From NCBI RefSeq assembly GCF_000403785.1, contig NZ_APHJ01000021.1, positions 620,001 to 684,000 of the forward strand: a stretch of 64,000 nucleotides of DNA, written 5' to 3'. Below the pieces are notes generated by a model. It did no database searches. It was not told where the DNA came from and saw nothing but the letters and a program-made list of their open reading frames with translations. The stretch is from Gillisia sp. CAL575. GTDB taxonomy: Bacteria > Bacteroidota > Bacteroidia > Flavobacteriales > Flavobacteriaceae. Positions 1 through 64,000 of this stretch are shown here, piece by piece (position 1 is the first letter of the stretch; every line of letters begins with the position of its first letter). The position numbers were made by a program, and so were the translations under genes.

Positions 1-900
1 ATCATTACCATAAAAGATAAGGCCATAAGCCAAAAATAAAATAGATATGTATACAGTTGTTTTAGGTCTTTTATTCCGCCAGATCATTTTTAGATCTAAT
101 TGCAGGTAAGGCGCTATATCTCCAAATCTTTTTGTCCAAAGGAATTCATTGGTATTAGCAGCCTTAATTTCATCTTTTAAAGAGGCATCCAGATAAAATT
201 TACTTTCTAAATCTTTCTGGTTCCACTTATAAAATATAGCTACTATCAGAATAGAAATAAGCGCAAGTATTGGAAATTCCAGAATCGCATTAAGCCCTTT
301 TCCAAACCACACAATACTCTCAAAAATCTTTAAATAATCTAGGGATGCTATCACGACAATTCCAACAACTACAGGAATAAGTGCTTTTATATTATCTGTG
401 AAGTTCTTTTTAATAATAAAATTTGCATAATTCACAGAAAGCGTAAGCCCTATCATAGCGATCATCCATGCAATTATTGCTCCTGTGCTAAAGGTTTGTT
501 TATAAATATTATAGATTCCAAAGGGAATGATAATAAGCAAGGGAAGAAAATTGAAGAAAGAGTAGAGAGATTTTAAAAGCACGACATTCACCACTTTCCG
601 TTTTTTAATAGGTAAGAGCATCAATGGTTTTATATCTAGAATGGGTAAATTTTGAAGTAAAAACCTATATGCTAACTCCAGAACTAGCCACACTAAAATA
701 AACCTGTTAACTAAATATAAAGGTTCTTCTCCAGGGAAATATTTTATAATAAGAGGATACAGCCCAATACCAAACATTAAAAATGCAACAATAAAATACA
801 AGGCTAAAAACCCCATTAGAATTTTGAGGCCAATACTCTTGCCTAAGCTTGCCGATCTAAAAAATGATTTCCACTCTAGCGAGAATAAGCGCTTGAACAT
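1..900 (-). CDS. DUF5687-type ABC-2-like membrane permease (3' end cut by window)
   Basis: Reading the minus strand from the ATG at 898-900 gives an open frame with no stop down to base 1, so about 300 N-terminal residues are present and the C-terminus lies outside the window. It begins MFKRLFSLEWKSFFR and then alternates long hydrophobic stretches with short basic loops, giving about six membrane segments in the visible part. This matches my recollection of the flavobacterial DUF5687 family, large permeases usually encoded next to an ABC ATPase; the partner would lie to the left of the window. The substrate is unknown. The start is set by the only in-frame ATG before the hydrophobic region and by the divergent neighbour at 997. 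The family call is from pattern recognition only. Confidence 0.7.
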   Translation of the reverse strand, partial: MFKRLFSLEWKSFFRSASLGKSIGLKILMGFLALYFIVAFLMFGIGLYPLIIKYFPGEEPLYLVNRFILVWLVLELAYRFLLQNLPILDIKPLMLLPIKKRKVVNVVLLKSLYSFFNFLPLLIIIPFGIYNIYKQTFSTGAIIAWMIAMIGLTLSVNYANFIIKKNFTDNIKALIPVVVGIVVIASLDYLKIFESIVWFGKGLNAILEFPILALISILIVAIFYKWNQKDLESKFYLDASLKDEIKAANTNEFLWTKRFGDIAPYLQLDLKMIWRNKRPKTTVYISILFLAYGLIFYGND

Positions 901-996
901 AATAGTTTGTGTTTATATATAGAAGTGTGGAAATTTACCAATTTGTTACAAATAAAAAAGGATAGACTTTGTATTTTTACAGCCAAATTGAATGTT

Positions 997-2043
997 ATGA
1001 ATAAATTTTATAGCCTAAATATAAAAGAAATTATCCGCGAAACAGAACAAGCGGTTAGTTTATCTTTTGAGGTGCCAGAAAATCTTAAAGAGATTTTTTC
1101 TTTTAAAGCAGGTCAATATATCACTCTTAAAACAAACATAGATGGAAAAGAAGTCCGTAGAGCCTACTCTCTATGTTCTGCTCCTAATACAAACGAATAT
1201 AAAGTTACGGTTAAAGAAGTTAAGGGTGGAACTTTTTCTGCTTTAGCAAATAACAAACTGAAAGTTGGAGACGTTTTAGAAGTGCATCCGCCAGAAGGAA
1301 AATTTATTTTTGAGCCTAGTAATTCCAAACATAACTACGCTGCTTTTGTTGCCGGAAGTGGAATTACTCCTGTATTATCTATTATTAAAACGGTACTTAC
1401 TAAGGAAACCGAAAGTAAATTCGTTTTAGTATATGGAAACAAAACTCCAGATGACACTATTTTCTTCAAAGAACTATTAGAGCTTCAATTAGAATATCCA
1501 GAAAGATTATTTATTGAATTTGTTTACAGTAGAACTCAAGAAGAGAATGCTCATTTCGGAAGAATTGAAAACAGTACAGTAAACTACGTACTGAAAAATA
1601 AATTTGACGCTTTAAACTTCGAAAAATTCTATTTGTGCGGTCCAGAAGTCATGATTGATAGTGTTTCTGAAGTCATGTTGGAAAATGGAATAGAAAAAGA
1701 AAAGATCTTATTCGAGCTTTTTACTTCTAGCGATTCTGGAGAAATTGAAGCCAATTTAGAAGGTCAAACAAAACTTACGGTGTTGGTAGACGATGAGGAA
1801 ACCACTTTTTCTATGAACAAAAAAGATACTGTTCTAGATGCAGCCCTAGAGAAAGACTTGGATGTTCCTTATTCATGTCAAGGTGGAATTTGCAGCAGCT
1901 GTATCGCAAGAATTACTGAAGGAAAAGCTGAGATGGCAAAAAATCAAATCTTAACAGATAGCGAGATCGAAGAAGGTTTAATTCTTACTTGTCAAGCACA
2001 TCCCACAACACCTACGTTAAAAGTAGATTACGATGACGTATAA
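997..2043 (+). CDS. Ferredoxin-NADP reductase-type flavoprotein with C-terminal 2Fe-2S domain (PaaE-like)
   Basis: A 348-residue electron-transfer protein. The FAD-binding barrel comes first, with a RAYSLCS motif near residue 60, followed by an NAD(P)-binding domain (GSGITP, then YLCGPEVM). A plant-type 2Fe-2S ferredoxin domain follows, with ligands C294, C299, C302 and C332. This order is that of PaaE, the reductase of the phenylacetyl-CoA monooxygenase, but no paaABCD genes are nearby, so it probably feeds electrons to some other oxygenase or desaturase. The frame is open 30 codons further upstream, but the conserved fold starts at the ATG at 997 and the upstream residues look like translated promoter. 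A strong hairpin terminator follows. The role is inferred; the domain architecture is clear. Confidence 0.88.
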   Translation: MNKFYSLNIKEIIRETEQAVSLSFEVPENLKEIFSFKAGQYITLKTNIDGKEVRRAYSLCSAPNTNEYKVTVKEVKGGTFSALANNKLKVGDVLEVHPPEGKFIFEPSNSKHNYAAFVAGSGITPVLSIIKTVLTKETESKFVLVYGNKTPDDTIFFKELLELQLEYPERLFIEFVYSRTQEENAHFGRIENSTVNYVLKNKFDALNFEKFYLCGPEVMIDSVSEVMLENGIEKEKILFELFTSSDSGEIEANLEGQTKLTVLVDDEETTFSMNKKDTVLDAALEKDLDVPYSCQGGICSSCIARITEGKAEMAKNQILTDSEIEEGLILTCQAHPTTPTLKVDYDDV

Positions 2044-2056
2044 TTCTCATTAATGT

Positions 2057-2095
2057 AAAAATCCCCGGCCTGACAAATATCAAGCTGGGGATTTT
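2057..2095 (+). terminator. Rho-independent terminator after the 2Fe-2S reductase
   Basis: The arms AAAAATCCCC (2057-2066) and GGGGATTTT (2087-2095) form a stem followed by a T-rich run, 14 bases after the stop codon of the plus-strand gene. Confidence 0.75.
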
Positions 2096-2173
2096 GTTTT
2101 CTATATTTCCTCCCAAGAAGTCTGAATTCACCGCATGAATACAGCATGACTTTCTTCAAATTCCATCAGATTC

Positions 2174-3271
2174 TTAAGAAATATTTAAAATCGAGTTGAT
2201 CTTTAGAACCACCGATTCTGGAGAGATCGTTCGCATTACATCTTCATAGCCCTCTGGAACTTTATTCCCGTAAATTGAAGTAGGAATTTGAGGGTATTTA
2301 TTGAGATCTGGTAAAATACAGTTCTCTATAGGCTGTTCAAAAGGTTTAAAACCTGTGTAAGGATGAGTAACTCCCCAAAGTGTAATCACAGGAATTCCGT
2401 ACATAGCTGCCAAGTGAGCATTCCCACTATCCATAGAAAGCATAGCATCTAGATTAGAGATAAGTGCCAATTCTTCGTCAAACTTTAATTTTCCTGCAAG
2501 TGAAGCAATTCGTTCATATTTTTCTGCAAGTTCTCCCAACATTACAGCTTCGTTTTTTCCTCCACCAAATAGAAAAACCTGAATCTTTCCTCCGCTGTTT
2601 AATTGAGACAATACCTCTTCCATAAGGTCTAAAGGATAAACCTTAGAATTGTGTTGTGCAAAGGGAGCAACACCAATCCATTTTAAAGGGTTCTTCCCAG
2701 TAATTTCTTTGGTATTCGCTGAGATCTTTTGCTTTATTGGAAATTCATGAAGACTAAGATCTATTGGATATCCCAATTCAGCAAAAACATCGGCATAGCG
2801 CTCATGTGTTGCTTTTAACTGTTTAAAAACTTTATTGTTGGCTGCAGTTAACTCTTTCTTTTCAGATCTTCCTTTATCTATTTGTTTAACTGGAATTCCG
2901 TAGAAATAAAAAACCGATTTTAAAACATTGCTCCTCAAAACATCATGCATATCTGCAACAACATCAATATCAATATCTCTAAGATCTTTAGCCAATCTGC
3001 TTAATCCAAAAACGCCACTATGAACCCCATTAATATCGGCTTCGTAAACACTTACATTTGAAATGTCTTTGAAAATAGGAGCAAAAAAAGCGCGAGTAAG
3101 TAATGTTATTTTCAAGCTAGGATAAGTCGCGGCGACTACACGCAAGATGGGAGCTAACATAGCAACATCCCCAAGAGCAGATAGTCTAATAACCAATATA
3201 TGCGCTCCTTCAGATTGTGGCAAATTGCCTTTGTCTTTAGATGGTTTTGATATATTGGTCTTCCAACTCAC
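2174..3271 (-). CDS. Glycosyltransferase family 9 (heptosyltransferase-like)
   Basis: 365 residues. After a short polar N-terminus the sequence has the GT9 opening (LVIRLSALGDVAML, about residues 26-39) and ends with the donor-site region (MDSGNAHLAAMYGIPVITLWG, starting near residue 280). GT9 enzymes transfer ADP-heptose or similar sugars to the LPS core on the cytoplasmic face of the inner membrane. It is directly downstream of the DUF4254 gene with a two-base gap, and that pairing recurs in Bacteroidota, so the two are probably co-transcribed and work together in lipooligosaccharide assembly. The acceptor and exact donor cannot be told from sequence. Confidence 0.88.
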   Translation of the reverse strand: MSWKTNISKPSKDKGNLPQSEGAHILVIRLSALGDVAMLAPILRVVAATYPSLKITLLTRAFFAPIFKDISNVSVYEADINGVHSGVFGLSRLAKDLRDIDIDVVADMHDVLRSNVLKSVFYFYGIPVKQIDKGRSEKKELTAANNKVFKQLKATHERYADVFAELGYPIDLSLHEFPIKQKISANTKEITGKNPLKWIGVAPFAQHNSKVYPLDLMEEVLSQLNSGGKIQVFLFGGGKNEAVMLGELAEKYERIASLAGKLKFDEELALISNLDAMLSMDSGNAHLAAMYGIPVITLWGVTHPYTGFKPFEQPIENCILPDLNKYPQIPTSIYGNKVPEGYEDVMRTISPESVVLKINSILNIS

Positions 3272-3273
3272 AA

Positions 3274-3882
3274 CTAGTTCTTCTTTCTTAAAACAGGGTT
3301 CAATTCGTCATCATTATACATCTTCATCTGCTTGTACACCTTCATATATTTATCCCCATTTTGGATATCTTCAAGTAATCTATCTATTGCTGATGAAAGA
3401 TCTACTCGTTGTTCCAAAAGAACATTCAGTTTAATTTCACATTTATTACGGTGATCTTCAGAAGCATCTCCCCTATTCGCCTCTTCATCCATATGGAAGA
3501 TCTTTAAAGCTAAAATAGAAAGTCTATCTATTGCCCAAGCAGGACTTTCAGAATTAATGGTTGCAGAAGATTTAACAGCTACTGCATTGAATTTTTCCAA
3601 AAAATAGCTATCAATAAACTCAACCATATCTGTACGATCTTGGTTAGAAGCATCTATTTGCCGCTTTAGAGTTAAAGCTGCAACTGGATCTATATTAGGA
3701 TCGCGAATGATATCTTCATAATGCCACTGTACAGTATCTATCCAAGATTTTCTAAAAAGTAAATGTTCTATAAGTTGAGAGTCTTTATTGTATGGGTTTT
3801 CAAATGATTGATCTACAGAATTAACCAAATGATACTTATTTATTACCTCTTTAAAGATATTATTTGCTTTTGCTGAAAACAT
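3274..3882 (-). CDS. DUF4254 domain protein, partner of the GT9 gene
   Basis: 202 residues, soluble, mostly predicted helical and rich in charged residues, with no signal peptide or membrane segment. The pattern (an N-terminal region containing NPYN, then HYEDIIRDPNIDP, and a repeated R-x-D-x-x-x-x-ID-type helix) fits DUF4254, a family found next to GT9 glycosyltransferases in Bacteroidota. The function is unknown; genetic context suggests a cytoplasmic factor in LPS core assembly. It is the first gene of a two-gene minus-strand unit with the GT9 gene. A -7 box lies about 180 bases upstream at 4066-4073. Confidence 0.8.
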   Translation of the reverse strand: MFSAKANNIFKEVINKYHLVNSVDQSFENPYNKDSQLIEHLLFRKSWIDTVQWHYEDIIRDPNIDPVAALTLKRQIDASNQDRTDMVEFIDSYFLEKFNAVAVKSSATINSESPAWAIDRLSILALKIFHMDEEANRGDASEDHRNKCEIKLNVLLEQRVDLSSAIDRLLEDIQNGDKYMKVYKQMKMYNDDELNPVLRKKN

Positions 3883-3933
3883 GTTTGATTTATGGTTTTA
3901 ATTATAAAAAATGCAAATTCGTGTTGTGTCTAT

Positions 3934-3994
3934 TCGAGTGCAGCCGAGAACTTTTTAGCATAGAAAGGAGATTTCGACTCCGCTCAACCTGACA
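3934..3994. repeat. Dispersed flavobacterial intergenic repeat (GACTCCGCTCAACCTGAC type)
   Basis: The spacer upstream of the DUF4254 gene carries TCGAGTGCAGCCGAGAAC and, after about 25 bases, TTCGACTCCGCTCAACCTGA. From memory, closely similar strings are scattered between genes in many Flavobacteriaceae. There is no ORF in it. It differs from the CGTCA...TGACG repeats elsewhere in this window. Confidence 0.55.
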
Positions 3995-4065
3995 TCCTTC
4001 TGAATATTATAATCTTGATATTAATATTACTACTGAAGTTTATTCCCGAAACTCCGAATGAAAAA

Positions 4066-4073
4066 CAAAGGTA
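4066..4073 (-). promoter_or_regulatory. Candidate -7 box for the DUF4254-GT9 unit
   Basis: CAAAGGTA on the plus strand reads TACCTTTG on the minus strand, an exact match to the Bacteroidota TAnnTTTG element. It would give a leader of about 180 bases that contains the dispersed repeat at 3934-3994. No convincing -33 TTG was seen. Confidence 0.4.
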
Positions 4074-4136
4074 TTATATTTTGAAATAGTGGAAAACCTG
4101 AATCAACTTATATCAAAATATTCTAAAAAAGCTGAA

Positions 4137-5063
4137 TTATATAAAAATTGGAAGTAAAATTGGCATTAAAATGAGACCTATTAACAGCACTTCTTTAAAA
4201 CCTTTCTCTTTCTTACTATCAAAATAATTAGAGGCTATTATTGAAAATGGAACAAAGAAAAACATCCACTCACTGCCATTCTTCACAGGTGATAAGATCG
4301 CTACCACAATAGAAATTAAGAGTGTAATAAAGACTAACATATAAGTGGGTCTGGATCTAATTCCAGATTTTTGATAGAGTTTAAAATAATGAGATAATGT
4401 CCAAATACTTAATGCTGAAATGATGCTAACAGGAATTAAAACTCTTAGATTTTGATAATTTTCGAACTTAAAAGAACTCTCTTGGTACCAAGCGGCCCAG
4501 GTATAAAACTCATCATTAACCAAAAGGTGAAAAGCTGTAACCAATATAAAAACTATTGAAATTGCTACTAGCGGAATCAGCCAGTTTTTAAAATAATTTA
4601 TTGCATGAAATAATATGCCGCAATAGACAATAAAAATGAAAAGTATAGACCAAAAATAGAACAGTGATGCAATGCAAATCCAGAAAGTGGCATCAAAGAT
4701 CTTTAAAGCAATATCTTTTCTAGATCTCAAGCTTATTACTCTTCTTAAAGAAAGTAGAATACAAAGATTGGCCACAATTATTTGATTATCCTTTAATATT
4801 GCCCAAAAAGAAACCGAGCAAACTGCAAATATTAAGATCTTAAAACCGCTTCGTTTAGTAAGCTCATTCTTCTTCGCAATAAAGTCCAGTACCATTGCGC
4901 TCAGTAAAAAACTTACCAACACTCCAAATTTAGTAAGGAGCGTGAACATTTCAAATTCTTGAAATACTGGTTGTAAATTAGCCAAAATGTAAAAAACAGT
5001 CATAAAAAGAATGACCGTTAGCAAAATTACCGGTTTAGATTTGCTAAAAAAGCTTGTTAGCAT
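4137..5063 (-). CDS. DUF6427 family integral membrane protein
   Basis: 308 residues with eight or nine hydrophobic segments spread over the whole length and short basic loops, so a polytopic inner-membrane protein. Its start MLTSFFSKSKP and position next to a DUF6341-type small protein and purD match the flavobacterial DUF6427 family as I recall it. It vaguely resembles glycosyltransferase-C-like or polysaccharide polymerase proteins but has no visible catalytic motif. Function unknown. It is divergent from the gene at 5109, with 45 bases between the two starts. Confidence 0.75.
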   Translation of the reverse strand: MLTSFFSKSKPVILLTVILFMTVFYILANLQPVFQEFEMFTLLTKFGVLVSFLLSAMVLDFIAKKNELTKRSGFKILIFAVCSVSFWAILKDNQIIVANLCILLSLRRVISLRSRKDIALKIFDATFWICIASLFYFWSILFIFIVYCGILFHAINYFKNWLIPLVAISIVFILVTAFHLLVNDEFYTWAAWYQESSFKFENYQNLRVLIPVSIISALSIWTLSHYFKLYQKSGIRSRPTYMLVFITLLISIVVAILSPVKNGSEWMFFFVPFSIIASNYFDSKKEKGFKEVLLIGLILMPILLPIFI

Positions 5064-5075
5064 GTTGGTTTTTTA

Positions 5076-5083
5076 TATTTTTG
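5076..5083 (+). promoter_or_regulatory. Promoter for the DUF6341-type gene
   Basis: TATTTTTG at 5076-5083 is an exact TAnnTTTG box with a TTG at 5054-5056, spacing 19, as expected for the flavobacterial -33/-7 pair. It leaves a leader of about 20 bases before the ATG at 5109. Confidence 0.65.
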
Positions 5084-5108
5084 TGGCATAATATAACAAA
5101 GTTATACA

Positions 5109-5339
5109 ATGAAAGATCTTTTTGAAGGAATCGCTTGGCTTTTTACAGAAATATTATTTATTCCTTATGATGCCTTAAGAGAGTTACAAGATGAGTCTTG
5201 GGCTCTAGCAAATTTAATGAACTGGGTTTTTATGATCATATGTGTTGCAGCTTTGGTTTACTGGATGTTACAGTTGAAAAAGTTCAATGATAATGATGAA
5301 GAAAATCGTGATCCTAAAGCACATTCATTCCTAGGCTAG
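5109..5339 (+). CDS. Small membrane protein, DUF6341 family
   Basis: 76 residues. There is an amphipathic N-terminal half (FEGIAWLFTEILFIPYDAL), one clear membrane helix at about residues 38-57 (MNWVFMIICVAALVYWML), and a charged C-terminal tail rich in N, D and E. The size, the sequence and the neighbourhood (DUF6427 on one side, purD on the other) fit the flavobacterial DUF6341 family. Function unknown. The last nine bases overlap convergently with the 3' end of purD, so neither gene has room for its own intergenic terminator. Confidence 0.8.
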   Translation: MKDLFEGIAWLFTEILFIPYDALRELQDESWALANLMNWVFMIICVAALVYWMLQLKKFNDNDEENRDPKAHSFLG

Positions 5340-6605
5340 GTCAAAACCTAGATCTTTTCTATAATACATCTTATCAAAATGAAGTTTATCTACATTTTGA
5401 TAAGATTTTTTTAATGCCTCTTGGTAATCTTTTCCGAAGGAAGTTACCGCAATAACTCGCCCTCCGTTAGTAATCACTTTACCATCTTTTTGGGTAGTTC
5501 CTGCATGAAAAACAAGGGAATCCTCAACGTCATGTAATCCAGTTATTTCAGCACCCTTTGCGTAAGCTTCCGGATATCCTCCAGAAACCAACATCACAGT
5601 AGCAGCAGTTTTTGGAGAGATCTTCACATTTACTTCATTCAGTTTCTGATTTTTTAAAGACTGAAAGAGCTCTACCAAGTCACTTTCTATTCTTGGTAAA
5701 ACCACTTCGGTTTCGGGATCTCCCATTCTTACATTATATTCTATAACGTAAGGTTCCTCGCCAACTTTTATCAATCCTATAAACACAAATCCTTTATAGT
5801 CTATGTTTTCCTTTTGAAGTCCGTTAATCGTTGGTTTAACGATTCGTTCTTCGATTTTTTTCATCAATACTTCATCTGCAAAAGGAACTGGAGAAATCGC
5901 TCCCATCCCCCCTGTATTCAAACCTGTATTTCCTTCTCCTATTCTCTTATAATCTTTGGCCGTTGGTAGAATTTTATAATTCTTACCATCGGTTAAAACA
6001 AAAACACTTAATTCTATCCCGTCTAGAAACTCTTCTATCACGACTTTTTCACCCGCATTTCCGAATTTACTATTAACAAGCATGTGCTCCAATTCTATTT
6101 TAGCTTCCTCTAGATCTTCCAGGATCAAAACTCCTTTCCCTGCGGCAAGGCCGTCTGCTTTGAGCACATAGGGCGACTTTAAGGTTTCTAGAAAATATTT
6201 CCCGGCTTCCAGACTTTCAGCAGTAAAACTTTGATATGCAGCTGTTGGAATATTATGCATAGACATAAATTCCTTCGCTCGTTCTTTACTTCCTTCTAGT
6301 AAAGCTCCTCTTTTAGAAGGTCCTACAACAGCTACTTCACTTAAGTTCTCATCATTGGAAAAGAAATCTGCAATTCCCATAACTAGAGGATCTTCAGGCC
6401 CCACAACTACCATAGTCACATTTTCCTGAAGAACAAACTTCTTGATTGCTTCAAAATTAGTTACCTTCAAATCCACATTAGTCGCTATTTTGGCTGTTCC
6501 TGCATTACCAGGAGCAACAAAAAGTTGGTCGCAATGTTCACTCTCTAAAATCTTGTGAGCAAATGCATGTTCACGGCCACCGGCACCTAATATCAAAATA
6601 TTCAT
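5331..6605 (-). CDS. purD: Phosphoribosylamine-glycine ligase (GAR synthetase)
   Basis: 424 residues, normal length for PurD. It catalyses ATP-dependent joining of 5-phosphoribosylamine and glycine, the second step of de novo purine synthesis, in the cytoplasm. The N-domain begins NILILGAGGREHAFA. The ATP-grasp core has LKADGLAAGKGV near residue 150, and the C-part carries the metal/ATP-site motif RMGDPETEVVLP near residue 290. It is single-copy and stands alone here, with no other pur genes nearby. A TAnnTTTG box lies 27 bases upstream of the start. Confidence 0.97.
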   Translation of the reverse strand: MNILILGAGGREHAFAHKILESEHCDQLFVAPGNAGTAKIATNVDLKVTNFEAIKKFVLQENVTMVVVGPEDPLVMGIADFFSNDENLSEVAVVGPSKRGALLEGSKERAKEFMSMHNIPTAAYQSFTAESLEAGKYFLETLKSPYVLKADGLAAGKGVLILEDLEEAKIELEHMLVNSKFGNAGEKVVIEEFLDGIELSVFVLTDGKNYKILPTAKDYKRIGEGNTGLNTGGMGAISPVPFADEVLMKKIEERIVKPTINGLQKENIDYKGFVFIGLIKVGEEPYVIEYNVRMGDPETEVVLPRIESDLVELFQSLKNQKLNEVNVKISPKTAATVMLVSGGYPEAYAKGAEITGLHDVEDSLVFHAGTTQKDGKVITNGGRVIAVTSFGKDYQEALKKSYQNVDKLHFDKMYYRKDLGFDLA

Positions 6606-6631
6606 GTGGAAGTTGTTTTAAATTCTTGCGT

Positions 6632-6639
6632 CAAAAATA
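6632..6639 (-). promoter_or_regulatory. Candidate -7 box for purD
   Basis: CAAAAATA on the plus strand is TATTTTTG on the minus strand, an exact TAnnTTTG box 27 bases ahead of the purD ATG. No PurR-like operator was recognised. Confidence 0.55.
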
Positions 6640-6695
6640 AATGTTTGTAAATTGAAGCACTAATAATTTCGAATAAATTAAAGTACTCCCAGCCT

Positions 6696-8003
6696 TTGAA
6701 TTGGTTTAAAATCTCACTTCAGCTAAATAAATTCCCTATAAATAGGGCTCAAAAGCTATTACAAGAAATTCAGGATATCCCAGAGGAGGAATTCGAAGAT
6801 TATGTTCATAATCGAAGGAAAGCTATTGTAAATTATCATCTATCCCATAACTCGTATTACAAAGATTTCTTCGGAAATATGGAGTTTTCAAATTGGGAAA
6901 AGGTGCCGGTAATGCAAAAATCAGATTTACAGAGACCTTTAAACGATAGGCTTAGCGAGAATTATAATAAAAAGAACAGTTATGTTGGGAAGACTTCCGG
7001 ATCTAGCGGTCATCCATTTATTTTTGCAAAAGATAGATTTTGCCATGCGGTAACCTGGGCAGAATTTATAGACCGCTACAAGTGGATAAAGATAGACCTC
7101 AACAAATCTTTACAAGCAAGGTTTTATGGAATCCCTTTAGATCTTTACGGAAATTTAACGGAACGCTTTAAAGATCAGGTGAGCTTGCGAAGAAGATTTA
7201 ATGTCTTCGATCTTAGCGAAAAAAAGATGGAGGAGTTCTTAACTCGCTTTAAAAAATCTGAATTCGACTATATTAATGGATATACCAGCGCAATTTTACT
7301 TTTTGCAAAATATTTAAAGAAACAAAATGTTGTTTTAAAAGAAATCTGTCCCTCATTAAAAGTTTGCATTGTTACTTCAGAAAAACTTTTTGAAAATGAT
7401 AAGAAGCTTATTGAAGCAACCTTTGGGATCCCTGTCGTGAACGAGTATGGAGCAAGCGAAGTAGGACTTATCGCTTTTGAAAATACTCACAACGAATGGA
7501 TAGTAAATGCAGAGAGCTTGTTTATAGAGATCTTGGACGATAATAATAACAACTTAGCGCACGGAGAGGAAGGAAGAATTGTTATTACCTCTTTGTACAA
7601 TAAAGCACATCCAATGATTCGATATGATATTGGAGATACTGGAACCTTATCCATAAAAAGCACATATAAACATCCTGTACTATTAAATCTTACGGGGCGA
7701 ACTAATGATGTAGCGCGCTTGGCAGATGGAAAAGTAGTCCCTGGACTTACTTTTTATTATGTGACAAAATCTATTATTGAGGATGCAGGAAGTATTAAAG
7801 AATTTCTAATTGTACAAACTGCCTTAGATAAATTTAAAATAGAATATGTAAGTGATAATGTACTTACTGATGGGCAGGTTCACAAAATATTAGCTGCGAT
7901 TGAGACTTTCGTAGGTAAAAATCTTCAAGTAGAATTTGAAAAAATGCCGATTTTAAAAAGAAATAAAAGCGGAAAATTAAAGCAGTTTACTTCACTTATT
8001 TAG
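6696..8003 (+). CDS. Adenylate-forming ligase of the PaaK/CapK group
   Basis: 435 residues. This ANL-type enzyme has the AMP/ATP loop TSGSSGHPF near residue 100, the adenine region NEYGASEVGL near residue 250, RYDIGDTG near 310 and a C-terminal lysine in NKSGKLKQF. It resembles the CapK/phenylacetate-CoA ligase-like proteins found in polysaccharide loci, thought to activate a carboxylate used to modify surface sugars. The substrate is unknown. The frame opens with TTG (6696); no in-frame ATG exists before the conserved N-terminal region, so TTG is the likely start. The 3' end overlaps the convergent GT2 gene by eight bases. Confidence 0.8.
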   Translation: MNWFKISLQLNKFPINRAQKLLQEIQDIPEEEFEDYVHNRRKAIVNYHLSHNSYYKDFFGNMEFSNWEKVPVMQKSDLQRPLNDRLSENYNKKNSYVGKTSGSSGHPFIFAKDRFCHAVTWAEFIDRYKWIKIDLNKSLQARFYGIPLDLYGNLTERFKDQVSLRRRFNVFDLSEKKMEEFLTRFKKSEFDYINGYTSAILLFAKYLKKQNVVLKEICPSLKVCIVTSEKLFENDKKLIEATFGIPVVNEYGASEVGLIAFENTHNEWIVNAESLFIEILDDNNNNLAHGEEGRIVITSLYNKAHPMIRYDIGDTGTLSIKSTYKHPVLLNLTGRTNDVARLADGKVVPGLTFYYVTKSIIEDAGSIKEFLIVQTALDKFKIEYVSDNVLTDGQVHKILAAIETFVGKNLQVEFEKMPILKRNKSGKLKQFTSLI

Positions 8004-8769
8004 AAACTTCCTGTTTTTTCTTTACAAAGAAATGTTCTTTTAAAAAAACTCCCATTTTCACTAAGCTCTTAAGCTTATTATATTTCAAAAATTCCCTGTA
8101 TATTAGGTAGTTGTATTTTAATAGGGAGCTTTTATTATTAGATATTGAATTTTCCCGAATGCGATATTTGGCAAGTGGTTCTATAATTCCTTTTGTAGAT
8201 TCTACCCTCTTCAAAATACTTAGCCATAATGCCCAATCCTGCCTTTTTCTTAATGTAGGACTGTAGATCTTCCCCAGTTTCTCAACCTTATAAATTCCAG
8301 TAAGATTCCCTACATAATTAGATTTGAGTAATTTTTTATAGGTAAGAATAGGCAAAGCTTGAATTTTTTTATGAAGCTCATGGCCAGATTCATTTATTAG
8401 ATAATAACTAGAAAAGGTCATGTCCAGATCATGGCTTTTCATGAACTCTAACTGAATTTCTAACTTCTTTGTAAGCCAAAGGTCGTCGGCATCTAAAAAT
8501 GCAATGAACGAGCCCTGAGCTGCTTTTATTCCAATATTCCTACTAACTCCTGCGCCATGGTTTGTTTTATTCTGAAAAAGTTGAATTCTGGGATCGGCTA
8601 ATATGAATTTTTCAATAATTTGAACTGTACTATCTTCAGAAGAATCATCTATTATTAATAGTTCCCAATAAAGATATGATTGTTGCAAAACAGATTGAAT
8701 CGCTTCAGCAATAAAATTAGCCGAGTTATATGCGGGCATTATTACCGATACCAATGGCGTTTCTTCCAT
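7996..8769 (-). CDS. Family 2 glycosyltransferase
   Basis: 257 residues with a GT-A fold: SVIMPAYNSANFI at about residues 8-20, the nucleotide-binding LLIIDDSSEDST near 40, and the metal-binding AFLDADDLW near 90. There are no membrane segments, so a soluble or peripherally bound transferase acting on lipid-linked sugar in the cytoplasm. It is the last gene of a tightly packed minus-strand run containing rmlC, rmlD and a UDP-glucuronate decarboxylase, which suggests that rhamnose or xylose could be among its donors. The acceptor is unknown. Confidence 0.88.
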   Translation of the reverse strand: MEETPLVSVIMPAYNSANFIAEAIQSVLQQSYLYWELLIIDDSSEDSTVQIIEKFILADPRIQLFQNKTNHGAGVSRNIGIKAAQGSFIAFLDADDLWLTKKLEIQLEFMKSHDLDMTFSSYYLINESGHELHKKIQALPILTYKKLLKSNYVGNLTGIYKVEKLGKIYSPTLRKRQDWALWLSILKRVESTKGIIEPLAKYRIRENSISNNKSSLLKYNYLIYREFLKYNKLKSLVKMGVFLKEHFFVKKKQEVSK

Positions 8770-8779
8770 TTAGCTATCT

Positions 8780-9769
8780 TTAGCGTCTAATATGCTTAGC
8801 GAAATCCTTATGCTCACTTTTAAACAATTCCTCTTGAGTAAGCCCCTTAAAATAATCGTAGGTGATCTTCATTCCTTCTTCCCTAGAGACCTTTGGTTCC
8901 CAGCCTAAAATATCTCTAGCTCTGGTAATATCTGGTTGCCGTTGCATTGGATCGTCCTCTGGCAATGGCTCACAAACTATCTTTTGATTGGTATTAGTAA
9001 GTTTGATAATTTCATCTGCAAATTCTCTAATGGTGATTTCATCAGGATTACCAATATTCACTGGATCTGAATAGTCACTTAAAAGCAATCTATAAATTCC
9101 TTCTATCTGATCATCTACATAACAAAAAGAACGAGTTTGAGAACCATCTCCAAACACAGTAAGATCTTCTCCTCGTAAAGCTTGGCCAATAAATGCAGGA
9201 ATTACCCGACCATCATTCAACCTCATTCGTGGCCCGTAGGTATTAAAGATCCTGGCAATTCTGGTTTCCAATCCGTGAAAACGATGGTAAGCCATAGTCA
9301 TGGATTCCTGAAAACGCTTTGCTTCATCATAAACCCCTCGTGGACCAATTGAATTCACATTTCCATAATAATCTTCACTTTGTGGGTGAACTAATGGATC
9401 TCCATAAATTTCTGAAGTAGAAGCTATTAAAATTCGTGCATTCTTTTCTTTTGCTAATCCTAATAAGTGCAAAACTCCTACAGAGCCTACTTTTAAAGTC
9501 TGAATTGGAATTTTTAAATAATCTATTGGACTTGCCGGTGAAGCAAAATGTAAAATATAATCTAGCTCACCTGCAACATGCACATATTTAGTGATGTCAT
9601 GATGGTAAAATTCAAAGTTTTCCATCTTTAAAAGATGTTCGATATTTTTCATGTCTCCGGTAATCAGGTTATCCATCCCAATTACCATATAACCTTCTTT
9701 AATAAATCTATCGCACAAATGAGAGCCTAAAAATCCAGCCGCTCCAGTAATTAATATCCTTTTAGACAT
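8780..9769 (-). CDS. UDP-glucuronate decarboxylase (UDP-xylose synthase)
   Basis: 329-residue extended short-chain dehydrogenase. It has the NAD+-binding GAAGFLG at residues 8-14, a TSEIYGDP block near 120, the catalytic YDEAK near 150, and the [10 protein letters not shown] block near 175 typical of UXS-type enzymes. The family converts UDP-glucuronate to UDP-xylose with bound NAD+. The canonical enzyme has YDEGKR where this one has YDEAKR, a mild change. Ten bases separate it from the GT2 gene and 13 from rmlD, so it is in the same operon. A UDP-sugar 4-epimerase is the main alternative but less likely, given the [11 protein letters not shown] motif. Confidence 0.88.
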
Positions 9770-9782
9770 CTAAAATCTTTAT

Positions 9783-10634
9783 CTAATTATTATTATATAA
9801 TTCTAAAACTGCAACTTGCCAGGATGCAATATCTACCCTGAAATTCGCTTTCAATTTAGTTTTATCTAAAACGCTATACTCCGGCCTTTCTGCAATAGTT
9901 TTATAAGAATTATCCTCGTTTAAAATAACCTCATCATATTTATTGGAAAGTTTCAAGATCTCTTTTGCAAATCCGTGCCAGGTCGTTTCTCCTGCATTAC
10001 TATAATGATACAAACCATAGTTTTTATTCTCATCTTCTATAATTTGAACAAGTAATTCTGCCAAATGATTTGCGTTGGTAGGTGTTCCTTTTTGAGCTGT
10101 GGTAATATTTAAATTAGCCTTTTCTGCAGCTTTTTTTAATATGGTCTTGTAAAAATTATGACCAAATTCAGAATATAACCAAGACGTCCGAAATATAAAA
10201 TGATAGCCTATTGTACTCTGAATATATTGTTCCCCTTTTAATTTTGAAGCGCCATAGACGTTGATTGGATTTGTTTTATCGTCTTCTTTATAATGGTTAG
10301 TACTGGTACCATCAAAAACATAATCTGTAGAGATATGAATAAGTACCGTTTTATGCTTTCGACAGATTTCAGCTAAATTTTTTACTGCTTCAGCATTAAT
10401 TTCAAAAGCTCTCTCCTTATCAGATTCAGCCTTTTCAACATTAGTATAGGCTGCGCAATTAATACAATAATCTATTTGTTTGCTTCCAAAGCACATACTA
10501 AGGTCACAAATTGAAGTAATATCGATTTCTGAAGAATCCATAAAAAGCCAATCGATGGCGTTTTCCTTTGCGGCAAGTTTTTGAATACATTTACCCAATT
10601 GTCCAGATGCTCCAGTTACCAATACAGTTTTCAT
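9783..10634 (-). CDS. rfbD: dTDP-4-dehydrorhamnose reductase
   Basis: 283 residues. It carries out the last step of dTDP-L-rhamnose synthesis, NAD(P)H reduction of dTDP-4-keto-L-rhamnose. It has GASGQLGK at 8-15, the family block STDYVFDG near residue 103, NPINVYGASKLKGE with the catalytic Tyr and Lys near 130, and FRTSWLYS near 150. The start codon overlaps the stop of the upstream rfbC by four bases, so translation is coupled. The first two pathway genes (rfbA, rfbB) are not in this window. Confidence 0.94.
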   Translation of the reverse strand: MKTVLVTGASGQLGKCIQKLAAKENAIDWLFMDSSEIDITSICDLSMCFGSKQIDYCINCAAYTNVEKAESDKERAFEINAEAVKNLAEICRKHKTVLIHISTDYVFDGTSTNHYKEDDKTNPINVYGASKLKGEQYIQSTIGYHFIFRTSWLYSEFGHNFYKTILKKAAEKANLNITTAQKGTPTNANHLAELLVQIIEDENKNYGLYHYSNAGETTWHGFAKEILKLSNKYDEVILNEDNSYKTIAERPEYSVLDKTKLKANFRVDIASWQVAVLELYNNN

Positions 10635-11176
10635 GGAAATAATTCTTTGAGTGTTGGTAATTTAGTGTCTTTTTCTGACAGGATTAACTCATCTTCAGGA
10701 AATTTCCAATCTATAGCAAGGTCTGGATCATTATAAATCACTCCAGACTCTGAGCCTGGATAGTAAAACCGATCACACTTGTAAGAGAAAACAGAAGTTT
10801 CAGACAAGGTGATAAATCCATGTGCAAAGCCTTGAGGGATATATAACTGATGCTGGTTTTGATCTGATAAGATAATATTATAAGACTCTTTAAACGTTGG
10901 AGAATCTGGCCTTAAATCTACCACAACATCTAAAACTTCACCATAAATTACACGCACGAGTTTAGCCTGAGCAAATTCCCCAGATTGAAAATGTAAGCCG
11001 CGTAACACCCCTTTCTTAGATACGGATTGATTATCCTGCACAAACTCTAAATTTAAGCCTGTGATCTCATTAAATTTCTTTTTATGATAGCTCTCTAAAA
11101 AAATACCACGATGGTCTGGATAAACCTCCGGAGTTAAAATAAAACAATCTTTTAGAGGTGTCTTTTCAAACTTCAT
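10631..11176 (-). CDS. rfbC: dTDP-4-dehydrorhamnose 3,5-epimerase
   Basis: 181 residues, the normal length. It epimerises dTDP-4-keto-6-deoxyglucose at C3 and C5. The cupin motifs are clear: DHRGIFLESY near the start, VSKKGVLRGLHFQ with the catalytic His near 63, VVDLRPDSPTF near 90, and YIPQGFAHGF near 118. It overlaps rfbD by four bases and begins four bases after the gene at 11181, in the middle of the envelope-sugar operon. Confidence 0.95.
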   Translation of the reverse strand: MKFEKTPLKDCFILTPEVYPDHRGIFLESYHKKKFNEITGLNLEFVQDNQSVSKKGVLRGLHFQSGEFAQAKLVRVIYGEVLDVVVDLRPDSPTFKESYNIILSDQNQHQLYIPQGFAHGFITLSETSVFSYKCDRFYYPGSESGVIYNDPDLAIDWKFPEDELILSEKDTKLPTLKELFP

Positions 11177-11180
11177 TAAA

Positions 11181-12866
11181 CTAAGAATTAAAAATTTGTT
11201 CTAATATTTTTTCGGTGATCAAATAAGTTGGCTTTACACCTGTAGTTCCTAAACCACCAGATGCTAATGTACTCCCTGTCTTAAGAGGATTATCTGAAGC
11301 ATAATAAGCATATCTCACTTTTACATCTTCCTTAATATTTCCTCTTAATCTAGATGCAGATTGAATTGCTTTTTGATAGTGTACTCCTTCCATTTCCAAT
11401 CCTACCACATCCCAAGTAGATTCTTGGAAGAATTTCAAAATATCACGATTCTGAAGCGATGTTCCAAGTACCGTGATCATAGAACCATCTACCACGTTAA
11501 TCCCATTCCCTTCAAGATCTTCCTTTTTAAGTTCATTATAAAACGGATAGTTATCTGCAGTTCCTTCAAATAAATGAGCAGAAGGAATCATGATATCTCC
11601 TTTTCCTCCATCCAGAATTCCAGCTTTCCCCATAATAGAAACCGAGTCTACATTTAAATGAATTTCCTCTTCATTATACCTGTAAGGTTTTAATAATTCA
11701 TCCATGGTCTCATAGGCTTGTTCTCCAAATGCATAATCCATTACTACAATAACAGGTTTATCATTAATAGACTTATCGTTAAACTTTGGACTTTTATAAC
11801 CGTCTTTGATCATTGCAGTATCAAAAACCTGCACATCAATGTTGGTTCCGCTGGTGTCTTCAATGAATTTCATTCCGTTATCTAAAGCAACTTTCATTAC
11901 TTTATTTCGAATTTGTCCATTTCCGCTATTACTTAGTTCCTCATAAACTTGCATTGAGCTCTTTTCCTTCAACTCTTTTTCTAAAGCAATTGGACTAAAA
12001 AGAGTATTCATCACACTGTGCATATTCGCACTAATTATATGTATTGGCCTATACATTAAATTATTCTCTACCAAATATTGTTTGATAGAGTCTGCCCAGA
12101 TCTCTCCATGAATATGATGCCCTAAACGCTCTCTAAGTACAGGGCTAAAGGTTACAATACGCTTATTGTTATTTATAGTTTCGTCTATGGCAAGTTTTCC
12201 TAACCAATAAATTATTTCCAGAAAACGCTCTTCATTTTCTGGGATCATAAATTTCGGATACATGGTAGTTACCTCTTTGAAGGTTCTTCCCAAAATATTG
12301 GCAGTATGTGTAAGTGCTATTTCACGCTCAATCTGAGTTAAGCTGGGCTTTAAAACAGCTGCCTCAAGCTTCATCCAATCTCTTGTAACACTGCCTTCCT
12401 CATCTATAATTACGCGGCGCATAATTTTATGTGATTCTATAAAAAGGAAAGTAAGGTGGGTAAGAATATCATAGATCTCAGATCTTCCACGAGTTACCTC
12501 AATATTCATTTGCTCTTCATCTATTCTATAGCAGTTTCGTCTTCTTTTTGGTGGAACAATTGGTGTAAAGTGAGAGTTTGCATAACCCTCATCACTTGTA
12601 AGATTAATAAATCTACACTGTTCAATTCCCACGGGTAAGCGCTCTATTACATATAAAAGCCCGTCTAATTCTACTTTTTCTTCTGCAATAGTTCCGTAGA
12701 TTTCAGGTCTTAATGTGAGCAAAGATTCTCTTAGGGTTTCTCCAGAAATTCCCATGGGTTTATAAAATCCGCGATTAAATAAATGTCGCATTGTTATATA
12801 CATTCGCTCTATTGCGTTAGTACTTTCTTGCGCCCGGGTTCTTCCCATCAATTTCAAATTCACCAT
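11181..12866 (-). CDS. Conserved Bacteroidota protein (possibly DUF6909) with nucleoside-phosphorylase-like C-terminus
   Basis: 561 residues, soluble. I recognise it only as a conserved Bacteroidota protein, catalogued as I recall as DUF6909. The N-terminal 330 residues are helical and charged with no known motif. The C-terminal part shows features of the NP-I fold (nucleoside phosphorylases, MTAN, AMP nucleosidase): VVGLEMEGVHYQ with E491-M492-E493 in the place of the ribose-binding M-E pair, and RYAYYASDN with S524-D525 in the place of the catalytic S-D. A nucleoside or nucleotide hydrolase/phosphorylase activity is an inference. It sits between a GH3 ligase (12 bases) and rfbC (4 bases), so it is expressed with envelope-sugar genes. 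Confidence 0.7.
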   Translation of the reverse strand: MVNLKLMGRTRAQESTNAIERMYITMRHLFNRGFYKPMGISGETLRESLLTLRPEIYGTIAEEKVELDGLLYVIERLPVGIEQCRFINLTSDEGYANSHFTPIVPPKRRRNCYRIDEEQMNIEVTRGRSEIYDILTHLTFLFIESHKIMRRVIIDEEGSVTRDWMKLEAAVLKPSLTQIEREIALTHTANILGRTFKEVTTMYPKFMIPENEERFLEIIYWLGKLAIDETINNNKRIVTFSPVLRERLGHHIHGEIWADSIKQYLVENNLMYRPIHIISANMHSVMNTLFSPIALEKELKEKSSMQVYEELSNSGNGQIRNKVMKVALDNGMKFIEDTSGTNIDVQVFDTAMIKDGYKSPKFNDKSINDKPVIVVMDYAFGEQAYETMDELLKPYRYNEEEIHLNVDSVSIMGKAGILDGGKGDIMIPSAHLFEGTADNYPFYNELKKEDLEGNGINVVDGSMITVLGTSLQNRDILKFFQESTWDVVGLEMEGVHYQKAIQSASRLRGNIKEDVKVRYAYYASDNPLKTGSTLASGGLGTTGVKPTYLITEKILEQIFNS

Positions 12867-12877
12867 ATATTATTGCT

Positions 12878-14368
12878 TTATATTTTTTCCAATACTTCTG
12901 CGATCTTTCTGTCGTTAGAAAGTCTTGGTAATTTATTCTGTCCTCCCAGTTTTCCAATAGATTTCATATACTGCTGAAATCCATTCTGGGGAATTTTTTT
13001 AATTTTTAATTGCTGAAGGATCTTACCTTCTATCAAATCCAAATAATAAGAATTTTGCTCTTGCATAGACTTGTCCAAAAGCTCTGAAAACTGCTGAAAA
13101 TCCTCAGGTTCTTTTTCAAACTCTACAAACCATTCATGATAAGGCAACTGCTCGCCATCTGGTGTTATTTGAGGAGCTACTGTGAATTCTGTAATTCTAC
13201 TTCCCGTCATTGCTGTTGCTTCTTGCATTGCCTGTTCTACTTCTTTGGCAATAACATGTTCTCCAAATGCCGAAATAAAATGTTTAATCCTTCCTGAAAC
13301 AATCACTTTATAAGGTTTTACAGAAGTAAACTGAATGGTATCACCCAAATTATACCCCCATAAACCAGCTGAATTAGAAACTATCATTACATAATCTACC
13401 CCTACCTCTACTTCTCCAATAGTTAATCGTTTTGGGTTATCATCAAAAAATTCTTCAGATTTTATAAACTCATAGAAGATTCCGGAATCTAATTGTAGTA
13501 GCATGCCCTTATCTCCTTGCTTATCCTGAAAAGCGAAAAAACCTTCAGAAGCTGGATATAATTCTATACTATCTACTTTTCTTCCTATTAAATTTTCAAA
13601 CTTTGCTCGATAAGGTTCGTAATTTACTCCGCCATAAATAAACAGATCGAAATTCTTGAACAGATCTCCCACCTTTTTCCCAGTAGTTTGTTGAAGGTTT
13701 TCAAAATACATTTGTACCCAAGAAGGAATTCCGCTTATCACGGTCATATCTTCATCTTTAGTTTCACCAACTATGGCGCTTACCTTTGTTTCCCAATCTT
13801 CAATACAATTAGTTTTTAAGCTAGGTAACCTATTCTTCTGAAGATAGGAAGGAACAAAATGAGCAACAATACCAGATAAACGGCCTAATTTCACTCCATA
13901 CTTCTCCGTTAATTCTGGGCTTCCTTGTAGAAAGATCATTTTACCATCTACAAATTTAGACTTACCAGTTTCGGCTATATAGCACAAAATGGCATTTCTA
14001 GCCGCGTTAATATGTGTAGGCATAGACTCCTTAGTAAGAGGAATATATTTAGCTCCACTTGTAGTTCCAGAGGTTTTCGCATAATAAAGTGGCTTTCCTG
14101 GCCATAAAATGTTTTCCTCTCCAGCAACCATTTTATCTACATACAGCTTTAGTTCCTCATAATCTCGAATAGGAACATTAGATGCAAATTCTTTATAGGT
14201 GTTTATGTTTTTAAAATTATGATCTATGCCAAACTGAGTATTCTTTGCTTTATCTAAAAGTTCTTTAAAAACTCTTTTCTGTGTAGCTTCTGGATTAGAA
14301 GCCCACTTATTAATTTTATTTCGAATGTGCTTTGCAAAGATCTTTGCAGCAATGGATTTTATAGACAT
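12878..14368 (-). CDS. GH3 auxin-responsive promoter-family ligase
   Basis: 496 residues. The GH3 family consists of acyl-adenylate-forming enzymes that join a carboxylic acid to an amino acid or other amine in plants; bacterial members are widespread in Bacteroidota and mostly uncharacterised. Visible motifs are the ATP-binding YYAKTSGTTSGAKYIP near residue 100, IYGGVNYEPY near 240, ELYPASEGFFAF near 270, and GYNLGDTIQFT near 335. There is no signal peptide or membrane segment. It is co-transcribed with the M23 peptidase upstream (six-base gap) and the NP-I-like protein downstream. The substrate is unknown. Confidence 0.9.
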   Translation of the reverse strand: MSIKSIAAKIFAKHIRNKINKWASNPEATQKRVFKELLDKAKNTQFGIDHNFKNINTYKEFASNVPIRDYEELKLYVDKMVAGEENILWPGKPLYYAKTSGTTSGAKYIPLTKESMPTHINAARNAILCYIAETGKSKFVDGKMIFLQGSPELTEKYGVKLGRLSGIVAHFVPSYLQKNRLPSLKTNCIEDWETKVSAIVGETKDEDMTVISGIPSWVQMYFENLQQTTGKKVGDLFKNFDLFIYGGVNYEPYRAKFENLIGRKVDSIELYPASEGFFAFQDKQGDKGMLLQLDSGIFYEFIKSEEFFDDNPKRLTIGEVEVGVDYVMIVSNSAGLWGYNLGDTIQFTSVKPYKVIVSGRIKHFISAFGEHVIAKEVEQAMQEATAMTGSRITEFTVAPQITPDGEQLPYHEWFVEFEKEPEDFQQFSELLDKSMQEQNSYYLDLIEGKILQQLKIKKIPQNGFQQYMKSIGKLGGQNKLPRLSNDRKIAEVLEKI

Positions 14369-14374
14369 AAAAGT

Positions 14375-15244
14375 TTAATCAAAATCAATATAATCTTTTG
14401 GATTTACTGGATTCCCTTCATTCCACAATTCAAAATGCAGGTGTGGCCCTGTTGTGAGTTCTCCTGCAGATCCTGCAGCAGCGATAACTTCTCCAGATTT
14501 CACGAAATCTCCTTGTTCTTTTGTTAATGAAGAATTGTGTTTATAGACAGAAAGTAAGCCGTAGTTGTGCTCTATAATAATTACATATCCCGTACCAGCA
14601 CTCCATTCAGCAAAGATCACTCTACCATCTGCTACACTTTTTACAGGAGCATTTTTGGCAACTACAATATCTATTGCATAATGTCTTGTCTTAACATTAT
14701 ATCCTTCAGTAATTGGTCCTTTAGCTGGAGGAAATAATGCAAATTCTATATTAGATCCCGCCGTTTGAAGTACATTATATTTATCTTCTAGAGCAACTTC
14801 CTCTCTTAATAAAGAATCTGCTCTAGAAGGGGTAAGGTCTATATATTCTGAATCTATTTGTTGAGTGCTCAGTAATGAATCTCTATTGAGATCTCCTATG
14901 TCAAGATCTCCAGTAAGCACCTTTCTAATTGACTCATAATATTGATTATTCAACATCATTGCGGTTTGAAGAGAATCTGTTTTATAAGTTAATTCTGTAG
15001 CTTGTCTCTTTAGTTTAGTTGAAGAATATCCAGGGATATATTCCCTTAAGCCTGTGAACGCTATAATAAAGGTTGTTAAAGCGATTAGCAAAATAGCACT
15101 AGAGGTAATTGCTACAAATAAATTTAACTTAGTTAATTTAAATGATAAACGCTCCTCAAAAGTATCTTCATTTAATACTACCAATCTGTATTTGTGAAGT
15201 AACTTTTTAGTGAATTTCTTTTTATTTTCTTTTGTTTGAGACAT
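14375..15244 (-). CDS. Membrane-anchored M23 (LytM) cell-wall peptidase
   Basis: 289 residues. A cytoplasmic stub rich in Lys is followed by one membrane helix at about residues 36-57, then a coiled-coil stalk (about 75-150), then an M23 domain from about 180. The zinc ligands and active-site residues are present (HYAID, VYKHNSS, GPHLHFEL), so it should be an active peptidoglycan endopeptidase in the periplasm. It is the first gene of a seven-gene minus-strand run and has its own TAnnTTTG box 18 bases upstream. The architecture matches NlpD/MepM-like flavobacterial peptidases. Confidence 0.92.
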   Translation of the reverse strand: MSQTKENKKKFTKKLLHKYRLVVLNEDTFEERLSFKLTKLNLFVAITSSAILLIALTTFIIAFTGLREYIPGYSSTKLKRQATELTYKTDSLQTAMMLNNQYYESIRKVLTGDLDIGDLNRDSLLSTQQIDSEYIDLTPSRADSLLREEVALEDKYNVLQTAGSNIEFALFPPAKGPITEGYNVKTRHYAIDIVVAKNAPVKSVADGRVIFAEWSAGTGYVIIIEHNYGLLSVYKHNSSLTKEQGDFVKSGEVIAAAGSAGELTTGPHLHFELWNEGNPVNPKDYIDFD

Positions 15245-15261
15245 AATTTATGCTGCTATCA

Positions 15262-15269
15262 CAAAGATA
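15262..15269 (-). promoter_or_regulatory. Promoter for the M23-GH3-rfbCD-GT2 operon
   Basis: CAAAGATA (TATCTTTG on the minus strand) is an exact -7 box 18 bases before the M23 gene. The seven downstream genes have gaps of -4 to 13 bases, so this may drive all of them. No matching -33 TTG was found. Confidence 0.55.
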
Positions 15270-15330
15270 GCATAAAGTTAAATTTATACTATTTTAATGC
15301 TGATAAACGTTTATATTAATGATTTCTTGC

Positions 15331-15338
15331 TAAGTTTG
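15331..15338 (+). promoter_or_regulatory. Promoter for tatA
   Basis: TAAGTTTG is an exact TAnnTTTG box, leaving a short leader before the ATG at 15360. Confidence 0.6.
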
Positions 15339-15359
15339 TAACAACAAAACTTTATTATT

Positions 15360-15575
15360 ATGAACGCATTATTTTTACCTTTAGTTATAGGTGCTCCACA
15401 AATAATATTAATCGTAATTGTGATACTATTATTATTTGGAGGAAGAAAGATTCCTGAGTTAATGAGAGGATTAGGTAGCGGTATTAAAGAATTCAAAGAT
15501 GCCTCTAAGGATGATGACGACAATAAGGACAATAAAATTCCTGAAGACGGAAAAATTCCTGGAGATAAAAAATAG
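15360..15575 (+). CDS. tatA: Twin-arginine translocase subunit TatA
   Basis: 71 residues. It forms the pore of the Sec-independent Tat pathway. A short N-terminal membrane helix (about residues 12-28) is followed by the hinge [21 protein letters not shown], which is the TatA/E amphipathic helix, and then a tail of alternating acidic and lysine residues ending in two copies of a KIP-x-D/G-x-K pattern. No tatC or tatB lies beside it. It has its own promoter and a shared bidirectional terminator. Confidence 0.92.
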
Positions 15576-15592
15576 AATTACTTATAATATCT

Positions 15593-15626
15593 AAAAAATG
15601 CCCAATTAAAATTGGGCATTTTTTTT
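15593..15626. terminator. Bidirectional terminator between tatA and the DUF4837 gene
   Basis: AAAAAATGCCCAATT and AATTGGGCATTTTTTTT form a near-perfect hairpin with A- and T-runs on both flanks, between two convergent genes. The T-run reaches the first base of the minus-strand gene's stop region. Confidence 0.85.
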
Positions 15627-16605
15627 AGTCAATTTTTGCCGATTTCAATATAGCCTCGAGCTCAAACATATTATCTCGTTTTGCTGTTGCAGGAGCAAAA
15701 GTAAATCCTTCTAGAATAATATACCTATTGTTAACGCTGTCTTTAACCGCATAATTAATAAAAGGTCCTGCCATAAAAGCACTCTTCATCTCCCAAGTTC
15801 CCTTTGTTTCATACGCAAACTTCCCATCTACTTCTGTGTTGAATAAATAAGGTGCGTAGGCTTCTTCTGTAATCATGTATCTACCCTCTAAAGCTCCATG
15901 GATATAAGCCTTCCCAATAGAATCTCTCATTTTTATAATATTCGCAATTACACTAGTATCACCGTCAATTTGGTTGAGCGGCACAGCATATACTAAGATT
16001 TCCATATTTCCTTTAGGTATGTCTTTTCTAAGCCAAAAGAATTCTTCATTTTCCAAAGCATACCTATAAGCGGTTGGAAATTTAAGCGATACTCCTAGGT
16101 TATTTTTTAACTTTTCATCCTCCTTTAATGACTTGTTAATCCTTCTTTGCTTTTCTTTTATTTCAGTATTTCGAAGAGTTTCAATGATTTCTTCTGAATT
16201 TTTATTGATCTGTTCGATGATTTCATTAGAGTCTTGTCCAGTAATTACAACACCTATCTGAGGGTGCGCAAAAGGATCATTGAAAATTTTAAATCTTCCA
16301 GCTTCACCTTTTTCAATCTTCACAAACAATCTATTCTTACGCACAAAACCAGAAAAAGCCTCTGGTGGCATTTGATTTAATGAGAATATAGGTTCTTCCT
16401 GAGGCAATCCGTCTACCGGAGCTGCTAAAGATTTTCTAAGCGCTTCTCCAATAGAACCTTCCCACATTTCATTATCAATAACTACAGAAATATTATTGAT
16501 ATTTCCAGAAGAGGTAGCTAGTAGTATAGGGGTTTTACTATCGGAATCTTGACATCCTGTAAATAAAAGGGAAATACATAAACTTAGAAATACAAAATTC
16601 TTCAT
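15625..16605 (-). CDS. DUF4837 family lipoprotein
   Basis: 326 residues. The signal peptide ends in LLFTGC with the lipidation Cys at position 18, so it is a lipoprotein, probably in the outer membrane. The rest has a mixed alpha/beta pattern with a charged helical segment at about 130-165 and a C-terminal half rich in aromatic residues. The content and length fit DUF4837, a Bacteroidota-specific family of unknown function. It is 19 bases downstream of a LysM lytic transglycosylase gene, so the two are probably one unit and the role may be in the cell wall. Confidence 0.82.
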   Translation of the reverse strand: MKNFVFLSLCISLLFTGCQDSDSKTPILLATSSGNINNISVVIDNEMWEGSIGEALRKSLAAPVDGLPQEEPIFSLNQMPPEAFSGFVRKNRLFVKIEKGEAGRFKIFNDPFAHPQIGVVITGQDSNEIIEQINKNSEEIIETLRNTEIKEKQRRINKSLKEDEKLKNNLGVSLKFPTAYRYALENEEFFWLRKDIPKGNMEILVYAVPLNQIDGDTSVIANIIKMRDSIGKAYIHGALEGRYMITEEAYAPYLFNTEVDGKFAYETKGTWEMKSAFMAGPFINYAVKDSVNNRYIILEGFTFAPATAKRDNMFELEAILKSAKID

Positions 16606-16624
16606 AATGATATTTTAATTAATA

Positions 16625-18223
16625 CTAGCTCCCCGAGAGTTTTAAGGTCATTCCGGGTTTAAGAGATGTACTAGACATCCTATTCCATGCCCTCAAATTC
16701 TGTACCGTAATTCCTGGGAACTTTTTAGAAATACTCCATAATGAATCTCCATTTTTGACTGTATATGTTTTTGCCTGAACGGCTGGCCTGGAACTACTCA
16801 CGGTACTTTTTGCTATAGCAACCGGTTTTTTAGGATATATAGTTAGATATTGTCCTACTCTAAGGTTGTTACTTCTTAAATTATTCCATTTTTTAACACT
16901 GCTAACCCCAACCCCATATCTACTGGCTATTTTACCTAGATAGTCTCCACTTTTAACTCTGTATCTCACTTTATCCTCAGCCTCTAAAAATTGAGGTAAT
17001 TCCTTTTCTTTTTCAGCTAACTCTGTTTCAGCAAAATTATAAATCGCTGCTTCATTATTCACAAAGATTCCAACGCTCTTTCTAGGCAACCTTAAAGCGT
17101 ATGCTTCATCCTCAACATAAGGGATAATATCCAACTTATAGCTAGGGTTTAAGAATTGTAACATTTCTTTATCTACACCTGAAACTTTATTGATCTGATC
17201 AAAAGTTAGCATTTGTTTTACGTGTAACGTATCTGTATCAAAAAAGGCTACCTCAGGTCCGTTTGGCTGGAAATCGTGCTCCTTCGCATATTCAAATAAG
17301 TAAAGTGTAGCTAGAAAAGCAGGCACATAACCAGCTGTTTCTCGTGGCAAATAATTTCTAAGTGTCCAATAATTAGTGGAACCCCCACTTCTTCTTATTG
17401 CTTTAGCTACATTCCCTGGGCCAGAATTATAAGAAGCTAACACCATGTCCCAATCTCCAAATGTCTTATATAAACTTGCTAGATACCTTACTGCCGCTTC
17501 CGTAGCCATTATAGGATCCATACGCTCATCTACATAAGAACTTACATCTAAGCCCTGCATTTTGCCCGTAGCGAACATAAATTGCCACAAACCAGTTGCT
17601 CCAACTCTAGACTTTGCCCGCGGATTAAGTGCAGACTCTACTATGGCAAGATATTTAATCTCTAAAGGAACATCATACCTATCTAATTGCTGCTCGAACA
17701 TTGGGAAATAATATTCGCTTAGCGCCATTAGGCGTTCCATAGACTTCTTGTTCCTTTTAAGATAAGATTTTATTACACTCTCCAGAATGGGATTATATTC
17801 AATATTAAAAGGTGTGCGTGCATTTAATTTTGCCAGTCTAGCTTTTAGAGTATCTGTAGGTAAGTCTTTAAATACAACTTCAGAATAATCCTGCCTAAGG
17901 ATCTCATTTTGCATTTCTTCATAAAGGTCTGAATTTAAAAGTTCCTTTTTCCATACCGAATCTATATTAGCAGCATGAGGGAGATCCTTAAGATCTTTAA
18001 TAGAACCCTTATTTATTTTTGCTGAAATTGGTAATCTATCCTTGAATTCTGGATCGGGATTTTTCAACTCTATCTTAGCACTATCAGATTTTTTAAAAAC
18101 CTGAACTCTAAAATTGGCTTTTTCCGATTTATTTATAGTTTTCGAGCTGTTCTTAACTGGATTTTTTTGACCCAAGGAGGTAAAAAAAATGAACAACATT
18201 AATAGGGTGATTATCTTTTTCAT
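16625..18223 (-). CDS. Lytic transglycosylase with two LysM domains (MltD-like)
   Basis: 532 residues. A cleavable signal peptide (ends near FTSLGQ) is followed by a polar region, then a lysozyme-like SLT domain at about 160-310 with the catalytic Glu in IVESALNP, then GATGLWQFM and ASYNSGPGNV. The C-terminus has two LysM modules at about 421-464 and 487-532, each starting with Y-x-V-K-x-G-D. It cleaves the MurNAc-GlcNAc bond with 1,6-anhydro formation in the periplasm. It is 47 bases downstream of pgk and followed by the DUF4837 lipoprotein. Confidence 0.93.
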   Translation of the reverse strand: MKKIITLLMLFIFFTSLGQKNPVKNSSKTINKSEKANFRVQVFKKSDSAKIELKNPDPEFKDRLPISAKINKGSIKDLKDLPHAANIDSVWKKELLNSDLYEEMQNEILRQDYSEVVFKDLPTDTLKARLAKLNARTPFNIEYNPILESVIKSYLKRNKKSMERLMALSEYYFPMFEQQLDRYDVPLEIKYLAIVESALNPRAKSRVGATGLWQFMFATGKMQGLDVSSYVDERMDPIMATEAAVRYLASLYKTFGDWDMVLASYNSGPGNVAKAIRRSGGSTNYWTLRNYLPRETAGYVPAFLATLYLFEYAKEHDFQPNGPEVAFFDTDTLHVKQMLTFDQINKVSGVDKEMLQFLNPSYKLDIIPYVEDEAYALRLPRKSVGIFVNNEAAIYNFAETELAEKEKELPQFLEAEDKVRYRVKSGDYLGKIASRYGVGVSSVKKWNNLRSNNLRVGQYLTIYPKKPVAIAKSTVSSSRPAVQAKTYTVKNGDSLWSISKKFPGITVQNLRAWNRMSSTSLKPGMTLKLSGS

Positions 18224-18270
18224 ATTTCTACATCTATGGTACAGAAACGTTTAATATTTCAATTTCTTAC

Positions 18271-19458
18271 TTAGTCTTCAGAAATTGCCTTAATTCCAGG
18301 AAGTGTTTTCCCTTCAAGCATTTCCAACATCGCCCCACCACCGGTAGAAACGTAACTCACATCATTCTCCAAATTAAACTTTTTAACTGCTGCAACCGAA
18401 TCTCCTCCACCTACAAGTGAAAATGCTCCATTTGCAGTTGCTTTACCAATAGCTTCTCCAAGTTTCTTGGTTCCTTCAGCAAAAGCTTCCATTTCAAAAA
18501 CTCCTATTGGCCCATTCCAAAGGATTGTCTTCGATTTTAAAACAACCTCTGAAAAAAGCGCTACAGATTTTGGACCTGCATCTAATCCCATCCATCCATC
18601 TGGGATATCATCTATAGGGCAAACATCTTTATTTGCCATTTCAGAAAAACTATCTGCGATAATAGAATCTACAGGTAAATGTACTTCCACCCCTTTTTTA
18701 GAAGCTTTTTTTAAGATCTCTAAAGCCAATTCTTGTTTGTCATCCTCTACCAAAGAACTTCCTATTTTTCCTCCTTGAGCCTTAATAAAGGTAAAAGCCA
18801 TACCTCCACCAATTATTAAATGATCTACTTTATCTAAAATATTTTCTAAAACAGTGATCTTGGAAGACACTTTTGCACCACCAATAATTGCAGTAACAGG
18901 TTTTTCGGCCGATTTTAAGACCTTATTTAAGCTTTCTATCTCTTGCTTTAATAGATATCCAAAACATTTATCATCGAAATATTTGGCCACAACTGTTGTG
19001 GATGCATGTGCTCGATGAGCGGTTCCAAAGGCGTCATTTACATAAATATCTCCCAGATTTGATAATTGCTTAGCAAAGCTTGAATCTCCATCTGTTTCTT
19101 CTTGGTGATATCTTAAATTCTCAAGTAAAAGAATCTCTCCGGGCTTAAGTTCATTTACCGCGTTTTCTGCAACTTCGCCCACGCAATCATTAACGAATTT
19201 AGTTTCCACTCCCATTATTTCAGAAACTTCTGAAACAATTTGTTGTAAAGAAAACTTAGCTTCTTTATTCTTAGGCCTTCCCAAGTGTGTCATTAAAACA
19301 ACGCTTCCGCCATCTTCTAAAACTTTTATAATGCTAGGTTTAGCGGCTACTATTCTAGTATTGTCTGTAACATTACCATCGTCATCTAATGGAACGTTGA
19401 AATCTACTCGAATAAGAGCCTTTTTATCTTTAAAATTATAGTCGTCTACTGTTTTCAT
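18271..19458 (-). CDS. pgk: Phosphoglycerate kinase
   Basis: 395 residues. Glycolytic transfer of phosphate from 1,3-bisphosphoglycerate to ADP. Diagnostic blocks are [19 protein letters not shown] near residue 17, [11 protein letters not shown] near 55, [14 protein letters not shown] near 140, [12 protein letters not shown] near 188, WNGPIGVFE near 310, and the C-terminal [10 protein letters not shown] and STGGGAMLE. Length and motifs are complete. A minus-strand TAnnTTTG box lies just upstream. Confidence 0.98.
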
Positions 19459-19475
19459 AAGTAATGTGTATGTTA

Positions 19476-19483
19476 CAAATATA
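19476..19483 (-). promoter_or_regulatory. Promoter for pgk
   Basis: CAAATATA reads TATATTTG on the minus strand, an exact -7 box 18 bases ahead of the pgk ATG and divergent to the box of the delta' gene at 19518-19525. Confidence 0.55.
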
Positions 19484-19517
19484 AATTTTTCTAAAGATAT
19501 AAAGTGAAGATTAATTT

Positions 19518-19525
19518 TATCTTTG
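19518..19525 (+). promoter_or_regulatory. Promoter for the delta' gene, almost on the start codon
   Basis: TATCTTTG is an exact -7 box ending only three bases before the ATG at 19529. By the usual spacing of this element, transcription would begin at or next to the start codon. Confidence 0.5.
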
Positions 19526-19528
19526 CCT

Positions 19529-20683
19529 ATGCTCTTTTCTGAAGTTTTAGGCTTACCCCATATTAAAAATCACTTAACCACCACTGCAGACAGGGGTCGC
19601 ATTCCACATGCGCAATTATTTGTAGGGAATCATGGTAGTGGATTATTACCAATGGCTATTGCATATGCGCAGTATGTATTGTGCGGAAACACAAATTCCG
19701 AAAACAATACAGGAAATACAGTTTGTAACACAAAATTCAATCATTTATCTCACCCAGATTTACATTTTGCTTTTCCTGTAGCCACAAATGACAAAATTAA
19801 AACCCATCCAGTTTCCAATCATTTTATGGAATCTTGGAGAACTTTTATTAATAAAGATTCTTACGGGAGTTTATTTGACTGGTATCAGGAAATAGGAATA
19901 GAAAATAAGCAAGGGCAAATTGGGGTAGATGAAGCGCAGGATATTTTAAGATCACTTTCATTGAAATCTTATGAAGGCGGCTATAAAATAATGTTGATCT
20001 GGATGGCAGATAAGATGAACACTGCCTGTTCCAATAAATTGTTGAAATTAATTGAGGAACCTCCAAATAAGACGCTATTCATACTTATTGCTGAAGACGA
20101 AGAGCAAATTATACAAACTATTAGGTCTCGTTGCCAGATTCTCAGATTTCCTCCTCTTTCTGAAACTGTTATTGAAGAAGAATTAATTGCAACTTCCAAA
20201 GTGGATGTCTTAACTGCAAAGAAAATCGCTGTACAGGCAAATGGGAGCTATTTTCAAGCACAACATATATTAAAAAATGACTCTGGAGATGAACAATTTG
20301 AAAATTGGTTTATCACTTGGGTTAGAACAGCTTTTAAGGCAAAGGGAAATAAAGCCTCCATCTTAGAACTAATTACATGGAGCGATACTATAGCAGCTTC
20401 GGGAAGAGAAACTCAAAAAAGTTTTTTACACTACTGTTTAGACTTTTTTCGTCAGGCTCTACTTTATAATTACAAGGCAGAAAAACTAGTTTATATTCAG
20501 CCTAAATCAGCCAATTTCAAATTAGAAAAGTTTGCGCCATTTATAACAGGAGCAAATATAATAGGAATAACTTCAGAAATTGAAGATGCTATCTATCACA
20601 TAGAACGTAATGGAAATGCAAAGATTATTCTAACAGATCTATCTATTAAATTAACAAGATTAATTCATAAAAAAGTCGCTTAA
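19529..20683 (+). CDS. holB: DNA polymerase III subunit delta'
   Basis: 384 residues from the ATG at 19529; a TTG two codons earlier lies inside the -7 box and is unlikely. It begins [16 protein letters not shown] and has the clamp-loader blocks [10 protein letters not shown] near 135, [13 protein letters not shown] near 178, and [13 protein letters not shown] near 205. The P-loop is degenerate (GNHGSGLLP), as expected for delta', which does not hydrolyse ATP. Only two of the four classical zinc Cys are seen in the C-x(n)-C stretch near residue 58. It is followed after six bases by a DoxX gene. Confidence 0.9.
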
Positions 20684-20689
20684 AAACAT

Positions 20690-21085
20690 ATGGAAAACAT
20701 TACAAATTATATTACAGAGATCCTTATCCTAATATTTATAGCAATTACTTTTTTGCAATCTGGTTTCGATAAAATCACTGATTGGCAGGGTAATATTGGA
20801 TGGCTGAAAGGACATTTTTCAAAGACATTCCTTGCAGGCCAGGTACCTCTAATGGTTGGTATTATTTTGATCATCGAAGTGATCGCAGGACTTATGGCTT
20901 TAGTTGGAATTTTCTATATTATAAGCAGCGGACAAACAGAAATAGCTCTTTATGCAAATGTTTTGGCAGCAATAACCTTGTTAATGTTGTTATTTGGACA
21001 ACGTGTAGCTAAGGATTATGCAGGAGCTTTTACAATTGTGGGATACTTTATTGTAGTAATTTTAGGGGTAACTTTACTGTCTTAA
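20690..21085 (+). CDS. DoxX-like integral membrane protein
   Basis: 131 residues with four hydrophobic helices at about 8-25, 48-70, 72-100 and 108-130. The N-terminal half has QSGFDKITDW, the DoxX family pattern (G-x-x-K). The family includes oxidase-associated subunits and redox-related membrane proteins, but no partner is visible here. It starts six bases after the delta' gene and probably shares its transcript. The function is not known. Confidence 0.82.
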   Translation: MENITNYITEILILIFIAITFLQSGFDKITDWQGNIGWLKGHFSKTFLAGQVPLMVGIILIIEVIAGLMALVGIFYIISSGQTEIALYANVLAAITLLMLLFGQRVAKDYAGAFTIVGYFIVVILGVTLLS

Positions 21086-21129
21086 TTTAAATTCAGTCGG
21101 TTTGTCAACCGGCCTAACTCTTCAAATCG

Positions 21130-21213
21130 CGTCACCCTGAACTTGATTCAGGGTCTAATTCCGCCTTATTGGGATGCTGAAACAATTTCGATAGATATCG
21201 GAACAGCATGACG
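21130..21213. repeat. CGTCA...TGACG dispersed hairpin repeat, copy 1
   Basis: The element is bounded by CGTCA (21130-21134) and TGACG (21209-21213). Inside are two hairpins: ACCCTGAA...TTCAGGGT and ATGCTG...CAGCAT. The same two modules recur at 41758-41850 and 43881-44026 in this window. It is non-coding and sits between two convergent genes. Confidence 0.7.
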
Positions 21214-21265
21214 AAAAACCTAAATACTGCTAGTTAAAATATAAATGAACAATCAAATAAAACAT

Positions 21266-21300
21266 AAAAAGCATCGACCTTTTTAAGACCGATGCTTTTT
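21266..21300 (-). terminator. Terminator after the OmpH/Skp gene
   Basis: AAAAAGCATCG (21266-21276) and CGATGCTTTTT (21290-21300) form a stem with A/T runs on both sides, 25 bases beyond the stop codon of the minus-strand gene. Confidence 0.8.
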
Positions 21301-21324
21301 ATATTTTAAAGAATTAGGCAATTC

Positions 21325-21834
21325 CTATTTCTTGTAGCTCTCGTTTAATTTCTCAAGAATTTCTTCAGTAATATCTAAACCATCTTTCGCATACATGATG
21401 TTTGCAGACTCGTTAGAACCAAAGATATAGGTGTAATCATTATCCTTACCGTATTCTTTTACATATTCCTTTACTTTAGTTACGATAGAATCTATAACAA
21501 CATCACTTTCTTGACGCAACTGATTTCCCATCATTTGTTGTTGCTGTTGAATGGTTTGTTGCTTAGCCATTAATTCTTGTTCCTTTTCTTGTCTTTGTGC
21601 AGTAGACATTCCATTCATGTTCGCTTGGTATTCTTGCACTTCTTTTTGAAAACTTTGAGCTAAAGAATCCAACTCAACTTTAACCTTATCAGATTTCGAA
21701 GTAAATTCCTCTTCTACTTCTTTCATTTCGCGATACTCCTTAATAATTTTGGTTGTATCTACATAAGCTGTTTTTTGTTCAGTACAACTTGTAAGTCCGG
21801 CTGCAATTAAAACAACCAATAATAACTTCTTCAT
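21325..21834 (-). CDS. OmpH/Skp family periplasmic chaperone-like lipoprotein
   Basis: 169 residues. The signal sequence ends in GLTSC with the lipidation Cys at position 17. The body is almost entirely predicted coiled coil (about 30-125, including a Q-rich run near 95), followed by a short C-terminal alpha/beta end (YTYIFGSNESANIMY). Skp-like proteins bind unfolded outer-membrane proteins in the periplasm. Lipidated Skp-like proteins are common in flavobacteria. It is monocistronic, with a -7 box upstream and a hairpin terminator downstream. Confidence 0.88.
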   Translation of the reverse strand: MKKLLLVVLIAAGLTSCTEQKTAYVDTTKIIKEYREMKEVEEEFTSKSDKVKVELDSLAQSFQKEVQEYQANMNGMSTAQRQEKEQELMAKQQTIQQQQQMMGNQLRQESDVVIDSIVTKVKEYVKEYGKDNDYTYIFGSNESANIMYAKDGLDITEEILEKLNESYKK

Positions 21835-21854
21835 AATTTTAAATTTGTTTGCCG

Positions 21855-21862
21855 CAAAAGTA
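21855..21862 (-). promoter_or_regulatory. Promoter for the OmpH/Skp gene
   Basis: CAAAAGTA reads TACTTTTG on the minus strand, an exact TAnnTTTG box 21 bases before the ATG. Confidence 0.55.
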
Positions 21863-22061
21863 ATAAAGTATCAATGGAAAAAAAGAAAAATATATTTTCT
21901 ATTACATACAATAGGCAAATCTTATAGTTAAAATAAAAAAAATAAATTATTTCAATCAAAAAGGATTGGATATAAAGACTTTTAAGAGGCTTTTTCTACT
22001 AACAACTATAATTAGCCTTACAGTTAGATATTATTCTTTGGAAATCGCTTTAAATTAAGAA

Positions 22062-22925
22062 TTAGCTTGATTTTCTGAAGAAATAGGCAATGGAAGAATA
22101 CTCTGATGACTTTTTTGCTTTAAGATTAGATTTGAGTCCTATTAAAAAGGCTTTCAAAAAATTGCTCTTTTTAGTCATGTATTTTTCTGAAAGTAGACTC
22201 ACATAAAATGAATCATACAATAAAGGTTTTTCATCGAACTGTGAGAAAGTAGTCCCACTAAATAGTTTTTCGAAACTCTTTCGGGAAAAATGCCATAAAT
22301 GCCTTGGCACATCAAAAGCTGCCCAATGCTCTTTATAATATAAAGCGTCATAGCTTTTAAAATTGGGCACGGCAATAATTAATAACCCATCCTTTTTAAG
22401 CAATTGTTCCAATTCTATTATTTGATTCTTTAAATCGTAGACATGTTCAAATACATGCCACATTGTAATTACGTCAAATTTTTCAGCTTTAAACTTAGAT
22501 GAATCTGGAAGTAATTTAATTCCTTTTTGCTTTGCCAGCTTTCGAGCATTTTCATCTGGCTCTATCCCTTTAACTTTCCAACCATTATTTTTTGCTGTCA
22601 ATAAAAACTCCCCTGTTCCCGCTCCAATATCTAAGAGTTTGCCTTGCTCTGGAAAATTAGATTCTATCCAACTTAACTTTTTAGAAAGCATCCTTTTTTT
22701 AACGCTATGATAAATCTTATCTGTAAAAGAATTTTTAGAATCGGTATGAGAAATGTACTCTTCACTTTTATAATAGGAAGGTAAAGCTTCTATAGATGGT
22801 TTTGGAGTTGTGATTAAAAGATCCATTTCCAGATCTAATATCAATTTAAACTCCTCTCCAGAAACCGTATGATCCTTACAAGTAATATAAATTGGATTTG
22901 ATTTTTTTTCCTTGGAACTATTCAC
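22062..22925 (-). CDS. Class I SAM-dependent methyltransferase
   Basis: 287 residues. The SAM-binding motif LLDIGAGTGEFL is near residue 100, followed by KGIEPDENA and an acidic loop MWHVFEHVYDL. The N-terminal 60 residues form a short beta-rich part seen in capsule or O-antigen methyltransferases. There are no membrane segments. It follows mnmG on the same strand with a 74-base gap that contains a parS site, so co-transcription is possible. The substrate is unknown; a lipid-linked sugar is a reasonable guess from relatives. Confidence 0.85.
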   Translation of the reverse strand: MNSSKEKKSNPIYITCKDHTVSGEEFKLILDLEMDLLITTPKPSIEALPSYYKSEEYISHTDSKNSFTDKIYHSVKKRMLSKKLSWIESNFPEQGKLLDIGAGTGEFLLTAKNNGWKVKGIEPDENARKLAKQKGIKLLPDSSKFKAEKFDVITMWHVFEHVYDLKNQIIELEQLLKKDGLLIIAVPNFKSYDALYYKEHWAAFDVPRHLWHFSRKSFEKLFSGTTFSQFDEKPLLYDSFYVSLLSEKYMTKKSNFLKAFLIGLKSNLKAKKSSEYSSIAYFFRKSS

Positions 22926-22981
22926 AAATATGGAATTTGTTTAAGACAAATTGAGTGCTAAATATAGATGAAAAATTACAT

Positions 22982-22997
22982 TGTTCCACGTGAAACA
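22982..22997. promoter_or_regulatory. parS site (ParB-binding), copy 1
   Basis: TGTTCCACGTGAAACA matches the classical bacterial parS sequence (the Bacillus subtilis form) at all 16 positions. It sits two bases beyond the mnmG stop codon. A perfectly palindromic relative lies 1.9 kb away on the other side of mnmG. Confidence 0.85.
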
Positions 22998-22999
22998 AT

Positions 23000-24871
23000 T
23001 TATCTTCCCATATAAACAAGTAGCACAGAAATATCACTTGGGCTTACTCCACTAATTCTAGATGCTTGAGAAATCGTTACGGGCTGAATCTTATTTAATT
23101 TCTCTCTAGCTTCAAACGACATAGATTTAATATTGGTGTAATCGAAGTCCTGCGGGATTTTAATATCCTCTAGCCTATGCAATTTATCTGCATTGTTCTT
23201 TTCCTTATTTATATATCCTGCATATTTAACTTGAATTTCGGTTTGCTCTAGCATCTCTTCATTCAATTCATTTTCAGCAATAAAATCATTTACTCCAGGA
23301 AATTCCATCACATCTTCCATAGTGATATTTGGTCTTGAAAAGATCTTAAATATCTTATCACTTTGTTTCATTGGAGCAGAATCTTTAGCTTCTAAAACCG
23401 GATTAGAGAACTCTGGAGTAACACTAGTGTCGTGTAGGTAATCCACAAAACTCAAGGATTTCTCTTTCTTCTCCTCCATCTTGCGAAGTCGCTTTTCTGA
23501 TGCTAAACCTAAATCAAAGGATTTTTGGGTAAGCCTAAAGTCGGCATTATCTTGTCTTAACAAGGTTCTATATTCTGCTCTAGACGTAAACATTCTATAA
23601 GGTTCTTCTGTTCCTTTGGTTATAAGATCATCTACCAAAACACCAATATACGCCTCGTCTCTTTTTAAAATAAATGATTCTTTTTCCTGAACCTTTAAAG
23701 CGGCATTTATACCAGCCATTAAACCTTGAGAAGCTGCTTCTTCATACCCAGTGGTCCCGTTAATCTGACCAGCAAAATACAATCCATCTACCAACTTAGT
23801 TTCTAGAGTATGCTTTAATTGTGTTGGTGGGAAATAATCATATTCTATTGCATATCCCGGTCTAAAGAACTTCACTTTTTCAAATCCAACAACAGACCGC
23901 AATGCTTTAAATTGAACATCTTCTGGTAAAGAAGTGGAAAAACCATTGACATATACCTCACAAGTTTTCCAACCTTCAGGCTCAACAAATAACTGATGCC
24001 TATCTTTATCTGCGAATCTATTTATCTTATCCTCTATAGAAGGGCAATAACGTGGCCCGACACTTTGTATTCTTCCATTAAACATTGGAGACCTATCAAA
24101 ACCTTCTTTTAGCAATTCATGCACTTCTGGAGAAGTATATGTCATGTAACAAGATCGTTGTTTTGATAGAGGTTTTGTATCATCTAAGTAAGAGAATTTA
24201 GATGGTTTTACATCACCAGGTTGTTCTACCATTTTGGAATAATCTAAAGATCTTCCATCTACTCGTGGAGGAGTTCCAGTTTTCATTCTGCCAGATTCAA
24301 ATCCTAACTGAATAAGCTCTTCTGTTATTCCTGTTGAAGCTCTTTCTCCAGATCTACCTCCACCAAAATTCTTATCTCCAATATGAATCAATCCATTTAA
24401 GAAAGTACCATTAGTAAGAACTACAGATTTCCCTTTTATCTTTAATCCAAGTGAAGTTTTTATACCAACTACGGCTCCTCCTTCTACAATTAATCCGGCC
24501 ACCATTTCTTGATAAAAATCCAGATTTGGTGTTCCTTCTAGCCTCAATCGCCAGTGATCTGCAAACATCATTCTATCACTTTGCACTCTTGGACTCCACA
24601 TTGCAGGACCCTTAGACTTGTTTAGCATTTTAAACTGAATTGCACTAGTATCACTTACTAATCCGCTGTATCCACCTAAGGCATCTATCTCACGAACTAT
24701 CTGACCTTTTGCAATTCCTCCCATGGCGGGATTACAACTCATTTGAGCTATATTCTGTAAATTCATAGTTACCAAAAGGGTTTTAGAACCCATATTAGCG
24801 GCAGCGGCTGCGGCCTCACTTCCAGCGTGACCAGCTCCAACAACAATTACATCATATATTTCACTAAACAT
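23000..24871 (-). CDS. mnmG: tRNA uridine-5-carboxymethylaminomethyl modification enzyme MnmG (GidA)
   Basis: 623 residues, full length. With MnmE it modifies U34 of certain tRNAs using FAD and NADH. The N-terminal FAD site is VGAGHAGSEAA at about 11-21. It is followed by the family signatures CNPAMGGIAKGQIVREIDALGG near 48, GTPPRVDGRSLDYS near 200, and GYEEAASQGLMAGINAAL near 370, and a helical C-terminal domain. mnmG is often near the replication origin in bacteria, and here it is flanked by two parS sites. It follows ybeY by 13 bases. Confidence 0.98.
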   Translation of the reverse strand: MFSEIYDVIVVGAGHAGSEAAAAAANMGSKTLLVTMNLQNIAQMSCNPAMGGIAKGQIVREIDALGGYSGLVSDTSAIQFKMLNKSKGPAMWSPRVQSDRMMFADHWRLRLEGTPNLDFYQEMVAGLIVEGGAVVGIKTSLGLKIKGKSVVLTNGTFLNGLIHIGDKNFGGGRSGERASTGITEELIQLGFESGRMKTGTPPRVDGRSLDYSKMVEQPGDVKPSKFSYLDDTKPLSKQRSCYMTYTSPEVHELLKEGFDRSPMFNGRIQSVGPRYCPSIEDKINRFADKDRHQLFVEPEGWKTCEVYVNGFSTSLPEDVQFKALRSVVGFEKVKFFRPGYAIEYDYFPPTQLKHTLETKLVDGLYFAGQINGTTGYEEAASQGLMAGINAALKVQEKESFILKRDEAYIGVLVDDLITKGTEEPYRMFTSRAEYRTLLRQDNADFRLTQKSFDLGLASEKRLRKMEEKKEKSLSFVDYLHDTSVTPEFSNPVLEAKDSAPMKQSDKIFKIFSRPNITMEDVMEFPGVNDFIAENELNEEMLEQTEIQVKYAGYINKEKNNADKLHRLEDIKIPQDFDYTNIKSMSFEAREKLNKIQPVTISQASRISGVSPSDISVLLVYMGR

Positions 24872-24884
24872 AAATCTCCTTTTT

Positions 24885-25319
24885 TTAAGATTGTTCCACG
24901 TGGAACAATTTCATTTTTTCCTCTTCTTTGCTTCTCATAAGAGCAGCTTCCTCTTCTGTTTTATCCTTGTAGCCACTAAGATGTAAAATCCCATGACTTA
25001 AAACTCGTCGCAATTCATCATCAAACTTTACATTAAAAGTTTCAGAATTTTCATGCACGCGCTCTGTACTTATATATATCTCACCCTGCAAAATTTTACC
25101 TGCAGAATAATCGAAAGTTATAATGTCTGTATAAGTATCGTGATCTAGATATTCAATATTGATCTTAAGTAGATATTCGTCGTCACAAAAAATATAACTA
25201 ATTTCCTCCAGAGTCATTTCTTCAGAAATAATTACATTTTCTAGCCATGAAGCATAACGTGCTTCATCCTCCAGGATAAATTCGTTTTCGGAATAAAAAT
25301 TAATTTTCGATAGATTCAA
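24885..25319 (-). CDS. ybeY: Endoribonuclease YbeY (16S rRNA 3'-end maturation)
   Basis: 144 residues. The metal-dependent RNase acts in 16S rRNA maturation and ribosome quality control. The HGILHLSGYKD motif starts at residue 109 (H109, H113), and the third canonical His is replaced by Asp (D119), with Lys at 118. I recall this variant in other Bacteroidota, so it need not mean loss of function. The start overlaps the end of the DUF4175 gene by 20 bases. Its last codons (F-H-V-E-Q) are written in a perfect parS palindrome. Confidence 0.93.
   Translation of the reverse strand: MNLSKINFYSENEFILEDEARYASWLENVIISEEMTLEEISYIFCDDEYLLKINIEYLDHDTYTDIITFDYSAGKILQGEIYISTERVHENSETFNVKFDDELRRVLSHGILHLSGYKDKTEEEAALMRSKEEEKMKLFHVEQS
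24892..24907. promoter_or_regulatory. parS site (ParB-binding), copy 2, inside the ybeY 3' end
   Basis: TGTTCCACGTGGAACA is a perfect 16-base palindrome, one base from the copy at 22982-22997. It forms the F-H-V-E-Q codons at the C-terminus of YbeY. Confidence 0.82.
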
Positions 25320-28300
25320 AATACCTCTTTACTTTAGTCTTATAAATTTGCCGCAAAGGTAGGCTTTGTCTATTTAAAATTTCGGTAGAATTAAAATATT
25401 CTTTGGCTCTAAGAATTTGATCCTGAGTAGTGTTTTTGAAGTTCTCCTGATTTGTTTTTGAGGTTCTTTGCTCCTCTTCTTCCTGCTCTCTTACGGCATC
25501 TTCTAGCTGAAGTAATTTATGCTGAATTTGATTCATTCTATTTAAAGTTTCTCTATTAAAACCCTTCTCCAAAAGTTGTTTTTCTATGCGCTCCATCTCA
25601 CTCAAAACATTTGCATTCTTTTTATCTAAGCCTACCTCCCTTAGTTTTTCTTCTAATTGTTGTCTTAATTTTTGTTGCTCTTTAAAGATCTTATACAACT
25701 TAGCGCTTCCTTCTTCTCCTAATCTGCCATCTCCCTCTCCTTGTCCTTCTTTATCTCCATCCTTGCCATCATCACCATCTTCTCCTAGTTTATCTTTACC
25801 GTTCTCTTTTGGTTCCCCTTCCCCTTCTTTAAGACCTTCCTCCATTTCCTTAATTAAACCTTCCTGAGATTTAATTATATCTGGTAACTGCATTCCTTCT
25901 CCACTTCCATTCGGAGAAAGGCTAAGATTTGCCATGTCTTGCATGTTTCCTAAAACCTCACTTAACATGTTGGCTAATTCATTAGTATTGGTCATTACGT
26001 ATTGTTGACTTGCCGTTCCTTGTGGAAGTTCGTTTTGAGCAAGTCGCTCCAATGCCTTAGTAATATCAAACTCGATATCTGTTAACTTAGTGGTGATCTT
26101 CTCTGAAACCATTGGATTCTTCATGGCCAGTACAAATAAACTATCATCTATATGTTCAAAGTGTTCTTTTAGAACTTGTTGTTTTTTTAATTGTTTAGGA
26201 TAGGCTGGATTATTAATTCTAATGCCCTTAAAATTTAGCATCAATTCTTCCTGTTCAAATGAAAATACCATGAGATTATCTAAAATCTGACGCATGGTTT
26301 CAATATCGGCAGTTAGTTGTTCCCCTTGTGAATCTAATTGAGCAGATTTGATTTTCTTGCTCATTTCTTTCATCATATCCGCTGCTTTTTTCTGAGGAGA
26401 TTTTGCTTCCTTTTTATTGTTCTGCTCTAATTGCTCCTCTGCTTTATTTTGTTCTTCTTGAATTTCCTTTTCTTCATCTTTATCTCGATCTAAATTAAAA
26501 GGCTTTTTAAGTGCATTATTCTCTTTCTCTAAAGAATCCATTTCCTCCTTAAATTCTTCAAAATCTTCAGACAACTTTTCTTGTTCTTCCAAAGAGTTCA
26601 AGGAATCTTGCTTCATTAAATTCTCTTGTTTTTCTCCCGTTCTTTCAATATCTCTAGCTAGCTTTTGAGTCTTTTCTTGTACATAATAACGTTTGGTTAG
26701 TTCCAGTAACTGCTCAAGGTTTTTTTGCTCTGCGGTGTTCTGTTTAGATAATTTCTCTAGTTTATCTAGCAAGTCTTCCTCACTTATCTTTTCGGCATAT
26801 TCTTGCAGCTCTTTTAACAAGGCTTCGTTTTCTTGTAAGCGTTCTTCGTTTCTATCTAACCTGTCTTTAAGTTCTTCCTCTAAATCTTTATTCTCTTTGG
26901 AACCAGTTTTATCTTCAAAGGTGTTTTTAAGCTTTTCAGAATAATTTTTCATCATTTCATTTTGCTCCTTCTGCCGTTTCAAAAAATCTTCAAGCTTCTT
27001 TTTATCATTGTAATTAAGCTGATCCTTTTCTATTTTAAGCCTCGATAATTCCTCCAAATCTTTTCTAGATTCCTGCATCTCCTCAAGACTTTCAGAAATT
27101 CCCTGTATAGATTCTCCTTGCTGATTTAATTTTTCGGCACTTAATTCCTTTTCAGACTTTATTCTGAAGGTAAAAACTTCAGTTTTAGAAGATTTAGAGC
27201 CTCTAACTCCATCATTATCACATACTTCGAAGTACACAGCATAGTTAGTACCTTGTTCTAATTCTAGATTTCCTGGAAACGTATATAAAAATTCCCCAAC
27301 ATTCTGATTTGCAATGGGAATTGCCACTTTTTGACTATCATCACTTTTGGTTTCGGGGTAATAAACCATATTTACCTTTGTGATAGCGTGATCATCGGAC
27401 ACTTTTCCGAAGAAATAATTTATCTCTGTAGCTATTGTGTCTTGTTTATGCTGAACATCTATTTGCGGATATTGATCCTTAATAACGTCTATAGCATATT
27501 TTAAAGATTCATAGTCCTTTACGTTGTTATTAGATGTGGTAATAGCGTATTGCAACAGAGAAAAGATCTTATTTGAATAATTGAATTCTGAAGCGTTTTT
27601 ATCAAACCCCAAAATACTGTCTCCAGTTTTAAACGACACTTCCTCTGTAGCGCGGGTTTTTAAAACCCATGAAATTTCAGTTCCTTCTGGCACCCTTGCA
27701 TTCCCCGTTCCCTTAATTACTTCACTAGGCTTTTTTAAATAAGAAGGAAAATTTAGCTTCATCTCAAAATCCAATAATTTCGGGACTTGGATAACTTTGA
27801 TTTTATAAGTTCTGGACGTTACACTATTGGCGGTAAAGTAGATTTCTATATCTTTTTTTAATCCTTCAAAGGAGTATTGAAAAGTATTAAGCGAAGAATT
27901 CTTTAGATAATATTCTTCCTCATTAAAGTGAATGGCTACAGTTTCAGGAATAACTTTACCAATTGTCTGAACTTCTAGATTTAGATCCTTTCCTTCTTCA
28001 ACCACCAAATCACTCGAATTAATTATAAATGAAAATGGAGCAGGACGCTCATAAGCGGTATTATAGTGCGCTACCCGAGTGTAGCTATCAGAAAAAACAG
28101 AAGAATTTCCTGTGAAAATAATAGCAATGATTATCAGAATTGGAAAAGCCGCATATTTTAAATATTTAAGGCTTGTATTAAAATTAACGGCTGTTTTAAA
28201 GGGAACAGGTCTGAGTTCTTGAGACTTTTGAGATATACTTGTGAGTAACAAATCTGACTGATCTGATGAATTTTCAAGCTGAAGCACGTTTAGAAGTTTA

Positions 28301-28617
28301 TCATTAACCTCAGGGAAATGTTTTCCTATTAGAATAGAGGCATCTGTAAGATCTAAACCTTTAGATAATTTAAAGAGTTTCGCAAGAGGCCATAATATAA
28401 AGCGAAAAAAGAGAGCCGCAGAAAAAAGTATAAAAATCCAAAATAATAAACTTCTATAAGGCGGAGAAAGCCATAAAAAATATTCGACGAGCAAAATAAG
28501 TATGCTATATAACAACCAAACTGAAAAGAACAGAATACTCCCTTTCAACAATTCATTTAGATAATAACGCCTAATAAATGCCGTTAGTTTTTGTTTAATA
28601 ACAGTAAATTCCTCCAT
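25300..28617 (-). CDS. DUF4175 family large membrane-associated coiled-coil protein
   Basis: 1105 residues. It has two membrane helices near the N-terminus (about 20-70), a third near 150-168 (YAAFPILIIIAIIFTG), then a beta-rich periplasmic part up to about 480. A very long, highly charged coiled coil follows (about 490-800), with a Gly/Glu/Asp/Lys low-complexity stretch near 940-985 (repeated GEG, GDGDDGKD-type units) and another coiled coil to the end. The length and order fit DUF4175, a Bacteroidota envelope family of unknown function commonly found next to ybeY and mnmG. It overlaps ybeY by 20 bases, so the two are translationally coupled. Confidence 0.88.
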   Translation of the reverse strand: MEEFTVIKQKLTAFIRRYYLNELLKGSILFFSVWLLYSILILLVEYFLWLSPPYRSLLFWIFILFSAALFFRFILWPLAKLFKLSKGLDLTDASILIGKHFPEVNDKLLNVLQLENSSDQSDLLLTSISQKSQELRPVPFKTAVNFNTSLKYLKYAAFPILIIIAIIFTGNSSVFSDSYTRVAHYNTAYERPAPFSFIINSSDLVVEEGKDLNLEVQTIGKVIPETVAIHFNEEEYYLKNSSLNTFQYSFEGLKKDIEIYFTANSVTSRTYKIKVIQVPKLLDFEMKLNFPSYLKKPSEVIKGTGNARVPEGTEISWVLKTRATEEVSFKTGDSILGFDKNASEFNYSNKIFSLLQYAITTSNNNVKDYESLKYAIDVIKDQYPQIDVQHKQDTIATEINYFFGKVSDDHAITKVNMVYYPETKSDDSQKVAIPIANQNVGEFLYTFPGNLELEQGTNYAVYFEVCDNDGVRGSKSSKTEVFTFRIKSEKELSAEKLNQQGESIQGISESLEEMQESRKDLEELSRLKIEKDQLNYNDKKKLEDFLKRQKEQNEMMKNYSEKLKNTFEDKTGSKENKDLEEELKDRLDRNEERLQENEALLKELQEYAEKISEEDLLDKLEKLSKQNTAEQKNLEQLLELTKRYYVQEKTQKLARDIERTGEKQENLMKQDSLNSLEEQEKLSEDFEEFKEEMDSLEKENNALKKPFNLDRDKDEEKEIQEEQNKAEEQLEQNNKKEAKSPQKKAADMMKEMSKKIKSAQLDSQGEQLTADIETMRQILDNLMVFSFEQEELMLNFKGIRINNPAYPKQLKKQQVLKEHFEHIDDSLFVLAMKNPMVSEKITTKLTDIEFDITKALERLAQNELPQGTASQQYVMTNTNELANMLSEVLGNMQDMANLSLSPNGSGEGMQLPDIIKSQEGLIKEMEEGLKEGEGEPKENGKDKLGEDGDDGKDGDKEGQGEGDGRLGEEGSAKLYKIFKEQQKLRQQLEEKLREVGLDKKNANVLSEMERIEKQLLEKGFNRETLNRMNQIQHKLLQLEDAVREQEEEEQRTSKTNQENFKNTTQDQILRAKEYFNSTEILNRQSLPLRQIYKTKVKRYFESIEN

Positions 28618-28755
28618 GTTTACTCCCCTACTTTTCCTCCTCCTAAAACTACAAATTTCATTTTACTTTATTTAGCTGCGATTTGTGCATTAAATATTTC
28701 TGGATGCAATTAATAGGACAGGCTTAAATTGATGGGTTTTCCACTAAGAATCCAT

Positions 28756-28763
28756 TATCTTTG
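28756..28763 (+). promoter_or_regulatory. Promoter for gltX
   Basis: TATCTTTG is an exact TAnnTTTG box about 20 bases before the gltX ATG. A TTG at 28729-28731 is the nearest -33 candidate, but its spacing (24) is slightly long. Confidence 0.6.
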
Positions 28764-28782
28764 CGGCTAAAATTACAATTTT

Positions 28783-30297
28783 ATGTCTGCTAAAGTACGA
28801 GTTCGTTTTGCGCCAAGTCCAACAGGACCTTTACACATTGGAGGAGTAAGAACCGCCTTATATAATTATTTGTTTGCCAAGAAGCATGGAGGAGATTTCC
28901 TTTTGCGTATAGAAGATACAGATCAAAATAGATTTGTGGAAGGCGCAGAGGAATATATAGTTGAAGCCTTGAATTGGTGTGGAATTCCTTTTGATGAAGG
29001 CCCCGGAAAAGATGGTGGATTTGGGCCTTATAGACAAAGTGAGCGAGCAAGTTTGTATTATGAATATGCTGAAAAACTGATCTCCTCTGGAGATGCTTAT
29101 TATGCATTTGATACTTCAGAAGTTTTAGATGCACATAGAAAAGACCATGAAGAGAAAGGAAAAACTTTTATCTACAACTGGCATAATAGAATGAAATTAC
29201 AGAATTCTCTTGCGCTTTCTTCAGAAGAAGTTCAGAAGAAATTAGATGCTAAAGAAAATTATGTGATCCGATTTAAAACACCTGTATCTGAAACATTGCA
29301 TTTAGCAGATGAAATTCGTGGAAACATGCAAGTAGATTCTAGCATCCTGGACGATAAAGTGCTTTTTAAAAGTGATGGTTTACCTACCTATCACCTTGCA
29401 AATATTGTAGATGACCACTTAATGAAGATCACTCATGTAATTCGTGGGGAAGAATGGTTGCCTTCTTTAGCATTACATTATTTATTATATCGTGCTTTTA
29501 ATTGGGATGCGCCAAAATTCGCACATTTACCATTGATCTTAAAACCACAAGGAAAAGGGAAATTAAGTAAGCGTGATGGAGATAAAATGGGATTCCCAGT
29601 ATTTCCTTTAGAATGGAAAGATCCTAAATCTGGTGAGATCTCTTCAGGATATAGAGAAGAGAATTACGATCCTAAAGCAGTAGTTAATATGTTAAGCTTC
29701 TTGGGGTGGAATCCCGGGACAGAGCAAGAATTTTTTGATTTAGATGAATTGATTTCAGCTTTTGAGATCTCTAGAGTGCATAAATCTGGTGCTAAATTTG
29801 ATCCTGAAAAGACAAAATGGTTTCAGGCACATTACCTTCAGAAAACCGATAACGAAATACTTGCGAAGGAGTTTGTGAAGATTTTAAAAAGCAAAGTTGT
29901 TACTGCAACATTAGAATATACAACTTCAGTAATTGCTCTTTTAAAAGAACGCGCAATCTTTGTAACAGATTTTTGGGAATTAGGAAGCTATTTCTTTGTA
30001 AGCCCTGCGTCCTATGATGAAAAAGCTTTGAAAAAAGCATGGAAAGAGGATACCGCTGGAATTTTAGAGACACTGATCCAATTGGTGTCTGAAACTTCAG
30101 ATTATACTAAAGAAAATGTTCAGGATACTATTAAAGCTTGGATCACTGCGAATGAAATAGGCTTTGGAAAAGTAATGCAGCCACTAAGACTTGCTCTAGT
30201 AGGCTCTTTACAAGGACCAGATGTATTTGAAATTTCTGCTTTTATAGGAAAAGAAGAAACAATTAAAAGATTAGAATCACTTTTAGCTACGCAATAA
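28783..30297 (+). CDS. gltX: Glutamyl-tRNA synthetase
   Basis: 504 residues. Class I synthetase that charges tRNA-Glu. The HIGH-type motif is PSPTGPLHIGGVRTALYN near the start, DTDQNRFV follows, and the KMSKS-like loop is KLSKRDGD near 260. A C-terminal helical anticodon-binding domain is present. Family length is normal. It has its own promoter and is convergent with the gene at 30303, leaving only five bases. Confidence 0.98.
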   Translation: MSAKVRVRFAPSPTGPLHIGGVRTALYNYLFAKKHGGDFLLRIEDTDQNRFVEGAEEYIVEALNWCGIPFDEGPGKDGGFGPYRQSERASLYYEYAEKLISSGDAYYAFDTSEVLDAHRKDHEEKGKTFIYNWHNRMKLQNSLALSSEEVQKKLDAKENYVIRFKTPVSETLHLADEIRGNMQVDSSILDDKVLFKSDGLPTYHLANIVDDHLMKITHVIRGEEWLPSLALHYLLYRAFNWDAPKFAHLPLILKPQGKGKLSKRDGDKMGFPVFPLEWKDPKSGEISSGYREENYDPKAVVNMLSFLGWNPGTEQEFFDLDELISAFEISRVHKSGAKFDPEKTKWFQAHYLQKTDNEILAKEFVKILKSKVVTATLEYTTSVIALLKERAIFVTDFWELGSYFFVSPASYDEKALKKAWKEDTAGILETLIQLVSETSDYTKENVQDTIKAWITANEIGFGKVMQPLRLALVGSLQGPDVFEISAFIGKEETIKRLESLLATQ

Positions 30298-30302
30298 TAA
30301 AT

Positions 30303-30980
30303 TTAGAAATAATAAACCACTCCTGCGGTTGCCATGCCTAGATGACCTTCTAGATTTGCGGCGCGGGAGTCTTTATTTTGAAGATCTCCATCTTTTAAAT
30401 CCTTAAAAAAATTACTTACTCCATATTGATACTGAAGCCACAATTTAACATCTGCCACTCCTGCAGATAGGCCAGCTGCAATATTTAAATTTACTCTTGA
30501 TACCTCCTCTAAATCTTTCGCAGTAAAAGAGTAATCTTCTATTAGATGATCTTTAAATTGGTTGTCTACCTCCCACTTACTGTTTATTTGAAGGACAGGC
30601 CCTGCCTCTATACTTAGATGCTCCTTTATAATCTTATGGCCTGCAAATAAATTTAGTTGCACTCCTGTGGTCTTAAAATCGATGTTATTAAAGTCATTAC
30701 TTCCTGCCTTATGCCCCATTATCCCAGTTTTCATAGAATAAAAGTTTACTCCGTAAATCACTAAGAAATTATTATAAACATTAGCCCGTGTGCTTAGCCC
30801 ACCCGTAAAACCGGTAGTCTTAGTCGTATTAAAACTATTGCTGTCTATTCCTCCATAGGTAACTCCTGCCTGTATCCCTAACCTATTATAACTATCTCCG
30901 CCAGAATTACGTCGTTGGGCAGCAAGTGGATTAAAAAGAGAACAAAGTAAGATGAAGAGAAATAGATATAAATAGCGCAT
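30303..30980 (-). CDS. Outer-membrane beta-barrel protein (PorT-like fold)
   Basis: 225 residues with a signal peptide ending near NPLAAQ. The mature part is a run of short amphipathic beta strands alternating with loops, ending in GHLGMATAGVVYYF with a C-terminal aromatic, as in small outer-membrane barrels of the Bacteroidota beta-barrel (PorT) group. There are no catalytic motifs and the specific role is unknown. It is divergent from the SPFH gene at 31052 and convergent with gltX. Confidence 0.75.
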   Translation of the reverse strand: MRYLYLFLFILLCSLFNPLAAQRRNSGGDSYNRLGIQAGVTYGGIDSNSFNTTKTTGFTGGLSTRANVYNNFLVIYGVNFYSMKTGIMGHKAGSNDFNNIDFKTTGVQLNLFAGHKIIKEHLSIEAGPVLQINSKWEVDNQFKDHLIEDYSFTAKDLEEVSRVNLNIAAGLSAGVADVKLWLQYQYGVSNFFKDLKDGDLQNKDSRAANLEGHLGMATAGVVYYF

Positions 30981-31051
30981 GTTAAATAACTTTAAGGGTA
31001 AATGTAGCCTAAATATTGCTATCTTAAACTTTCAAAATTTATATAACCTAT

Positions 31052-32044
31052 ATGATAGCAACAGTTTTAATACCCATTTTAGTCGTCTTTGGCTTAATAA
31101 TTCTGTTTACCGGGATTTTTACGGTAAAGCAACAAACTTCTGCCGTTTTGGAACGTTTCGGCAAATTTAGAAGCATTCGAAATTCCGGATTACATTTTAA
31201 AATTCCAATTATTGATCAGATTGCAGGAAGAATAAACTTAAAGGTTCAGCAATTAGACGTTTTAGTTGAAACAAAAACCAAAGATGATGTTTTTGTAAAA
31301 CTTAAGATCTCTGTACAGTTTCAGGTTATAAAAACCAATGTGTACGATGCTTTCTATAAGCTCGAAAGTCCGCATGATCAAATTACTTCCTATGTATTTG
31401 ATGTCGTTCGTGCAGAGGTACCAAAAATGAAATTAGATGATGTTTTTGAAAGAAAAGATGATGTAGCCATTGCAGTTAAAAGAGAACTAAATCAGGCAAT
31501 GTCTGATTATGGATATGATATTATTAAAACCTTGGTAACAGATATAGACCCAGACTCACAAGTAAAGTCGGCTATGAACCGAATTAACGCTGCAGAGAGA
31601 GAGAAAGTTGCAGCAGAGTATGTTGCAGAGGCAGAACGTATAAAAATCGTTGCTAAAGCACGTGCAGAAGCAGAAAGCAAACGTTTGCAAGGTCAAGGGA
31701 TCGCAGATCAACGTAGAGAAATTGCAAGAGGTTTAGAAGAAAGTGTAGATGTGTTAAATAATGTAGGGATAAACTCCCAAGAGGCTTCAGCTTTAATTGT
31801 GGTTACTCAGCATTATGATACTCTTCAATCTATTGGAGAACACACTAACAGTAATTTAATATTGTTACCAAATTCTCCTCAGGCAGGAAGTGATATGCTT
31901 AATAATATGATCGCTTCATTTACCGCATCTAACCAGATTGGTGAAGCTATGAAAGAGAAGAATGCTGAATTATTAGCTGCAAAACCTAAGCCTAAAAGAA
32001 AAAGAGAAACTCGAAATACAGAAGAGGAAGAAGAAACCGAATAA
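31052..32044 (+). CDS. SPFH/band-7 domain membrane protein
   Basis: 330 residues. An N-terminal membrane helix (about 4-24) is followed by the SPFH domain (EQ-rich, with SAVLERFGKFRSIRNSGLHFKIP near 30 and LDVLVETKTKDDVFVKLK near 70). A long helical stretch (about 165-230) contains the AERERIKIVAKARAEAES-like heptads, and the tail is charged (KPKPKRKRETRN...EEE). Such proteins oligomerise into membrane microdomain scaffolds. A hairpin terminator follows. Confidence 0.9.
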   Translation: MIATVLIPILVVFGLIILFTGIFTVKQQTSAVLERFGKFRSIRNSGLHFKIPIIDQIAGRINLKVQQLDVLVETKTKDDVFVKLKISVQFQVIKTNVYDAFYKLESPHDQITSYVFDVVRAEVPKMKLDDVFERKDDVAIAVKRELNQAMSDYGYDIIKTLVTDIDPDSQVKSAMNRINAAEREKVAAEYVAEAERIKIVAKARAEAESKRLQGQGIADQRREIARGLEESVDVLNNVGINSQEASALIVVTQHYDTLQSIGEHTNSNLILLPNSPQAGSDMLNNMIASFTASNQIGEAMKEKNAELLAAKPKPKRKRETRNTEEEEETE

Positions 32045-32058
32045 AAATTTATTCAATT

Positions 32059-32094
32059 AAAAAGGCGGATGCTCATTAGAACTTCCGCCTTTTT
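32059..32094 (+). terminator. Terminator after the SPFH gene
   Basis: AAAAAGGCGGA (32059-32069) and TCCGCCTTTTT (32084-32094) pair in a GC-rich stem with flanking A and T runs, between convergent genes, so it could work in both directions. Confidence 0.85.
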
Positions 32095-32109
32095 ATTTTA
32101 CTTCTGAAA

Positions 32110-32337
32110 TTATCTTGAGGTAACTACCTTCTTAACTCCAAATATTTTTGATACTGCCTTTAAAACGAATGCCTTTTGCATAATAGATCCCAAAATTCCA
32201 CCAACTAAAGATACTGGAGATAAGCTTTCCTTAGTATGTTGTACACTAAGACGAATTTCTTCTTTGTCTATCTGATTTTGAAGTTTCAAAATCTTCAAAT
32301 CCCGGTCTATTTCTTCAAATGAACTATACTCTTTCAT
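32110..32337 (-). CDS. DUF6327 family small protein
   Basis: 75 residues. A helical, charged N-terminal half (ERIDR-type pattern) is followed by a weakly hydrophobic glycine-rich patch (LVGGILGSIMQKAF, about 45-58) and a basic tail. The size and the position directly behind a holin-like and a YtxH gene fit the flavobacterial DUF6327 family. Function unknown. It is last in a three-gene minus-strand cassette; nine bases separate it from the preceding gene. Confidence 0.75.
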   Translation of the reverse strand: MKEYSSFEEIDRDLKILKLQNQIDKEEIRLSVQHTKESLSPVSLVGGILGSIMQKAFVLKAVSKIFGVKKVVTSR

Positions 32338-32346
32338 AAAAATTAT

Positions 32347-32697
32347 TTAGTCGTTAAAGAAGGTTCTGGAAGATTTGATCAAAATGATTTTCTCTATATG
32401 TTTTTTTCCGAAGAACCATATAACTAGGAATATCAGAAAATAAAATGCGCCAATTATAAAGAACCCGGCACTAGGAATTCCTAAGGCGTTACTTATTCCA
32501 AGAGCCAATGCAATAGAGATAAAAAATAAAGCAATTAGACATATAAAACCAAGCAACATCATATTCACTAAAGAGATTACCCCTTTAATGATTTTTTTAT
32601 AGAGATCAAGTTTATAATATTCGGTGCTACTTTTAGCAAGATCGCGAACATTGTCATTAAGATCATTAATACTGTTGGTTAGTTTTTCAAATGCCAT
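32347..32697 (-). CDS. Phage-holin-like family membrane protein
   Basis: 116 residues with two membrane helices at about 40-68 and 78-100, joined by a short loop (GIPSAG). The N-terminal 38 residues are helical and polar, and the C-terminal tail is basic. It resembles the Phage_holin_3_6/DUF1469 family, which despite its name is chromosomally encoded in many bacteria and often sits in stress-response operons. No lysis genes are nearby, so a prophage role is not supported. Middle gene of the YtxH/holin-like/DUF6327 cassette. Confidence 0.78.
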   Translation of the reverse strand: MAFEKLTNSINDLNDNVRDLAKSSTEYYKLDLYKKIIKGVISLVNMMLLGFICLIALFFISIALALGISNALGIPSAGFFIIGAFYFLIFLVIWFFGKKHIEKIILIKSSRTFFND

Positions 32698-32701
32698 AGG
32701 C

Positions 32702-33076
32702 TTATACTACTGCTTTATTTGCCGTTGTTTTAACTTGTTCTACTTTTACGTCTTTTTGCAATTTTGCATTTTGAGTTCTTAAATCTTCTAACTTAGATTC
32801 TAATGCAGATAAGATATCATCTGCTTTAAAACTAGCTGAAGATAAAGTAGATTCTAAACGAGTTTCAAAATCTAATTTAGCTTGTTTAGCTTTTGTAGAA
32901 AGATTAGAACTTGTTTCTTTGTATTTTTTATTGAATTTATCTTGAGCTTTTTTAGCGTCTTTATTCAATTTAATTCTTGTGTTTTCTCCGCTTTCTGGAG
33001 CATATAATAATCCAACTGCAGCTCCTATTGCAGCTCCTGTAACTAAAGCTAAAAGTGTATTCCCTGTATTTGCCAT
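32702..33076 (-). CDS. YtxH domain-containing protein
   Basis: 124 residues. A short hydrophobic N-terminal segment (LLALVTGAAIGAAVGLLYAP) with the YtxH signature GLLYAPESGENTR is followed by a long helical, lysine- and alanine-rich tail reminiscent of late-embryogenesis-abundant proteins. YtxH proteins are linked to general stress in Bacillus; the role in Bacteroidota is not known. It is first of three short genes behind a good -7 box. Confidence 0.85.
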   Translation of the reverse strand: MANTGNTLLALVTGAAIGAAVGLLYAPESGENTRIKLNKDAKKAQDKFNKKYKETSSNLSTKAKQAKLDFETRLESTLSSASFKADDILSALESKLEDLRTQNAKLQKDVKVEQVKTTANKAVV

Positions 33077-33104
33077 GATTTTTTGGTTTTTATAATTAAT
33101 TCCA

Positions 33105-33112
33105 CAAATTTA
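33105..33112 (-). promoter_or_regulatory. Promoter for the YtxH cassette
   Basis: CAAATTTA reads TAAATTTG on the minus strand, an exact TAnnTTTG box 29 bases before the YtxH start. Confidence 0.55.
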
Positions 33113-33204
33113 AGTTAAACCACAAGACATTCTTGTTAATAACCGGTTAATATGTGAAGTTACTTTATTAAATTATTCTTAACAGATTATATAAAATAAA
33201 TCTC

Positions 33205-34878
33205 CTAACTAATCTTTTCCCAGGAATCTCTCAAGGAAACGGTTCTGTTAAAAATAAGATTTTCGTTTGTACTTTCTTTATCAATACAAAAATATCCTAT
33301 TCTCTGGAATTGAAATTTATCTGCAACACTTGCATTTTTTAAACTAGGTTCCACATATCCTGTAATCACTTGAAGTGAATCTGGGTTAATAAATTCCATG
33401 AAATCCTTTTCTTTATCTGCATCTGGTGCTGCAACTGTAAATAAACGGTCGTACAGTCTTATTTCAGCTTTGACAGCGTGAGGTATAGAAACCCAATGTA
33501 ATGTTCCTTTAACCTTCCTTAAAGACTCCTCGGTACCGCTTCCACTTTTACTCTTAGGATCGTAGGTACAATGAATTTCTAAAATATTACCATCATTATC
33601 CTTAATTACGCTTTCCCCTTTTATTATATACGCACTTTTTAAGCGAACTTCTTTTCCTAGTGTTAATCTGAAGAATTTTCTATTCGCCTCCTCTTTAAAA
33701 TCTTCACGCTCTATAAAAAGTTCTTTTGAAAAAGGTATTTTTCTAGTGCCTGCATTTTCATCTTCAGGATTATTCTCGGTTTCCAACCACTCTTCACCTT
33801 CCTCGTAGTTGGTTATAACAAGTTTTACAGGGTCTAAAACACCCATTACTCGTGGAGCAATTTTATTTAAATCTTCACGAATACAAAATTCTAAAAGTGA
33901 AACATCTATTATATTTTCCCTTTTGGCAATCCCAATAGTATCTGCGAATTTCCTTATAGAAGTTGGAGTATAACCTCTTCTTCTAAATCCAGAGATTGTA
34001 GGCATTCTAGGATCGTCCCAAGAATCTACTACCTTATTTTCTACTAATTGTAATAGTTTACGCTTACTCACTATAGTATGGCTCAGATTTCTCCTAGCAA
34101 ATTCTCGTTGCTTCGGAATAAAATCTTCTTTACCACTTACCTTACTAATAAACCAGTTGTATAATTCTCGATGTGGTAAAAATTCTAAGGTACAGAAAGA
34201 GTGAGATACACTTTCTATAAAATCACTTTCACCATGAGCCCAGTCGTACATAGGGTAAATCTTCCAAGCATCCCCTGTTCTATGGTGCTTTTTATGCAAG
34301 CTTCTATACATTACAGGATCTCTCATGATCATGTTAGAAGATGTCATATCTATTTTTGCTCTTAAAACATGAGCACCCTCTGGAGTTTCTCCATTCTTCA
34401 TTTTCTCGAAGAGTTCCACGTTTTCTGATACAGATCTATTTCTATATGGACTTTCTGTTCCAGGAACTGTAGGAGTTCCTTTTTGATCTGCGATTTCTGC
34501 AGATGATTGGCTATCTACATAAGCATTTCCAGACTTTATTAATTCTACTGCCCAATCATATAATTGTTGAAAATAATCTGAAGCATAACACTCCTTATCC
34601 CATTTAAATCCTAGCCAAACCACATCTTCTTTAATAGCATCTACATACTCTTGCTCTTCCTTTATAGGATTAGTATCGTCAAACCTTAAGTTCACTGGAG
34701 CATTATAACGCTCACCCAAACCAAAATTCAAACAGATGGAGGAAGCATGACCAATATGCAAATAACCATTAGGTTCTGGAGGGAATCTAAATTTTAATTC
34801 TTGTTCAGTATAAGACCCTTTAAGATCTTCTTCTATAATTTGCTCAATAAAATTGAGTGACTTTTTAACTTCAGACAT
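33205..34878 (-). CDS. glnS: Glutaminyl-tRNA synthetase
   Basis: 557 residues, class I. It charges tRNA-Gln directly. The HIGH motif is PPEPNGYLHIGHASSICLNFGL near 33, DDTNP follows near 66, and the KMSKS-like motif is VSKRKL near 268. The C-terminal anticodon-binding beta-barrels cover about 345-555. Having both GlnS and GltX in one window indicates direct Gln-tRNA charging in this organism; a GatCAB pathway is not visible here. It has its own promoter. Confidence 0.97.
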   Translation of the reverse strand: MSEVKKSLNFIEQIIEEDLKGSYTEQELKFRFPPEPNGYLHIGHASSICLNFGLGERYNAPVNLRFDDTNPIKEEQEYVDAIKEDVVWLGFKWDKECYASDYFQQLYDWAVELIKSGNAYVDSQSSAEIADQKGTPTVPGTESPYRNRSVSENVELFEKMKNGETPEGAHVLRAKIDMTSSNMIMRDPVMYRSLHKKHHRTGDAWKIYPMYDWAHGESDFIESVSHSFCTLEFLPHRELYNWFISKVSGKEDFIPKQREFARRNLSHTIVSKRKLLQLVENKVVDSWDDPRMPTISGFRRRGYTPTSIRKFADTIGIAKRENIIDVSLLEFCIREDLNKIAPRVMGVLDPVKLVITNYEEGEEWLETENNPEDENAGTRKIPFSKELFIEREDFKEEANRKFFRLTLGKEVRLKSAYIIKGESVIKDNDGNILEIHCTYDPKSKSGSGTEESLRKVKGTLHWVSIPHAVKAEIRLYDRLFTVAAPDADKEKDFMEFINPDSLQVITGYVEPSLKNASVADKFQFQRIGYFCIDKESTNENLIFNRTVSLRDSWEKIS

Positions 34879-34900
34879 AATTATGTTTCAAAATATCCCG

Positions 34901-34908
34901 CAAAGTTA
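34901..34908 (-). promoter_or_regulatory. Promoter for glnS
   Basis: CAAAGTTA reads TAACTTTG on the minus strand, an exact -7 box about 22 bases ahead of the start codon. A TTG on the minus strand (CAA at 34931-34933) stands 22 bases further out, as for a -33 element. Confidence 0.65.
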
Positions 34909-35056
34909 TCAAAAATAAGCTCGGAAAATTCAATATCTAGACGTTTAGAATAGATAATAAAAAAGGAAATAGAGTTTAATATTCCGCTTAAAGACCAAAA
35001 AATAATATATTCATTTATTTATTTTTAGAAATACACTATAATATCGGCTGCAGTTC

Positions 35057-35064
35057 TACCTTTG
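35057..35064 (+). promoter_or_regulatory. Promoter for folB
   Basis: TACCTTTG is an exact TAnnTTTG box ending 12 bases before the TTG start at 35077, which implies a very short leader. Confidence 0.55.
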
Positions 35065-35076
35065 TAAAAAAATATT

Positions 35077-35433
35077 TTGGGAAAAATAACATTAAAAAAC
35101 ATCAAGGTTTTCTCCTATCACGGTTGCTTGGATGAAGAAGGAAAAATAGGAAGTGATTACCGGGTAGATCTTATGGTAAAAGGGGATTTATCAAAGTCTG
35201 CACAAACAGATTCTTTGGGTGATACGATAGACTATGTACATCTAAATAAGATCGTTAAAGAAGAAATGGCTATTCGAACTAAGTTGTTGGAAACAGTTGC
35301 AGAAAGAATATTAAAAAGAATCTTTACAGAAATAGAATTAGTAAAAAAGGCACGCGTAGATGTTTCTAAGATAAACCCTCCTATAGGTGGTAATGTTGGA
35401 ATGGTAACTGTTTCCAGTACTAAATCGAGATAG
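35077..35433 (+). CDS. folB: Dihydroneopterin aldolase
   Basis: 118 residues, the usual length. It converts 7,8-dihydroneopterin to 6-hydroxymethyl-7,8-dihydropterin in folate synthesis. The N-terminus GKITLKNIKVFSYHGCLDEE has the family's conserved YHG block, and a conserved Lys occurs in DVSKINPPIGG near the C-terminus. The only start that keeps the conserved first beta strand is the TTG at 35077; there is no in-frame ATG before it. No other folate genes are adjacent. A tRNA-Cys gene follows on the same strand after 54 bases. Confidence 0.92.
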   Translation: MGKITLKNIKVFSYHGCLDEEGKIGSDYRVDLMVKGDLSKSAQTDSLGDTIDYVHLNKIVKEEMAIRTKLLETVAERILKRIFTEIELVKKARVDVSKINPPIGGNVGMVTVSSTKSR

Positions 35434-35487
35434 AAACTTGTGTGCGAACAGATATTTTTTATTACATTTGCCAACCATTAAAATAAT

Positions 35488-35558
35488 GGCATCGTGGCCG
35501 AGTGGCTAGGCAGAGCTCTGCAAAAGCTCGTACAGCGGTTCGAATCCGCTCGATGCCT
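35488..35558 (+). tRNA. tRNA-Cys (anticodon GCA)
   Basis: A 71-base cloverleaf: acceptor GGCATCG pairs with CGATGCC, anticodon stem GAGCT/AGCTC around the loop CTGCAAA (anticodon GCA), T-arm AGCGG-TTCGAAT-CCGCT, and discriminator T at 35558. The terminal CCA is not encoded (CA follows the discriminator). A perfect hairpin terminator starts three bases later. Confidence 0.95.
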
Positions 35559-35560
35559 CA

Positions 35561-35592
35561 AAAAGCTTCCTTTAAAAGGAAGCTTTTTTTTG
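35561..35592 (+). terminator. Terminator after tRNA-Cys
   Basis: AAGCTTCCTTT and AAAGGAAGCTT form a near-perfect stem with a short loop, followed by a run of T, directly downstream of the tRNA. Confidence 0.85.
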
Positions 35593-35625
35593 AAATTTAT
35601 TTAGATAATAGGTAGAAAATAACTT

Positions 35626-36357
35626 CTAATTAAAAGACTTAATGTTCTCTGAATTTTGAAGATCAAAGACCACATTTTCAGGTTCTAAGATTTCAATTTG
35701 ATCTTGTAAACGTTCAATTTTTTTAGGAAAAATTCCTCTTGTAATTAAAATTCCACCAAAGACTATCATTACAATACTTATCCCTCTCTTCATCTTAAAT
35801 ATACGACCTGGTGTAAGTTTTCTATTTAATTTTTTAGCAAGAAGTATTTTAAATATATCAAGGAAAAGATAGGTTAGTAATACGGTAGAAAAGAAGATTG
35901 TAATTCTATTTGGCTCCATATCTAAGGTAGGACCAAAAACAATAATTAGTCCCAGCCAAAAGCCTAGAACTCCAATATTTATAAAGTTTAATAGAAAACC
36001 TTTTGCAGCAAGTCCAAAATAATCTCTTCGACTCAATTTTCTTACTTCCGGTGTATCAGCCTCTACTGTAATAGATTTTTTAGTTTGTATAAAGGACATT
36101 ACCCCATATGTTCCAAGGATCATCCCACCAAAAACAAATAATCCAGGATCGTCTTTTAAAGTATTTAAAAGTTTAGAAGTACTTAAATATGCAATTAAAA
36201 GAAAAACTATATCTGCCAAAATAACCCCTAAATCAAATGAAATAGCTGCCCTAAAGCCTTTTAATGCTGCAGTTTCCAACAACACAAAGAAAACAGGACC
36301 TAATAAGAATGCTAAAAAGATTCCCATTGGTATTGCTGCCAAAATATCTTGCACCAT
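35626..36357 (-). CDS. LysE family exporter-like membrane protein
   Basis: 243 residues with six hydrophobic segments. The N-terminus (AAIPMGIFLAFLLGPVFFVLLETAALKGFRAA) matches the LysE/RhtB pattern of amino-acid exporters, and an extra polar C-terminal tail of about 35 residues follows the last helix. The substrate is unknown. A -7 box lies just upstream of the start, at 36376-36383. It is separated from the DUF2807 gene by 31 bases and may also be transcribed from further upstream. Confidence 0.85.
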   Translation of the reverse strand: MVQDILAAIPMGIFLAFLLGPVFFVLLETAALKGFRAAISFDLGVILADIVFLLIAYLSTSKLLNTLKDDPGLFVFGGMILGTYGVMSFIQTKKSITVEADTPEVRKLSRRDYFGLAAKGFLLNFINIGVLGFWLGLIIVFGPTLDMEPNRITIFFSTVLLTYLFLDIFKILLAKKLNRKLTPGRIFKMKRGISIVMIVFGGILITRGIFPKKIERLQDQIEILEPENVVFDLQNSENIKSFN

Positions 36358-36375
36358 ATAACTAATAGATTTTCA

Positions 36376-36383
36376 CAAAGATA
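36376..36383 (-). promoter_or_regulatory. Candidate promoter for the LysE gene
   Basis: CAAAGATA reads TATCTTTG on the minus strand, an exact TAnnTTTG box 19 bases before the LysE-family start. It lies in the short spacer behind the DUF2807 gene. Confidence 0.55.
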
Positions 36384-36388
36384 AGGTT

Positions 36389-37066
36389 CTAATTTATCTT
36401 CTTAATGGTTCCACCAAATGTGGTACTCTCATCTATCTTTTCAGGATTTCCATACACATATATGGTTCCCCCAGCTCTTACTTTTGCGTTTACATAAGCT
36501 TTAGAAAAAATACTAGCAGTTCCTCCACCGGTAATACTTATACTAACATCAGTTCCTATAAGGTTTTCCCCTTTAAAATCTCCAGCTGCTTTTACATCTA
36601 TATCCTGTTTTTTTGCAGTACCAATTATAAAAAGATTCCCTCCAGTGACCACACTAGCATATAAATTTTCCAGCTCTACTTTAGCTTTTACATCTGCTCC
36701 TTCTTGAACTCTTATTTTAAGCATTGGTTGAGAAACCTTACCACAGATATCTACCGTCGCATTTTGCTTAGCTTCAACCTTTAATAACTGTTTATAATAG
36801 ATGTTAACAATCGTGTTATCCTCATTCCAAAGATGGTCCAAATCTACACTAACCTTAAGTACTCCATTTTTCACCTGAAGATTTACCTCATTACGACTAT
36901 TTCCGGTAATAATCGCCTTATTTTCATCAGTTTGAGTTAAATTTACTTTGAGACCTTTTCTAACCTCCACCTCGGTGAAATTATTTAACTCCACCGTTAT
37001 TTCCTGCGCAAATGTTATTGATGCACAAGAAAGTAGCATTAATAATATATATTTTTTCATCATCAA
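36389..37066 (-). CDS. Head-GIN domain (DUF2807) secreted beta-helix protein
   Basis: 225 residues. The signal peptide ends near ASITFAQ. The body is a repetitive beta-strand pattern (short valine/isoleucine strands with Gly and Asn turns), ending in the double GGT-type turns TGGGTAS and RAGGTIYVYGNPE that mark DUF2807 auto-adhesin-like proteins. It is predicted to be periplasmic or surface exposed. Function unknown. It follows rnr by five bases, so they share a transcript. Confidence 0.85.
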   Translation of the reverse strand: MMMKKYILLMLLSCASITFAQEITVELNNFTEVEVRKGLKVNLTQTDENKAIITGNSRNEVNLQVKNGVLKVSVDLDHLWNEDNTIVNIYYKQLLKVEAKQNATVDICGKVSQPMLKIRVQEGADVKAKVELENLYASVVTGGNLFIIGTAKKQDIDVKAAGDFKGENLIGTDVSISITGGGTASIFSKAYVNAKVRAGGTIYVYGNPEKIDESTTFGGTIKKIN

Positions 37067-37071
37067 TAATA

Positions 37072-39267
37072 TTAATCAACCTGTTCTTTTTTACCTATTA
37101 AATTGAAATCTAGATGTCTTCTTACTAGATCTGCATTTTTAACAGAAATATATACTTCATCTCCTAATTGATACATTTTCTTATTTTTTCTACCAACTAT
37201 CGCATATTGTTCTTCATCAAAATCATAATGATCATCTCTAATATCTCTTAGACGAACCATCCCTTCACATTTATTAGAAACAATTTCAACATAAATACCC
37301 CATTCTGTAACACCAGAGATTACACCTAAAAACTCTTCATCCTCATGATCTAACATAAACTTCACTTGCATGAATTTTATGGAATCACGTTCTGCATTGG
37401 TAGCTAAGCTTTCCATTTCACTACTATGATGACATTTTTCTTCGTATTCTTCTTCCTTTGCCGAAGGTTTATCATCTAGATAATTTTGTAATAATCTATG
37501 CGTCATTACATCTGGATATCTTCTAATTGGAGAAGTAAAATGTGAATAATAATCGAATGATAATCCGTAATGTCCAATATTCTTGGTGCTATAGTAAGCC
37601 TTACTCATGGTCCTAATAGTAAGAGTATCTACCAAGTTTTGTTCTTTTGTTCCTTGAACGTCGCTTAAAAGGCTATTTAAAGAGGAAGAGACAGAAGATT
37701 TATCTTTTAAGTCGATCTTATATCCAAATTTAGCAATCACCGTTTGCAGTGTATTCAATTTAGATTCATCCGGCTCATCATGACATCGATAAACAAAAGT
37801 CTTTTTTGGAGTTTGCTTTCCTATGAACTGTGCAACTCTTCTATTAGCCAATAACATAAATTCTTCAATCAGTTTATTAGCCTCTTCTGAAGTTTTAAAA
37901 AATACTCCAACAGGTTCATTCTCCTCATTCAAATTGAATTTGACTTCAACTTTATCAAAAGAAATAGCACCATCTGCCATACGTCTTACACGCATTTGTT
38001 TTGCAAGATCGTTAAGAGTTACAATCGCATCTACAATATTATCACCAACCTTATATCCATTTTCACGAATAGATATCTCTTCTGGAATAGTTGCTTCTCC
38101 TGTTTCAATTATATGTTGAGCCTCTTCATAAGCAAAACGCTCATCAGATAATGTTACCGTTCTACCAAACCATTCGTTAATTACAAATCCTTTATTATCC
38201 ATTTCAAAAACCGCAGAAAAAGTATATTTCTCTTCATTTGGTCTCAAAGAACATGCATTATTAGATAAAACTTCTGGTAACATTGGTACAACCCTATCCA
38301 CTAAATAAACAGAGGTTGCTCTCTCATAAGCTTCATCATCCAGAATAGTTCCTGGTTTTAAATAATGAGAAACATCTGCAATATGAATTCCAATTTCAAG
38401 ATTACCATTTTCAAGCTTTTTAAAACTTAAGGCATCATCAAAATCTTTTGCGTCTTTAGGGTCTATAGTAAAAGTTAGAGTATCCCTAAGATCTCTACGT
38501 TTTTTTATTTCGTCCTCCTGAATTGAGGTATCTATATTGTTGGCAAAATCTTCAATCTCTTTAGGAAATTCATGAGGCAATCCATATTGGGCTAGAATCG
38601 CATGCATTTCTGTATGATGCTCTCCCGGTTTTCCTAAAACTTCTTTTATACTTCCAAACGGAGAATCTGCCTTTTCGGGCCATTCCTCCATGGTTACAAC
38701 AACTTTATCTCCATCCTGCGCATCCAGCATTTTGTTTTTCTGAACAAAAATATCTGTATACATTTTAGGATCTTGAATGGCTACAAAACCAAAATTTGGT
38801 TGCATTTGTAAAACACCTACGAATTCAGTTTTTCTCCTGTTTATAATCCGTACAATCTCTCCTTCAGATTTTCTTTTCTTCCTTTTGTTGTAGACATAAA
38901 CTTCTACTTCATCCCCATTCAAAGCTTTATTTAAGGCATTAGCAGGAATAAAAATATCCTCCTCCATATCCTCAACTACAACATAACCAAAACCCTTAGT
39001 GGTCATATCAAGCTTACCTTGATAATATTCTGGATTTCCACCCATCTTAAACTTTCCTCTTTCTTCCTCTTCAATTTGCTTTTTAGCAGCCAATTGAGCT
39101 AAATTTCTAATAATATGGTTCCTGGAACTAGCATCTGTAAGATCTAGTTTTGCAGCAATTTGTTTGTAGTTAAAGCTTGTGCTTGGGGATTTTCTTAATA
39201 TATCTAAGATGCTTTTGGAAAGATTTCCTTCATTCTTAGATTGTGATCCTTTATTCTTTCTATTCAT
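37072..39267 (-). CDS. rnr: Ribonuclease R (3'-5' exoribonuclease)
   Basis: 731 residues. It degrades structured RNA. The N-terminal helix-turn-helix-like domain (about 15-65) is followed by two cold-shock-like OB domains, the RNB catalytic domain with DAKDFDDALS near 258 (the acidic metal-binding Asp cluster) and YSHFTSPIRRYPD near 575, and a C-terminal S1 domain (about 640-715). There are no frameshifts. The long non-coding stretch upstream is described separately. Confidence 0.96.
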   Translation of the reverse strand: MNRKNKGSQSKNEGNLSKSILDILRKSPSTSFNYKQIAAKLDLTDASSRNHIIRNLAQLAAKKQIEEEERGKFKMGGNPEYYQGKLDMTTKGFGYVVVEDMEEDIFIPANALNKALNGDEVEVYVYNKRKKRKSEGEIVRIINRRKTEFVGVLQMQPNFGFVAIQDPKMYTDIFVQKNKMLDAQDGDKVVVTMEEWPEKADSPFGSIKEVLGKPGEHHTEMHAILAQYGLPHEFPKEIEDFANNIDTSIQEDEIKKRRDLRDTLTFTIDPKDAKDFDDALSFKKLENGNLEIGIHIADVSHYLKPGTILDDEAYERATSVYLVDRVVPMLPEVLSNNACSLRPNEEKYTFSAVFEMDNKGFVINEWFGRTVTLSDERFAYEEAQHIIETGEATIPEEISIRENGYKVGDNIVDAIVTLNDLAKQMRVRRMADGAISFDKVEVKFNLNEENEPVGVFFKTSEEANKLIEEFMLLANRRVAQFIGKQTPKKTFVYRCHDEPDESKLNTLQTVIAKFGYKIDLKDKSSVSSSLNSLLSDVQGTKEQNLVDTLTIRTMSKAYYSTKNIGHYGLSFDYYSHFTSPIRRYPDVMTHRLLQNYLDDKPSAKEEEYEEKCHHSSEMESLATNAERDSIKFMQVKFMLDHEDEEFLGVISGVTEWGIYVEIVSNKCEGMVRLRDIRDDHYDFDEEQYAIVGRKNKKMYQLGDEVYISVKNADLVRRHLDFNLIGKKEQVD

Positions 39268-39507
39268 AAATCTTAATAAGCTATAAAATTACAGTTAAAA
39301 TGTGACTTTAAATTAATCTATCAATAAAGTTTTGTTAAGCCTCTAATCGTAGATGAAGATTGTATTAAGACTAATTCATTTTGATTTTCAGATATTTAGA
39401 TATAAAAAAAATCTAATAAAAATATTCTAATTATTAAAGTTTTCTTAATTTTAAGATAACATCTCTTTCTAAATTTCCCCACATATTTGTAAGAAAAAGT
39501 GATTTTA

Positions 39508-39672
39508 ATGAATATTTCAACAAAAATATCGCTTCTATTTTATCTTATATTTCTCTTGGGAATAATAAGTGTTTTTTTAATTATTACTAAAACACTAAAT
39601 GAAAAAAGCACAATAAATTTAAATTCTACCACAGTTATTTATTCTCCTAATTCAGAATTTAAAAATGTCTAA
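39508..39672 (+). CDS. Possible 54-residue single-helix membrane peptide
   Basis: ATG at 39508 to TAA at 39670-39672. After a short basic start (MNISTKIS) comes one continuous membrane helix of about 21 residues (LLFYLIFLLGIISVFLIIT), then a polar S/T/N-rich tail of 26 residues. That layout is typical of small membrane peptides, or of the N-terminus of a sensor protein that has lost the rest. An imperfect -7 box (CATATTTG, first base off) lies about 20 bases upstream. It matches no family I recognise, and in AT-rich DNA it could be a chance frame. Confidence 0.35.
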   Translation: MNISTKISLLFYLIFLLGIISVFLIITKTLNEKSTINLNSTTVIYSPNSEFKNV

Positions 39673-40373
39673 AAATCAGATGTTTAGATAAAGAAGACTA
39701 GAATTTATAAATTCCACTCTTGGTAATAAAAATCATAAATATCTTATATACAGTATATTAATGAAAAAATTCTTTAAAAATAATCAAATTAGCATTTTGT
39801 TTTCTAAATATAAATTAAAGAAATGAATTTAGGTTGAGAGCTTTTTAACTGAAGTTATAAACACTTATATTATATTTATCTTTTTTCTTCTATTTAAAAA
39901 ATTAAAACTGTTGGTTATTATAGCTTGTTAACTTCTAGCATAACTTTTTCCAAAAAAAATAGGTTTTTGAGATACCAACATTTTAGATTGACTTGTTAAC
40001 AGCTTTAAAAATTTCTAAAGAACTGATACTCTTATTATTTTAAGATTTACTTAACAATGGTTAACAATTAAATGTTAATAGAACTTCTTAAAAACTATAT
40101 CTCTTTTCGTTGTTCACAATCTACAATTTGATGCTCATAACTTCCCTAGAAATTCTATAGTTATAATTAGGAGAAATGGATTTTAAATTGCTATTCCAAA
40201 TTCTAACTAGAAAAGCAAATTTTGTTGTTATATTCTAGCATATTGTTATTCACATTTTATCAAAATTCTTAACTGCTTAAGAACAGGGCATTTAGAAATA
40301 GTAATTAACAATGTAAATTTTAATAGTTAACAACCCATTTTTTACCTTTGTTCAACCTCTTAAAACAAAAAAT
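39673..40373. other. 700-base AT-rich non-coding region with TTGTTAA/TTAACAA repeats
   Basis: This is the largest gene-free stretch in the window. With the part before the small ORF it holds seven copies of TTGTTAA or its complement. Three read TTGTTAA (39332, 39925, 39993), then four read TTAACAA (40051, 40061, 40305, 40327). Four of them extend to GTTAACAA/TTGTTAAC. There is one exact DnaA-box-like TTATTCACA at 40246-40254 and a near match TTGTTCACA at 40110-40118. No ORF over 60 codons and no tRNA are present. It could be a replication or multi-operator region; nothing here proves it. Confidence 0.5.
40343..40350 (+). promoter_or_regulatory. Promoter for rpiB
   Basis: TACCTTTG is an exact TAnnTTTG box 23 bases before the rpiB ATG. 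The last TTAACAA copy lies just upstream (40327-40333), near the position of a -33 element. Confidence 0.6.
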
Positions 40374-40805
40374 ATGAAAATTGCCATTGGAAATGACCAC
40401 GCAGGAACCGATTATAAGTATGCTATTGTAGCGTATTTAGAATCTAAAGGGATTAGCCTTACTAATTACGGTACAGATTCTGAAGCTAGTGTTGATTATC
40501 CAGATTTTGTTCATCCTGTAGCTAACGATGTAGAAACTGAAGCTGTAGATATGGGTATTATTATTTGTGGAAGCGGAAATGGAGCTTCTATGACAGCTAA
40601 TAAACATCAAGGTATCCGTTGTGCATTATGTTGGACAGTAGAGATCACCAAACTTGCCAGACAACATAACAATGCCAATATATTAAGCATTCCCGCTAGA
40701 TATGTTTCACAAACGCAAGCTGTAGATATGGTAGATGCATTTTTAAATACTGTATTTGAAGGTGGACGTCATCAAAATAGAGTAGAAAAAATACCTGTAA
40801 AATAG
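40374..40805 (+). CDS. rpiB: Ribose-5-phosphate isomerase B
   Basis: 143 residues. It interconverts ribose-5-phosphate and ribulose-5-phosphate in the pentose phosphate pathway. Family blocks are GNDHAGTDYK at the start, TDSEASVDYPDF near 35, the substrate loop IICGSGNGASMTANKHQGIR near 62-81, and HNNANILSIPARYV near 100. Length is typical. Three bases separate it from the cation transporter gene, which may be co-transcribed. Confidence 0.96.
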   Translation: MKIAIGNDHAGTDYKYAIVAYLESKGISLTNYGTDSEASVDYPDFVHPVANDVETEAVDMGIIICGSGNGASMTANKHQGIRCALCWTVEITKLARQHNNANILSIPARYVSQTQAVDMVDAFLNTVFEGGRHQNRVEKIPVK

Positions 40806-40808
40806 TTA

Positions 40809-41716
40809 ATGGGACATAATCACGATCATGGAAATATTAAGGATGTAAAAGGTAAAAATCTTTTAATTTCTATATTTCTTAATATTGGAATTACAATTGC
40901 ACAGGTAATAGGTGGCTTGTTAAGTGGAAGCTTAGCTTTACTTTCAGATGCACTCCATAATTTTAGTGATGTTCTCTCATTATTGGTAAGTTATATAGCA
41001 AATATTCTTTCTAAAAAAGATGCTTCGTTAAAACATACATTTGGATATAAAAGAGCCGAGATTGTTGCGGCTTTCGTTAATGCCTCTACTCTTATTGTTG
41101 TAGCAGTAATTCTAATTATAGAAGCAGCTCAAAGATTTAAGAATCCAGAAACTATTAATTCTAATTTAGTTATTTGTTATCCATTTTAGCAATTTTAGGA
41201 AATGGATTTAGTGTTTTGCTATTAAAAAAAGATAGTAAAGCCAACCTTAATATGCGCTCTGCATATCTACATTTACTTACAGATATGATGGCTTCTGTAG
41301 CTGTTCTAGCCGGGGGATTATTAATGAAATATTATCAAATTTTCTGGATAGATAGTGTACTTACTCTAGCTATTGCGATTTATCTGATTATCGTAGGTTA
41401 CGATCTCTTGAAATCGGCTACTAAGGTGCTTATGCTTTTTACACCTAGCGATCTCGCTTTAGAAGATATAGCTGAAAAAATTTGTACTATTTCTCAAATA
41501 AAGAACGTTCATCATCTACATGTATGGCAACTAAATGAAGCAGAAATTCATCTAGAAGGACATGTGGATTTTTATGATGATATTAACCTGACTAAGTTTG
41601 AAGAAATACTTTCTGAAATAGAAGAATTAGTGTATCATTCCTACGGAATAAATCATGTGAATATTCAACCTGAATTTGGAAAGTGTGATAATAAGGATCT
41701 AATAGTTCAGGATTAA
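40809..41716 (+). pseudogene. Cation diffusion facilitator (zinc-type efflux) gene split by a one-base frameshift
   Basis: Two overlapping frames together make one CDF transporter of about 300 residues. The first (40809-41189) has the His-rich start MGHNHDHG, LALLSDALHNFSDVL with the metal-binding D/H residues, and FGYKRAEI. The second, from about 41174 to 41716, continues with LSILAILGNGFSV, the second metal site HLLTDMMASVAV, and the cytoplasmic C-terminal domain (HHLHVWQLNE). The break is at 41176-41177: ATTTGTTATCC gives ICYPF-stop, whereas one extra G would give I-W-L-S-I-L, the sequence expected in the family. Either a recent mutation or a sequencing error. If real, zinc efflux by this gene is lost. 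Confidence 0.85.
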
Positions 41717-41757
41717 AAACTAAAATATATAAGTGTTTTTTGTCATACTAATTAGCT

Positions 41758-41850
41758 CGTCACCCTGAATTTACCTGCCCGTACCGTTCGGGCGGGTTTC
41801 AGGGTCTCAATTTAAATTTTCAAAGATTCTGAAACAAGTTCAGAATGACG
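41758..41850. repeat. CGTCA...TGACG dispersed hairpin repeat, copy 2
   Basis: Bounded by CGTCA (41758-41762) and TGACG (41846-41850). It contains ACCCTGAA...TTCAGGGT, and nested in that loop is a second GC-rich hairpin (CCCG...CGGG). Then TTCTGAAAC...GTTCAGAA forms a third hairpin. Same class as the element at 21130-21213. Confidence 0.7.
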
Positions 41851-41896
41851 TACCTACTCAGTTTATGATTTTTTATGGACAATATAAATTAAAAAT

Positions 41897-42337
41897 ATGC
41901 AGATTAAAGTAAAGACATTTGAAGAATTAAGCTTGAACGAATTATATGAAGTGCTCGCTCTTAGGTCTGAAGTTTTTGTGGTAGAACAAGATTGCGTGTA
42001 CCAGGATATTGACGGGAAAGATCAAAAAGCGCTTCATATTTTAGGATATAAAGAAGGAAAATTGGTTGCTTATACCAGGTGTTTTAATAAAGGTCAATAT
42101 TTTGAGGAAGCTTCTATAGGAAGAGTTTTAGTGAAAGAAGATCAACGAAAATATGGTTATGGTCACCAAATTTTTGAAGCTTCAATAAAAGAAGTAGAAT
42201 CTAGATTTGCTGCTGAAAGAATTAAAATTTCAGCACAACAATATCTTATTAAATTCTATGAAAGCCACAATTTTGAACAAACTGGAGAGGGATATTTAGA
42301 AGATGGAATTCCGCATATTGGAATGATAAAATCTTAA
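41897..42337 (+). CDS. GNAT family N-acetyltransferase, ElaA type
   Basis: 146 residues. The ElaA-like pattern is clear: LYEVLALRSEVFVVEQDCVYQDIDG near the start, YTRCF near residue 55, ASIGRVLVKEDQRKYGYGHQIFE with the acetyl-CoA-binding R/Q-x-x-G-x-G/A region near 72, and the C-terminal FYESHNFEQTGEGYLEDGIPHIGM. The acceptor is not known. It is preceded by a dispersed repeat, so it is probably transcribed on its own. Confidence 0.9.
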   Translation: MQIKVKTFEELSLNELYEVLALRSEVFVVEQDCVYQDIDGKDQKALHILGYKEGKLVAYTRCFNKGQYFEEASIGRVLVKEDQRKYGYGHQIFEASIKEVESRFAAERIKISAQQYLIKFYESHNFEQTGEGYLEDGIPHIGMIKS

Positions 42338-42496
42338 CGTAAATACTGTTCAGTTTGCTGCATTAAATTTGCAGCAGACTTTAAAAAAGCTAGCTTTTAT
42401 ATTTTAGAAAGATTGGTACTCCTGGTTTTATTATCATATTAAATGGTTTTATTAACTCTTTTTTAATCCATTTAACTGTTTCCCTGGAACTTACAT

Positions 42497-43738
42497 TTAC
42501 TCCTTATTACGTAATTTGTCAAAATGGCCAATAATTCTTGGTGCCGTTAACCCATGTATTACAATAGAAATAAGAATGACATAAAAAGTGATGCCGTATA
42601 GCTCATTTTTATTTTCAAAATTATCATACTGAATAAATGCCCATGATATATAAAACACAGAACCAATTCCTCTTATTCCCAGAAAACTGATTGCAAGTTT
42701 TGTTTTAATGGGATCTTTAACTCCTATTAAACCAATAAGACCAGCTAGGGGACGAATAATAAGAACAAAAATAAAAGCAAAAAGAATTCCCTTCCAATCT
42801 GTAAGGGTGAGAATTCCATTAAGGATAGAGCCTCCAAAAAGTATCACCCAAACGGTTAATAAAAGTCTTTCGATTTCATTAATAAAATCGTGCATTTTAG
42901 TTTTATAATCCCCGCTTATTTTTTCGTAGTATCTCAAGGTTAAGCCTACAAAGAACACTGCAAGAAAGCCGTATCCATGAAGGATTTCTGTGAGGCCATA
43001 AGTCATAAATGTAAGTGAAAGTGAAACAAATCCATCAAAAGTTTTTATACCTGTAACTACATGAAGCCTGTCAAGTAAGTAACCTATCAATCTCCCAATT
43101 ACAATACCCAATATAACTCCAATCACTACTTTTAAAAGTAGTTTATCCCAAAACCAGTCAGCAAAATTTAAAGTTGCCCATCCTCCTGCTTGTGCCACCA
43201 TTACAGCCAGGTAGGTAAAGGGAAAAGCCATCCCATCATTAAGACCGGCCTCTGTTGTGAGGGTGAATTTTCTCTTGTCTTCTGGTTCAGATTCCCGGGT
43301 TGGTTCTTCAAGTTGAACTTCAGCGGCAAGTACGGGATCTGTAGGTGCGAGGACAGCAGCAAGAAGCAAAGAAGATGGAATACTAAAGGCCAGAAAATAA
43401 ATACCCATAAAATACGCAGCTGCAATGCAGATGGGCATTGTTATAAAAACCAATAACAATGGTCTTTTCCACGTCGAAAAAGAAAAAATGCTGCCTATCT
43501 TTAAGCCGGCTCCCATCAAAGCAATAATGACTATTAATTCAGAAAAATACATCAGATTGATGTCACTCCATAATGGATCCGGCCAGGCCAATGGGGCTCC
43601 AATAGCATACAATAAGAATCCTAAAAGAATCAAAATTATAGGAAAACTAATTTTTATTATTTTGGAAATTGAAGGTAACCATGCCATTATCAATGTAGCA
43701 AAGCCCAATGAAGCCAGCACTAGATAATGTTCATTCAT
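42497..43738 (-). CDS. CPA1-type cation:proton antiporter (without C-terminal RCK domain)
   Basis: 413 residues, about 12 membrane helices. Characteristic are the inner helix VLAPTDPVLAAEVQLEEP near residue 130 and the EAGLNDGMAFPFTYLAV block near 163 with the conserved N-D pair. The second half has FFVGLTLRYYEK and IRGIGSVFYISWAF. It exchanges Na+ or K+ for H+ across the inner membrane. Unlike the antiporter at 50861 it ends shortly after the last helix, with no regulatory domain. It stands alone; no promoter box was found. Confidence 0.9.
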   Translation of the reverse strand: MNEHYLVLASLGFATLIMAWLPSISKIIKISFPIILILLGFLLYAIGAPLAWPDPLWSDINLMYFSELIVIIALMGAGLKIGSIFSFSTWKRPLLLVFITMPICIAAAYFMGIYFLAFSIPSSLLLAAVLAPTDPVLAAEVQLEEPTRESEPEDKRKFTLTTEAGLNDGMAFPFTYLAVMVAQAGGWATLNFADWFWDKLLLKVVIGVILGIVIGRLIGYLLDRLHVVTGIKTFDGFVSLSLTFMTYGLTEILHGYGFLAVFFVGLTLRYYEKISGDYKTKMHDFINEIERLLLTVWVILFGGSILNGILTLTDWKGILFAFIFVLIIRPLAGLIGLIGVKDPIKTKLAISFLGIRGIGSVFYISWAFIQYDNFENKNELYGITFYVILISIVIHGLTAPRIIGHFDKLRNKE

Positions 43739-44050
43739 AGGAAATATAGTTAGAATAGATTTAAAAGAAATCCAATATTAGTTTTAATCTAAAAAATAAA
43801 ATTACCCTATTTAAAAATGATACTGGAGAATTTTGCAAAACTGTAACATTTTTTAAATGAATATTTTTGAGGTATTAAAGATGCTGAATTTTCGGACGTC
43901 TCGGGACAGCATTTCGGCAGTTAAAATAGTATCGTCACCCTGAACTTGTTTCAGGATTTATTTGCAGTCCACTTAGAAAAAAATAGCAATGGCTGTTTAT
44001 AAACTCATTAAAAAATTAAGGTGACGCAGCTTACATAAAAATCTTGTTTT
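43739..44050. other. 312-base spacer holding a dispersed repeat
   Basis: Non-coding. It holds the third CGTCA...TGACG-type element with an ATGCTG...CAGCAT hairpin (43881-44026). Otherwise AT-rich, with no further motif seen. Confidence 0.6.
43881..44026. repeat. CGTCA...TGACG dispersed hairpin repeat, copy 3 (modules in inverted order)
   Basis: ATGCTGAAT...CAGCAT (43881-43912) comes first, then CGTCACCCTGAA...TTCAGG (43933-43954), with TGACG at 44022-44026. The two modules are those of the 21130-21213 element, but the order is swapped. Confidence 0.6.
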
Positions 44051-45685
44051 TTACTTCAAAATACCTGAATATCTTGAACTATTTCCAAGAATATCTTGAG
44101 CTTCAGTAATTTCAGGATTTTCTAGAATATAATGCTGGTACAAACCTTCTTGATAGAAATATCGTTTAATTATTTCATCGGTCAAAAGAGTTGTTATCTC
44201 TGCTTTTTTAGCATCTAGATCTTCCTTTTTAGCTGTGGCTATCTTATTTAATGTTTGATTGTAAGAGTTTAAAATATCTTCAGAAAAACCCTCTTTTTCA
44301 GCAGTATATAAAGCAGCTTCCAAGTCTTTTTCTGTTCGAGTCTGGTAACTAAAATCACTTTTATTTAAATATGCCTTAAAAGCAGTATAATCTTCATTAG
44401 TAAATTTAAAATCTTGAGGACTTTCCAATTTATGAGTATAATAATACTGGGTAGCAAAGTCAAAAATAGCACTGTTAGCCAGCAAGGCATTTGTAACTGC
44501 ACTAAATTCTGAAGTCTCTAAGGTGATATCTGGTAATACTCCTCCTCCATCAAAAACGCTTCGTCCATTCTTGGTCTTAAATTCGTTATAATCCTCTACT
44601 TTGGTTCTAATTGCTTTGCCATCCTTATCTCGTTCACGATAATTCAAAGCTTGAATACATCGTCCGCTTGGGGTATAATATCTGGAAATTGTAAGTTTTA
44701 GCTGAGTCCCGTAGGCCAATTCTTTTGGACGTTGCACAAGTCCTTTTCCAAAACTTCTTGCACCTACAATCACAGCTCTATCTAGATCCTGTAAAGAACC
44801 TGCAACAATTTCACTAGCAGAAGCACTGCGCCCATTAATAATTACTACCAAAGGAATCTTAGTATTTATTGGTTCTTTTTGGGTAAAATATTCACGGTTA
44901 TATTTTTCTATTACAGATTTGGTAGTGGTTATCAATTGTCCTTTATCTACAAAGATATTACTAACATTAATAGCTTCACTAAGCAAGCCACCTGGATTCC
45001 CTCTAAGATCTAAAATTATTTTTGTTGCTCCTTCAGCTTCAAGATCTTTTAAGGCTTTAATAGTTTCTGAAGAGGCATTTTCATTGAATCTAGACAAAAC
45101 AATATATCCTGTATTATCACTTAACAATTCATAAAAAGGAACTGCTTTAAGCGTAACTATCCCTCTTGTTAAGGTAGTAGAAAGTTTTTTCCCCTGTCTT
45201 AGATAAGTAAGTGTGATCTGGGAATTTGGAGCTCCATTAAGCAAATCTGAAGCATTATCTGTGAAATCGACTACAGATAGACCGCCAATCTCTATTATTT
45301 CGTCTCCGGGCTTTAAACCTGCTTTATCTGCAGGAAAACCTTTGTAAGTTTCAAGGATCACAAAACTTTCTTTCTGGATTCTCACTGAAGCACCAATTCC
45401 TTGGTATTCCCCAGCGGTATTCATTCTTGAAGCTTCAACATCCTGCTCATTGTAATAATTAGTATAAGGATCCAGATCGGCAAGCATGGCTTTAATTGCA
45501 GTATCCATTAACTCAGCGGGATTGGTTTCATCTACATAATTCATATTCAACTCTTTAAAAAGAGTGGTGAATATTTCTAATTGTTTCGCGATTTCAAAAA
45601 AGTCGGTCCTAAAGGAGCTCGCCCCAATAAAGAGGCTTACAGCAATAAAAATTACTGATATTCTTTTAAGTATTCTTGTTTTCAT
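44051..45685 (-). CDS. S41 family C-terminal processing peptidase (CtpA/Prc-like)
   Basis: 544 residues. The signal peptide is near LFIGASSFR. An N-terminal helical part is followed by a PDZ domain (about 90-165, with GYQ-GIGASVRI), then the S41 catalytic core with the Gly-rich SASEIVAGSLQDL near 290, carrying the nucleophile Ser, and SFGKGLVQ near 315 with the Lys general base. A long C-terminal helical region follows. It degrades or matures periplasmic proteins. It overlaps the rnpA 3' end by 20 bases, an arrangement I recall from other flavobacteria. Confidence 0.93.
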   Translation of the reverse strand: MKTRILKRISVIFIAVSLFIGASSFRTDFFEIAKQLEIFTTLFKELNMNYVDETNPAELMDTAIKAMLADLDPYTNYYNEQDVEASRMNTAGEYQGIGASVRIQKESFVILETYKGFPADKAGLKPGDEIIEIGGLSVVDFTDNASDLLNGAPNSQITLTYLRQGKKLSTTLTRGIVTLKAVPFYELLSDNTGYIVLSRFNENASSETIKALKDLEAEGATKIILDLRGNPGGLLSEAINVSNIFVDKGQLITTTKSVIEKYNREYFTQKEPINTKIPLVVIINGRSASASEIVAGSLQDLDRAVIVGARSFGKGLVQRPKELAYGTQLKLTISRYYTPSGRCIQALNYRERDKDGKAIRTKVEDYNEFKTKNGRSVFDGGGVLPDITLETSEFSAVTNALLANSAIFDFATQYYYTHKLESPQDFKFTNEDYTAFKAYLNKSDFSYQTRTEKDLEAALYTAEKEGFSEDILNSYNQTLNKIATAKKEDLDAKKAEITTLLTDEIIKRYFYQEGLYQHYILENPEITEAQDILGNSSRYSGILK

Positions 45686-46058
45686 GAGCGGTCTCCTTTT
45701 CTTTTAATTTGTTCAAAAGCTGAATGAAGCAATCTGAGATCTCTTGAGAATCATATTTTTTCCGAGCAGTAAATATGAACATTAACGCGTATTTCTGATT
45801 TAAGTTGCTTTCTACAAGATACTTATTTTTCCTATAAGCTTCTCGCATAAGCCTTTTTAGATAATTGCGCTCAACGGCTTTTTTGAAATTCCTTTTAGGA
45901 ACCGAAACTCCAGTTTTACAAGTAGTAATTTCTGGGTTTTTTATAGGATAATAAAGTAGTTTAATGGGAAACTGCTTAATGGAATTCCCTTCAGTAAACA
46001 GGATATCTATTAATATTTTGCTTTTCAGTTTTTCTGAAGCAGGAAAGGTTTCACTCAT
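45666..46058 (-). CDS. rnpA: Ribonuclease P protein component
   Basis: 130 residues from the ATG at 46058; the frame is open three codons further, but only to a TTG. Protein subunit of RNase P, which matures tRNA 5' ends. The family hallmark is KKAVERNYLKRLMREAYR near residue 60, preceded by the basic-aromatic KTGVSVPKRNF. In most bacteria rnpA follows rpmH; here rpmH is absent and rnpA is followed by the S41 gene with overlapping ends. A hairpin terminator separates it from the M1 peptidase gene. Confidence 0.92.
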   Translation of the reverse strand: MSETFPASEKLKSKILIDILFTEGNSIKQFPIKLLYYPIKNPEITTCKTGVSVPKRNFKKAVERNYLKRLMREAYRKNKYLVESNLNQKYALMFIFTARKKYDSQEISDCFIQLLNKLKEKETAHENKNT

Positions 46059-46086
46059 TATTACCAATTGATTCGGCTAAATTAAA

Positions 46087-46120
46087 AAAATCCGCTTTGG
46101 GAATTCCCAAAACGGATTTT
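46087..46120 (-). terminator. Terminator after the M1 peptidase gene
   Basis: The outer stem AAAATCCG/CGGATTTT encloses the palindrome TTTGGGAATTCCCAAA. It lies 36 bases beyond the stop of the minus-strand peptidase and also just upstream of rnpA. Confidence 0.8.
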
Positions 46121-46155
46121 CTTTTAAATTTAAAGATGATAATAGTTAAGAAATA

Positions 46156-48006
46156 TTACTTCTCTTCTGCTGTAACAGCTTGCTTTAACTCATTATTCTC
46201 TCTATTGATATCTGCCATTAGTCCAGCAGGATCTATTTGTACATTAGAAATAGTGCTCTTTGGCTTATCAATACTTAATTTATAAGTTGGATACGCCCAA
46301 GCCCAGTCCTTAGCAAGTGTTCTTTCCACACCATTTTCAGCTGGTTTGTTCCAACGCATCATTTGCAATGGAATATAGATCATTTCTGAAGTTCCATCAA
46401 TATAAGAAACCTTCACGTCCAAAGGCATAGGCATTAAACCTATACGCTCAAGATTTACAATTGTAGTTTCCCCTTCTTCAGAAAGGTCTTTAACTGCATA
46501 ATCTATAGTATTAATTGTTTGTGTCCAGTCTATTAAATACCAGTCTAATTCTGCTCCAGAAACTTTTTCAGCAATTCTAATAAAATCATTAGGAGTTGGA
46601 TGTTTGAATTTCCACTCGTCGTAATATCTATTTAATGTTTTCTGAAGGTTTTCTTGTCCAATTACATATCCTAATTGTGCTAAGAAAACAGAACCTTTGG
46701 TGTAAGCCGCGGCCCCGTAGGCTCCGTTAAGATTGTATCTATCTGCATGTGTACTTTGTGGTTGCTCTACTCCAGAAGTTGCTAATCTAGTATATCCTTT
46801 AAAAGAACCTTCAAATACATTTTCATTTTTAGAACTGCTGATCTCATTTTCAGCTAAAGTTGAAATGTAAGAAGTGAATCCTTCATCCATCCATTCATTT
46901 ACACTTTCGTTGGTTGCCATTAAATGCTGAAACCAGGCGTGTGCCATTTCATGAGCAGTAACTCCAACTAAACTTCCAAAACTGCGTTTTCCGGTAATTA
47001 AGGTAGCCATCGCATATTCCATTCCACCATCTCCTCCTTGGATTACAGAATATTGCTCCCAAGGATAAGCCCCAATATGTTCATTAAAAAACAACAATAA
47101 TTCTTCAGTTTTAGGCTGAAGGTTTTTCCAGTTTTCTTTTATCTCTGCATCATTTTTGTAAAAGAAATGTAACACAGTTCCATCTGCAGCGGTTCTTTTA
47201 TCATGAATAAACTCAGGATCTGCAGCCCAAGCAAAATCGTGCACCATTGGTGCTAAAAAATGCCAAGTAAGCTTCTCCCCTTTTTGTTTTTTTACTTTCG
47301 TTCCCTCGGCTTCATAACCAAATCCAATTTCTTGCGGATTTTGAAGATATCCGGTTCCTCCGATAACATAGTTTTTATCAATGGCGATCTTTACATCAAA
47401 ATCTCCCCATACTCCGTGAAATTCACGGCCTATGTACGGATCTGCATGCCATCCTTGGAAATCATATTCTGCCATTTTAGGATACCACTGTGTCATAGAA
47501 AGCGCTACTCCTTCAGCGTTATTTCTTCCAGATCTTCTAATTTGTTGAGGCACTTGCCCTTTAAAATCCATCTTAAAAGTAGCCGTTTCACCAGGTAATA
47601 TGGGCTTACTTAGTTGAACTTCCAATACAGTTCCAACTTCCTCAAAAGAAAGACTTGCTCCATCTTGGGTAAGAGAATTCACTTTTAAATAACCTTGCTC
47701 AGCTTCAGTTAATTTAGAAATTCTATCTCCTACTCTGCTATCTGGATCTTGGATAGTTCTAGATCTTACATCCATTTCGCTTCCCGGTTGGAAGGCATTA
47801 AAAAATAAATGATAAAAAACGCGATTTAAAGTATCAGGGGAATTATTGGTGTAGATTAACTCTTGATCTCCTGTGTATTGAAAGTTTTTCACATTCATAT
47901 CCACGTCCATCTTGTAGTCAACTTTTTGTTGCCAATAAGAATTGTTGTTTTGAGCCTGAGCCCAAATGCTTGTAAATAAAGTAATTGCTATAAATATTCT
48001 CTTCAT
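46156..48006 (-). CDS. M1 family metallopeptidase (gluzincin aminopeptidase)
   Basis: 616 residues with a signal peptide (ends near SIWAQAQ). The N-terminal beta domain is followed by the substrate motif GGMEYAMATLI near 330 and the zinc site HEMAHAWFQHL near 350, with the third ligand E in NEWMDEGFTSY about 18 residues on. A C-terminal helical part follows. It should remove N-terminal residues from peptides outside the cytoplasm. The downstream terminator marks it as last in a three-gene set: MBL-fold hydrolase, S8 peptidase, M1 peptidase (gaps 8 and 6 bases). Confidence 0.95.
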   Translation of the reverse strand: MKRIFIAITLFTSIWAQAQNNNSYWQQKVDYKMDVDMNVKNFQYTGDQELIYTNNSPDTLNRVFYHLFFNAFQPGSEMDVRSRTIQDPDSRVGDRISKLTEAEQGYLKVNSLTQDGASLSFEEVGTVLEVQLSKPILPGETATFKMDFKGQVPQQIRRSGRNNAEGVALSMTQWYPKMAEYDFQGWHADPYIGREFHGVWGDFDVKIAIDKNYVIGGTGYLQNPQEIGFGYEAEGTKVKKQKGEKLTWHFLAPMVHDFAWAADPEFIHDKRTAADGTVLHFFYKNDAEIKENWKNLQPKTEELLLFFNEHIGAYPWEQYSVIQGGDGGMEYAMATLITGKRSFGSLVGVTAHEMAHAWFQHLMATNESVNEWMDEGFTSYISTLAENEISSSKNENVFEGSFKGYTRLATSGVEQPQSTHADRYNLNGAYGAAAYTKGSVFLAQLGYVIGQENLQKTLNRYYDEWKFKHPTPNDFIRIAEKVSGAELDWYLIDWTQTINTIDYAVKDLSEEGETTIVNLERIGLMPMPLDVKVSYIDGTSEMIYIPLQMMRWNKPAENGVERTLAKDWAWAYPTYKLSIDKPKSTISNVQIDPAGLMADINRENNELKQAVTAEEK

Positions 48007-48012
48007 AATTTG

Positions 48013-49689
48013 TTATTTCGATTCTTTTTCAGCTAAAATTAATGCGTTGTATAAGTTTACCATTTTTCCAGAAACAGAAAGATCTGTAAACTTTTTGTTT
48101 AATGTATTCTCACTAACAACCACCGATGCTTTTGTAGAAACACCGCTATTCATGATAATCTGCTTAACCTGAGCAGCTGTTAATTTTGGATAATAAGATC
48201 TAATTACAGCGGCAACACCAGCTACAGCAGGCGCAGCCATAGAAGTCCCTTGTAAATATTCGTAAGTATTATTTGGAGTCGTAGACCAGATCTTAGTTCC
48301 TGGTGCAAAAACATCTACATTCGATTTTCCGAAGTTTGAAAAGCCTGCAACCAAACCAGAACCATACTCATAATTTAAAGCTCCAACTGTTAATACATTA
48401 TTCACGATTTCAGTCGAATTTTGTGGGGTTTGATCGTTTGGATACACCATTTTAGTATCCAGATCTAATCCTTCGTTTCCAGCTGCATTTACAATTAGAA
48501 CATCTTTAGAAGCCGCATATTTTAAGGCATCTATTACAAATTCAGGATTTGGAGAAAAGTATTTTCCAAAACTGGTATTTATCACTTTTGCTCCGTTGTC
48601 TACCGCATAGCGAATACCTAAGGCAATATCTTTATCATATTCATCTCCATCTGGAACAGCGCGAATGGCCATTATTTTTACATTATTAGCCACACCATCC
48701 ATCCCGAGGTTGTTACCTCTTTTTGCCGCGATAATTCCAGCTACATGAGTTCCATGCTTAACATCTTCTTTATCTTTTGTTGGCCCAGACACTTTGTTAT
48801 TTCCATATTTGTTGTCTGTGATATCGTAAGGATTATCTCCCACAATAGCTCTTCCATCAAGATTTAAATTAAAATGAGTATCTATTCTATTAGTAAAATA
48901 ATCTATAGCTTCACTTAATTCTTTTAATGCCGCTGGGATATTCTCATTTACGTTATTCTGAATTTGAGCAAGCATAGCTTTATACTGCTGCATTTCTTGA
49001 GTAGTAGCTTCCATCGCAGCCAATTCTTTCTTGGTATAATCCTCTTTACCAAGTTTAGCTGAAACGGCCTTATGCGCAATTGTTAGTTGTTGTTTTATTT
49101 GTTCGTATTGAGTTTTATTTTGAACATTCTCATTATATTCTTTCTCATATTCAGACTTTGCGCTTACATATACATCATACTCCGCTCTGTTTCCAGAACT
49201 TATAGCACCTGCCGGTTTTCCATCATATTTAGACTTTAACCTTTTATAAATACGGGTGTACTCCAAGTTTTCTTTAACTGCGTCCCCAAGGAAATTCCAT
49301 CCATTAACATCATCTATATATCCATTGTTATCATCATCTCTACCGTTGTTGGCCACTTCTCCTCTATTCACCCAAACAACACTTTTTAAGTCTTCATGAG
49401 TTATATCTACTCCGCTATCTAAAACTGCAACAATAACCTGATTTCCGGTTTTGTTTTTAATAATTTCACTGTAAGCCTTATTTATACTCATTCCTGGAAT
49501 AGTATCTGTAACCAGATCGTACTGTCCCCAATTTTTTAATTGAATATCTGTGAGCGGTGTAACTTTTAAAGGAATTTCATCTATGTTTTCTACTGGTGTA
49601 GAAATAAGAATAGGATTTGTAGTACCACAAGCAGCAAATGTAAATGCTATACCTGCAACAAATAGGGGTTTAAAAAAAGGGATTTTCAT
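48013..49689 (-). CDS. S8 (subtilisin-like) peptidase lipoprotein with long insert
   Basis: 558 residues. The signal peptide ends FTFAAC with the lipidation Cys at 21. The triad is complete: D91 in VLDSGVD, H312 in HGTHVAG, and S483 in GTSMAAP. Asp and His are about 220 residues apart (about 30 in subtilisin), because a helical, charged insert occupies about 140-275. Extracytoplasmic, probably surface- or periplasm-facing by its lipid anchor. It is in an operon with an M1 aminopeptidase and an MBL-fold hydrolase. Confidence 0.93.
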   Translation of the reverse strand: MKIPFFKPLFVAGIAFTFAACGTTNPILISTPVENIDEIPLKVTPLTDIQLKNWGQYDLVTDTIPGMSINKAYSEIIKNKTGNQVIVAVLDSGVDITHEDLKSVVWVNRGEVANNGRDDDNNGYIDDVNGWNFLGDAVKENLEYTRIYKRLKSKYDGKPAGAISSGNRAEYDVYVSAKSEYEKEYNENVQNKTQYEQIKQQLTIAHKAVSAKLGKEDYTKKELAAMEATTQEMQQYKAMLAQIQNNVNENIPAALKELSEAIDYFTNRIDTHFNLNLDGRAIVGDNPYDITDNKYGNNKVSGPTKDKEDVKHGTHVAGIIAAKRGNNLGMDGVANNVKIMAIRAVPDGDEYDKDIALGIRYAVDNGAKVINTSFGKYFSPNPEFVIDALKYAASKDVLIVNAAGNEGLDLDTKMVYPNDQTPQNSTEIVNNVLTVGALNYEYGSGLVAGFSNFGKSNVDVFAPGTKIWSTTPNNTYEYLQGTSMAAPAVAGVAAVIRSYYPKLTAAQVKQIIMNSGVSTKASVVVSENTLNKKFTDLSVSGKMVNLYNALILAEKESK

Positions 49690-49697
49690 ATAGAGTT

Positions 49698-50561
49698 TTA
49701 ATTAAATAATTCGTTAAAAGTAAAAGTTTTATCTAGTCTCACACCTTTTTCGGTATGTTTAAGGGTAATTATTTCATTGTGAGCATCATGCTCTAGGAAA
49801 AGGTATAATTCCTCATCTGCAGCCTTATTTAGAAAAAGCTCTTTTTCATTAAGTGTTAATAAAGGTCTGGTATCATAACCCATTACAAATGGCAATGGAA
49901 TATGCCCTGCAGTTGGCAGTAAATCTGCCATAAAAACTAATGTTTTTCCTTGATATGTAATATGAGGGATCATCTGTTTATCTGTATGTCCATCTGCAAA
50001 AAAGACACCAAAACCTAGTTCTTCAGAAATTGTAAAGGTTTTAGAGGCTTCCTTTTCAAGGAAATGAAGTTTTCCACTCTGTTCCATCGGGATAATATTC
50101 TCTTTCAAAAATGATGCTTTTTCCCTAGCATTAGGTTGTGTTGCCCATAACCAATGATCTTTATTACTCCAAAATCTGGCGTTTTTAAATGCTGGTTCAT
50201 ACCCTGTTCTATTTTTATTCCATTGCACGCTTCCACCACAATGGTCAAAATGAAGGTGAGTCATAAACACATCGGTGATATCGTCTCTATGAAATCCGTG
50301 TTGTTTTAGCGAATTATCTATTGAGTGATCTCCCCATTGAAAGTAATAACCAAAGAATTTTTCGCTTTGTTTATCTCCCATTCCAGTATCTATAAGAATG
50401 AGTTTATCACCCTCTTCTATTAATAAACAGCGAGCAGCTATATCAATCATATTGTTGTTGTCTGCAGGATTGGTCTTGTTCCATAAAGATTTTGGAACCA
50501 CACCAAACATAGCACCTCCATCTAATTTAAAATTCCCTGCTTCTATTGGATATAATTTCAT
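49698..50561 (-). CDS. MBL-fold metallo-hydrolase
   Basis: 287 residues. The metallo-beta-lactamase motif HLHFDHCGG near residue 113, preceded by DTGMGD near 58 and followed by HTD and EHDAHN ligands, indicates an intact binuclear site. There is no signal peptide. Relatives include quorum-quenching lactonases (AHL lactonase-like) and other hydrolases, so the substrate cannot be assigned. First gene of the run leading to the S8 and M1 peptidases. Confidence 0.9.
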   Translation of the reverse strand: MKLYPIEAGNFKLDGGAMFGVVPKSLWNKTNPADNNNMIDIAARCLLIEEGDKLILIDTGMGDKQSEKFFGYYFQWGDHSIDNSLKQHGFHRDDITDVFMTHLHFDHCGGSVQWNKNRTGYEPAFKNARFWSNKDHWLWATQPNAREKASFLKENIIPMEQSGKLHFLEKEASKTFTISEELGFGVFFADGHTDKQMIPHITYQGKTLVFMADLLPTAGHIPLPFVMGYDTRPLLTLNEKELFLNKAADEELYLFLEHDAHNEIITLKHTEKGVRLDKTFTFNELFN

Positions 50562-50722
50562 AAATAGCTATTTGAGATGCAAAGTACTAAAAGCGCTATA
50601 CTTACTTATTGGCTCAACTTCAGAATTTATTATTTTTAACAAAACATTGAGGATTGTCATTACTATTAAGCAAAATTTTCACTCAGGTTAAATTCTTCTG
50701 TATTTAATTAACAGAAACATCC

Positions 50723-50730
50723 TATTTTTG
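50723..50730 (+). promoter_or_regulatory. Candidate promoter for the RCK-domain antiporter
   Basis: TATTTTTG is an exact -7 box in the 299-base divergent spacer. It would leave a leader of about 125 bases before the ATG at 50861. Confidence 0.5.
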
Positions 50731-50860
50731 CATTTTTAATTCTATTTTACTTTAAATTAGAATTAAAGCCCTACTAATACTTACTTTTTGAGCATTGGGA
50801 ATACTAATTTTTGAATAAACTAAAAATGGTAAATGCCATTTTTAATAAAATAATTTTTGA

Positions 50861-52723
50861 ATGCTAGAACTCGCAGGTATAATTATATTAGGAATATTGG
50901 CCCAATGGATGGCTTTTAAATTGAAGATCCCAGCTATTCTCCCACTTATATTAATAGGACTTTTTGTAGGGCCAATTTCTACATTGATTTCTGAAGATGG
51001 TACTAAATGGATAGAACCTATTTGGAATGGAGAAGAAGGTCTATTTCCAGGGGAAAGTCTATTTTATTTTGTTTCCTTAGCTATTGCTATAATACTTTTT
51101 GAAGGTGGATTAACCCTTAGAAAAAGTGAAATAGGAAATGTGGGACCGGTAATCTTGAAACTTATAAGTGTTGGGGTGGTCGTTACTTTTTTCGGTGCAG
51201 GATTAGCCGCACATTTTATTTACGATTTTTCATGGGAGATTTCATTCCTTTTCTCTTCTTTAATAATAGTTACGGGGCCAACGGTAATCACTCCTATCCT
51301 TAGAAATATACCTTTAAAAAAGCATGTTTCCTCCATTTTAAAATGGGAAGGAATATTAATAGACCCTATAGGAGCTTTAGTTGCTGTACTTGTTTATGAA
51401 TTTATAAGAGTAGAAAGCGGTGCAGATTTTACCCAAACAGCACTTATCGAATTCGGAAAAATCGTTCTTTTCGGTTTCACCTTCGGATTTACATTTGCAC
51501 ATGTATTAGCTTTTGCAATTAAAAAAGATGTAATTCCACATTACCTTCTAAATGTTTTCACTTTAGCAACAGTTTTAGGTGTATTTGTATTATCTGATAT
51601 GTTCGCTCATGAAAGCGGATTATTGGCAGTTGTAATTATGGGAATGGTTATGGGGAATACCAAATTACCAAATCTTAAGGAGCTTCTATACTTCAAGGAA
51701 TCATTGAGTGTGCTGCTTATTTCTATACTTTTTATTCTGCTGGCAGCAAATATGGAAATTGAAGATCTTTTATTGGTCTATAATTTCAAAGCACTAATGT
51801 TATTTGGAGCTGTCGTATTGATAATTCGTCCTTTAGGTGTGATCTTAAGTTCAATTGGAGCAGGACTAAAAGTAAATGAAATTGCTTTTATTAGTTGGGT
51901 TGGTCCAAGAGGTATTGTTGCAGCAGGTATAGCTTCTTTATTCGGATTAAAGCTTGCTAGTGAAGGTGTGGAAGGAGCAGAATATATTACTCCTTTGGTA
52001 TTCATGATCGTATTATGTTCCGTTTTACTGAATGCTACAACTGCTAGATTATTTGCAAAACTGGTAGGTGTATTTATCACCAATTCTGAAGGGATCTTAA
52101 TAATTGGAGCATCTTCAGTCTCCAGGATTATAGCTAAATATCTGAAAGATAACAATAGGCATGTTGTTGTTGTAGATAATAACTTTTCGAACATTAGAAA
52201 AGCAAAGGCCTTGGGAATTGAAGCTTTAGAAGGAAGTGTATATTCAGATGATCTTTTAAATAATATAGAATTAAGTGATATTGGATATTTAATGGCAATA
52301 ACTGGGAACAGTGACATTAACAAAACAGCGATCAATAAATTTCAGAAACAATTTGGCGAACAAGGCTCCTTTAGGCTTATTTCTACCGATGAAATGAGCG
52401 ATCCTGAAAGAAACCCCGAGCAAGGATTATTCTCTCATACAGACGATTTTATTAAGCTTACAGAGGTATCTAGAAGATATCCAACTATTCATGAAATCGT
52501 ATTGAATAGCCGTGAGCATTACGAAGGAATTATTGAGATCTCCAAGACTGAATCTGAAATGGTTCCGTTATTTGTAAAAAATGATACTGGAGATTTAAAA
52601 ATTATTCCATCTCATAGCCAAGAGGTAGAAATCAAGGAAGGATTTGCTTTAGTATATCTAGGTAAAGAGATTCCAAATAAAGAAGAACAGAAAAAAGAGG
52701 ATGTAGAACGCACTGAGGATTAG
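50861..52723 (+). CDS. CPA1 sodium:proton antiporter with RCK_N (TrkA-N) domain
   Basis: 620 residues. There are about 12 membrane helices to about residue 395, including a TGPTVITPILRN block and FEGGLTLR, then a cytoplasmic NAD-binding RCK_N domain (LIIGASSVSRIIAKYL near 410, with VVVDNN near 435) and a C-terminal acidic tail. The domain likely senses nucleotides or redox state. It has no neighbours on its own strand and is flanked by a promoter on one side and a bidirectional terminator on the other. Confidence 0.92.
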   Translation: MLELAGIIILGILAQWMAFKLKIPAILPLILIGLFVGPISTLISEDGTKWIEPIWNGEEGLFPGESLFYFVSLAIAIILFEGGLTLRKSEIGNVGPVILKLISVGVVVTFFGAGLAAHFIYDFSWEISFLFSSLIIVTGPTVITPILRNIPLKKHVSSILKWEGILIDPIGALVAVLVYEFIRVESGADFTQTALIEFGKIVLFGFTFGFTFAHVLAFAIKKDVIPHYLLNVFTLATVLGVFVLSDMFAHESGLLAVVIMGMVMGNTKLPNLKELLYFKESLSVLLISILFILLAANMEIEDLLLVYNFKALMLFGAVVLIIRPLGVILSSIGAGLKVNEIAFISWVGPRGIVAAGIASLFGLKLASEGVEGAEYITPLVFMIVLCSVLLNATTARLFAKLVGVFITNSEGILIIGASSVSRIIAKYLKDNNRHVVVVDNNFSNIRKAKALGIEALEGSVYSDDLLNNIELSDIGYLMAITGNSDINKTAINKFQKQFGEQGSFRLISTDEMSDPERNPEQGLFSHTDDFIKLTEVSRRYPTIHEIVLNSREHYEGIIEISKTESEMVPLFVKNDTGDLKIIPSHSQEVEIKEGFALVYLGKEIPNKEEQKKEDVERTED

Positions 52724-52751
52724 TGATTTCTATAGTATTATTTCTATAACC

Positions 52752-52788
52752 AAAAAGGTCCCAAACTATGTAGCTTGGGACCTTTTTT
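52752..52788. terminator. Bidirectional terminator between the antiporter and lepA
   Basis: AAAAAGGTCCCAA (52752-52764) and TTGGGACCTTTTTT (52775-52788) make a GC-rich hairpin with flanking A and T runs, between convergent genes. Confidence 0.88.
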
Positions 52789-52813
52789 GATTTTGTATAA
52801 TTAGATAAATTCC

Positions 52814-54610
52814 CTAATCGTTTAATTTAAGAACGGCCATAAAGGCTTCTTGTGGAATTTCCACATTTCCCACTAATCTCATACGTTTTTTACCTTTTTT
52901 CTGCTTTTCAAGTAATTTTCTCTTTCTGGAAATATCACCACCATAACATTTCGCGGTAACATCTTTTCTTAAAGCTTTTACCGTTTCTCTAGAAATAATC
53001 TTTGCACCAATAGCAGCTTGTATAGGAATATCAAATTGTTGTCTCGGGATTAATTCCCTTAATTTTTCACACATTTTCTTTCCAATATCATAAGCATTAT
53101 CTGCGTGTAATAACGCAGAAAGTGCATCAACAATACTTGCGTTAAGCAATACATCTACTTTTACAAGTTTAGATGCTCTCATTCCTATTGGAGAATAATC
53201 AAAGGAAGCATATCCTTTAGAAACAGTTTTTAATCTGTCGTAAAAATCGAATACGATCTCTGCTAAAGGCATATCAAAAGTTAATTCTACTCTTTCAGGA
53301 GTAAGATAGTTTTGATTGGTAATTTGACCTCTTTTTTCAATACATAAAGACATTACAGAACCCACAAAATCTGATTTTGTAATGATGCTTGCTTTTATGA
53401 AAGGCTCTTCTACTCTATTTAGACTTGAAGGATCTGGTAGATCTGATGGATTATTTACCAGAATTTTTGTGTCTGGATTTTTATGAGTAAAAGCATGATA
53501 AGATACGTTAGGAACAGTTGTAATAACCGTCATATCAAATTCACGCTCTAATCTTTCTTGTATAATTTCCAAGTGAAGCATTCCTAAGAATCCACATCTA
53601 AATCCAAAACCAAGAGCGGCTGAACTTTCTGGAACAAATACTAGGGAGGCATCATTTAGCTGAAGTTTTTCCATAGAAGAACGCAAATCTTCATAATCTT
53701 CGGTATCTACAGGATAAATTCCGGCAAAAACCATCGGTTTTACGTCTTCAAATCCAGCAACAGCTTCTGTAGTTGGGTTTTTAGCATCAGTAATTGTATC
53801 TCCTACCTTTACTTCTCGCGCATCTTTAATTCCGGTAATTAAATATCCTACATCCCCAGCTTTAATTTCTTTCTTAGGATCCTGTTTCAATCTTAAGGTT
53901 CCCACTTCATCTGCAAAATAGTCCTTACCTGTTGCAACAAATTTTATATGCTGTCCTTTTTTAATAGAACCATTTATCACTCTAAAATAAGTTTCTACAC
54001 CTCTAAAAGGATTATAAACCGAATCGAAGATCAAAGCTCGAAGTGGAGCATCTATTTTACCAGATGGAGCAGGAATACGCTCTATAATTGCCGAAAGTAT
54101 TTCTTCAATTCCAATCCCAGTTTTTGCACTGGCAGGAATTACATCTTCTATATTACATCCTAATAATTCAACGATATCATCTGTTACCACTTCTATGTTA
54201 GCACTTGGAAGATCCACTTTATTAAGTACTGGAATAATTTCCAGATCATTCTCTAAAGCAAGATACAAGTTAGAAATAGTTTGAGCTTGGATACTTTGTG
54301 CAGCATCTACAATTAGCAATGCGCCCTCACAAGCTGCGATAGATCGAGATACCTCGTAAGAGAAATCTACGTGACCAGGAGTATCAATAAGATTTAATAC
54401 ATACTCTTCACCTTTATAGGTATAATTCATTTGGATCGCGTGACTTTTAATAGTAATTCCACGCTCGCGTTCCAGGTCCATACTGTCCAGTAATTGAGCC
54501 TGACTTTCACGATCGGTCACAGATCCCGTAAATTCCAGCAATCTGTCTGCCAGAGTACTTTTTCCGTGATCTATATGGGCAATTATACAAAAGTTACGTA
54601 TGTTCTTCAT
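52814..54610 (-). CDS. lepA: Elongation factor 4 (LepA)
   Basis: 598 residues. Ribosome-associated GTPase that acts in initiation or back-translocation. The GTP-binding motifs are [18 protein letters not shown] near the start, [12 protein letters not shown] near 78, and NKVDLPSA near 132. The LepA-specific C-terminal domain ([17 protein letters not shown]) follows near 570. Length is normal. There is a -7 box in front. Confidence 0.98.
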
Positions 54611-55111
54611 GAGTCAATTTCAGAGTTGATTAGGCCAATAAATACCCATCATATTAAAGTTTACAAATATAGTTTTTTTAATATGGTTTGTATAAATATT
54701 CTTACCTGCGGTTGGCAAAATCGAAATTATGGATGAGAAGTTGTTAAAATTTCAATTTTTAAATCTAATATTGAAGTTATTCGATGTCTGAATAAAATAT
54801 TGAAGACTTTTTTCACCAAACCAAACTGTAAAAAATTACTAAACATATAAAAGATTACAAAAAAAATTATAGAAGTATTTGGTTTTATTAAAAAAAGACT
54901 TCTTCTTTGTTGGTAGAAAAGCTAAATATTAGACGGTTAACTATTTTGAATTAAGCTGTTTATTTTTTTTAATTTAATTTAAATGTTATCGTTAGAAGGC
55001 TCGATTAGAATATTTCAATAATATTTATGTAGCATCATTATCTATAGTTTTCGAAGAATTAAGAACTGTGATCATATCATCTTTAATTAATCTTACATAA
55101 GAGTACCTTCT
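54611..55111. other. 501-base spacer between lepA and the amino-sugar locus
   Basis: AT-rich and without an ORF or RNA gene that I can recognise. It holds the lepA promoter at one end. The far end should carry the promoter of the sugar-transporter gene, but no TAnnTTTG box was found there. Confidence 0.5.
54664..54671 (-). promoter_or_regulatory. Promoter for lepA
   Basis: CAAATATA reads TATATTTG on the minus strand, an exact TAnnTTTG box 54 bases before the lepA start. Confidence 0.55.
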
Positions 55112-56401
55112 ATGAAAAATCAATCTATTTCTGATACTGCTGCACAGAAGAATGCAAAATCTGGAACTAACCGTTCCATAATTATTATTGGTGCCCTCTT
55201 TTTCATTTTCGGATTCGTCACATGGTTGAACTCGGTTTTAATTCCTTATTTAAAAATCGCATGCGAATTAAATAATTTTGAAGCTTATTTTGTGGCTTTC
55301 GCATTTTATATCGCTTATTTGGTTATGGCCTTACCCTCGGCCTGGATTCTTAAATTAACTGGTTTTAAAAAAGGAATGTCTCTCGGCTTGCTAGTGATGG
55401 CGGTAGGATCTCTAATTTTTGTTCCCGCAGCCTACTCACGTACTTATGAGCTGTTCTTGCTAGGATTATTTGTTCAAGGAACAGGTTTAGCAATCCTTCA
55501 AACAGCTGCTAATCCCTATGTAACTATACTTGGACCTATAGAGAGTGCTGCAAAGCGAATTAGTATTATGGGGATTTGTAATAAAGTAGCCGGTGCTATT
55601 GCTCCAATTATTTTAGGTGCTATTGCGCTAAAGGATGTAGATGCTTTAGTCGAAAATCTTAAAGTAATGCCGGTTGCCCAAAAAATAGCAGAACTGGATC
55701 TTCTTTCAGAAAGAGTAATCTTCCCTTATTTAATTATGATGGGAGTGCTAATCGTTCTAGCTACTTTAATTTATTTTTCAACTTTACCTGAAGTGGATAC
55801 AGATCAAGAAGATGAAGAATTGGCACATACTAATAGCAAAAAAACAAGTATTTTTCAATTTCCACATTTGTTGTTGGGAGCTTTAGCACTTTTCTTATAT
55901 GTAGGAGTAGAAGTTATTGCCGGAGATACAGTAATTAGTTATGGGGTTGCTCAAGGGATCTCTTTCGCTAATGCAAAATTCTTTACCACCTATACCTTAA
56001 TTGCTATGTTAGTTGGTTATGTAATTGGAATTTTATGTATTCCTAAATACTTGTCCCAAGAAAAAGCATTAAAAATCTCTGCAGTTCTTGGATTAGCACT
56101 TGGTCTTGGAGCTATATTTTCAGATGGATTTGTATCTGTGCTCTGTATTTCATTGTTAGGTATTGCAAATGCATTGGTTTGGCCAGCAATTTGGCCAATG
56201 GCAATTTCAGGTTTAGGTAGATTTACCAAAGTTGGATCTTCCTTAATGATTATGGCTATCGCTGGTGGCGCTATTATGCCTTTGGTTTACGGATTTTTTG
56301 CAGATCTTTCTTCTCCACAAAAGGCCTATTGGGTGGTGATTCCCTGTTATTTGTACATTTTATACTTTGCTACCTCAGGATATAAAATAAGAACCAAATA
56401 G
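55112..56401 (+). CDS. FHS-family sugar MFS transporter (FucP/NagP-like)
   Basis: 429 residues, about 12 membrane helices. The N-terminal FFIFGFVTWLNSVLIPYLK and the block QTAANPYVTILG near residue 130 mark the fucose:H+ symporter group, whose members also carry GlcNAc and related amino sugars. It is first of a plus-strand set: GH20 hexosaminidase 18 bases on, then murQ. The substrate is therefore likely an N-acetylated amino sugar (MurNAc or GlcNAc). That assignment is by context only. Confidence 0.88.
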   Translation: MKNQSISDTAAQKNAKSGTNRSIIIIGALFFIFGFVTWLNSVLIPYLKIACELNNFEAYFVAFAFYIAYLVMALPSAWILKLTGFKKGMSLGLLVMAVGSLIFVPAAYSRTYELFLLGLFVQGTGLAILQTAANPYVTILGPIESAAKRISIMGICNKVAGAIAPIILGAIALKDVDALVENLKVMPVAQKIAELDLLSERVIFPYLIMMGVLIVLATLIYFSTLPEVDTDQEDEELAHTNSKKTSIFQFPHLLLGALALFLYVGVEVIAGDTVISYGVAQGISFANAKFFTTYTLIAMLVGYVIGILCIPKYLSQEKALKISAVLGLALGLGAIFSDGFVSVLCISLLGIANALVWPAIWPMAISGLGRFTKVGSSLMIMAIAGGAIMPLVYGFFADLSSPQKAYWVVIPCYLYILYFATSGYKIRTK

Positions 56402-56419
56402 ACCAATAAATTCTAAAAA

Positions 56420-57955
56420 ATGAAGAGCTATATAAAGAACCTGCTGTTATTTATTTTGACGGTCTCTGTGTTTGGCTGTTCTTCCTCAAGATCCACATCC
56501 TTAATTAGAGAAGCTAATCCTACAATAGCTATTATTCCTAAGCCACAATTTTTAAAAGTGGAAAGGGGAATGTATAGGATACCGAAAAACAACATTATTT
56601 CTTATTCGGGATCAGCTCTAGTTTCTGCAGAACTGCTAAATACATTACTATTAAAAGCTAATTTAAATAGTAAAATCTCGCAGAATTCAGACCGAGGAAA
56701 TTTTAGGATAGTCGAGGATTTTTCATTAATAATGGAATTGGGCGAGGAAGGTTACATCCTCGACATTAATAAAGAGGGAGTAACACTCAAGGCTGCAAGT
56801 GAAGCGGGAATTTTCTATGGAATCCAAAGCCTAAGACAACTTTTGCCTTCCAGTTTAGAGGATGGCTCGTTAAACTCTAAAAACATTTTAATACCCAAAC
56901 TTCATATACAAGATTCTCCCAAATATACTTGGAGAGGAAGTATGATAGATGTTGCCAGGAGCTATTTTGGAATCGATTATTTAAAGGATCACCTTGATAG
57001 GATGGCCCTTTATAAAATGAATAGACTTCACCTTCACTTAACAGATGACCAAGGTTGGAGGTTGGAATTAAAAAGTAAACCCCAACTTACTGAAATAGGT
57101 GGAAATGGATCAGTTAAAAATGGAAGATCTGGCTACTTGTCTATAGAAGATTATAAAAAATTGCAAACTTATGCAAAAGAGAGACATATTGTTATTATCC
57201 CAGAAATAGATCTTCCCGGTCACACGTATGCAGCTCTTGTTTCATATCCAGAATTAAATTGTGAAGACCTAAGTAACCTTAACCCGAAAATGGCATCTCC
57301 ACCTGAACTATTTGATGGCTATAAGGTGGGCTGGAGTAAATTATGTCTTACTAATCCTGAAACTTATAATTTTGTAGCTGAAGTTTTTAAAGAAGTATCA
57401 GAATTAACTATTGGTCCTTGGATACATATTGGAGGTGATGAAATTAAAGATGACCTCTATGAAAATTTTATAGTTAAAGCAGATTCTATTGTTAGAAGCT
57501 TTGGAAAAACTCCAATTGGTTGGGAAGAAGTTTCTAAGGCTAAGGTGAGTAAAGACCTCATAAGCCAGAGGTGGAATGGGAAGACGATTCCGCATAACAG
57601 TTCTAAGGTTATAGAGTCTATTTGCACTAGTTTTTATTTGGATCATGCAAATATTTCTGGCCAGGAACATACCAATAACTGGTGTAAAAAATCTGGAGTT
57701 ACTTTAGAAGATATTTATGGTTTTATAGATAAAGAAGAAGAAATAATAGGTGTAGAGGCACCAGTTTGGACAGAATTGGTGATAACCGACGCAATGCTAG
57801 ATAACCGTCTTTGGCCTAGATTAATAGCAGTTGCAGAGATTGGTTGGTCTCAGTCTCATAATGATTTCAAAGAATTCTCAACGCGGTTGAAAGATCACAA
57901 ATTAAGATTGAAAGCATTGAACATAGATTTTTTTCCATCGGCAGAATTAGATTGA
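56420..57955 (+). CDS. GH20 beta-N-acetylhexosaminidase lipoprotein
   Basis: 511 residues. The signal peptide ends SVFGC with the lipidation Cys at 20. An N-terminal GH20b-like domain precedes the catalytic barrel, which starts RGSMIDVARSYFG near 170 and has MNRLHLHLTDDQGWRLE near 198. The catalytic Asp-Glu pair D340-E341 is in HIGGDE. It cleaves terminal GlcNAc or GalNAc from oligosaccharides in the periplasm or on the surface. It lies between the sugar transporter and murQ, so it probably acts on peptidoglycan or chitin fragments. Confidence 0.93.
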   Translation: MKSYIKNLLLFILTVSVFGCSSSRSTSLIREANPTIAIIPKPQFLKVERGMYRIPKNNIISYSGSALVSAELLNTLLLKANLNSKISQNSDRGNFRIVEDFSLIMELGEEGYILDINKEGVTLKAASEAGIFYGIQSLRQLLPSSLEDGSLNSKNILIPKLHIQDSPKYTWRGSMIDVARSYFGIDYLKDHLDRMALYKMNRLHLHLTDDQGWRLELKSKPQLTEIGGNGSVKNGRSGYLSIEDYKKLQTYAKERHIVIIPEIDLPGHTYAALVSYPELNCEDLSNLNPKMASPPELFDGYKVGWSKLCLTNPETYNFVAEVFKEVSELTIGPWIHIGGDEIKDDLYENFIVKADSIVRSFGKTPIGWEEVSKAKVSKDLISQRWNGKTIPHNSSKVIESICTSFYLDHANISGQEHTNNWCKKSGVTLEDIYGFIDKEEEIIGVEAPVWTELVITDAMLDNRLWPRLIAVAEIGWSQSHNDFKEFSTRLKDHKLRLKALNIDFFPSAELD

Positions 57956-58025
57956 TATAATTTACAACCTATAATAGTTTTACAGAATATAACTAAACCT
58001 TCCCTATAAATAAATAATCACACCT

Positions 58026-58838
58026 ATGAGTAAAAGAACAACTGAGCAAAGCTCACTATATAATGATTTGGAGAAGATGGAAACATATGAATTATTAGTT
58101 AATATTAATAATGAAGATAAAAAAGTTGCTGTTGCTATAGAAAAAGTAATTCCCAATATAGAAAAATTAGTAGATTCCATTGTTTCAAAGATTTCAAATG
58201 ACAATGGTAGGCTTTTCTATATAGGAGCTGGTACTAGTGGGAGATTAGGAGTTTTAGATGCATCAGAATGTCCTCCAACTTTTGGAGTATCAGATAATGT
58301 GATAATAGGACTAATAGCAGGAGGAGATGTTGCCCTAAGAAAAGCAGTAGAAAATGCAGAAGACAATAAGAATCAGGCATGGGATGACCTTAAAGAATTC
58401 AATATCAATAAAAATGATGTTCTAATAGGAATTGCAGCATCTGGAACAACGCCTTATGTAATTGGAGGTGTTAAAAAGGCTCGAGAGAACGGGTTGGTTA
58501 CTGGTTGTATTACCAATAATGCTTATTCACCATTAGCTGATGCTGTAGAATTTCCAATTGAAGTGGTTGTGGGACCAGAATTTGTCACGGGAAGCACTAG
58601 AATGAAATCAGGATCCGCGCAAAAGCTTGTCCTCAATATGATTTCGACTTCTGTAATGATAAAATTAGGAAGAGTTAAAGGTAATAAGATGGTGGATATG
58701 CAACTTTCTAATAGCAAATTGGTAGACCGCGGTATTAAGATGATTATGGAAGAATTGAAATTAAATGAAAATGAAGCCTCAGAATTGTTACAAAAGCACA
58801 AAAATGTGCGTTTAGCTATCTTAAATCATAAAAAATAA
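58026..58838 (+). CDS. murQ: N-acetylmuramic acid 6-phosphate etherase
   Basis: 270 residues. It splits the lactyl ether of MurNAc-6-phosphate, giving GlcNAc-6-phosphate and D-lactate. The SIS-domain signature GAGTSGRLGVLDASECPPTF is near residue 62, AASGTTPYV follows near 138, and GPEFVTGSTRMKSGSAQK near 183. This is strong evidence for a MurNAc catabolic route. It is shorter than the E. coli enzyme (298), mostly at the C-terminus. No MurNAc kinase or nag genes are within the window. Confidence 0.95.
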   Translation: MSKRTTEQSSLYNDLEKMETYELLVNINNEDKKVAVAIEKVIPNIEKLVDSIVSKISNDNGRLFYIGAGTSGRLGVLDASECPPTFGVSDNVIIGLIAGGDVALRKAVENAEDNKNQAWDDLKEFNINKNDVLIGIAASGTTPYVIGGVKKARENGLVTGCITNNAYSPLADAVEFPIEVVVGPEFVTGSTRMKSGSAQKLVLNMISTSVMIKLGRVKGNKMVDMQLSNSKLVDRGIKMIMEELKLNENEASELLQKHKNVRLAILNHKK

Positions 58839-59008
58839 AGACACTTATCTAAAAATTTTATATAAGTTTAACTTTAACCCATAAATTTTAACGTTAATTG
58901 TATTTTTTTCATTAATATTATGCATCTAAAATTGTTAAGTCAAATATTTTAGTAATACTTCGGTATTTAATTAAAAATCAATAACAGTTTATTAAATAGA
59001 TCTAAATT

Positions 59009-62000
59009 ATGGAAAAACGATTACTCTTAATTTTACTCTGCTTTATTGGAATGCAGGCGTTCGCCCAAGAGCGGATGGTGACAGGAACAGTCATAGATAG
59101 TAACGGTTTGCCTGTTACAGGAGCTTCGGTGTATATAAAGGATACGAGTAACGGTACCGTAACCGATATTGATGGTAAGTTCTCTTTAAGTGCGCCAGAC
59201 AATACTGATGCGGTATTAGTTATTTCCTCTTTAGGATTTGATCCAAAAGAACTCAGTCTAGGGGATAAAAATACTTTTAATGTAACACTAGTTGAAAATC
59301 TAGAGGGATTAGATGAAGTTGTGGTAACGGCCTTAGGTATTAAAAGAGAATCCAAAGCCTTAGGTTACTCCTTAACTGAAGTAGGAGGAGATGATTTATC
59401 TCAAGTAAAAACAACAAGTGCTATAAATTCATTACAAGGTAGGGTTGCAGGTGTAAATATTTCAACAAGTAGTACGGGTGCTTCAGGTTCTAGTCGGGTT
59501 ATTATTCGTGGCGCTAGTTCATTAACTGGAAATAATCAGCCTCTTTATGTTGTTGACGGGATACCGATAATAAATCAAACTAACGGTTCCGCAGTAGGTG
59601 CATTTGGTGGAGAACATGGAGATGGTGGAGATGACATTTCTTCTATCAATCCAGATGATATTAAAACTGTTTCTATCTTAAAAGGTAGCTCCGCAGCAGC
59701 ACTATATGGATCACAAGCTTCTAACGGTGTTATAATGATTACTACCAAATCTGGAAAAGGTCAAAAAGGAATGGGTGTTGAATATTCAAGTTCTTTTACC
59801 TTCGACAAGGTAAATACTGATCTTCAGAATTTTCAAACTGAATATGGACAGGGAAATAATGCCTTAAAGCCTGGTTTTGAATATAATGATGATGGAAGTA
59901 TTGGAGAAATTTCTGATCCGGCCAATGCTATAGATGATTCATTTACAAGTGCTTTACAATCTTGGGGGGCTAAATTAGATGGATCACAAGTCTATAATTG
60001 GGACGGAGTTAAAAGGGCATATTCTAATACTGGAAATAATTTAGATAAATTTTACAAAACTGGAACTACTGCTATTAATACAGTTGCGTTGTCAAATGCA
60101 GGAGATATTTATAGTTATCGTTTATCATTTTCTAACTTAGAAAACAAAGATATTTTCCCAAATACTAATTTAAATAGGAAATCATTTTCCTTTAATGCTT
60201 CTGCTAAAATTAATCCAAGATTAACATCTACAATCAATACAAAGTATATACTAGAAAAGGTTCATAATCGAATCACCGTGGGAGATACACCTGGAAATGC
60301 CAATACAGTCGCCTTCACACTCCCTAATAGCTTAGATATTTATAATTTAAAGCCAGGATCCAATGAAGAGGGTACAGAGCTTAGATTTCAACCTAGTCAG
60401 TTTATTTCCAATCCATATTGGGCAGTAAACAACTTTAATAATGATGACAAAAAAAATAGATTTATAGCTTCTACTACTTTAAAATATGACATAACGGATT
60501 GGTTATATGCCACTGGGAGGGCTGGTTTAGATACTTATGAGTTAACTAGAAGACAAGTTACACCTTTTGGGACGGCATACCGGCCAGCAGGTAGAATGAC
60601 TCAAGGAAAGTCTACCTACAAGTTGTTTGATGCAGATTTGATGTTAGGAATAGATAAAGATTTGACCGATAAAATTTCTACGAATTCTATTATTGGAGCT
60701 AATACCAGAACATCATCCTATGATGCATTGAATGCTGTAGGGAGTTTATTTGTTGTTATTGGTCTAGAGGATATTAATAATACAACACTTCCAGAACCTT
60801 CATATAATTTCTACGAAACTAAAACGAATTCACTTTATGGGTCGTTTGAAACAGCCTACGATGAATTCTTATTTGTAACTTTTACAGGGAGAAATGAATG
60901 GTACTCTACACTTTCTTTTCCTGGAAAAACTTCTCCCAACAATGATTTCTATTGGTCTTTAAGTAGTAGCTTTTTATTAAATAAGGCTTTTGAATTACCA
61001 AAAAGTATTGATTATGCTAAAATAAGAGCAAGTTATGCGCAAGTAGCTGGAGGAGCAAGCAATGCATATGCCTTAAATTTGGATTATGCTGTTACTGGTT
61101 CATTTCAGGGACAATCCTTTGGGCAAATAAACGGGAATTCAATACCGAACGCGAATTTAGTTCCATTTCAAAAAAAGGAATATGAAATTGGCTTAGATAG
61201 TAGATTTTTCGGTAATCGCTTAAGTATAGATCTTGCATATTATTCAAATCAAACCACTAATGATATTGTTAGAGCGGCGGCATCTTTATCTTCTGGATAT
61301 AATTCCTCAATTCTTAACATTGGAGAATTACAAAATAAAGGAATAGAACTTTTAGTGGCTGGATATCCTATTAGGAATGAAAATTTTTCATGGAATACTT
61401 CTTTTAACCTTGGTTATAATGATAGTAAAATTGTTTACACCGATGACGAAGAAACTGCTATTAATGTGGATGGAAGTTTGTCTCGTTCAAAAAACGCGAT
61501 TATCTCTCATATTGTTGGTGAACATTATGGGGTGATTTTCGGTTCTTCATATAAAAGAGATGATAACGGAAATATTATTTATGACATTAGTGGCTCTATT
61601 CCAAAACCAGTACAAGGAGAAAATAAAATTTTGGGTCAAGGTGTAGCACCATATACCGTTGGTTTCTCAAATTCATTTAATTATAAAAATGTCACACTTA
61701 ATTTTCTAATTGATGGGAAATTTGGAGGAAGTGTTCACTCTGGGACTAATAGAGAATTAATGATGAGGGGGTTACATAAAAAGACTTTGGAAGGAAGAGA
61801 GACAGGATTGGAAGTGACCGGAGTAGATAATGCTACTGGGGAAACTTTTACAATGACTGTGGCTCCTGAAAATTTAAGAACATACTACGGATTTATTGGA
61901 GAAGAAAATTCTGGTATCGCTGAAGAATTTGTCTACTCTACAGATTTTATTAAGTTTAGAGAACTAAGTCTTTCCTACAACCTGCCTAAGAGTTATTTAG

Positions 62001-62182
62001 AAAATGTGTTTTTACGCGATGTAAGATTTTCTGTTATAGGAAGGAACCTATTCTTTATTTCAAAAAAGGTTGATAATATTGATCCGGAAGCTTCTTTAAA
62101 TAATCTGAATTCTCAAGGTATAGAGCGATTTGGAATTCCAGCGACAAGAAGTTTAGGGCTTTCTTTTAATGTTAAATTTTAA
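59009..62182 (+). CDS. SusC/RagA-type TonB-dependent outer-membrane receptor
   Basis: 1057 residues. The signal peptide ends GMQAFAQ. It is followed by a CarboxypepD_reg-like domain (about 22-100: VTGTVIDSNGLPVTGASVYIKD), a TonB-box region LDEVVVTALGI near 108, the plug (LQGRVAGVNIS, then IIRGASSLTGNNQPLYVVDG), and a 22-stranded barrel ending in GLSFNVKF. It imports oligomers through the outer membrane with the adjacent SusD. It starts 170 bases after murQ, so the sugar is probably a MurNAc/GlcNAc-containing fragment. Confidence 0.95.
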   Translation: MEKRLLLILLCFIGMQAFAQERMVTGTVIDSNGLPVTGASVYIKDTSNGTVTDIDGKFSLSAPDNTDAVLVISSLGFDPKELSLGDKNTFNVTLVENLEGLDEVVVTALGIKRESKALGYSLTEVGGDDLSQVKTTSAINSLQGRVAGVNISTSSTGASGSSRVIIRGASSLTGNNQPLYVVDGIPIINQTNGSAVGAFGGEHGDGGDDISSINPDDIKTVSILKGSSAAALYGSQASNGVIMITTKSGKGQKGMGVEYSSSFTFDKVNTDLQNFQTEYGQGNNALKPGFEYNDDGSIGEISDPANAIDDSFTSALQSWGAKLDGSQVYNWDGVKRAYSNTGNNLDKFYKTGTTAINTVALSNAGDIYSYRLSFSNLENKDIFPNTNLNRKSFSFNASAKINPRLTSTINTKYILEKVHNRITVGDTPGNANTVAFTLPNSLDIYNLKPGSNEEGTELRFQPSQFISNPYWAVNNFNNDDKKNRFIASTTLKYDITDWLYATGRAGLDTYELTRRQVTPFGTAYRPAGRMTQGKSTYKLFDADLMLGIDKDLTDKISTNSIIGANTRTSSYDALNAVGSLFVVIGLEDINNTTLPEPSYNFYETKTNSLYGSFETAYDEFLFVTFTGRNEWYSTLSFPGKTSPNNDFYWSLSSSFLLNKAFELPKSIDYAKIRASYAQVAGGASNAYALNLDYAVTGSFQGQSFGQINGNSIPNANLVPFQKKEYEIGLDSRFFGNRLSIDLAYYSNQTTNDIVRAAASLSSGYNSSILNIGELQNKGIELLVAGYPIRNENFSWNTSFNLGYNDSKIVYTDDEETAINVDGSLSRSKNAIISHIVGEHYGVIFGSSYKRDDNGNIIYDISGSIPKPVQGENKILGQGVAPYTVGFSNSFNYKNVTLNFLIDGKFGGSVHSGTNRELMMRGLHKKTLEGRETGLEVTGVDNATGETFTMTVAPENLRTYYGFIGEENSGIAEEFVYSTDFIKFRELSLSYNLPKSYLENVFLRDVRFSVIGRNLFFISKKVDNIDPEASLNNLNSQGIERFGIPATRSLGLSFNVKF

Positions 62183-62192
62183 AAATAATAAC

Positions 62193-63680
62193 ATGAAAAA
62201 AATATTGATAATCTTAATAATGGTATTTGTCACGGGGTCTTGTGATGATGGATTTGATGAAATAAATGTAAATCCTACCAAACCCACTCAATTAGATCCT
62301 TCTACCAAATTAACTTATACTCAATTATATACTGGAGGGAGTAGTTATGTAGCTCATTTATTTTATAACGTAATTCATTTGATGCAGAATGTGCAACACT
62401 TGAATAATACCTCTTATATTTCTTTTGTTTATAAGGAAGGAAGTACAGAATGGCTATTTGAAGAACAATATAAAACTACTGTTAAAAGTATTGTTGATCT
62501 AGAAGCCCAATTATTAGAAAGTGAAGATCCAACGGCGGAGGCTGATTTGGCAATTGCGAGAATTCAAAAGGTTCTGATATTTAGTAGACTTACCGACGCT
62601 TATGGGGATATTCCATATAGTGAAGCAGGTAAAGGTTTTCTGGAGGGTATTCGTTTCCCTGCATATGATAAGCAAAGTGATATTTATGCAGACATGCTAT
62701 CACTTTTAGAAAGTTCATCAACAACATTAAGTCAAGGAGGTCCAAATTCCTATGGATCTGCAGATCTAATGTTTGGTGGAGATAATGAGAAATGGCAAAA
62801 ATTTTCTAATTCGCTTATGTTGCGCTTAGCGATGCGAATGGTAAAAGTAGATGAATCTGCCGCCCAAAGTTGGGCTACAAAAGCAATAAATGGTGGAGTT
62901 ATGGAAAGTAATTCCGATATAGCCTATATTAAATATGAAAATTCCTCCAACGATGGAGGCCCAAATGTTAACCCACTTACAAAAAGCTTTACTTCACGGG
63001 CTCCCACTCAAGTTAAAATTTCAAAAACTTTTCTGGACTTTTTACAAGAAAGGAATGACCCTCGGATTTCTGTTTTAAGTTCCACAGTGGACGGTGATAC
63101 CAGTCCAGAATTGCAGTCTGGACAAGATATAAATAATCCTAGTAGAGGAATTGCAAATTCAAAACCAAATATAAATTTATTTGGTGGGTCGGGAGTTGTA
63201 GTTTATGACGCTCCATATTTCTTTCAAACCTATGCAGAAGTAGAATTTATGCTAGCTGAAGCAGCAGAGCGATGGGGAATAGCCGGTGGTGATGTTGAGT
63301 TCCATTATAACGCAGGAGTTAAGTCTGCGATGGAACAATTATCCATGTATGGCGAAGGTGGTATCATTTCTCAAGAATCAATTGACACCTATTTAGTAGA
63401 AAATCCTTTCGTAAATGGACAAGCTCTAAAAATGATTAATGAACAATATTGGGTAGCAACTTTTGGAAATGGGCTAGAGACCTTTTCCAACTGGAAGAGA
63501 TCAGGTTATCCTAATTTAGAACCTATTGCTGTGGCAGATCTTTTAACAAATGGTCAAATTCCAAGAAGATTTGTATATCCAGGTTCTGAAAAATTGAATA
63601 ATCCCGCGAATGTTGAAGCAGCGACTGATCAACAAGGGGGAGATGAATTAACCACAAGAATGTGGTGGGATGTGAATTAA
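62193..63680 (+). CDS. SusD/RagB-type nutrient-binding lipoprotein
   Basis: 495 residues from the ATG at 62193; an upstream in-frame ATG lies inside the SusC gene and is rejected. The signal peptide ends FVTGSC with the lipidation Cys at 17. The mature part begins DDGFDEINVNPTKPTQLDP, then TPR-like helices, with YSEAGKGFLEG near 145. This fits the SusD-like_2 branch rather than classical SusD. It covers the SusC pore as a lid on the outer membrane. Ten bases separate it from SusC. Confidence 0.92.
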   Translation: MKKILIILIMVFVTGSCDDGFDEINVNPTKPTQLDPSTKLTYTQLYTGGSSYVAHLFYNVIHLMQNVQHLNNTSYISFVYKEGSTEWLFEEQYKTTVKSIVDLEAQLLESEDPTAEADLAIARIQKVLIFSRLTDAYGDIPYSEAGKGFLEGIRFPAYDKQSDIYADMLSLLESSSTTLSQGGPNSYGSADLMFGGDNEKWQKFSNSLMLRLAMRMVKVDESAAQSWATKAINGGVMESNSDIAYIKYENSSNDGGPNVNPLTKSFTSRAPTQVKISKTFLDFLQERNDPRISVLSSTVDGDTSPELQSGQDINNPSRGIANSKPNINLFGGSGVVVYDAPYFFQTYAEVEFMLAEAAERWGIAGGDVEFHYNAGVKSAMEQLSMYGEGGIISQESIDTYLVENPFVNGQALKMINEQYWVATFGNGLETFSNWKRSGYPNLEPIAVADLLTNGQIPRRFVYPGSEKLNNPANVEAATDQQGGDELTTRMWWDVN

Positions 63681-63850
63681 TAAGTAATTAAATACATATT
63701 TCCAAAAAAGGCCTGACGACAAATATGGAGTAGATCCTTAGCTATTAAAAAGACAATATCAATAACTGCTTAGTGCAAAAAATAATCACACCAAAATAGT
63801 TCTCTTGTTCAAAAAGTATTGAATTGAGCTTTTTAAAATCAACTTAAATT

Positions 63851-64000
63851 ATGAAAAAACATTTACAGAAAGCACTATTGTTTTTAGTGTGCCTCTTCTC
63901 ATTTCAAATGTGGGCACAAGAGAGAGAAATATCTGGTGTGGTTCAAGACAAAGATGGAATACTCTTACCAGGAGTATCTGTTTTTGTTAAGGATACAGAT
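63851..64000 (+). CDS. Second SusC-like TonB-dependent receptor (5' end only)
   Basis: From the ATG at 63851 the frame is open to the window edge (50 codons). It has a signal peptide (LVCLFSFQMWAQ), then EISGVVQDKDGILLPGVSVFVKDT, which is the start of a CarboxypepD_reg-like domain. It closely resembles the N-terminus of the SusC at 59009, so a second receptor pair probably follows beyond the window. The gene is truncated by the window, not by a mutation. Confidence 0.85.
   Translation, partial: MKKHLQKALLFLVCLFSFQMWAQEREISGVVQDKDGILLPGVSVFVKDTD

Follow-up and report, generated by a model that had tools for sequence, protein, structure and literature searches.

A pair of probable parS sites brackets mnmG in Gillisia sp. 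CAL575, a position kept in most of the Bacteroidota sampled

Results

The window, that is, the whole 64,000-nucleotide stretch of Gillisia sp. CAL575 DNA that we analysed, carries mnmG (gidA) on the minus strand at 23000..24871 (Pfam GIDA, E 8.1e-161) and, upstream of it on the same strand, ybeY at 24885..25319 (Pfam YbeY, E 1.3e-25), with an intergenic space of 13 bp between the two. A methyltransferase gene (22062..22925, minus strand, Pfam Methyltransf_23) lies downstream of mnmG and is a neighbour only. Two 16-bp palindromes, to which no strand is assigned, bracket mnmG: the downstream one, TGTTCCACGTGAAACA at 22982-22997, begins 2 bp beyond the mnmG stop codon, and the upstream one, TGTTCCACGTGGAACA at 24892-24907, is read in frame as part of the last codons at the 3′ end of ybeY, the translated protein ending in LFHVEQS. 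They differ from one another by one base, and each shows 0 mismatches to the ParB-binding parS consensus TGTTYCACGTGRAACA. A preliminary description of this DNA had reported an exact 16-mer twice, at these positions and on either side of mnmG. The positions are as claimed, each copy fits the consensus and mnmG is indeed bracketed, but the two copies are not identical and the upstream site is inside ybeY rather than intergenic. The C-terminal tail FHV[E/K] of YbeY is the translated parS (24885-24907), one sequence being both centromere site and coding sequence.

The same description held that such a pair was very unlikely to arise by chance, and our counts bear this out. With up to three mismatches, and with each palindrome scored on both strands, the window yields six rows, which correspond to four places, against a shuffled mean of 0.29, and none of 100 shuffles reached six. 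Nor are exact sites scattered: throughout the 3.64-Mb, 53-contig draft genome the pair gives the only two exact matches to TGTTYCACGTGRAACA, and the same search returned a third parS-like site, with two mismatches, on another contig. Elsewhere in the window, a cation-efflux transporter (40809-41716) is covered by two overlapping open reading frames in different frames (40809-41189 and 41174-41716); these align with consecutive portions of a single Pfam family, which suggests that the gene is interrupted or has been misread.

The position beside mnmG is conserved. We compared 80 named mnmG loci, which are the best 80 of 587 confirmed and so lean to close relatives. Upstream of mnmG, 79 of them have a site with at most two mismatches no farther than 400 bp away, 75 also have one within that distance downstream, and 63 contain an exact site. 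As a background, the same best 80 loci hold 26 such sites over the 1,207 kb that lie more than 1.5 kb from mnmG, which would give 0.009 per 400 bp. Over the 79 upstream and 75 downstream sites, the GTT, CACGTG and AAC positions are near-invariant. The exception upstream is a Capnocytophaga locus (L092) with no site of up to two mismatches, though its genome encodes ParB; at the same threshold, L089, L098, L099 and L100 are without a downstream site within 400 bp of mnmG. What holds in the window also holds in 24 of these best 80 of 587 loci: the end of a ybeY relative contains the upstream site in frame and has the tail FHV[E/K], so that the centromere sequence there also codes the protein end.

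Multi-site parS-like arrays occur upstream of mnmG in L035, L038, L039 and some other Flavobacterium loci; L035 has 12 parS-like sites in 1.2 kb, where most relatives have one. A weaker site 4.5-8.4 kb downstream of mnmG, present in 7 of the best 80 of 587 loci, was considered as a third parS and rejected, because the string codes for LPRETAGY(V/L)PAFLA within a protein whose relative in the window carries SLT and LysM domains. This recurring parS-like coding string (L021, L022, L023, L028, L040, L043, L048) is a conserved transglycosylase motif, and it calls for caution with parS counts based on the motif alone.

The class and phylum samples provided 57 usable loci; L210 (genome G129, with a 22-residue mnmG match) and genome G166, which has no locus, were left out of these and kept in the count of exact sites. 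A site of up to two mismatches lies within 1.5 kb of mnmG in 53 of the 57, upstream in 37, downstream in 37 and on both sides in 21, and is missing in L183, L189, L191 (upstream flank of 125 bp) and L223. A whole-genome search for exact sites in 54 class and phylum genomes found 73 sites in 42 genomes, of which 57 are no more than 500 bp, and 65 no more than 2 kb, from mnmG. The other eight are one 43 kb off (G141), two at 7 and 13 kb (G171), three at about 5 kb (G148 and G153) and two on another contig (G157). As exceptions to the pattern, four genomes encode ParB and have no site detected next to mnmG, namely G122, G131 (upstream flank of only 125 bp), G141 and G157; the last two have exact sites elsewhere in the genome.

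Within the order-level sample, 58 of 118 genomes contain an exact match, and in 24 of those without one we inspected the mnmG locus. Fifteen of the 24 fall outside a family of endosymbionts with genomes of 0.3-0.6 Mb (f14), and 14 of these 15 have a site of up to two mismatches near mnmG; the fifteenth (G005) has none in the upstream flank, and the 3′ end of its mnmG is cut off. In the endosymbionts, by contrast, none of the nine genomes tested (of 23 in the sample) has a site of even three mismatches within 1.5 kb of mnmG. The same nine have no ParB_N match, while the other 15 of the 24 genomes in that search do, and all nine retain mnmG and a ybeY relative. With ParB and the sites gone and mnmG kept, the sites in this lineage follow ParB, not mnmG. 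As this is one family of reduced genomes, represented by 9 of 23 members, the loss perhaps reflects one event.

The Gillisia genome encodes one ParB_N protein, on contig C21, whereas the parS pair is on C20; proximity of the sites to parAB, a common rather than defining feature, is thus not seen here. The protein is full-length, with ParB_N, HTH_ParB and ParB_C domains, its best relatives of solved structure belong to the ParB and Spo0J proteins, and an AAA_31/ParA-type ATPase gene immediately precedes parB, so that ParA is encoded beside ParB. The absence of a parB gene, which the preliminary description had named as grounds for abandoning its reading, is therefore not what we find. In an alignment to Noc, this ParB carries Arg and Gly at two positions that are Gln and Arg in Noc, and Lys at position 184, as in Noc. 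Passages of PMC7383237 describe the two residues of the Arg/Gly type as absolutely conserved among ParB proteins and as altered in Noc, and position 184 as variable among ParB proteins. Going by those passages, the protein has the parS-type specificity residues, and the Noc-type Gln and Arg are absent from these two positions of the genome's single ParB_N protein. The dnaA gene is on a third contig, C23.

We searched twelve relatives with a parS match for ParB_N and DnaA. Eleven are single-contig assemblies, and the distances below refer to these, G071 (10 contigs) being left out; distances are circular and use rounded genome sizes where the exact length was lacking. In all eleven, the parS sites are separated from dnaA by 0.75-1.70 Mb and from the best-scoring ParB_N gene by 0.75-2.20 Mb. 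A second ParB_N protein is closer to parS in G075 (0.28 Mb) and G098 (0.44 Mb). The extra ParB_N proteins (G098:C1:1993959, G071:C1:359368 and G075:C1:1872522) have 616, 616 and 336 residues of open frame, and the usual ParB in those three relatives has about 300. In the complete relatives G066, G087 and G098 the record begins at dnaA, and the pair is 1.0-1.55 Mb away.

The GC skew suggests that the pair lies close to the origin. Over 276 kb of the draft genome (C20:460001-735795), the cumulative skew drops to a minimum at 670,784, position 50,784 of the window, and then climbs; this point, which marks the approximate origin side, is 26-28 kb (25.9-27.8 kb) from the parS pair. Nearness to the replication origin is here read from the skew alone, with coarse agreement in four complete relatives. 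Sampled skew, fitted on the presumption that origin and terminus are spaced by 0.3-0.7 of the circle, put the origin 27-47 kb from parS in G037, 37-117 kb in G066 (a weak fit, amplitude 0.023), 92-212 kb in G075 and 95-235 kb in G017. Contiguous sequence of G037 has its minimum 19 kb from parS, and that of G066 shows a local minimum at a distance of 135 kb. DnaA boxes are not in excess in the window (21 seen against 19.06 expected), and inspection of the intergenic stretches around the skew minimum turned up no oriC.

The preliminary description had proposed that the window lies in the origin-proximal domain and that the pair is a ParB loading zone. With a skew minimum 26-28 kb off and both ParB and ParA encoded, this appears well supported. 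Its suggestion that the sites be mapped against the skew minimum, dnaA and parAB gave a divided answer: the minimum is near the pair, but dnaA and parAB are on other contigs and, in complete relatives, far away.

The gene order around mnmG changes across the phylum. In 25 phylum loci (L214-L238), a single-sequence search, which may miss divergent copies, detected neither ybeY nor the methyltransferase gene within 400 bp of mnmG; a site lies within 600 bp of mnmG in 24 of these 25. Their flanks hold an mnmE relative in 10 of 25 and an rsmG relative in 13 of 25, and a Pfam check of three flank proteins returned one MnmE and two GidB. Four of these loci were extended to 12 kb: three have mnmE and rsmG, and one has neither. 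The idea that parAB is still beside mnmG in distant members of the phylum was rejected, the four 12-kb stretches having no ParA or ParB match at E 1e-6.

Discussion

Judged by every feature that can be tested in the sequence, the pair at mnmG appears to be a real parS centromere and should act in the ordinary way. To the reading that the sites form a ParABS centromere of the ordinary kind, anchored at mnmG while parAB and dnaA lie elsewhere, we assign a probability of about 0.9. ParB, supplied by the parA-parB operon on another contig, would bind each palindrome, load as a CTP-dependent clamp, slide to neighbouring DNA and coat the mnmG region; ParA would then separate the newly replicated origin region. 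Clamp loading is established for ParB in general. Across the Bacteroidota, the centromere would be anchored beside mnmG, in many species with one site per side, and parAB and dnaA would lie elsewhere. What is unusual is the setting: the sites stand apart from parAB and dnaA and, through most of the phylum sample, are anchored at mnmG. The preliminary description was right about the pair, and the phylum-wide result is larger than what it had claimed.

It is highly improbable that the palindromes are instead operators through which ParB or another regulator controls mnmG or a ybeY-mnmG operon, with segregation secondary or absent. ParB-family proteins can regulate genes, which counts for such a role, and in most loci the sites adjoin one or both ends of mnmG. 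Nevertheless, in the window the upstream site is inside the ybeY coding sequence and only 13 bp separate ybeY from mnmG, a promoter-like excess is absent from the region (9 seen against 13.3 expected, for the sigma-70 type only), and a placement that varies between upstream only, downstream only and both is ill-suited to one operator. Moreover, mnmG persists in all nine tested endosymbiont genomes from which sites and ParB are both gone. Scarcely credible at all is the notion that the palindromes are RNA hairpins, for example transcription terminators, that resemble parS by accident. They do fold as single-stranded RNA (-6.5 and -9.5 kcal/mol), and a terminator scan scored one of the two sites as terminator-like, but the match is on the plus strand, antisense to the operon, the scan found 2 against 1.8 expected, as chance would give, and the folding z-scores are modest (-1.43 and -2.83). 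Beyond the pairing, it is the sequence itself that is near-invariant at GTT, CACGTG and AAC among the sites of the best 80 of 587 loci.

If the sites are parS, as we hold, the remaining question concerns their address. It seems rather probable that they are real parS whose location is a matter of shared ancestry and synteny only, mnmG being irrelevant to their persistence. The mnmE-mnmG-rsmG order is familiar from many bacteria near oriC, and relatives of mnmE and rsmG flank mnmG in 10 and 13 of the 25 distant loci, so the arrangement may be an old one that has simply persisted. Sites elsewhere also occur in some lineages (G141, G157). The likeliest history, we infer, is that parS was already at mnmG in the old mnmE-mnmG-rsmG neighbourhood and stayed while other genes moved. 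Against a role for synteny alone, the sites remain at mnmG although the neighbours differ between Flavobacteriales and the distant loci. That a parS bracket or cluster is kept at mnmG for a functional reason across most Bacteroidota, with parAB and dnaA free to move, is nonetheless the less likely account and one that we put forward tentatively; such a reason might lie, for example, in the loading of ParB at either flank of one transcribed gene, or in a tie between the expression of mnmG and the segregation of the origin.

Whichever holds, parS beside mnmG offers a simple landmark for the origin-proximal centromere where dnaA seems a poor guide. With such a landmark, origin placement, coverage-based growth-rate estimates and studies of chromosome folding in Bacteroidota could be put to a direct test. 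It also poses the question of why a centromere stays with one tRNA-modification gene. A rule placing parS at mnmG in Bacteroidota is absent from the titles and abstract openings in the literature searched, and the available part of PMC13342612 adds nothing on mnmG.

Several known systems bear comparison. The accessible text of PMC7333895 gives parS as commonly near the origin and variable in number. In the part of PMC10197239 available to us, a Hi-C study of 12 gut bacteria including two Bacteroidetes, parS clusters are at the skew-defined origin, the origin is not always at dnaA, and the two Bacteroidetes have no known condensin; our sites resemble that set in lying near the skew origin, and mnmG or an adjoining gene goes unmentioned in that part. 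Noc and its NBS nucleoid occlusion sites share with our system a related DNA-binding family and a palindrome, as the excerpt of PMC7383237 describes them; the ParB found here departs from Noc at the two key positions (Arg and Gly rather than Gln and Arg) and shares Lys 184 with it. The closest likeness is to chromosomal ParABS (ParB/Spo0J, ParA/Soj), with which the locus has in common a 16-bp palindrome with a CACGTG core, present as few sites, a ParB of ParB_N/HTH_ParB/ParB_C architecture with an adjacent ParA, and sites near the skew-inferred origin. It departs from that system in that parAB and dnaA are on other contigs here, with dnaA and the best-scoring ParB gene at least 0.75 Mb away in the 11 single-contig relatives, and in that the sites, here and in most of the phylum sample, are anchored beside the housekeeping gene mnmG.
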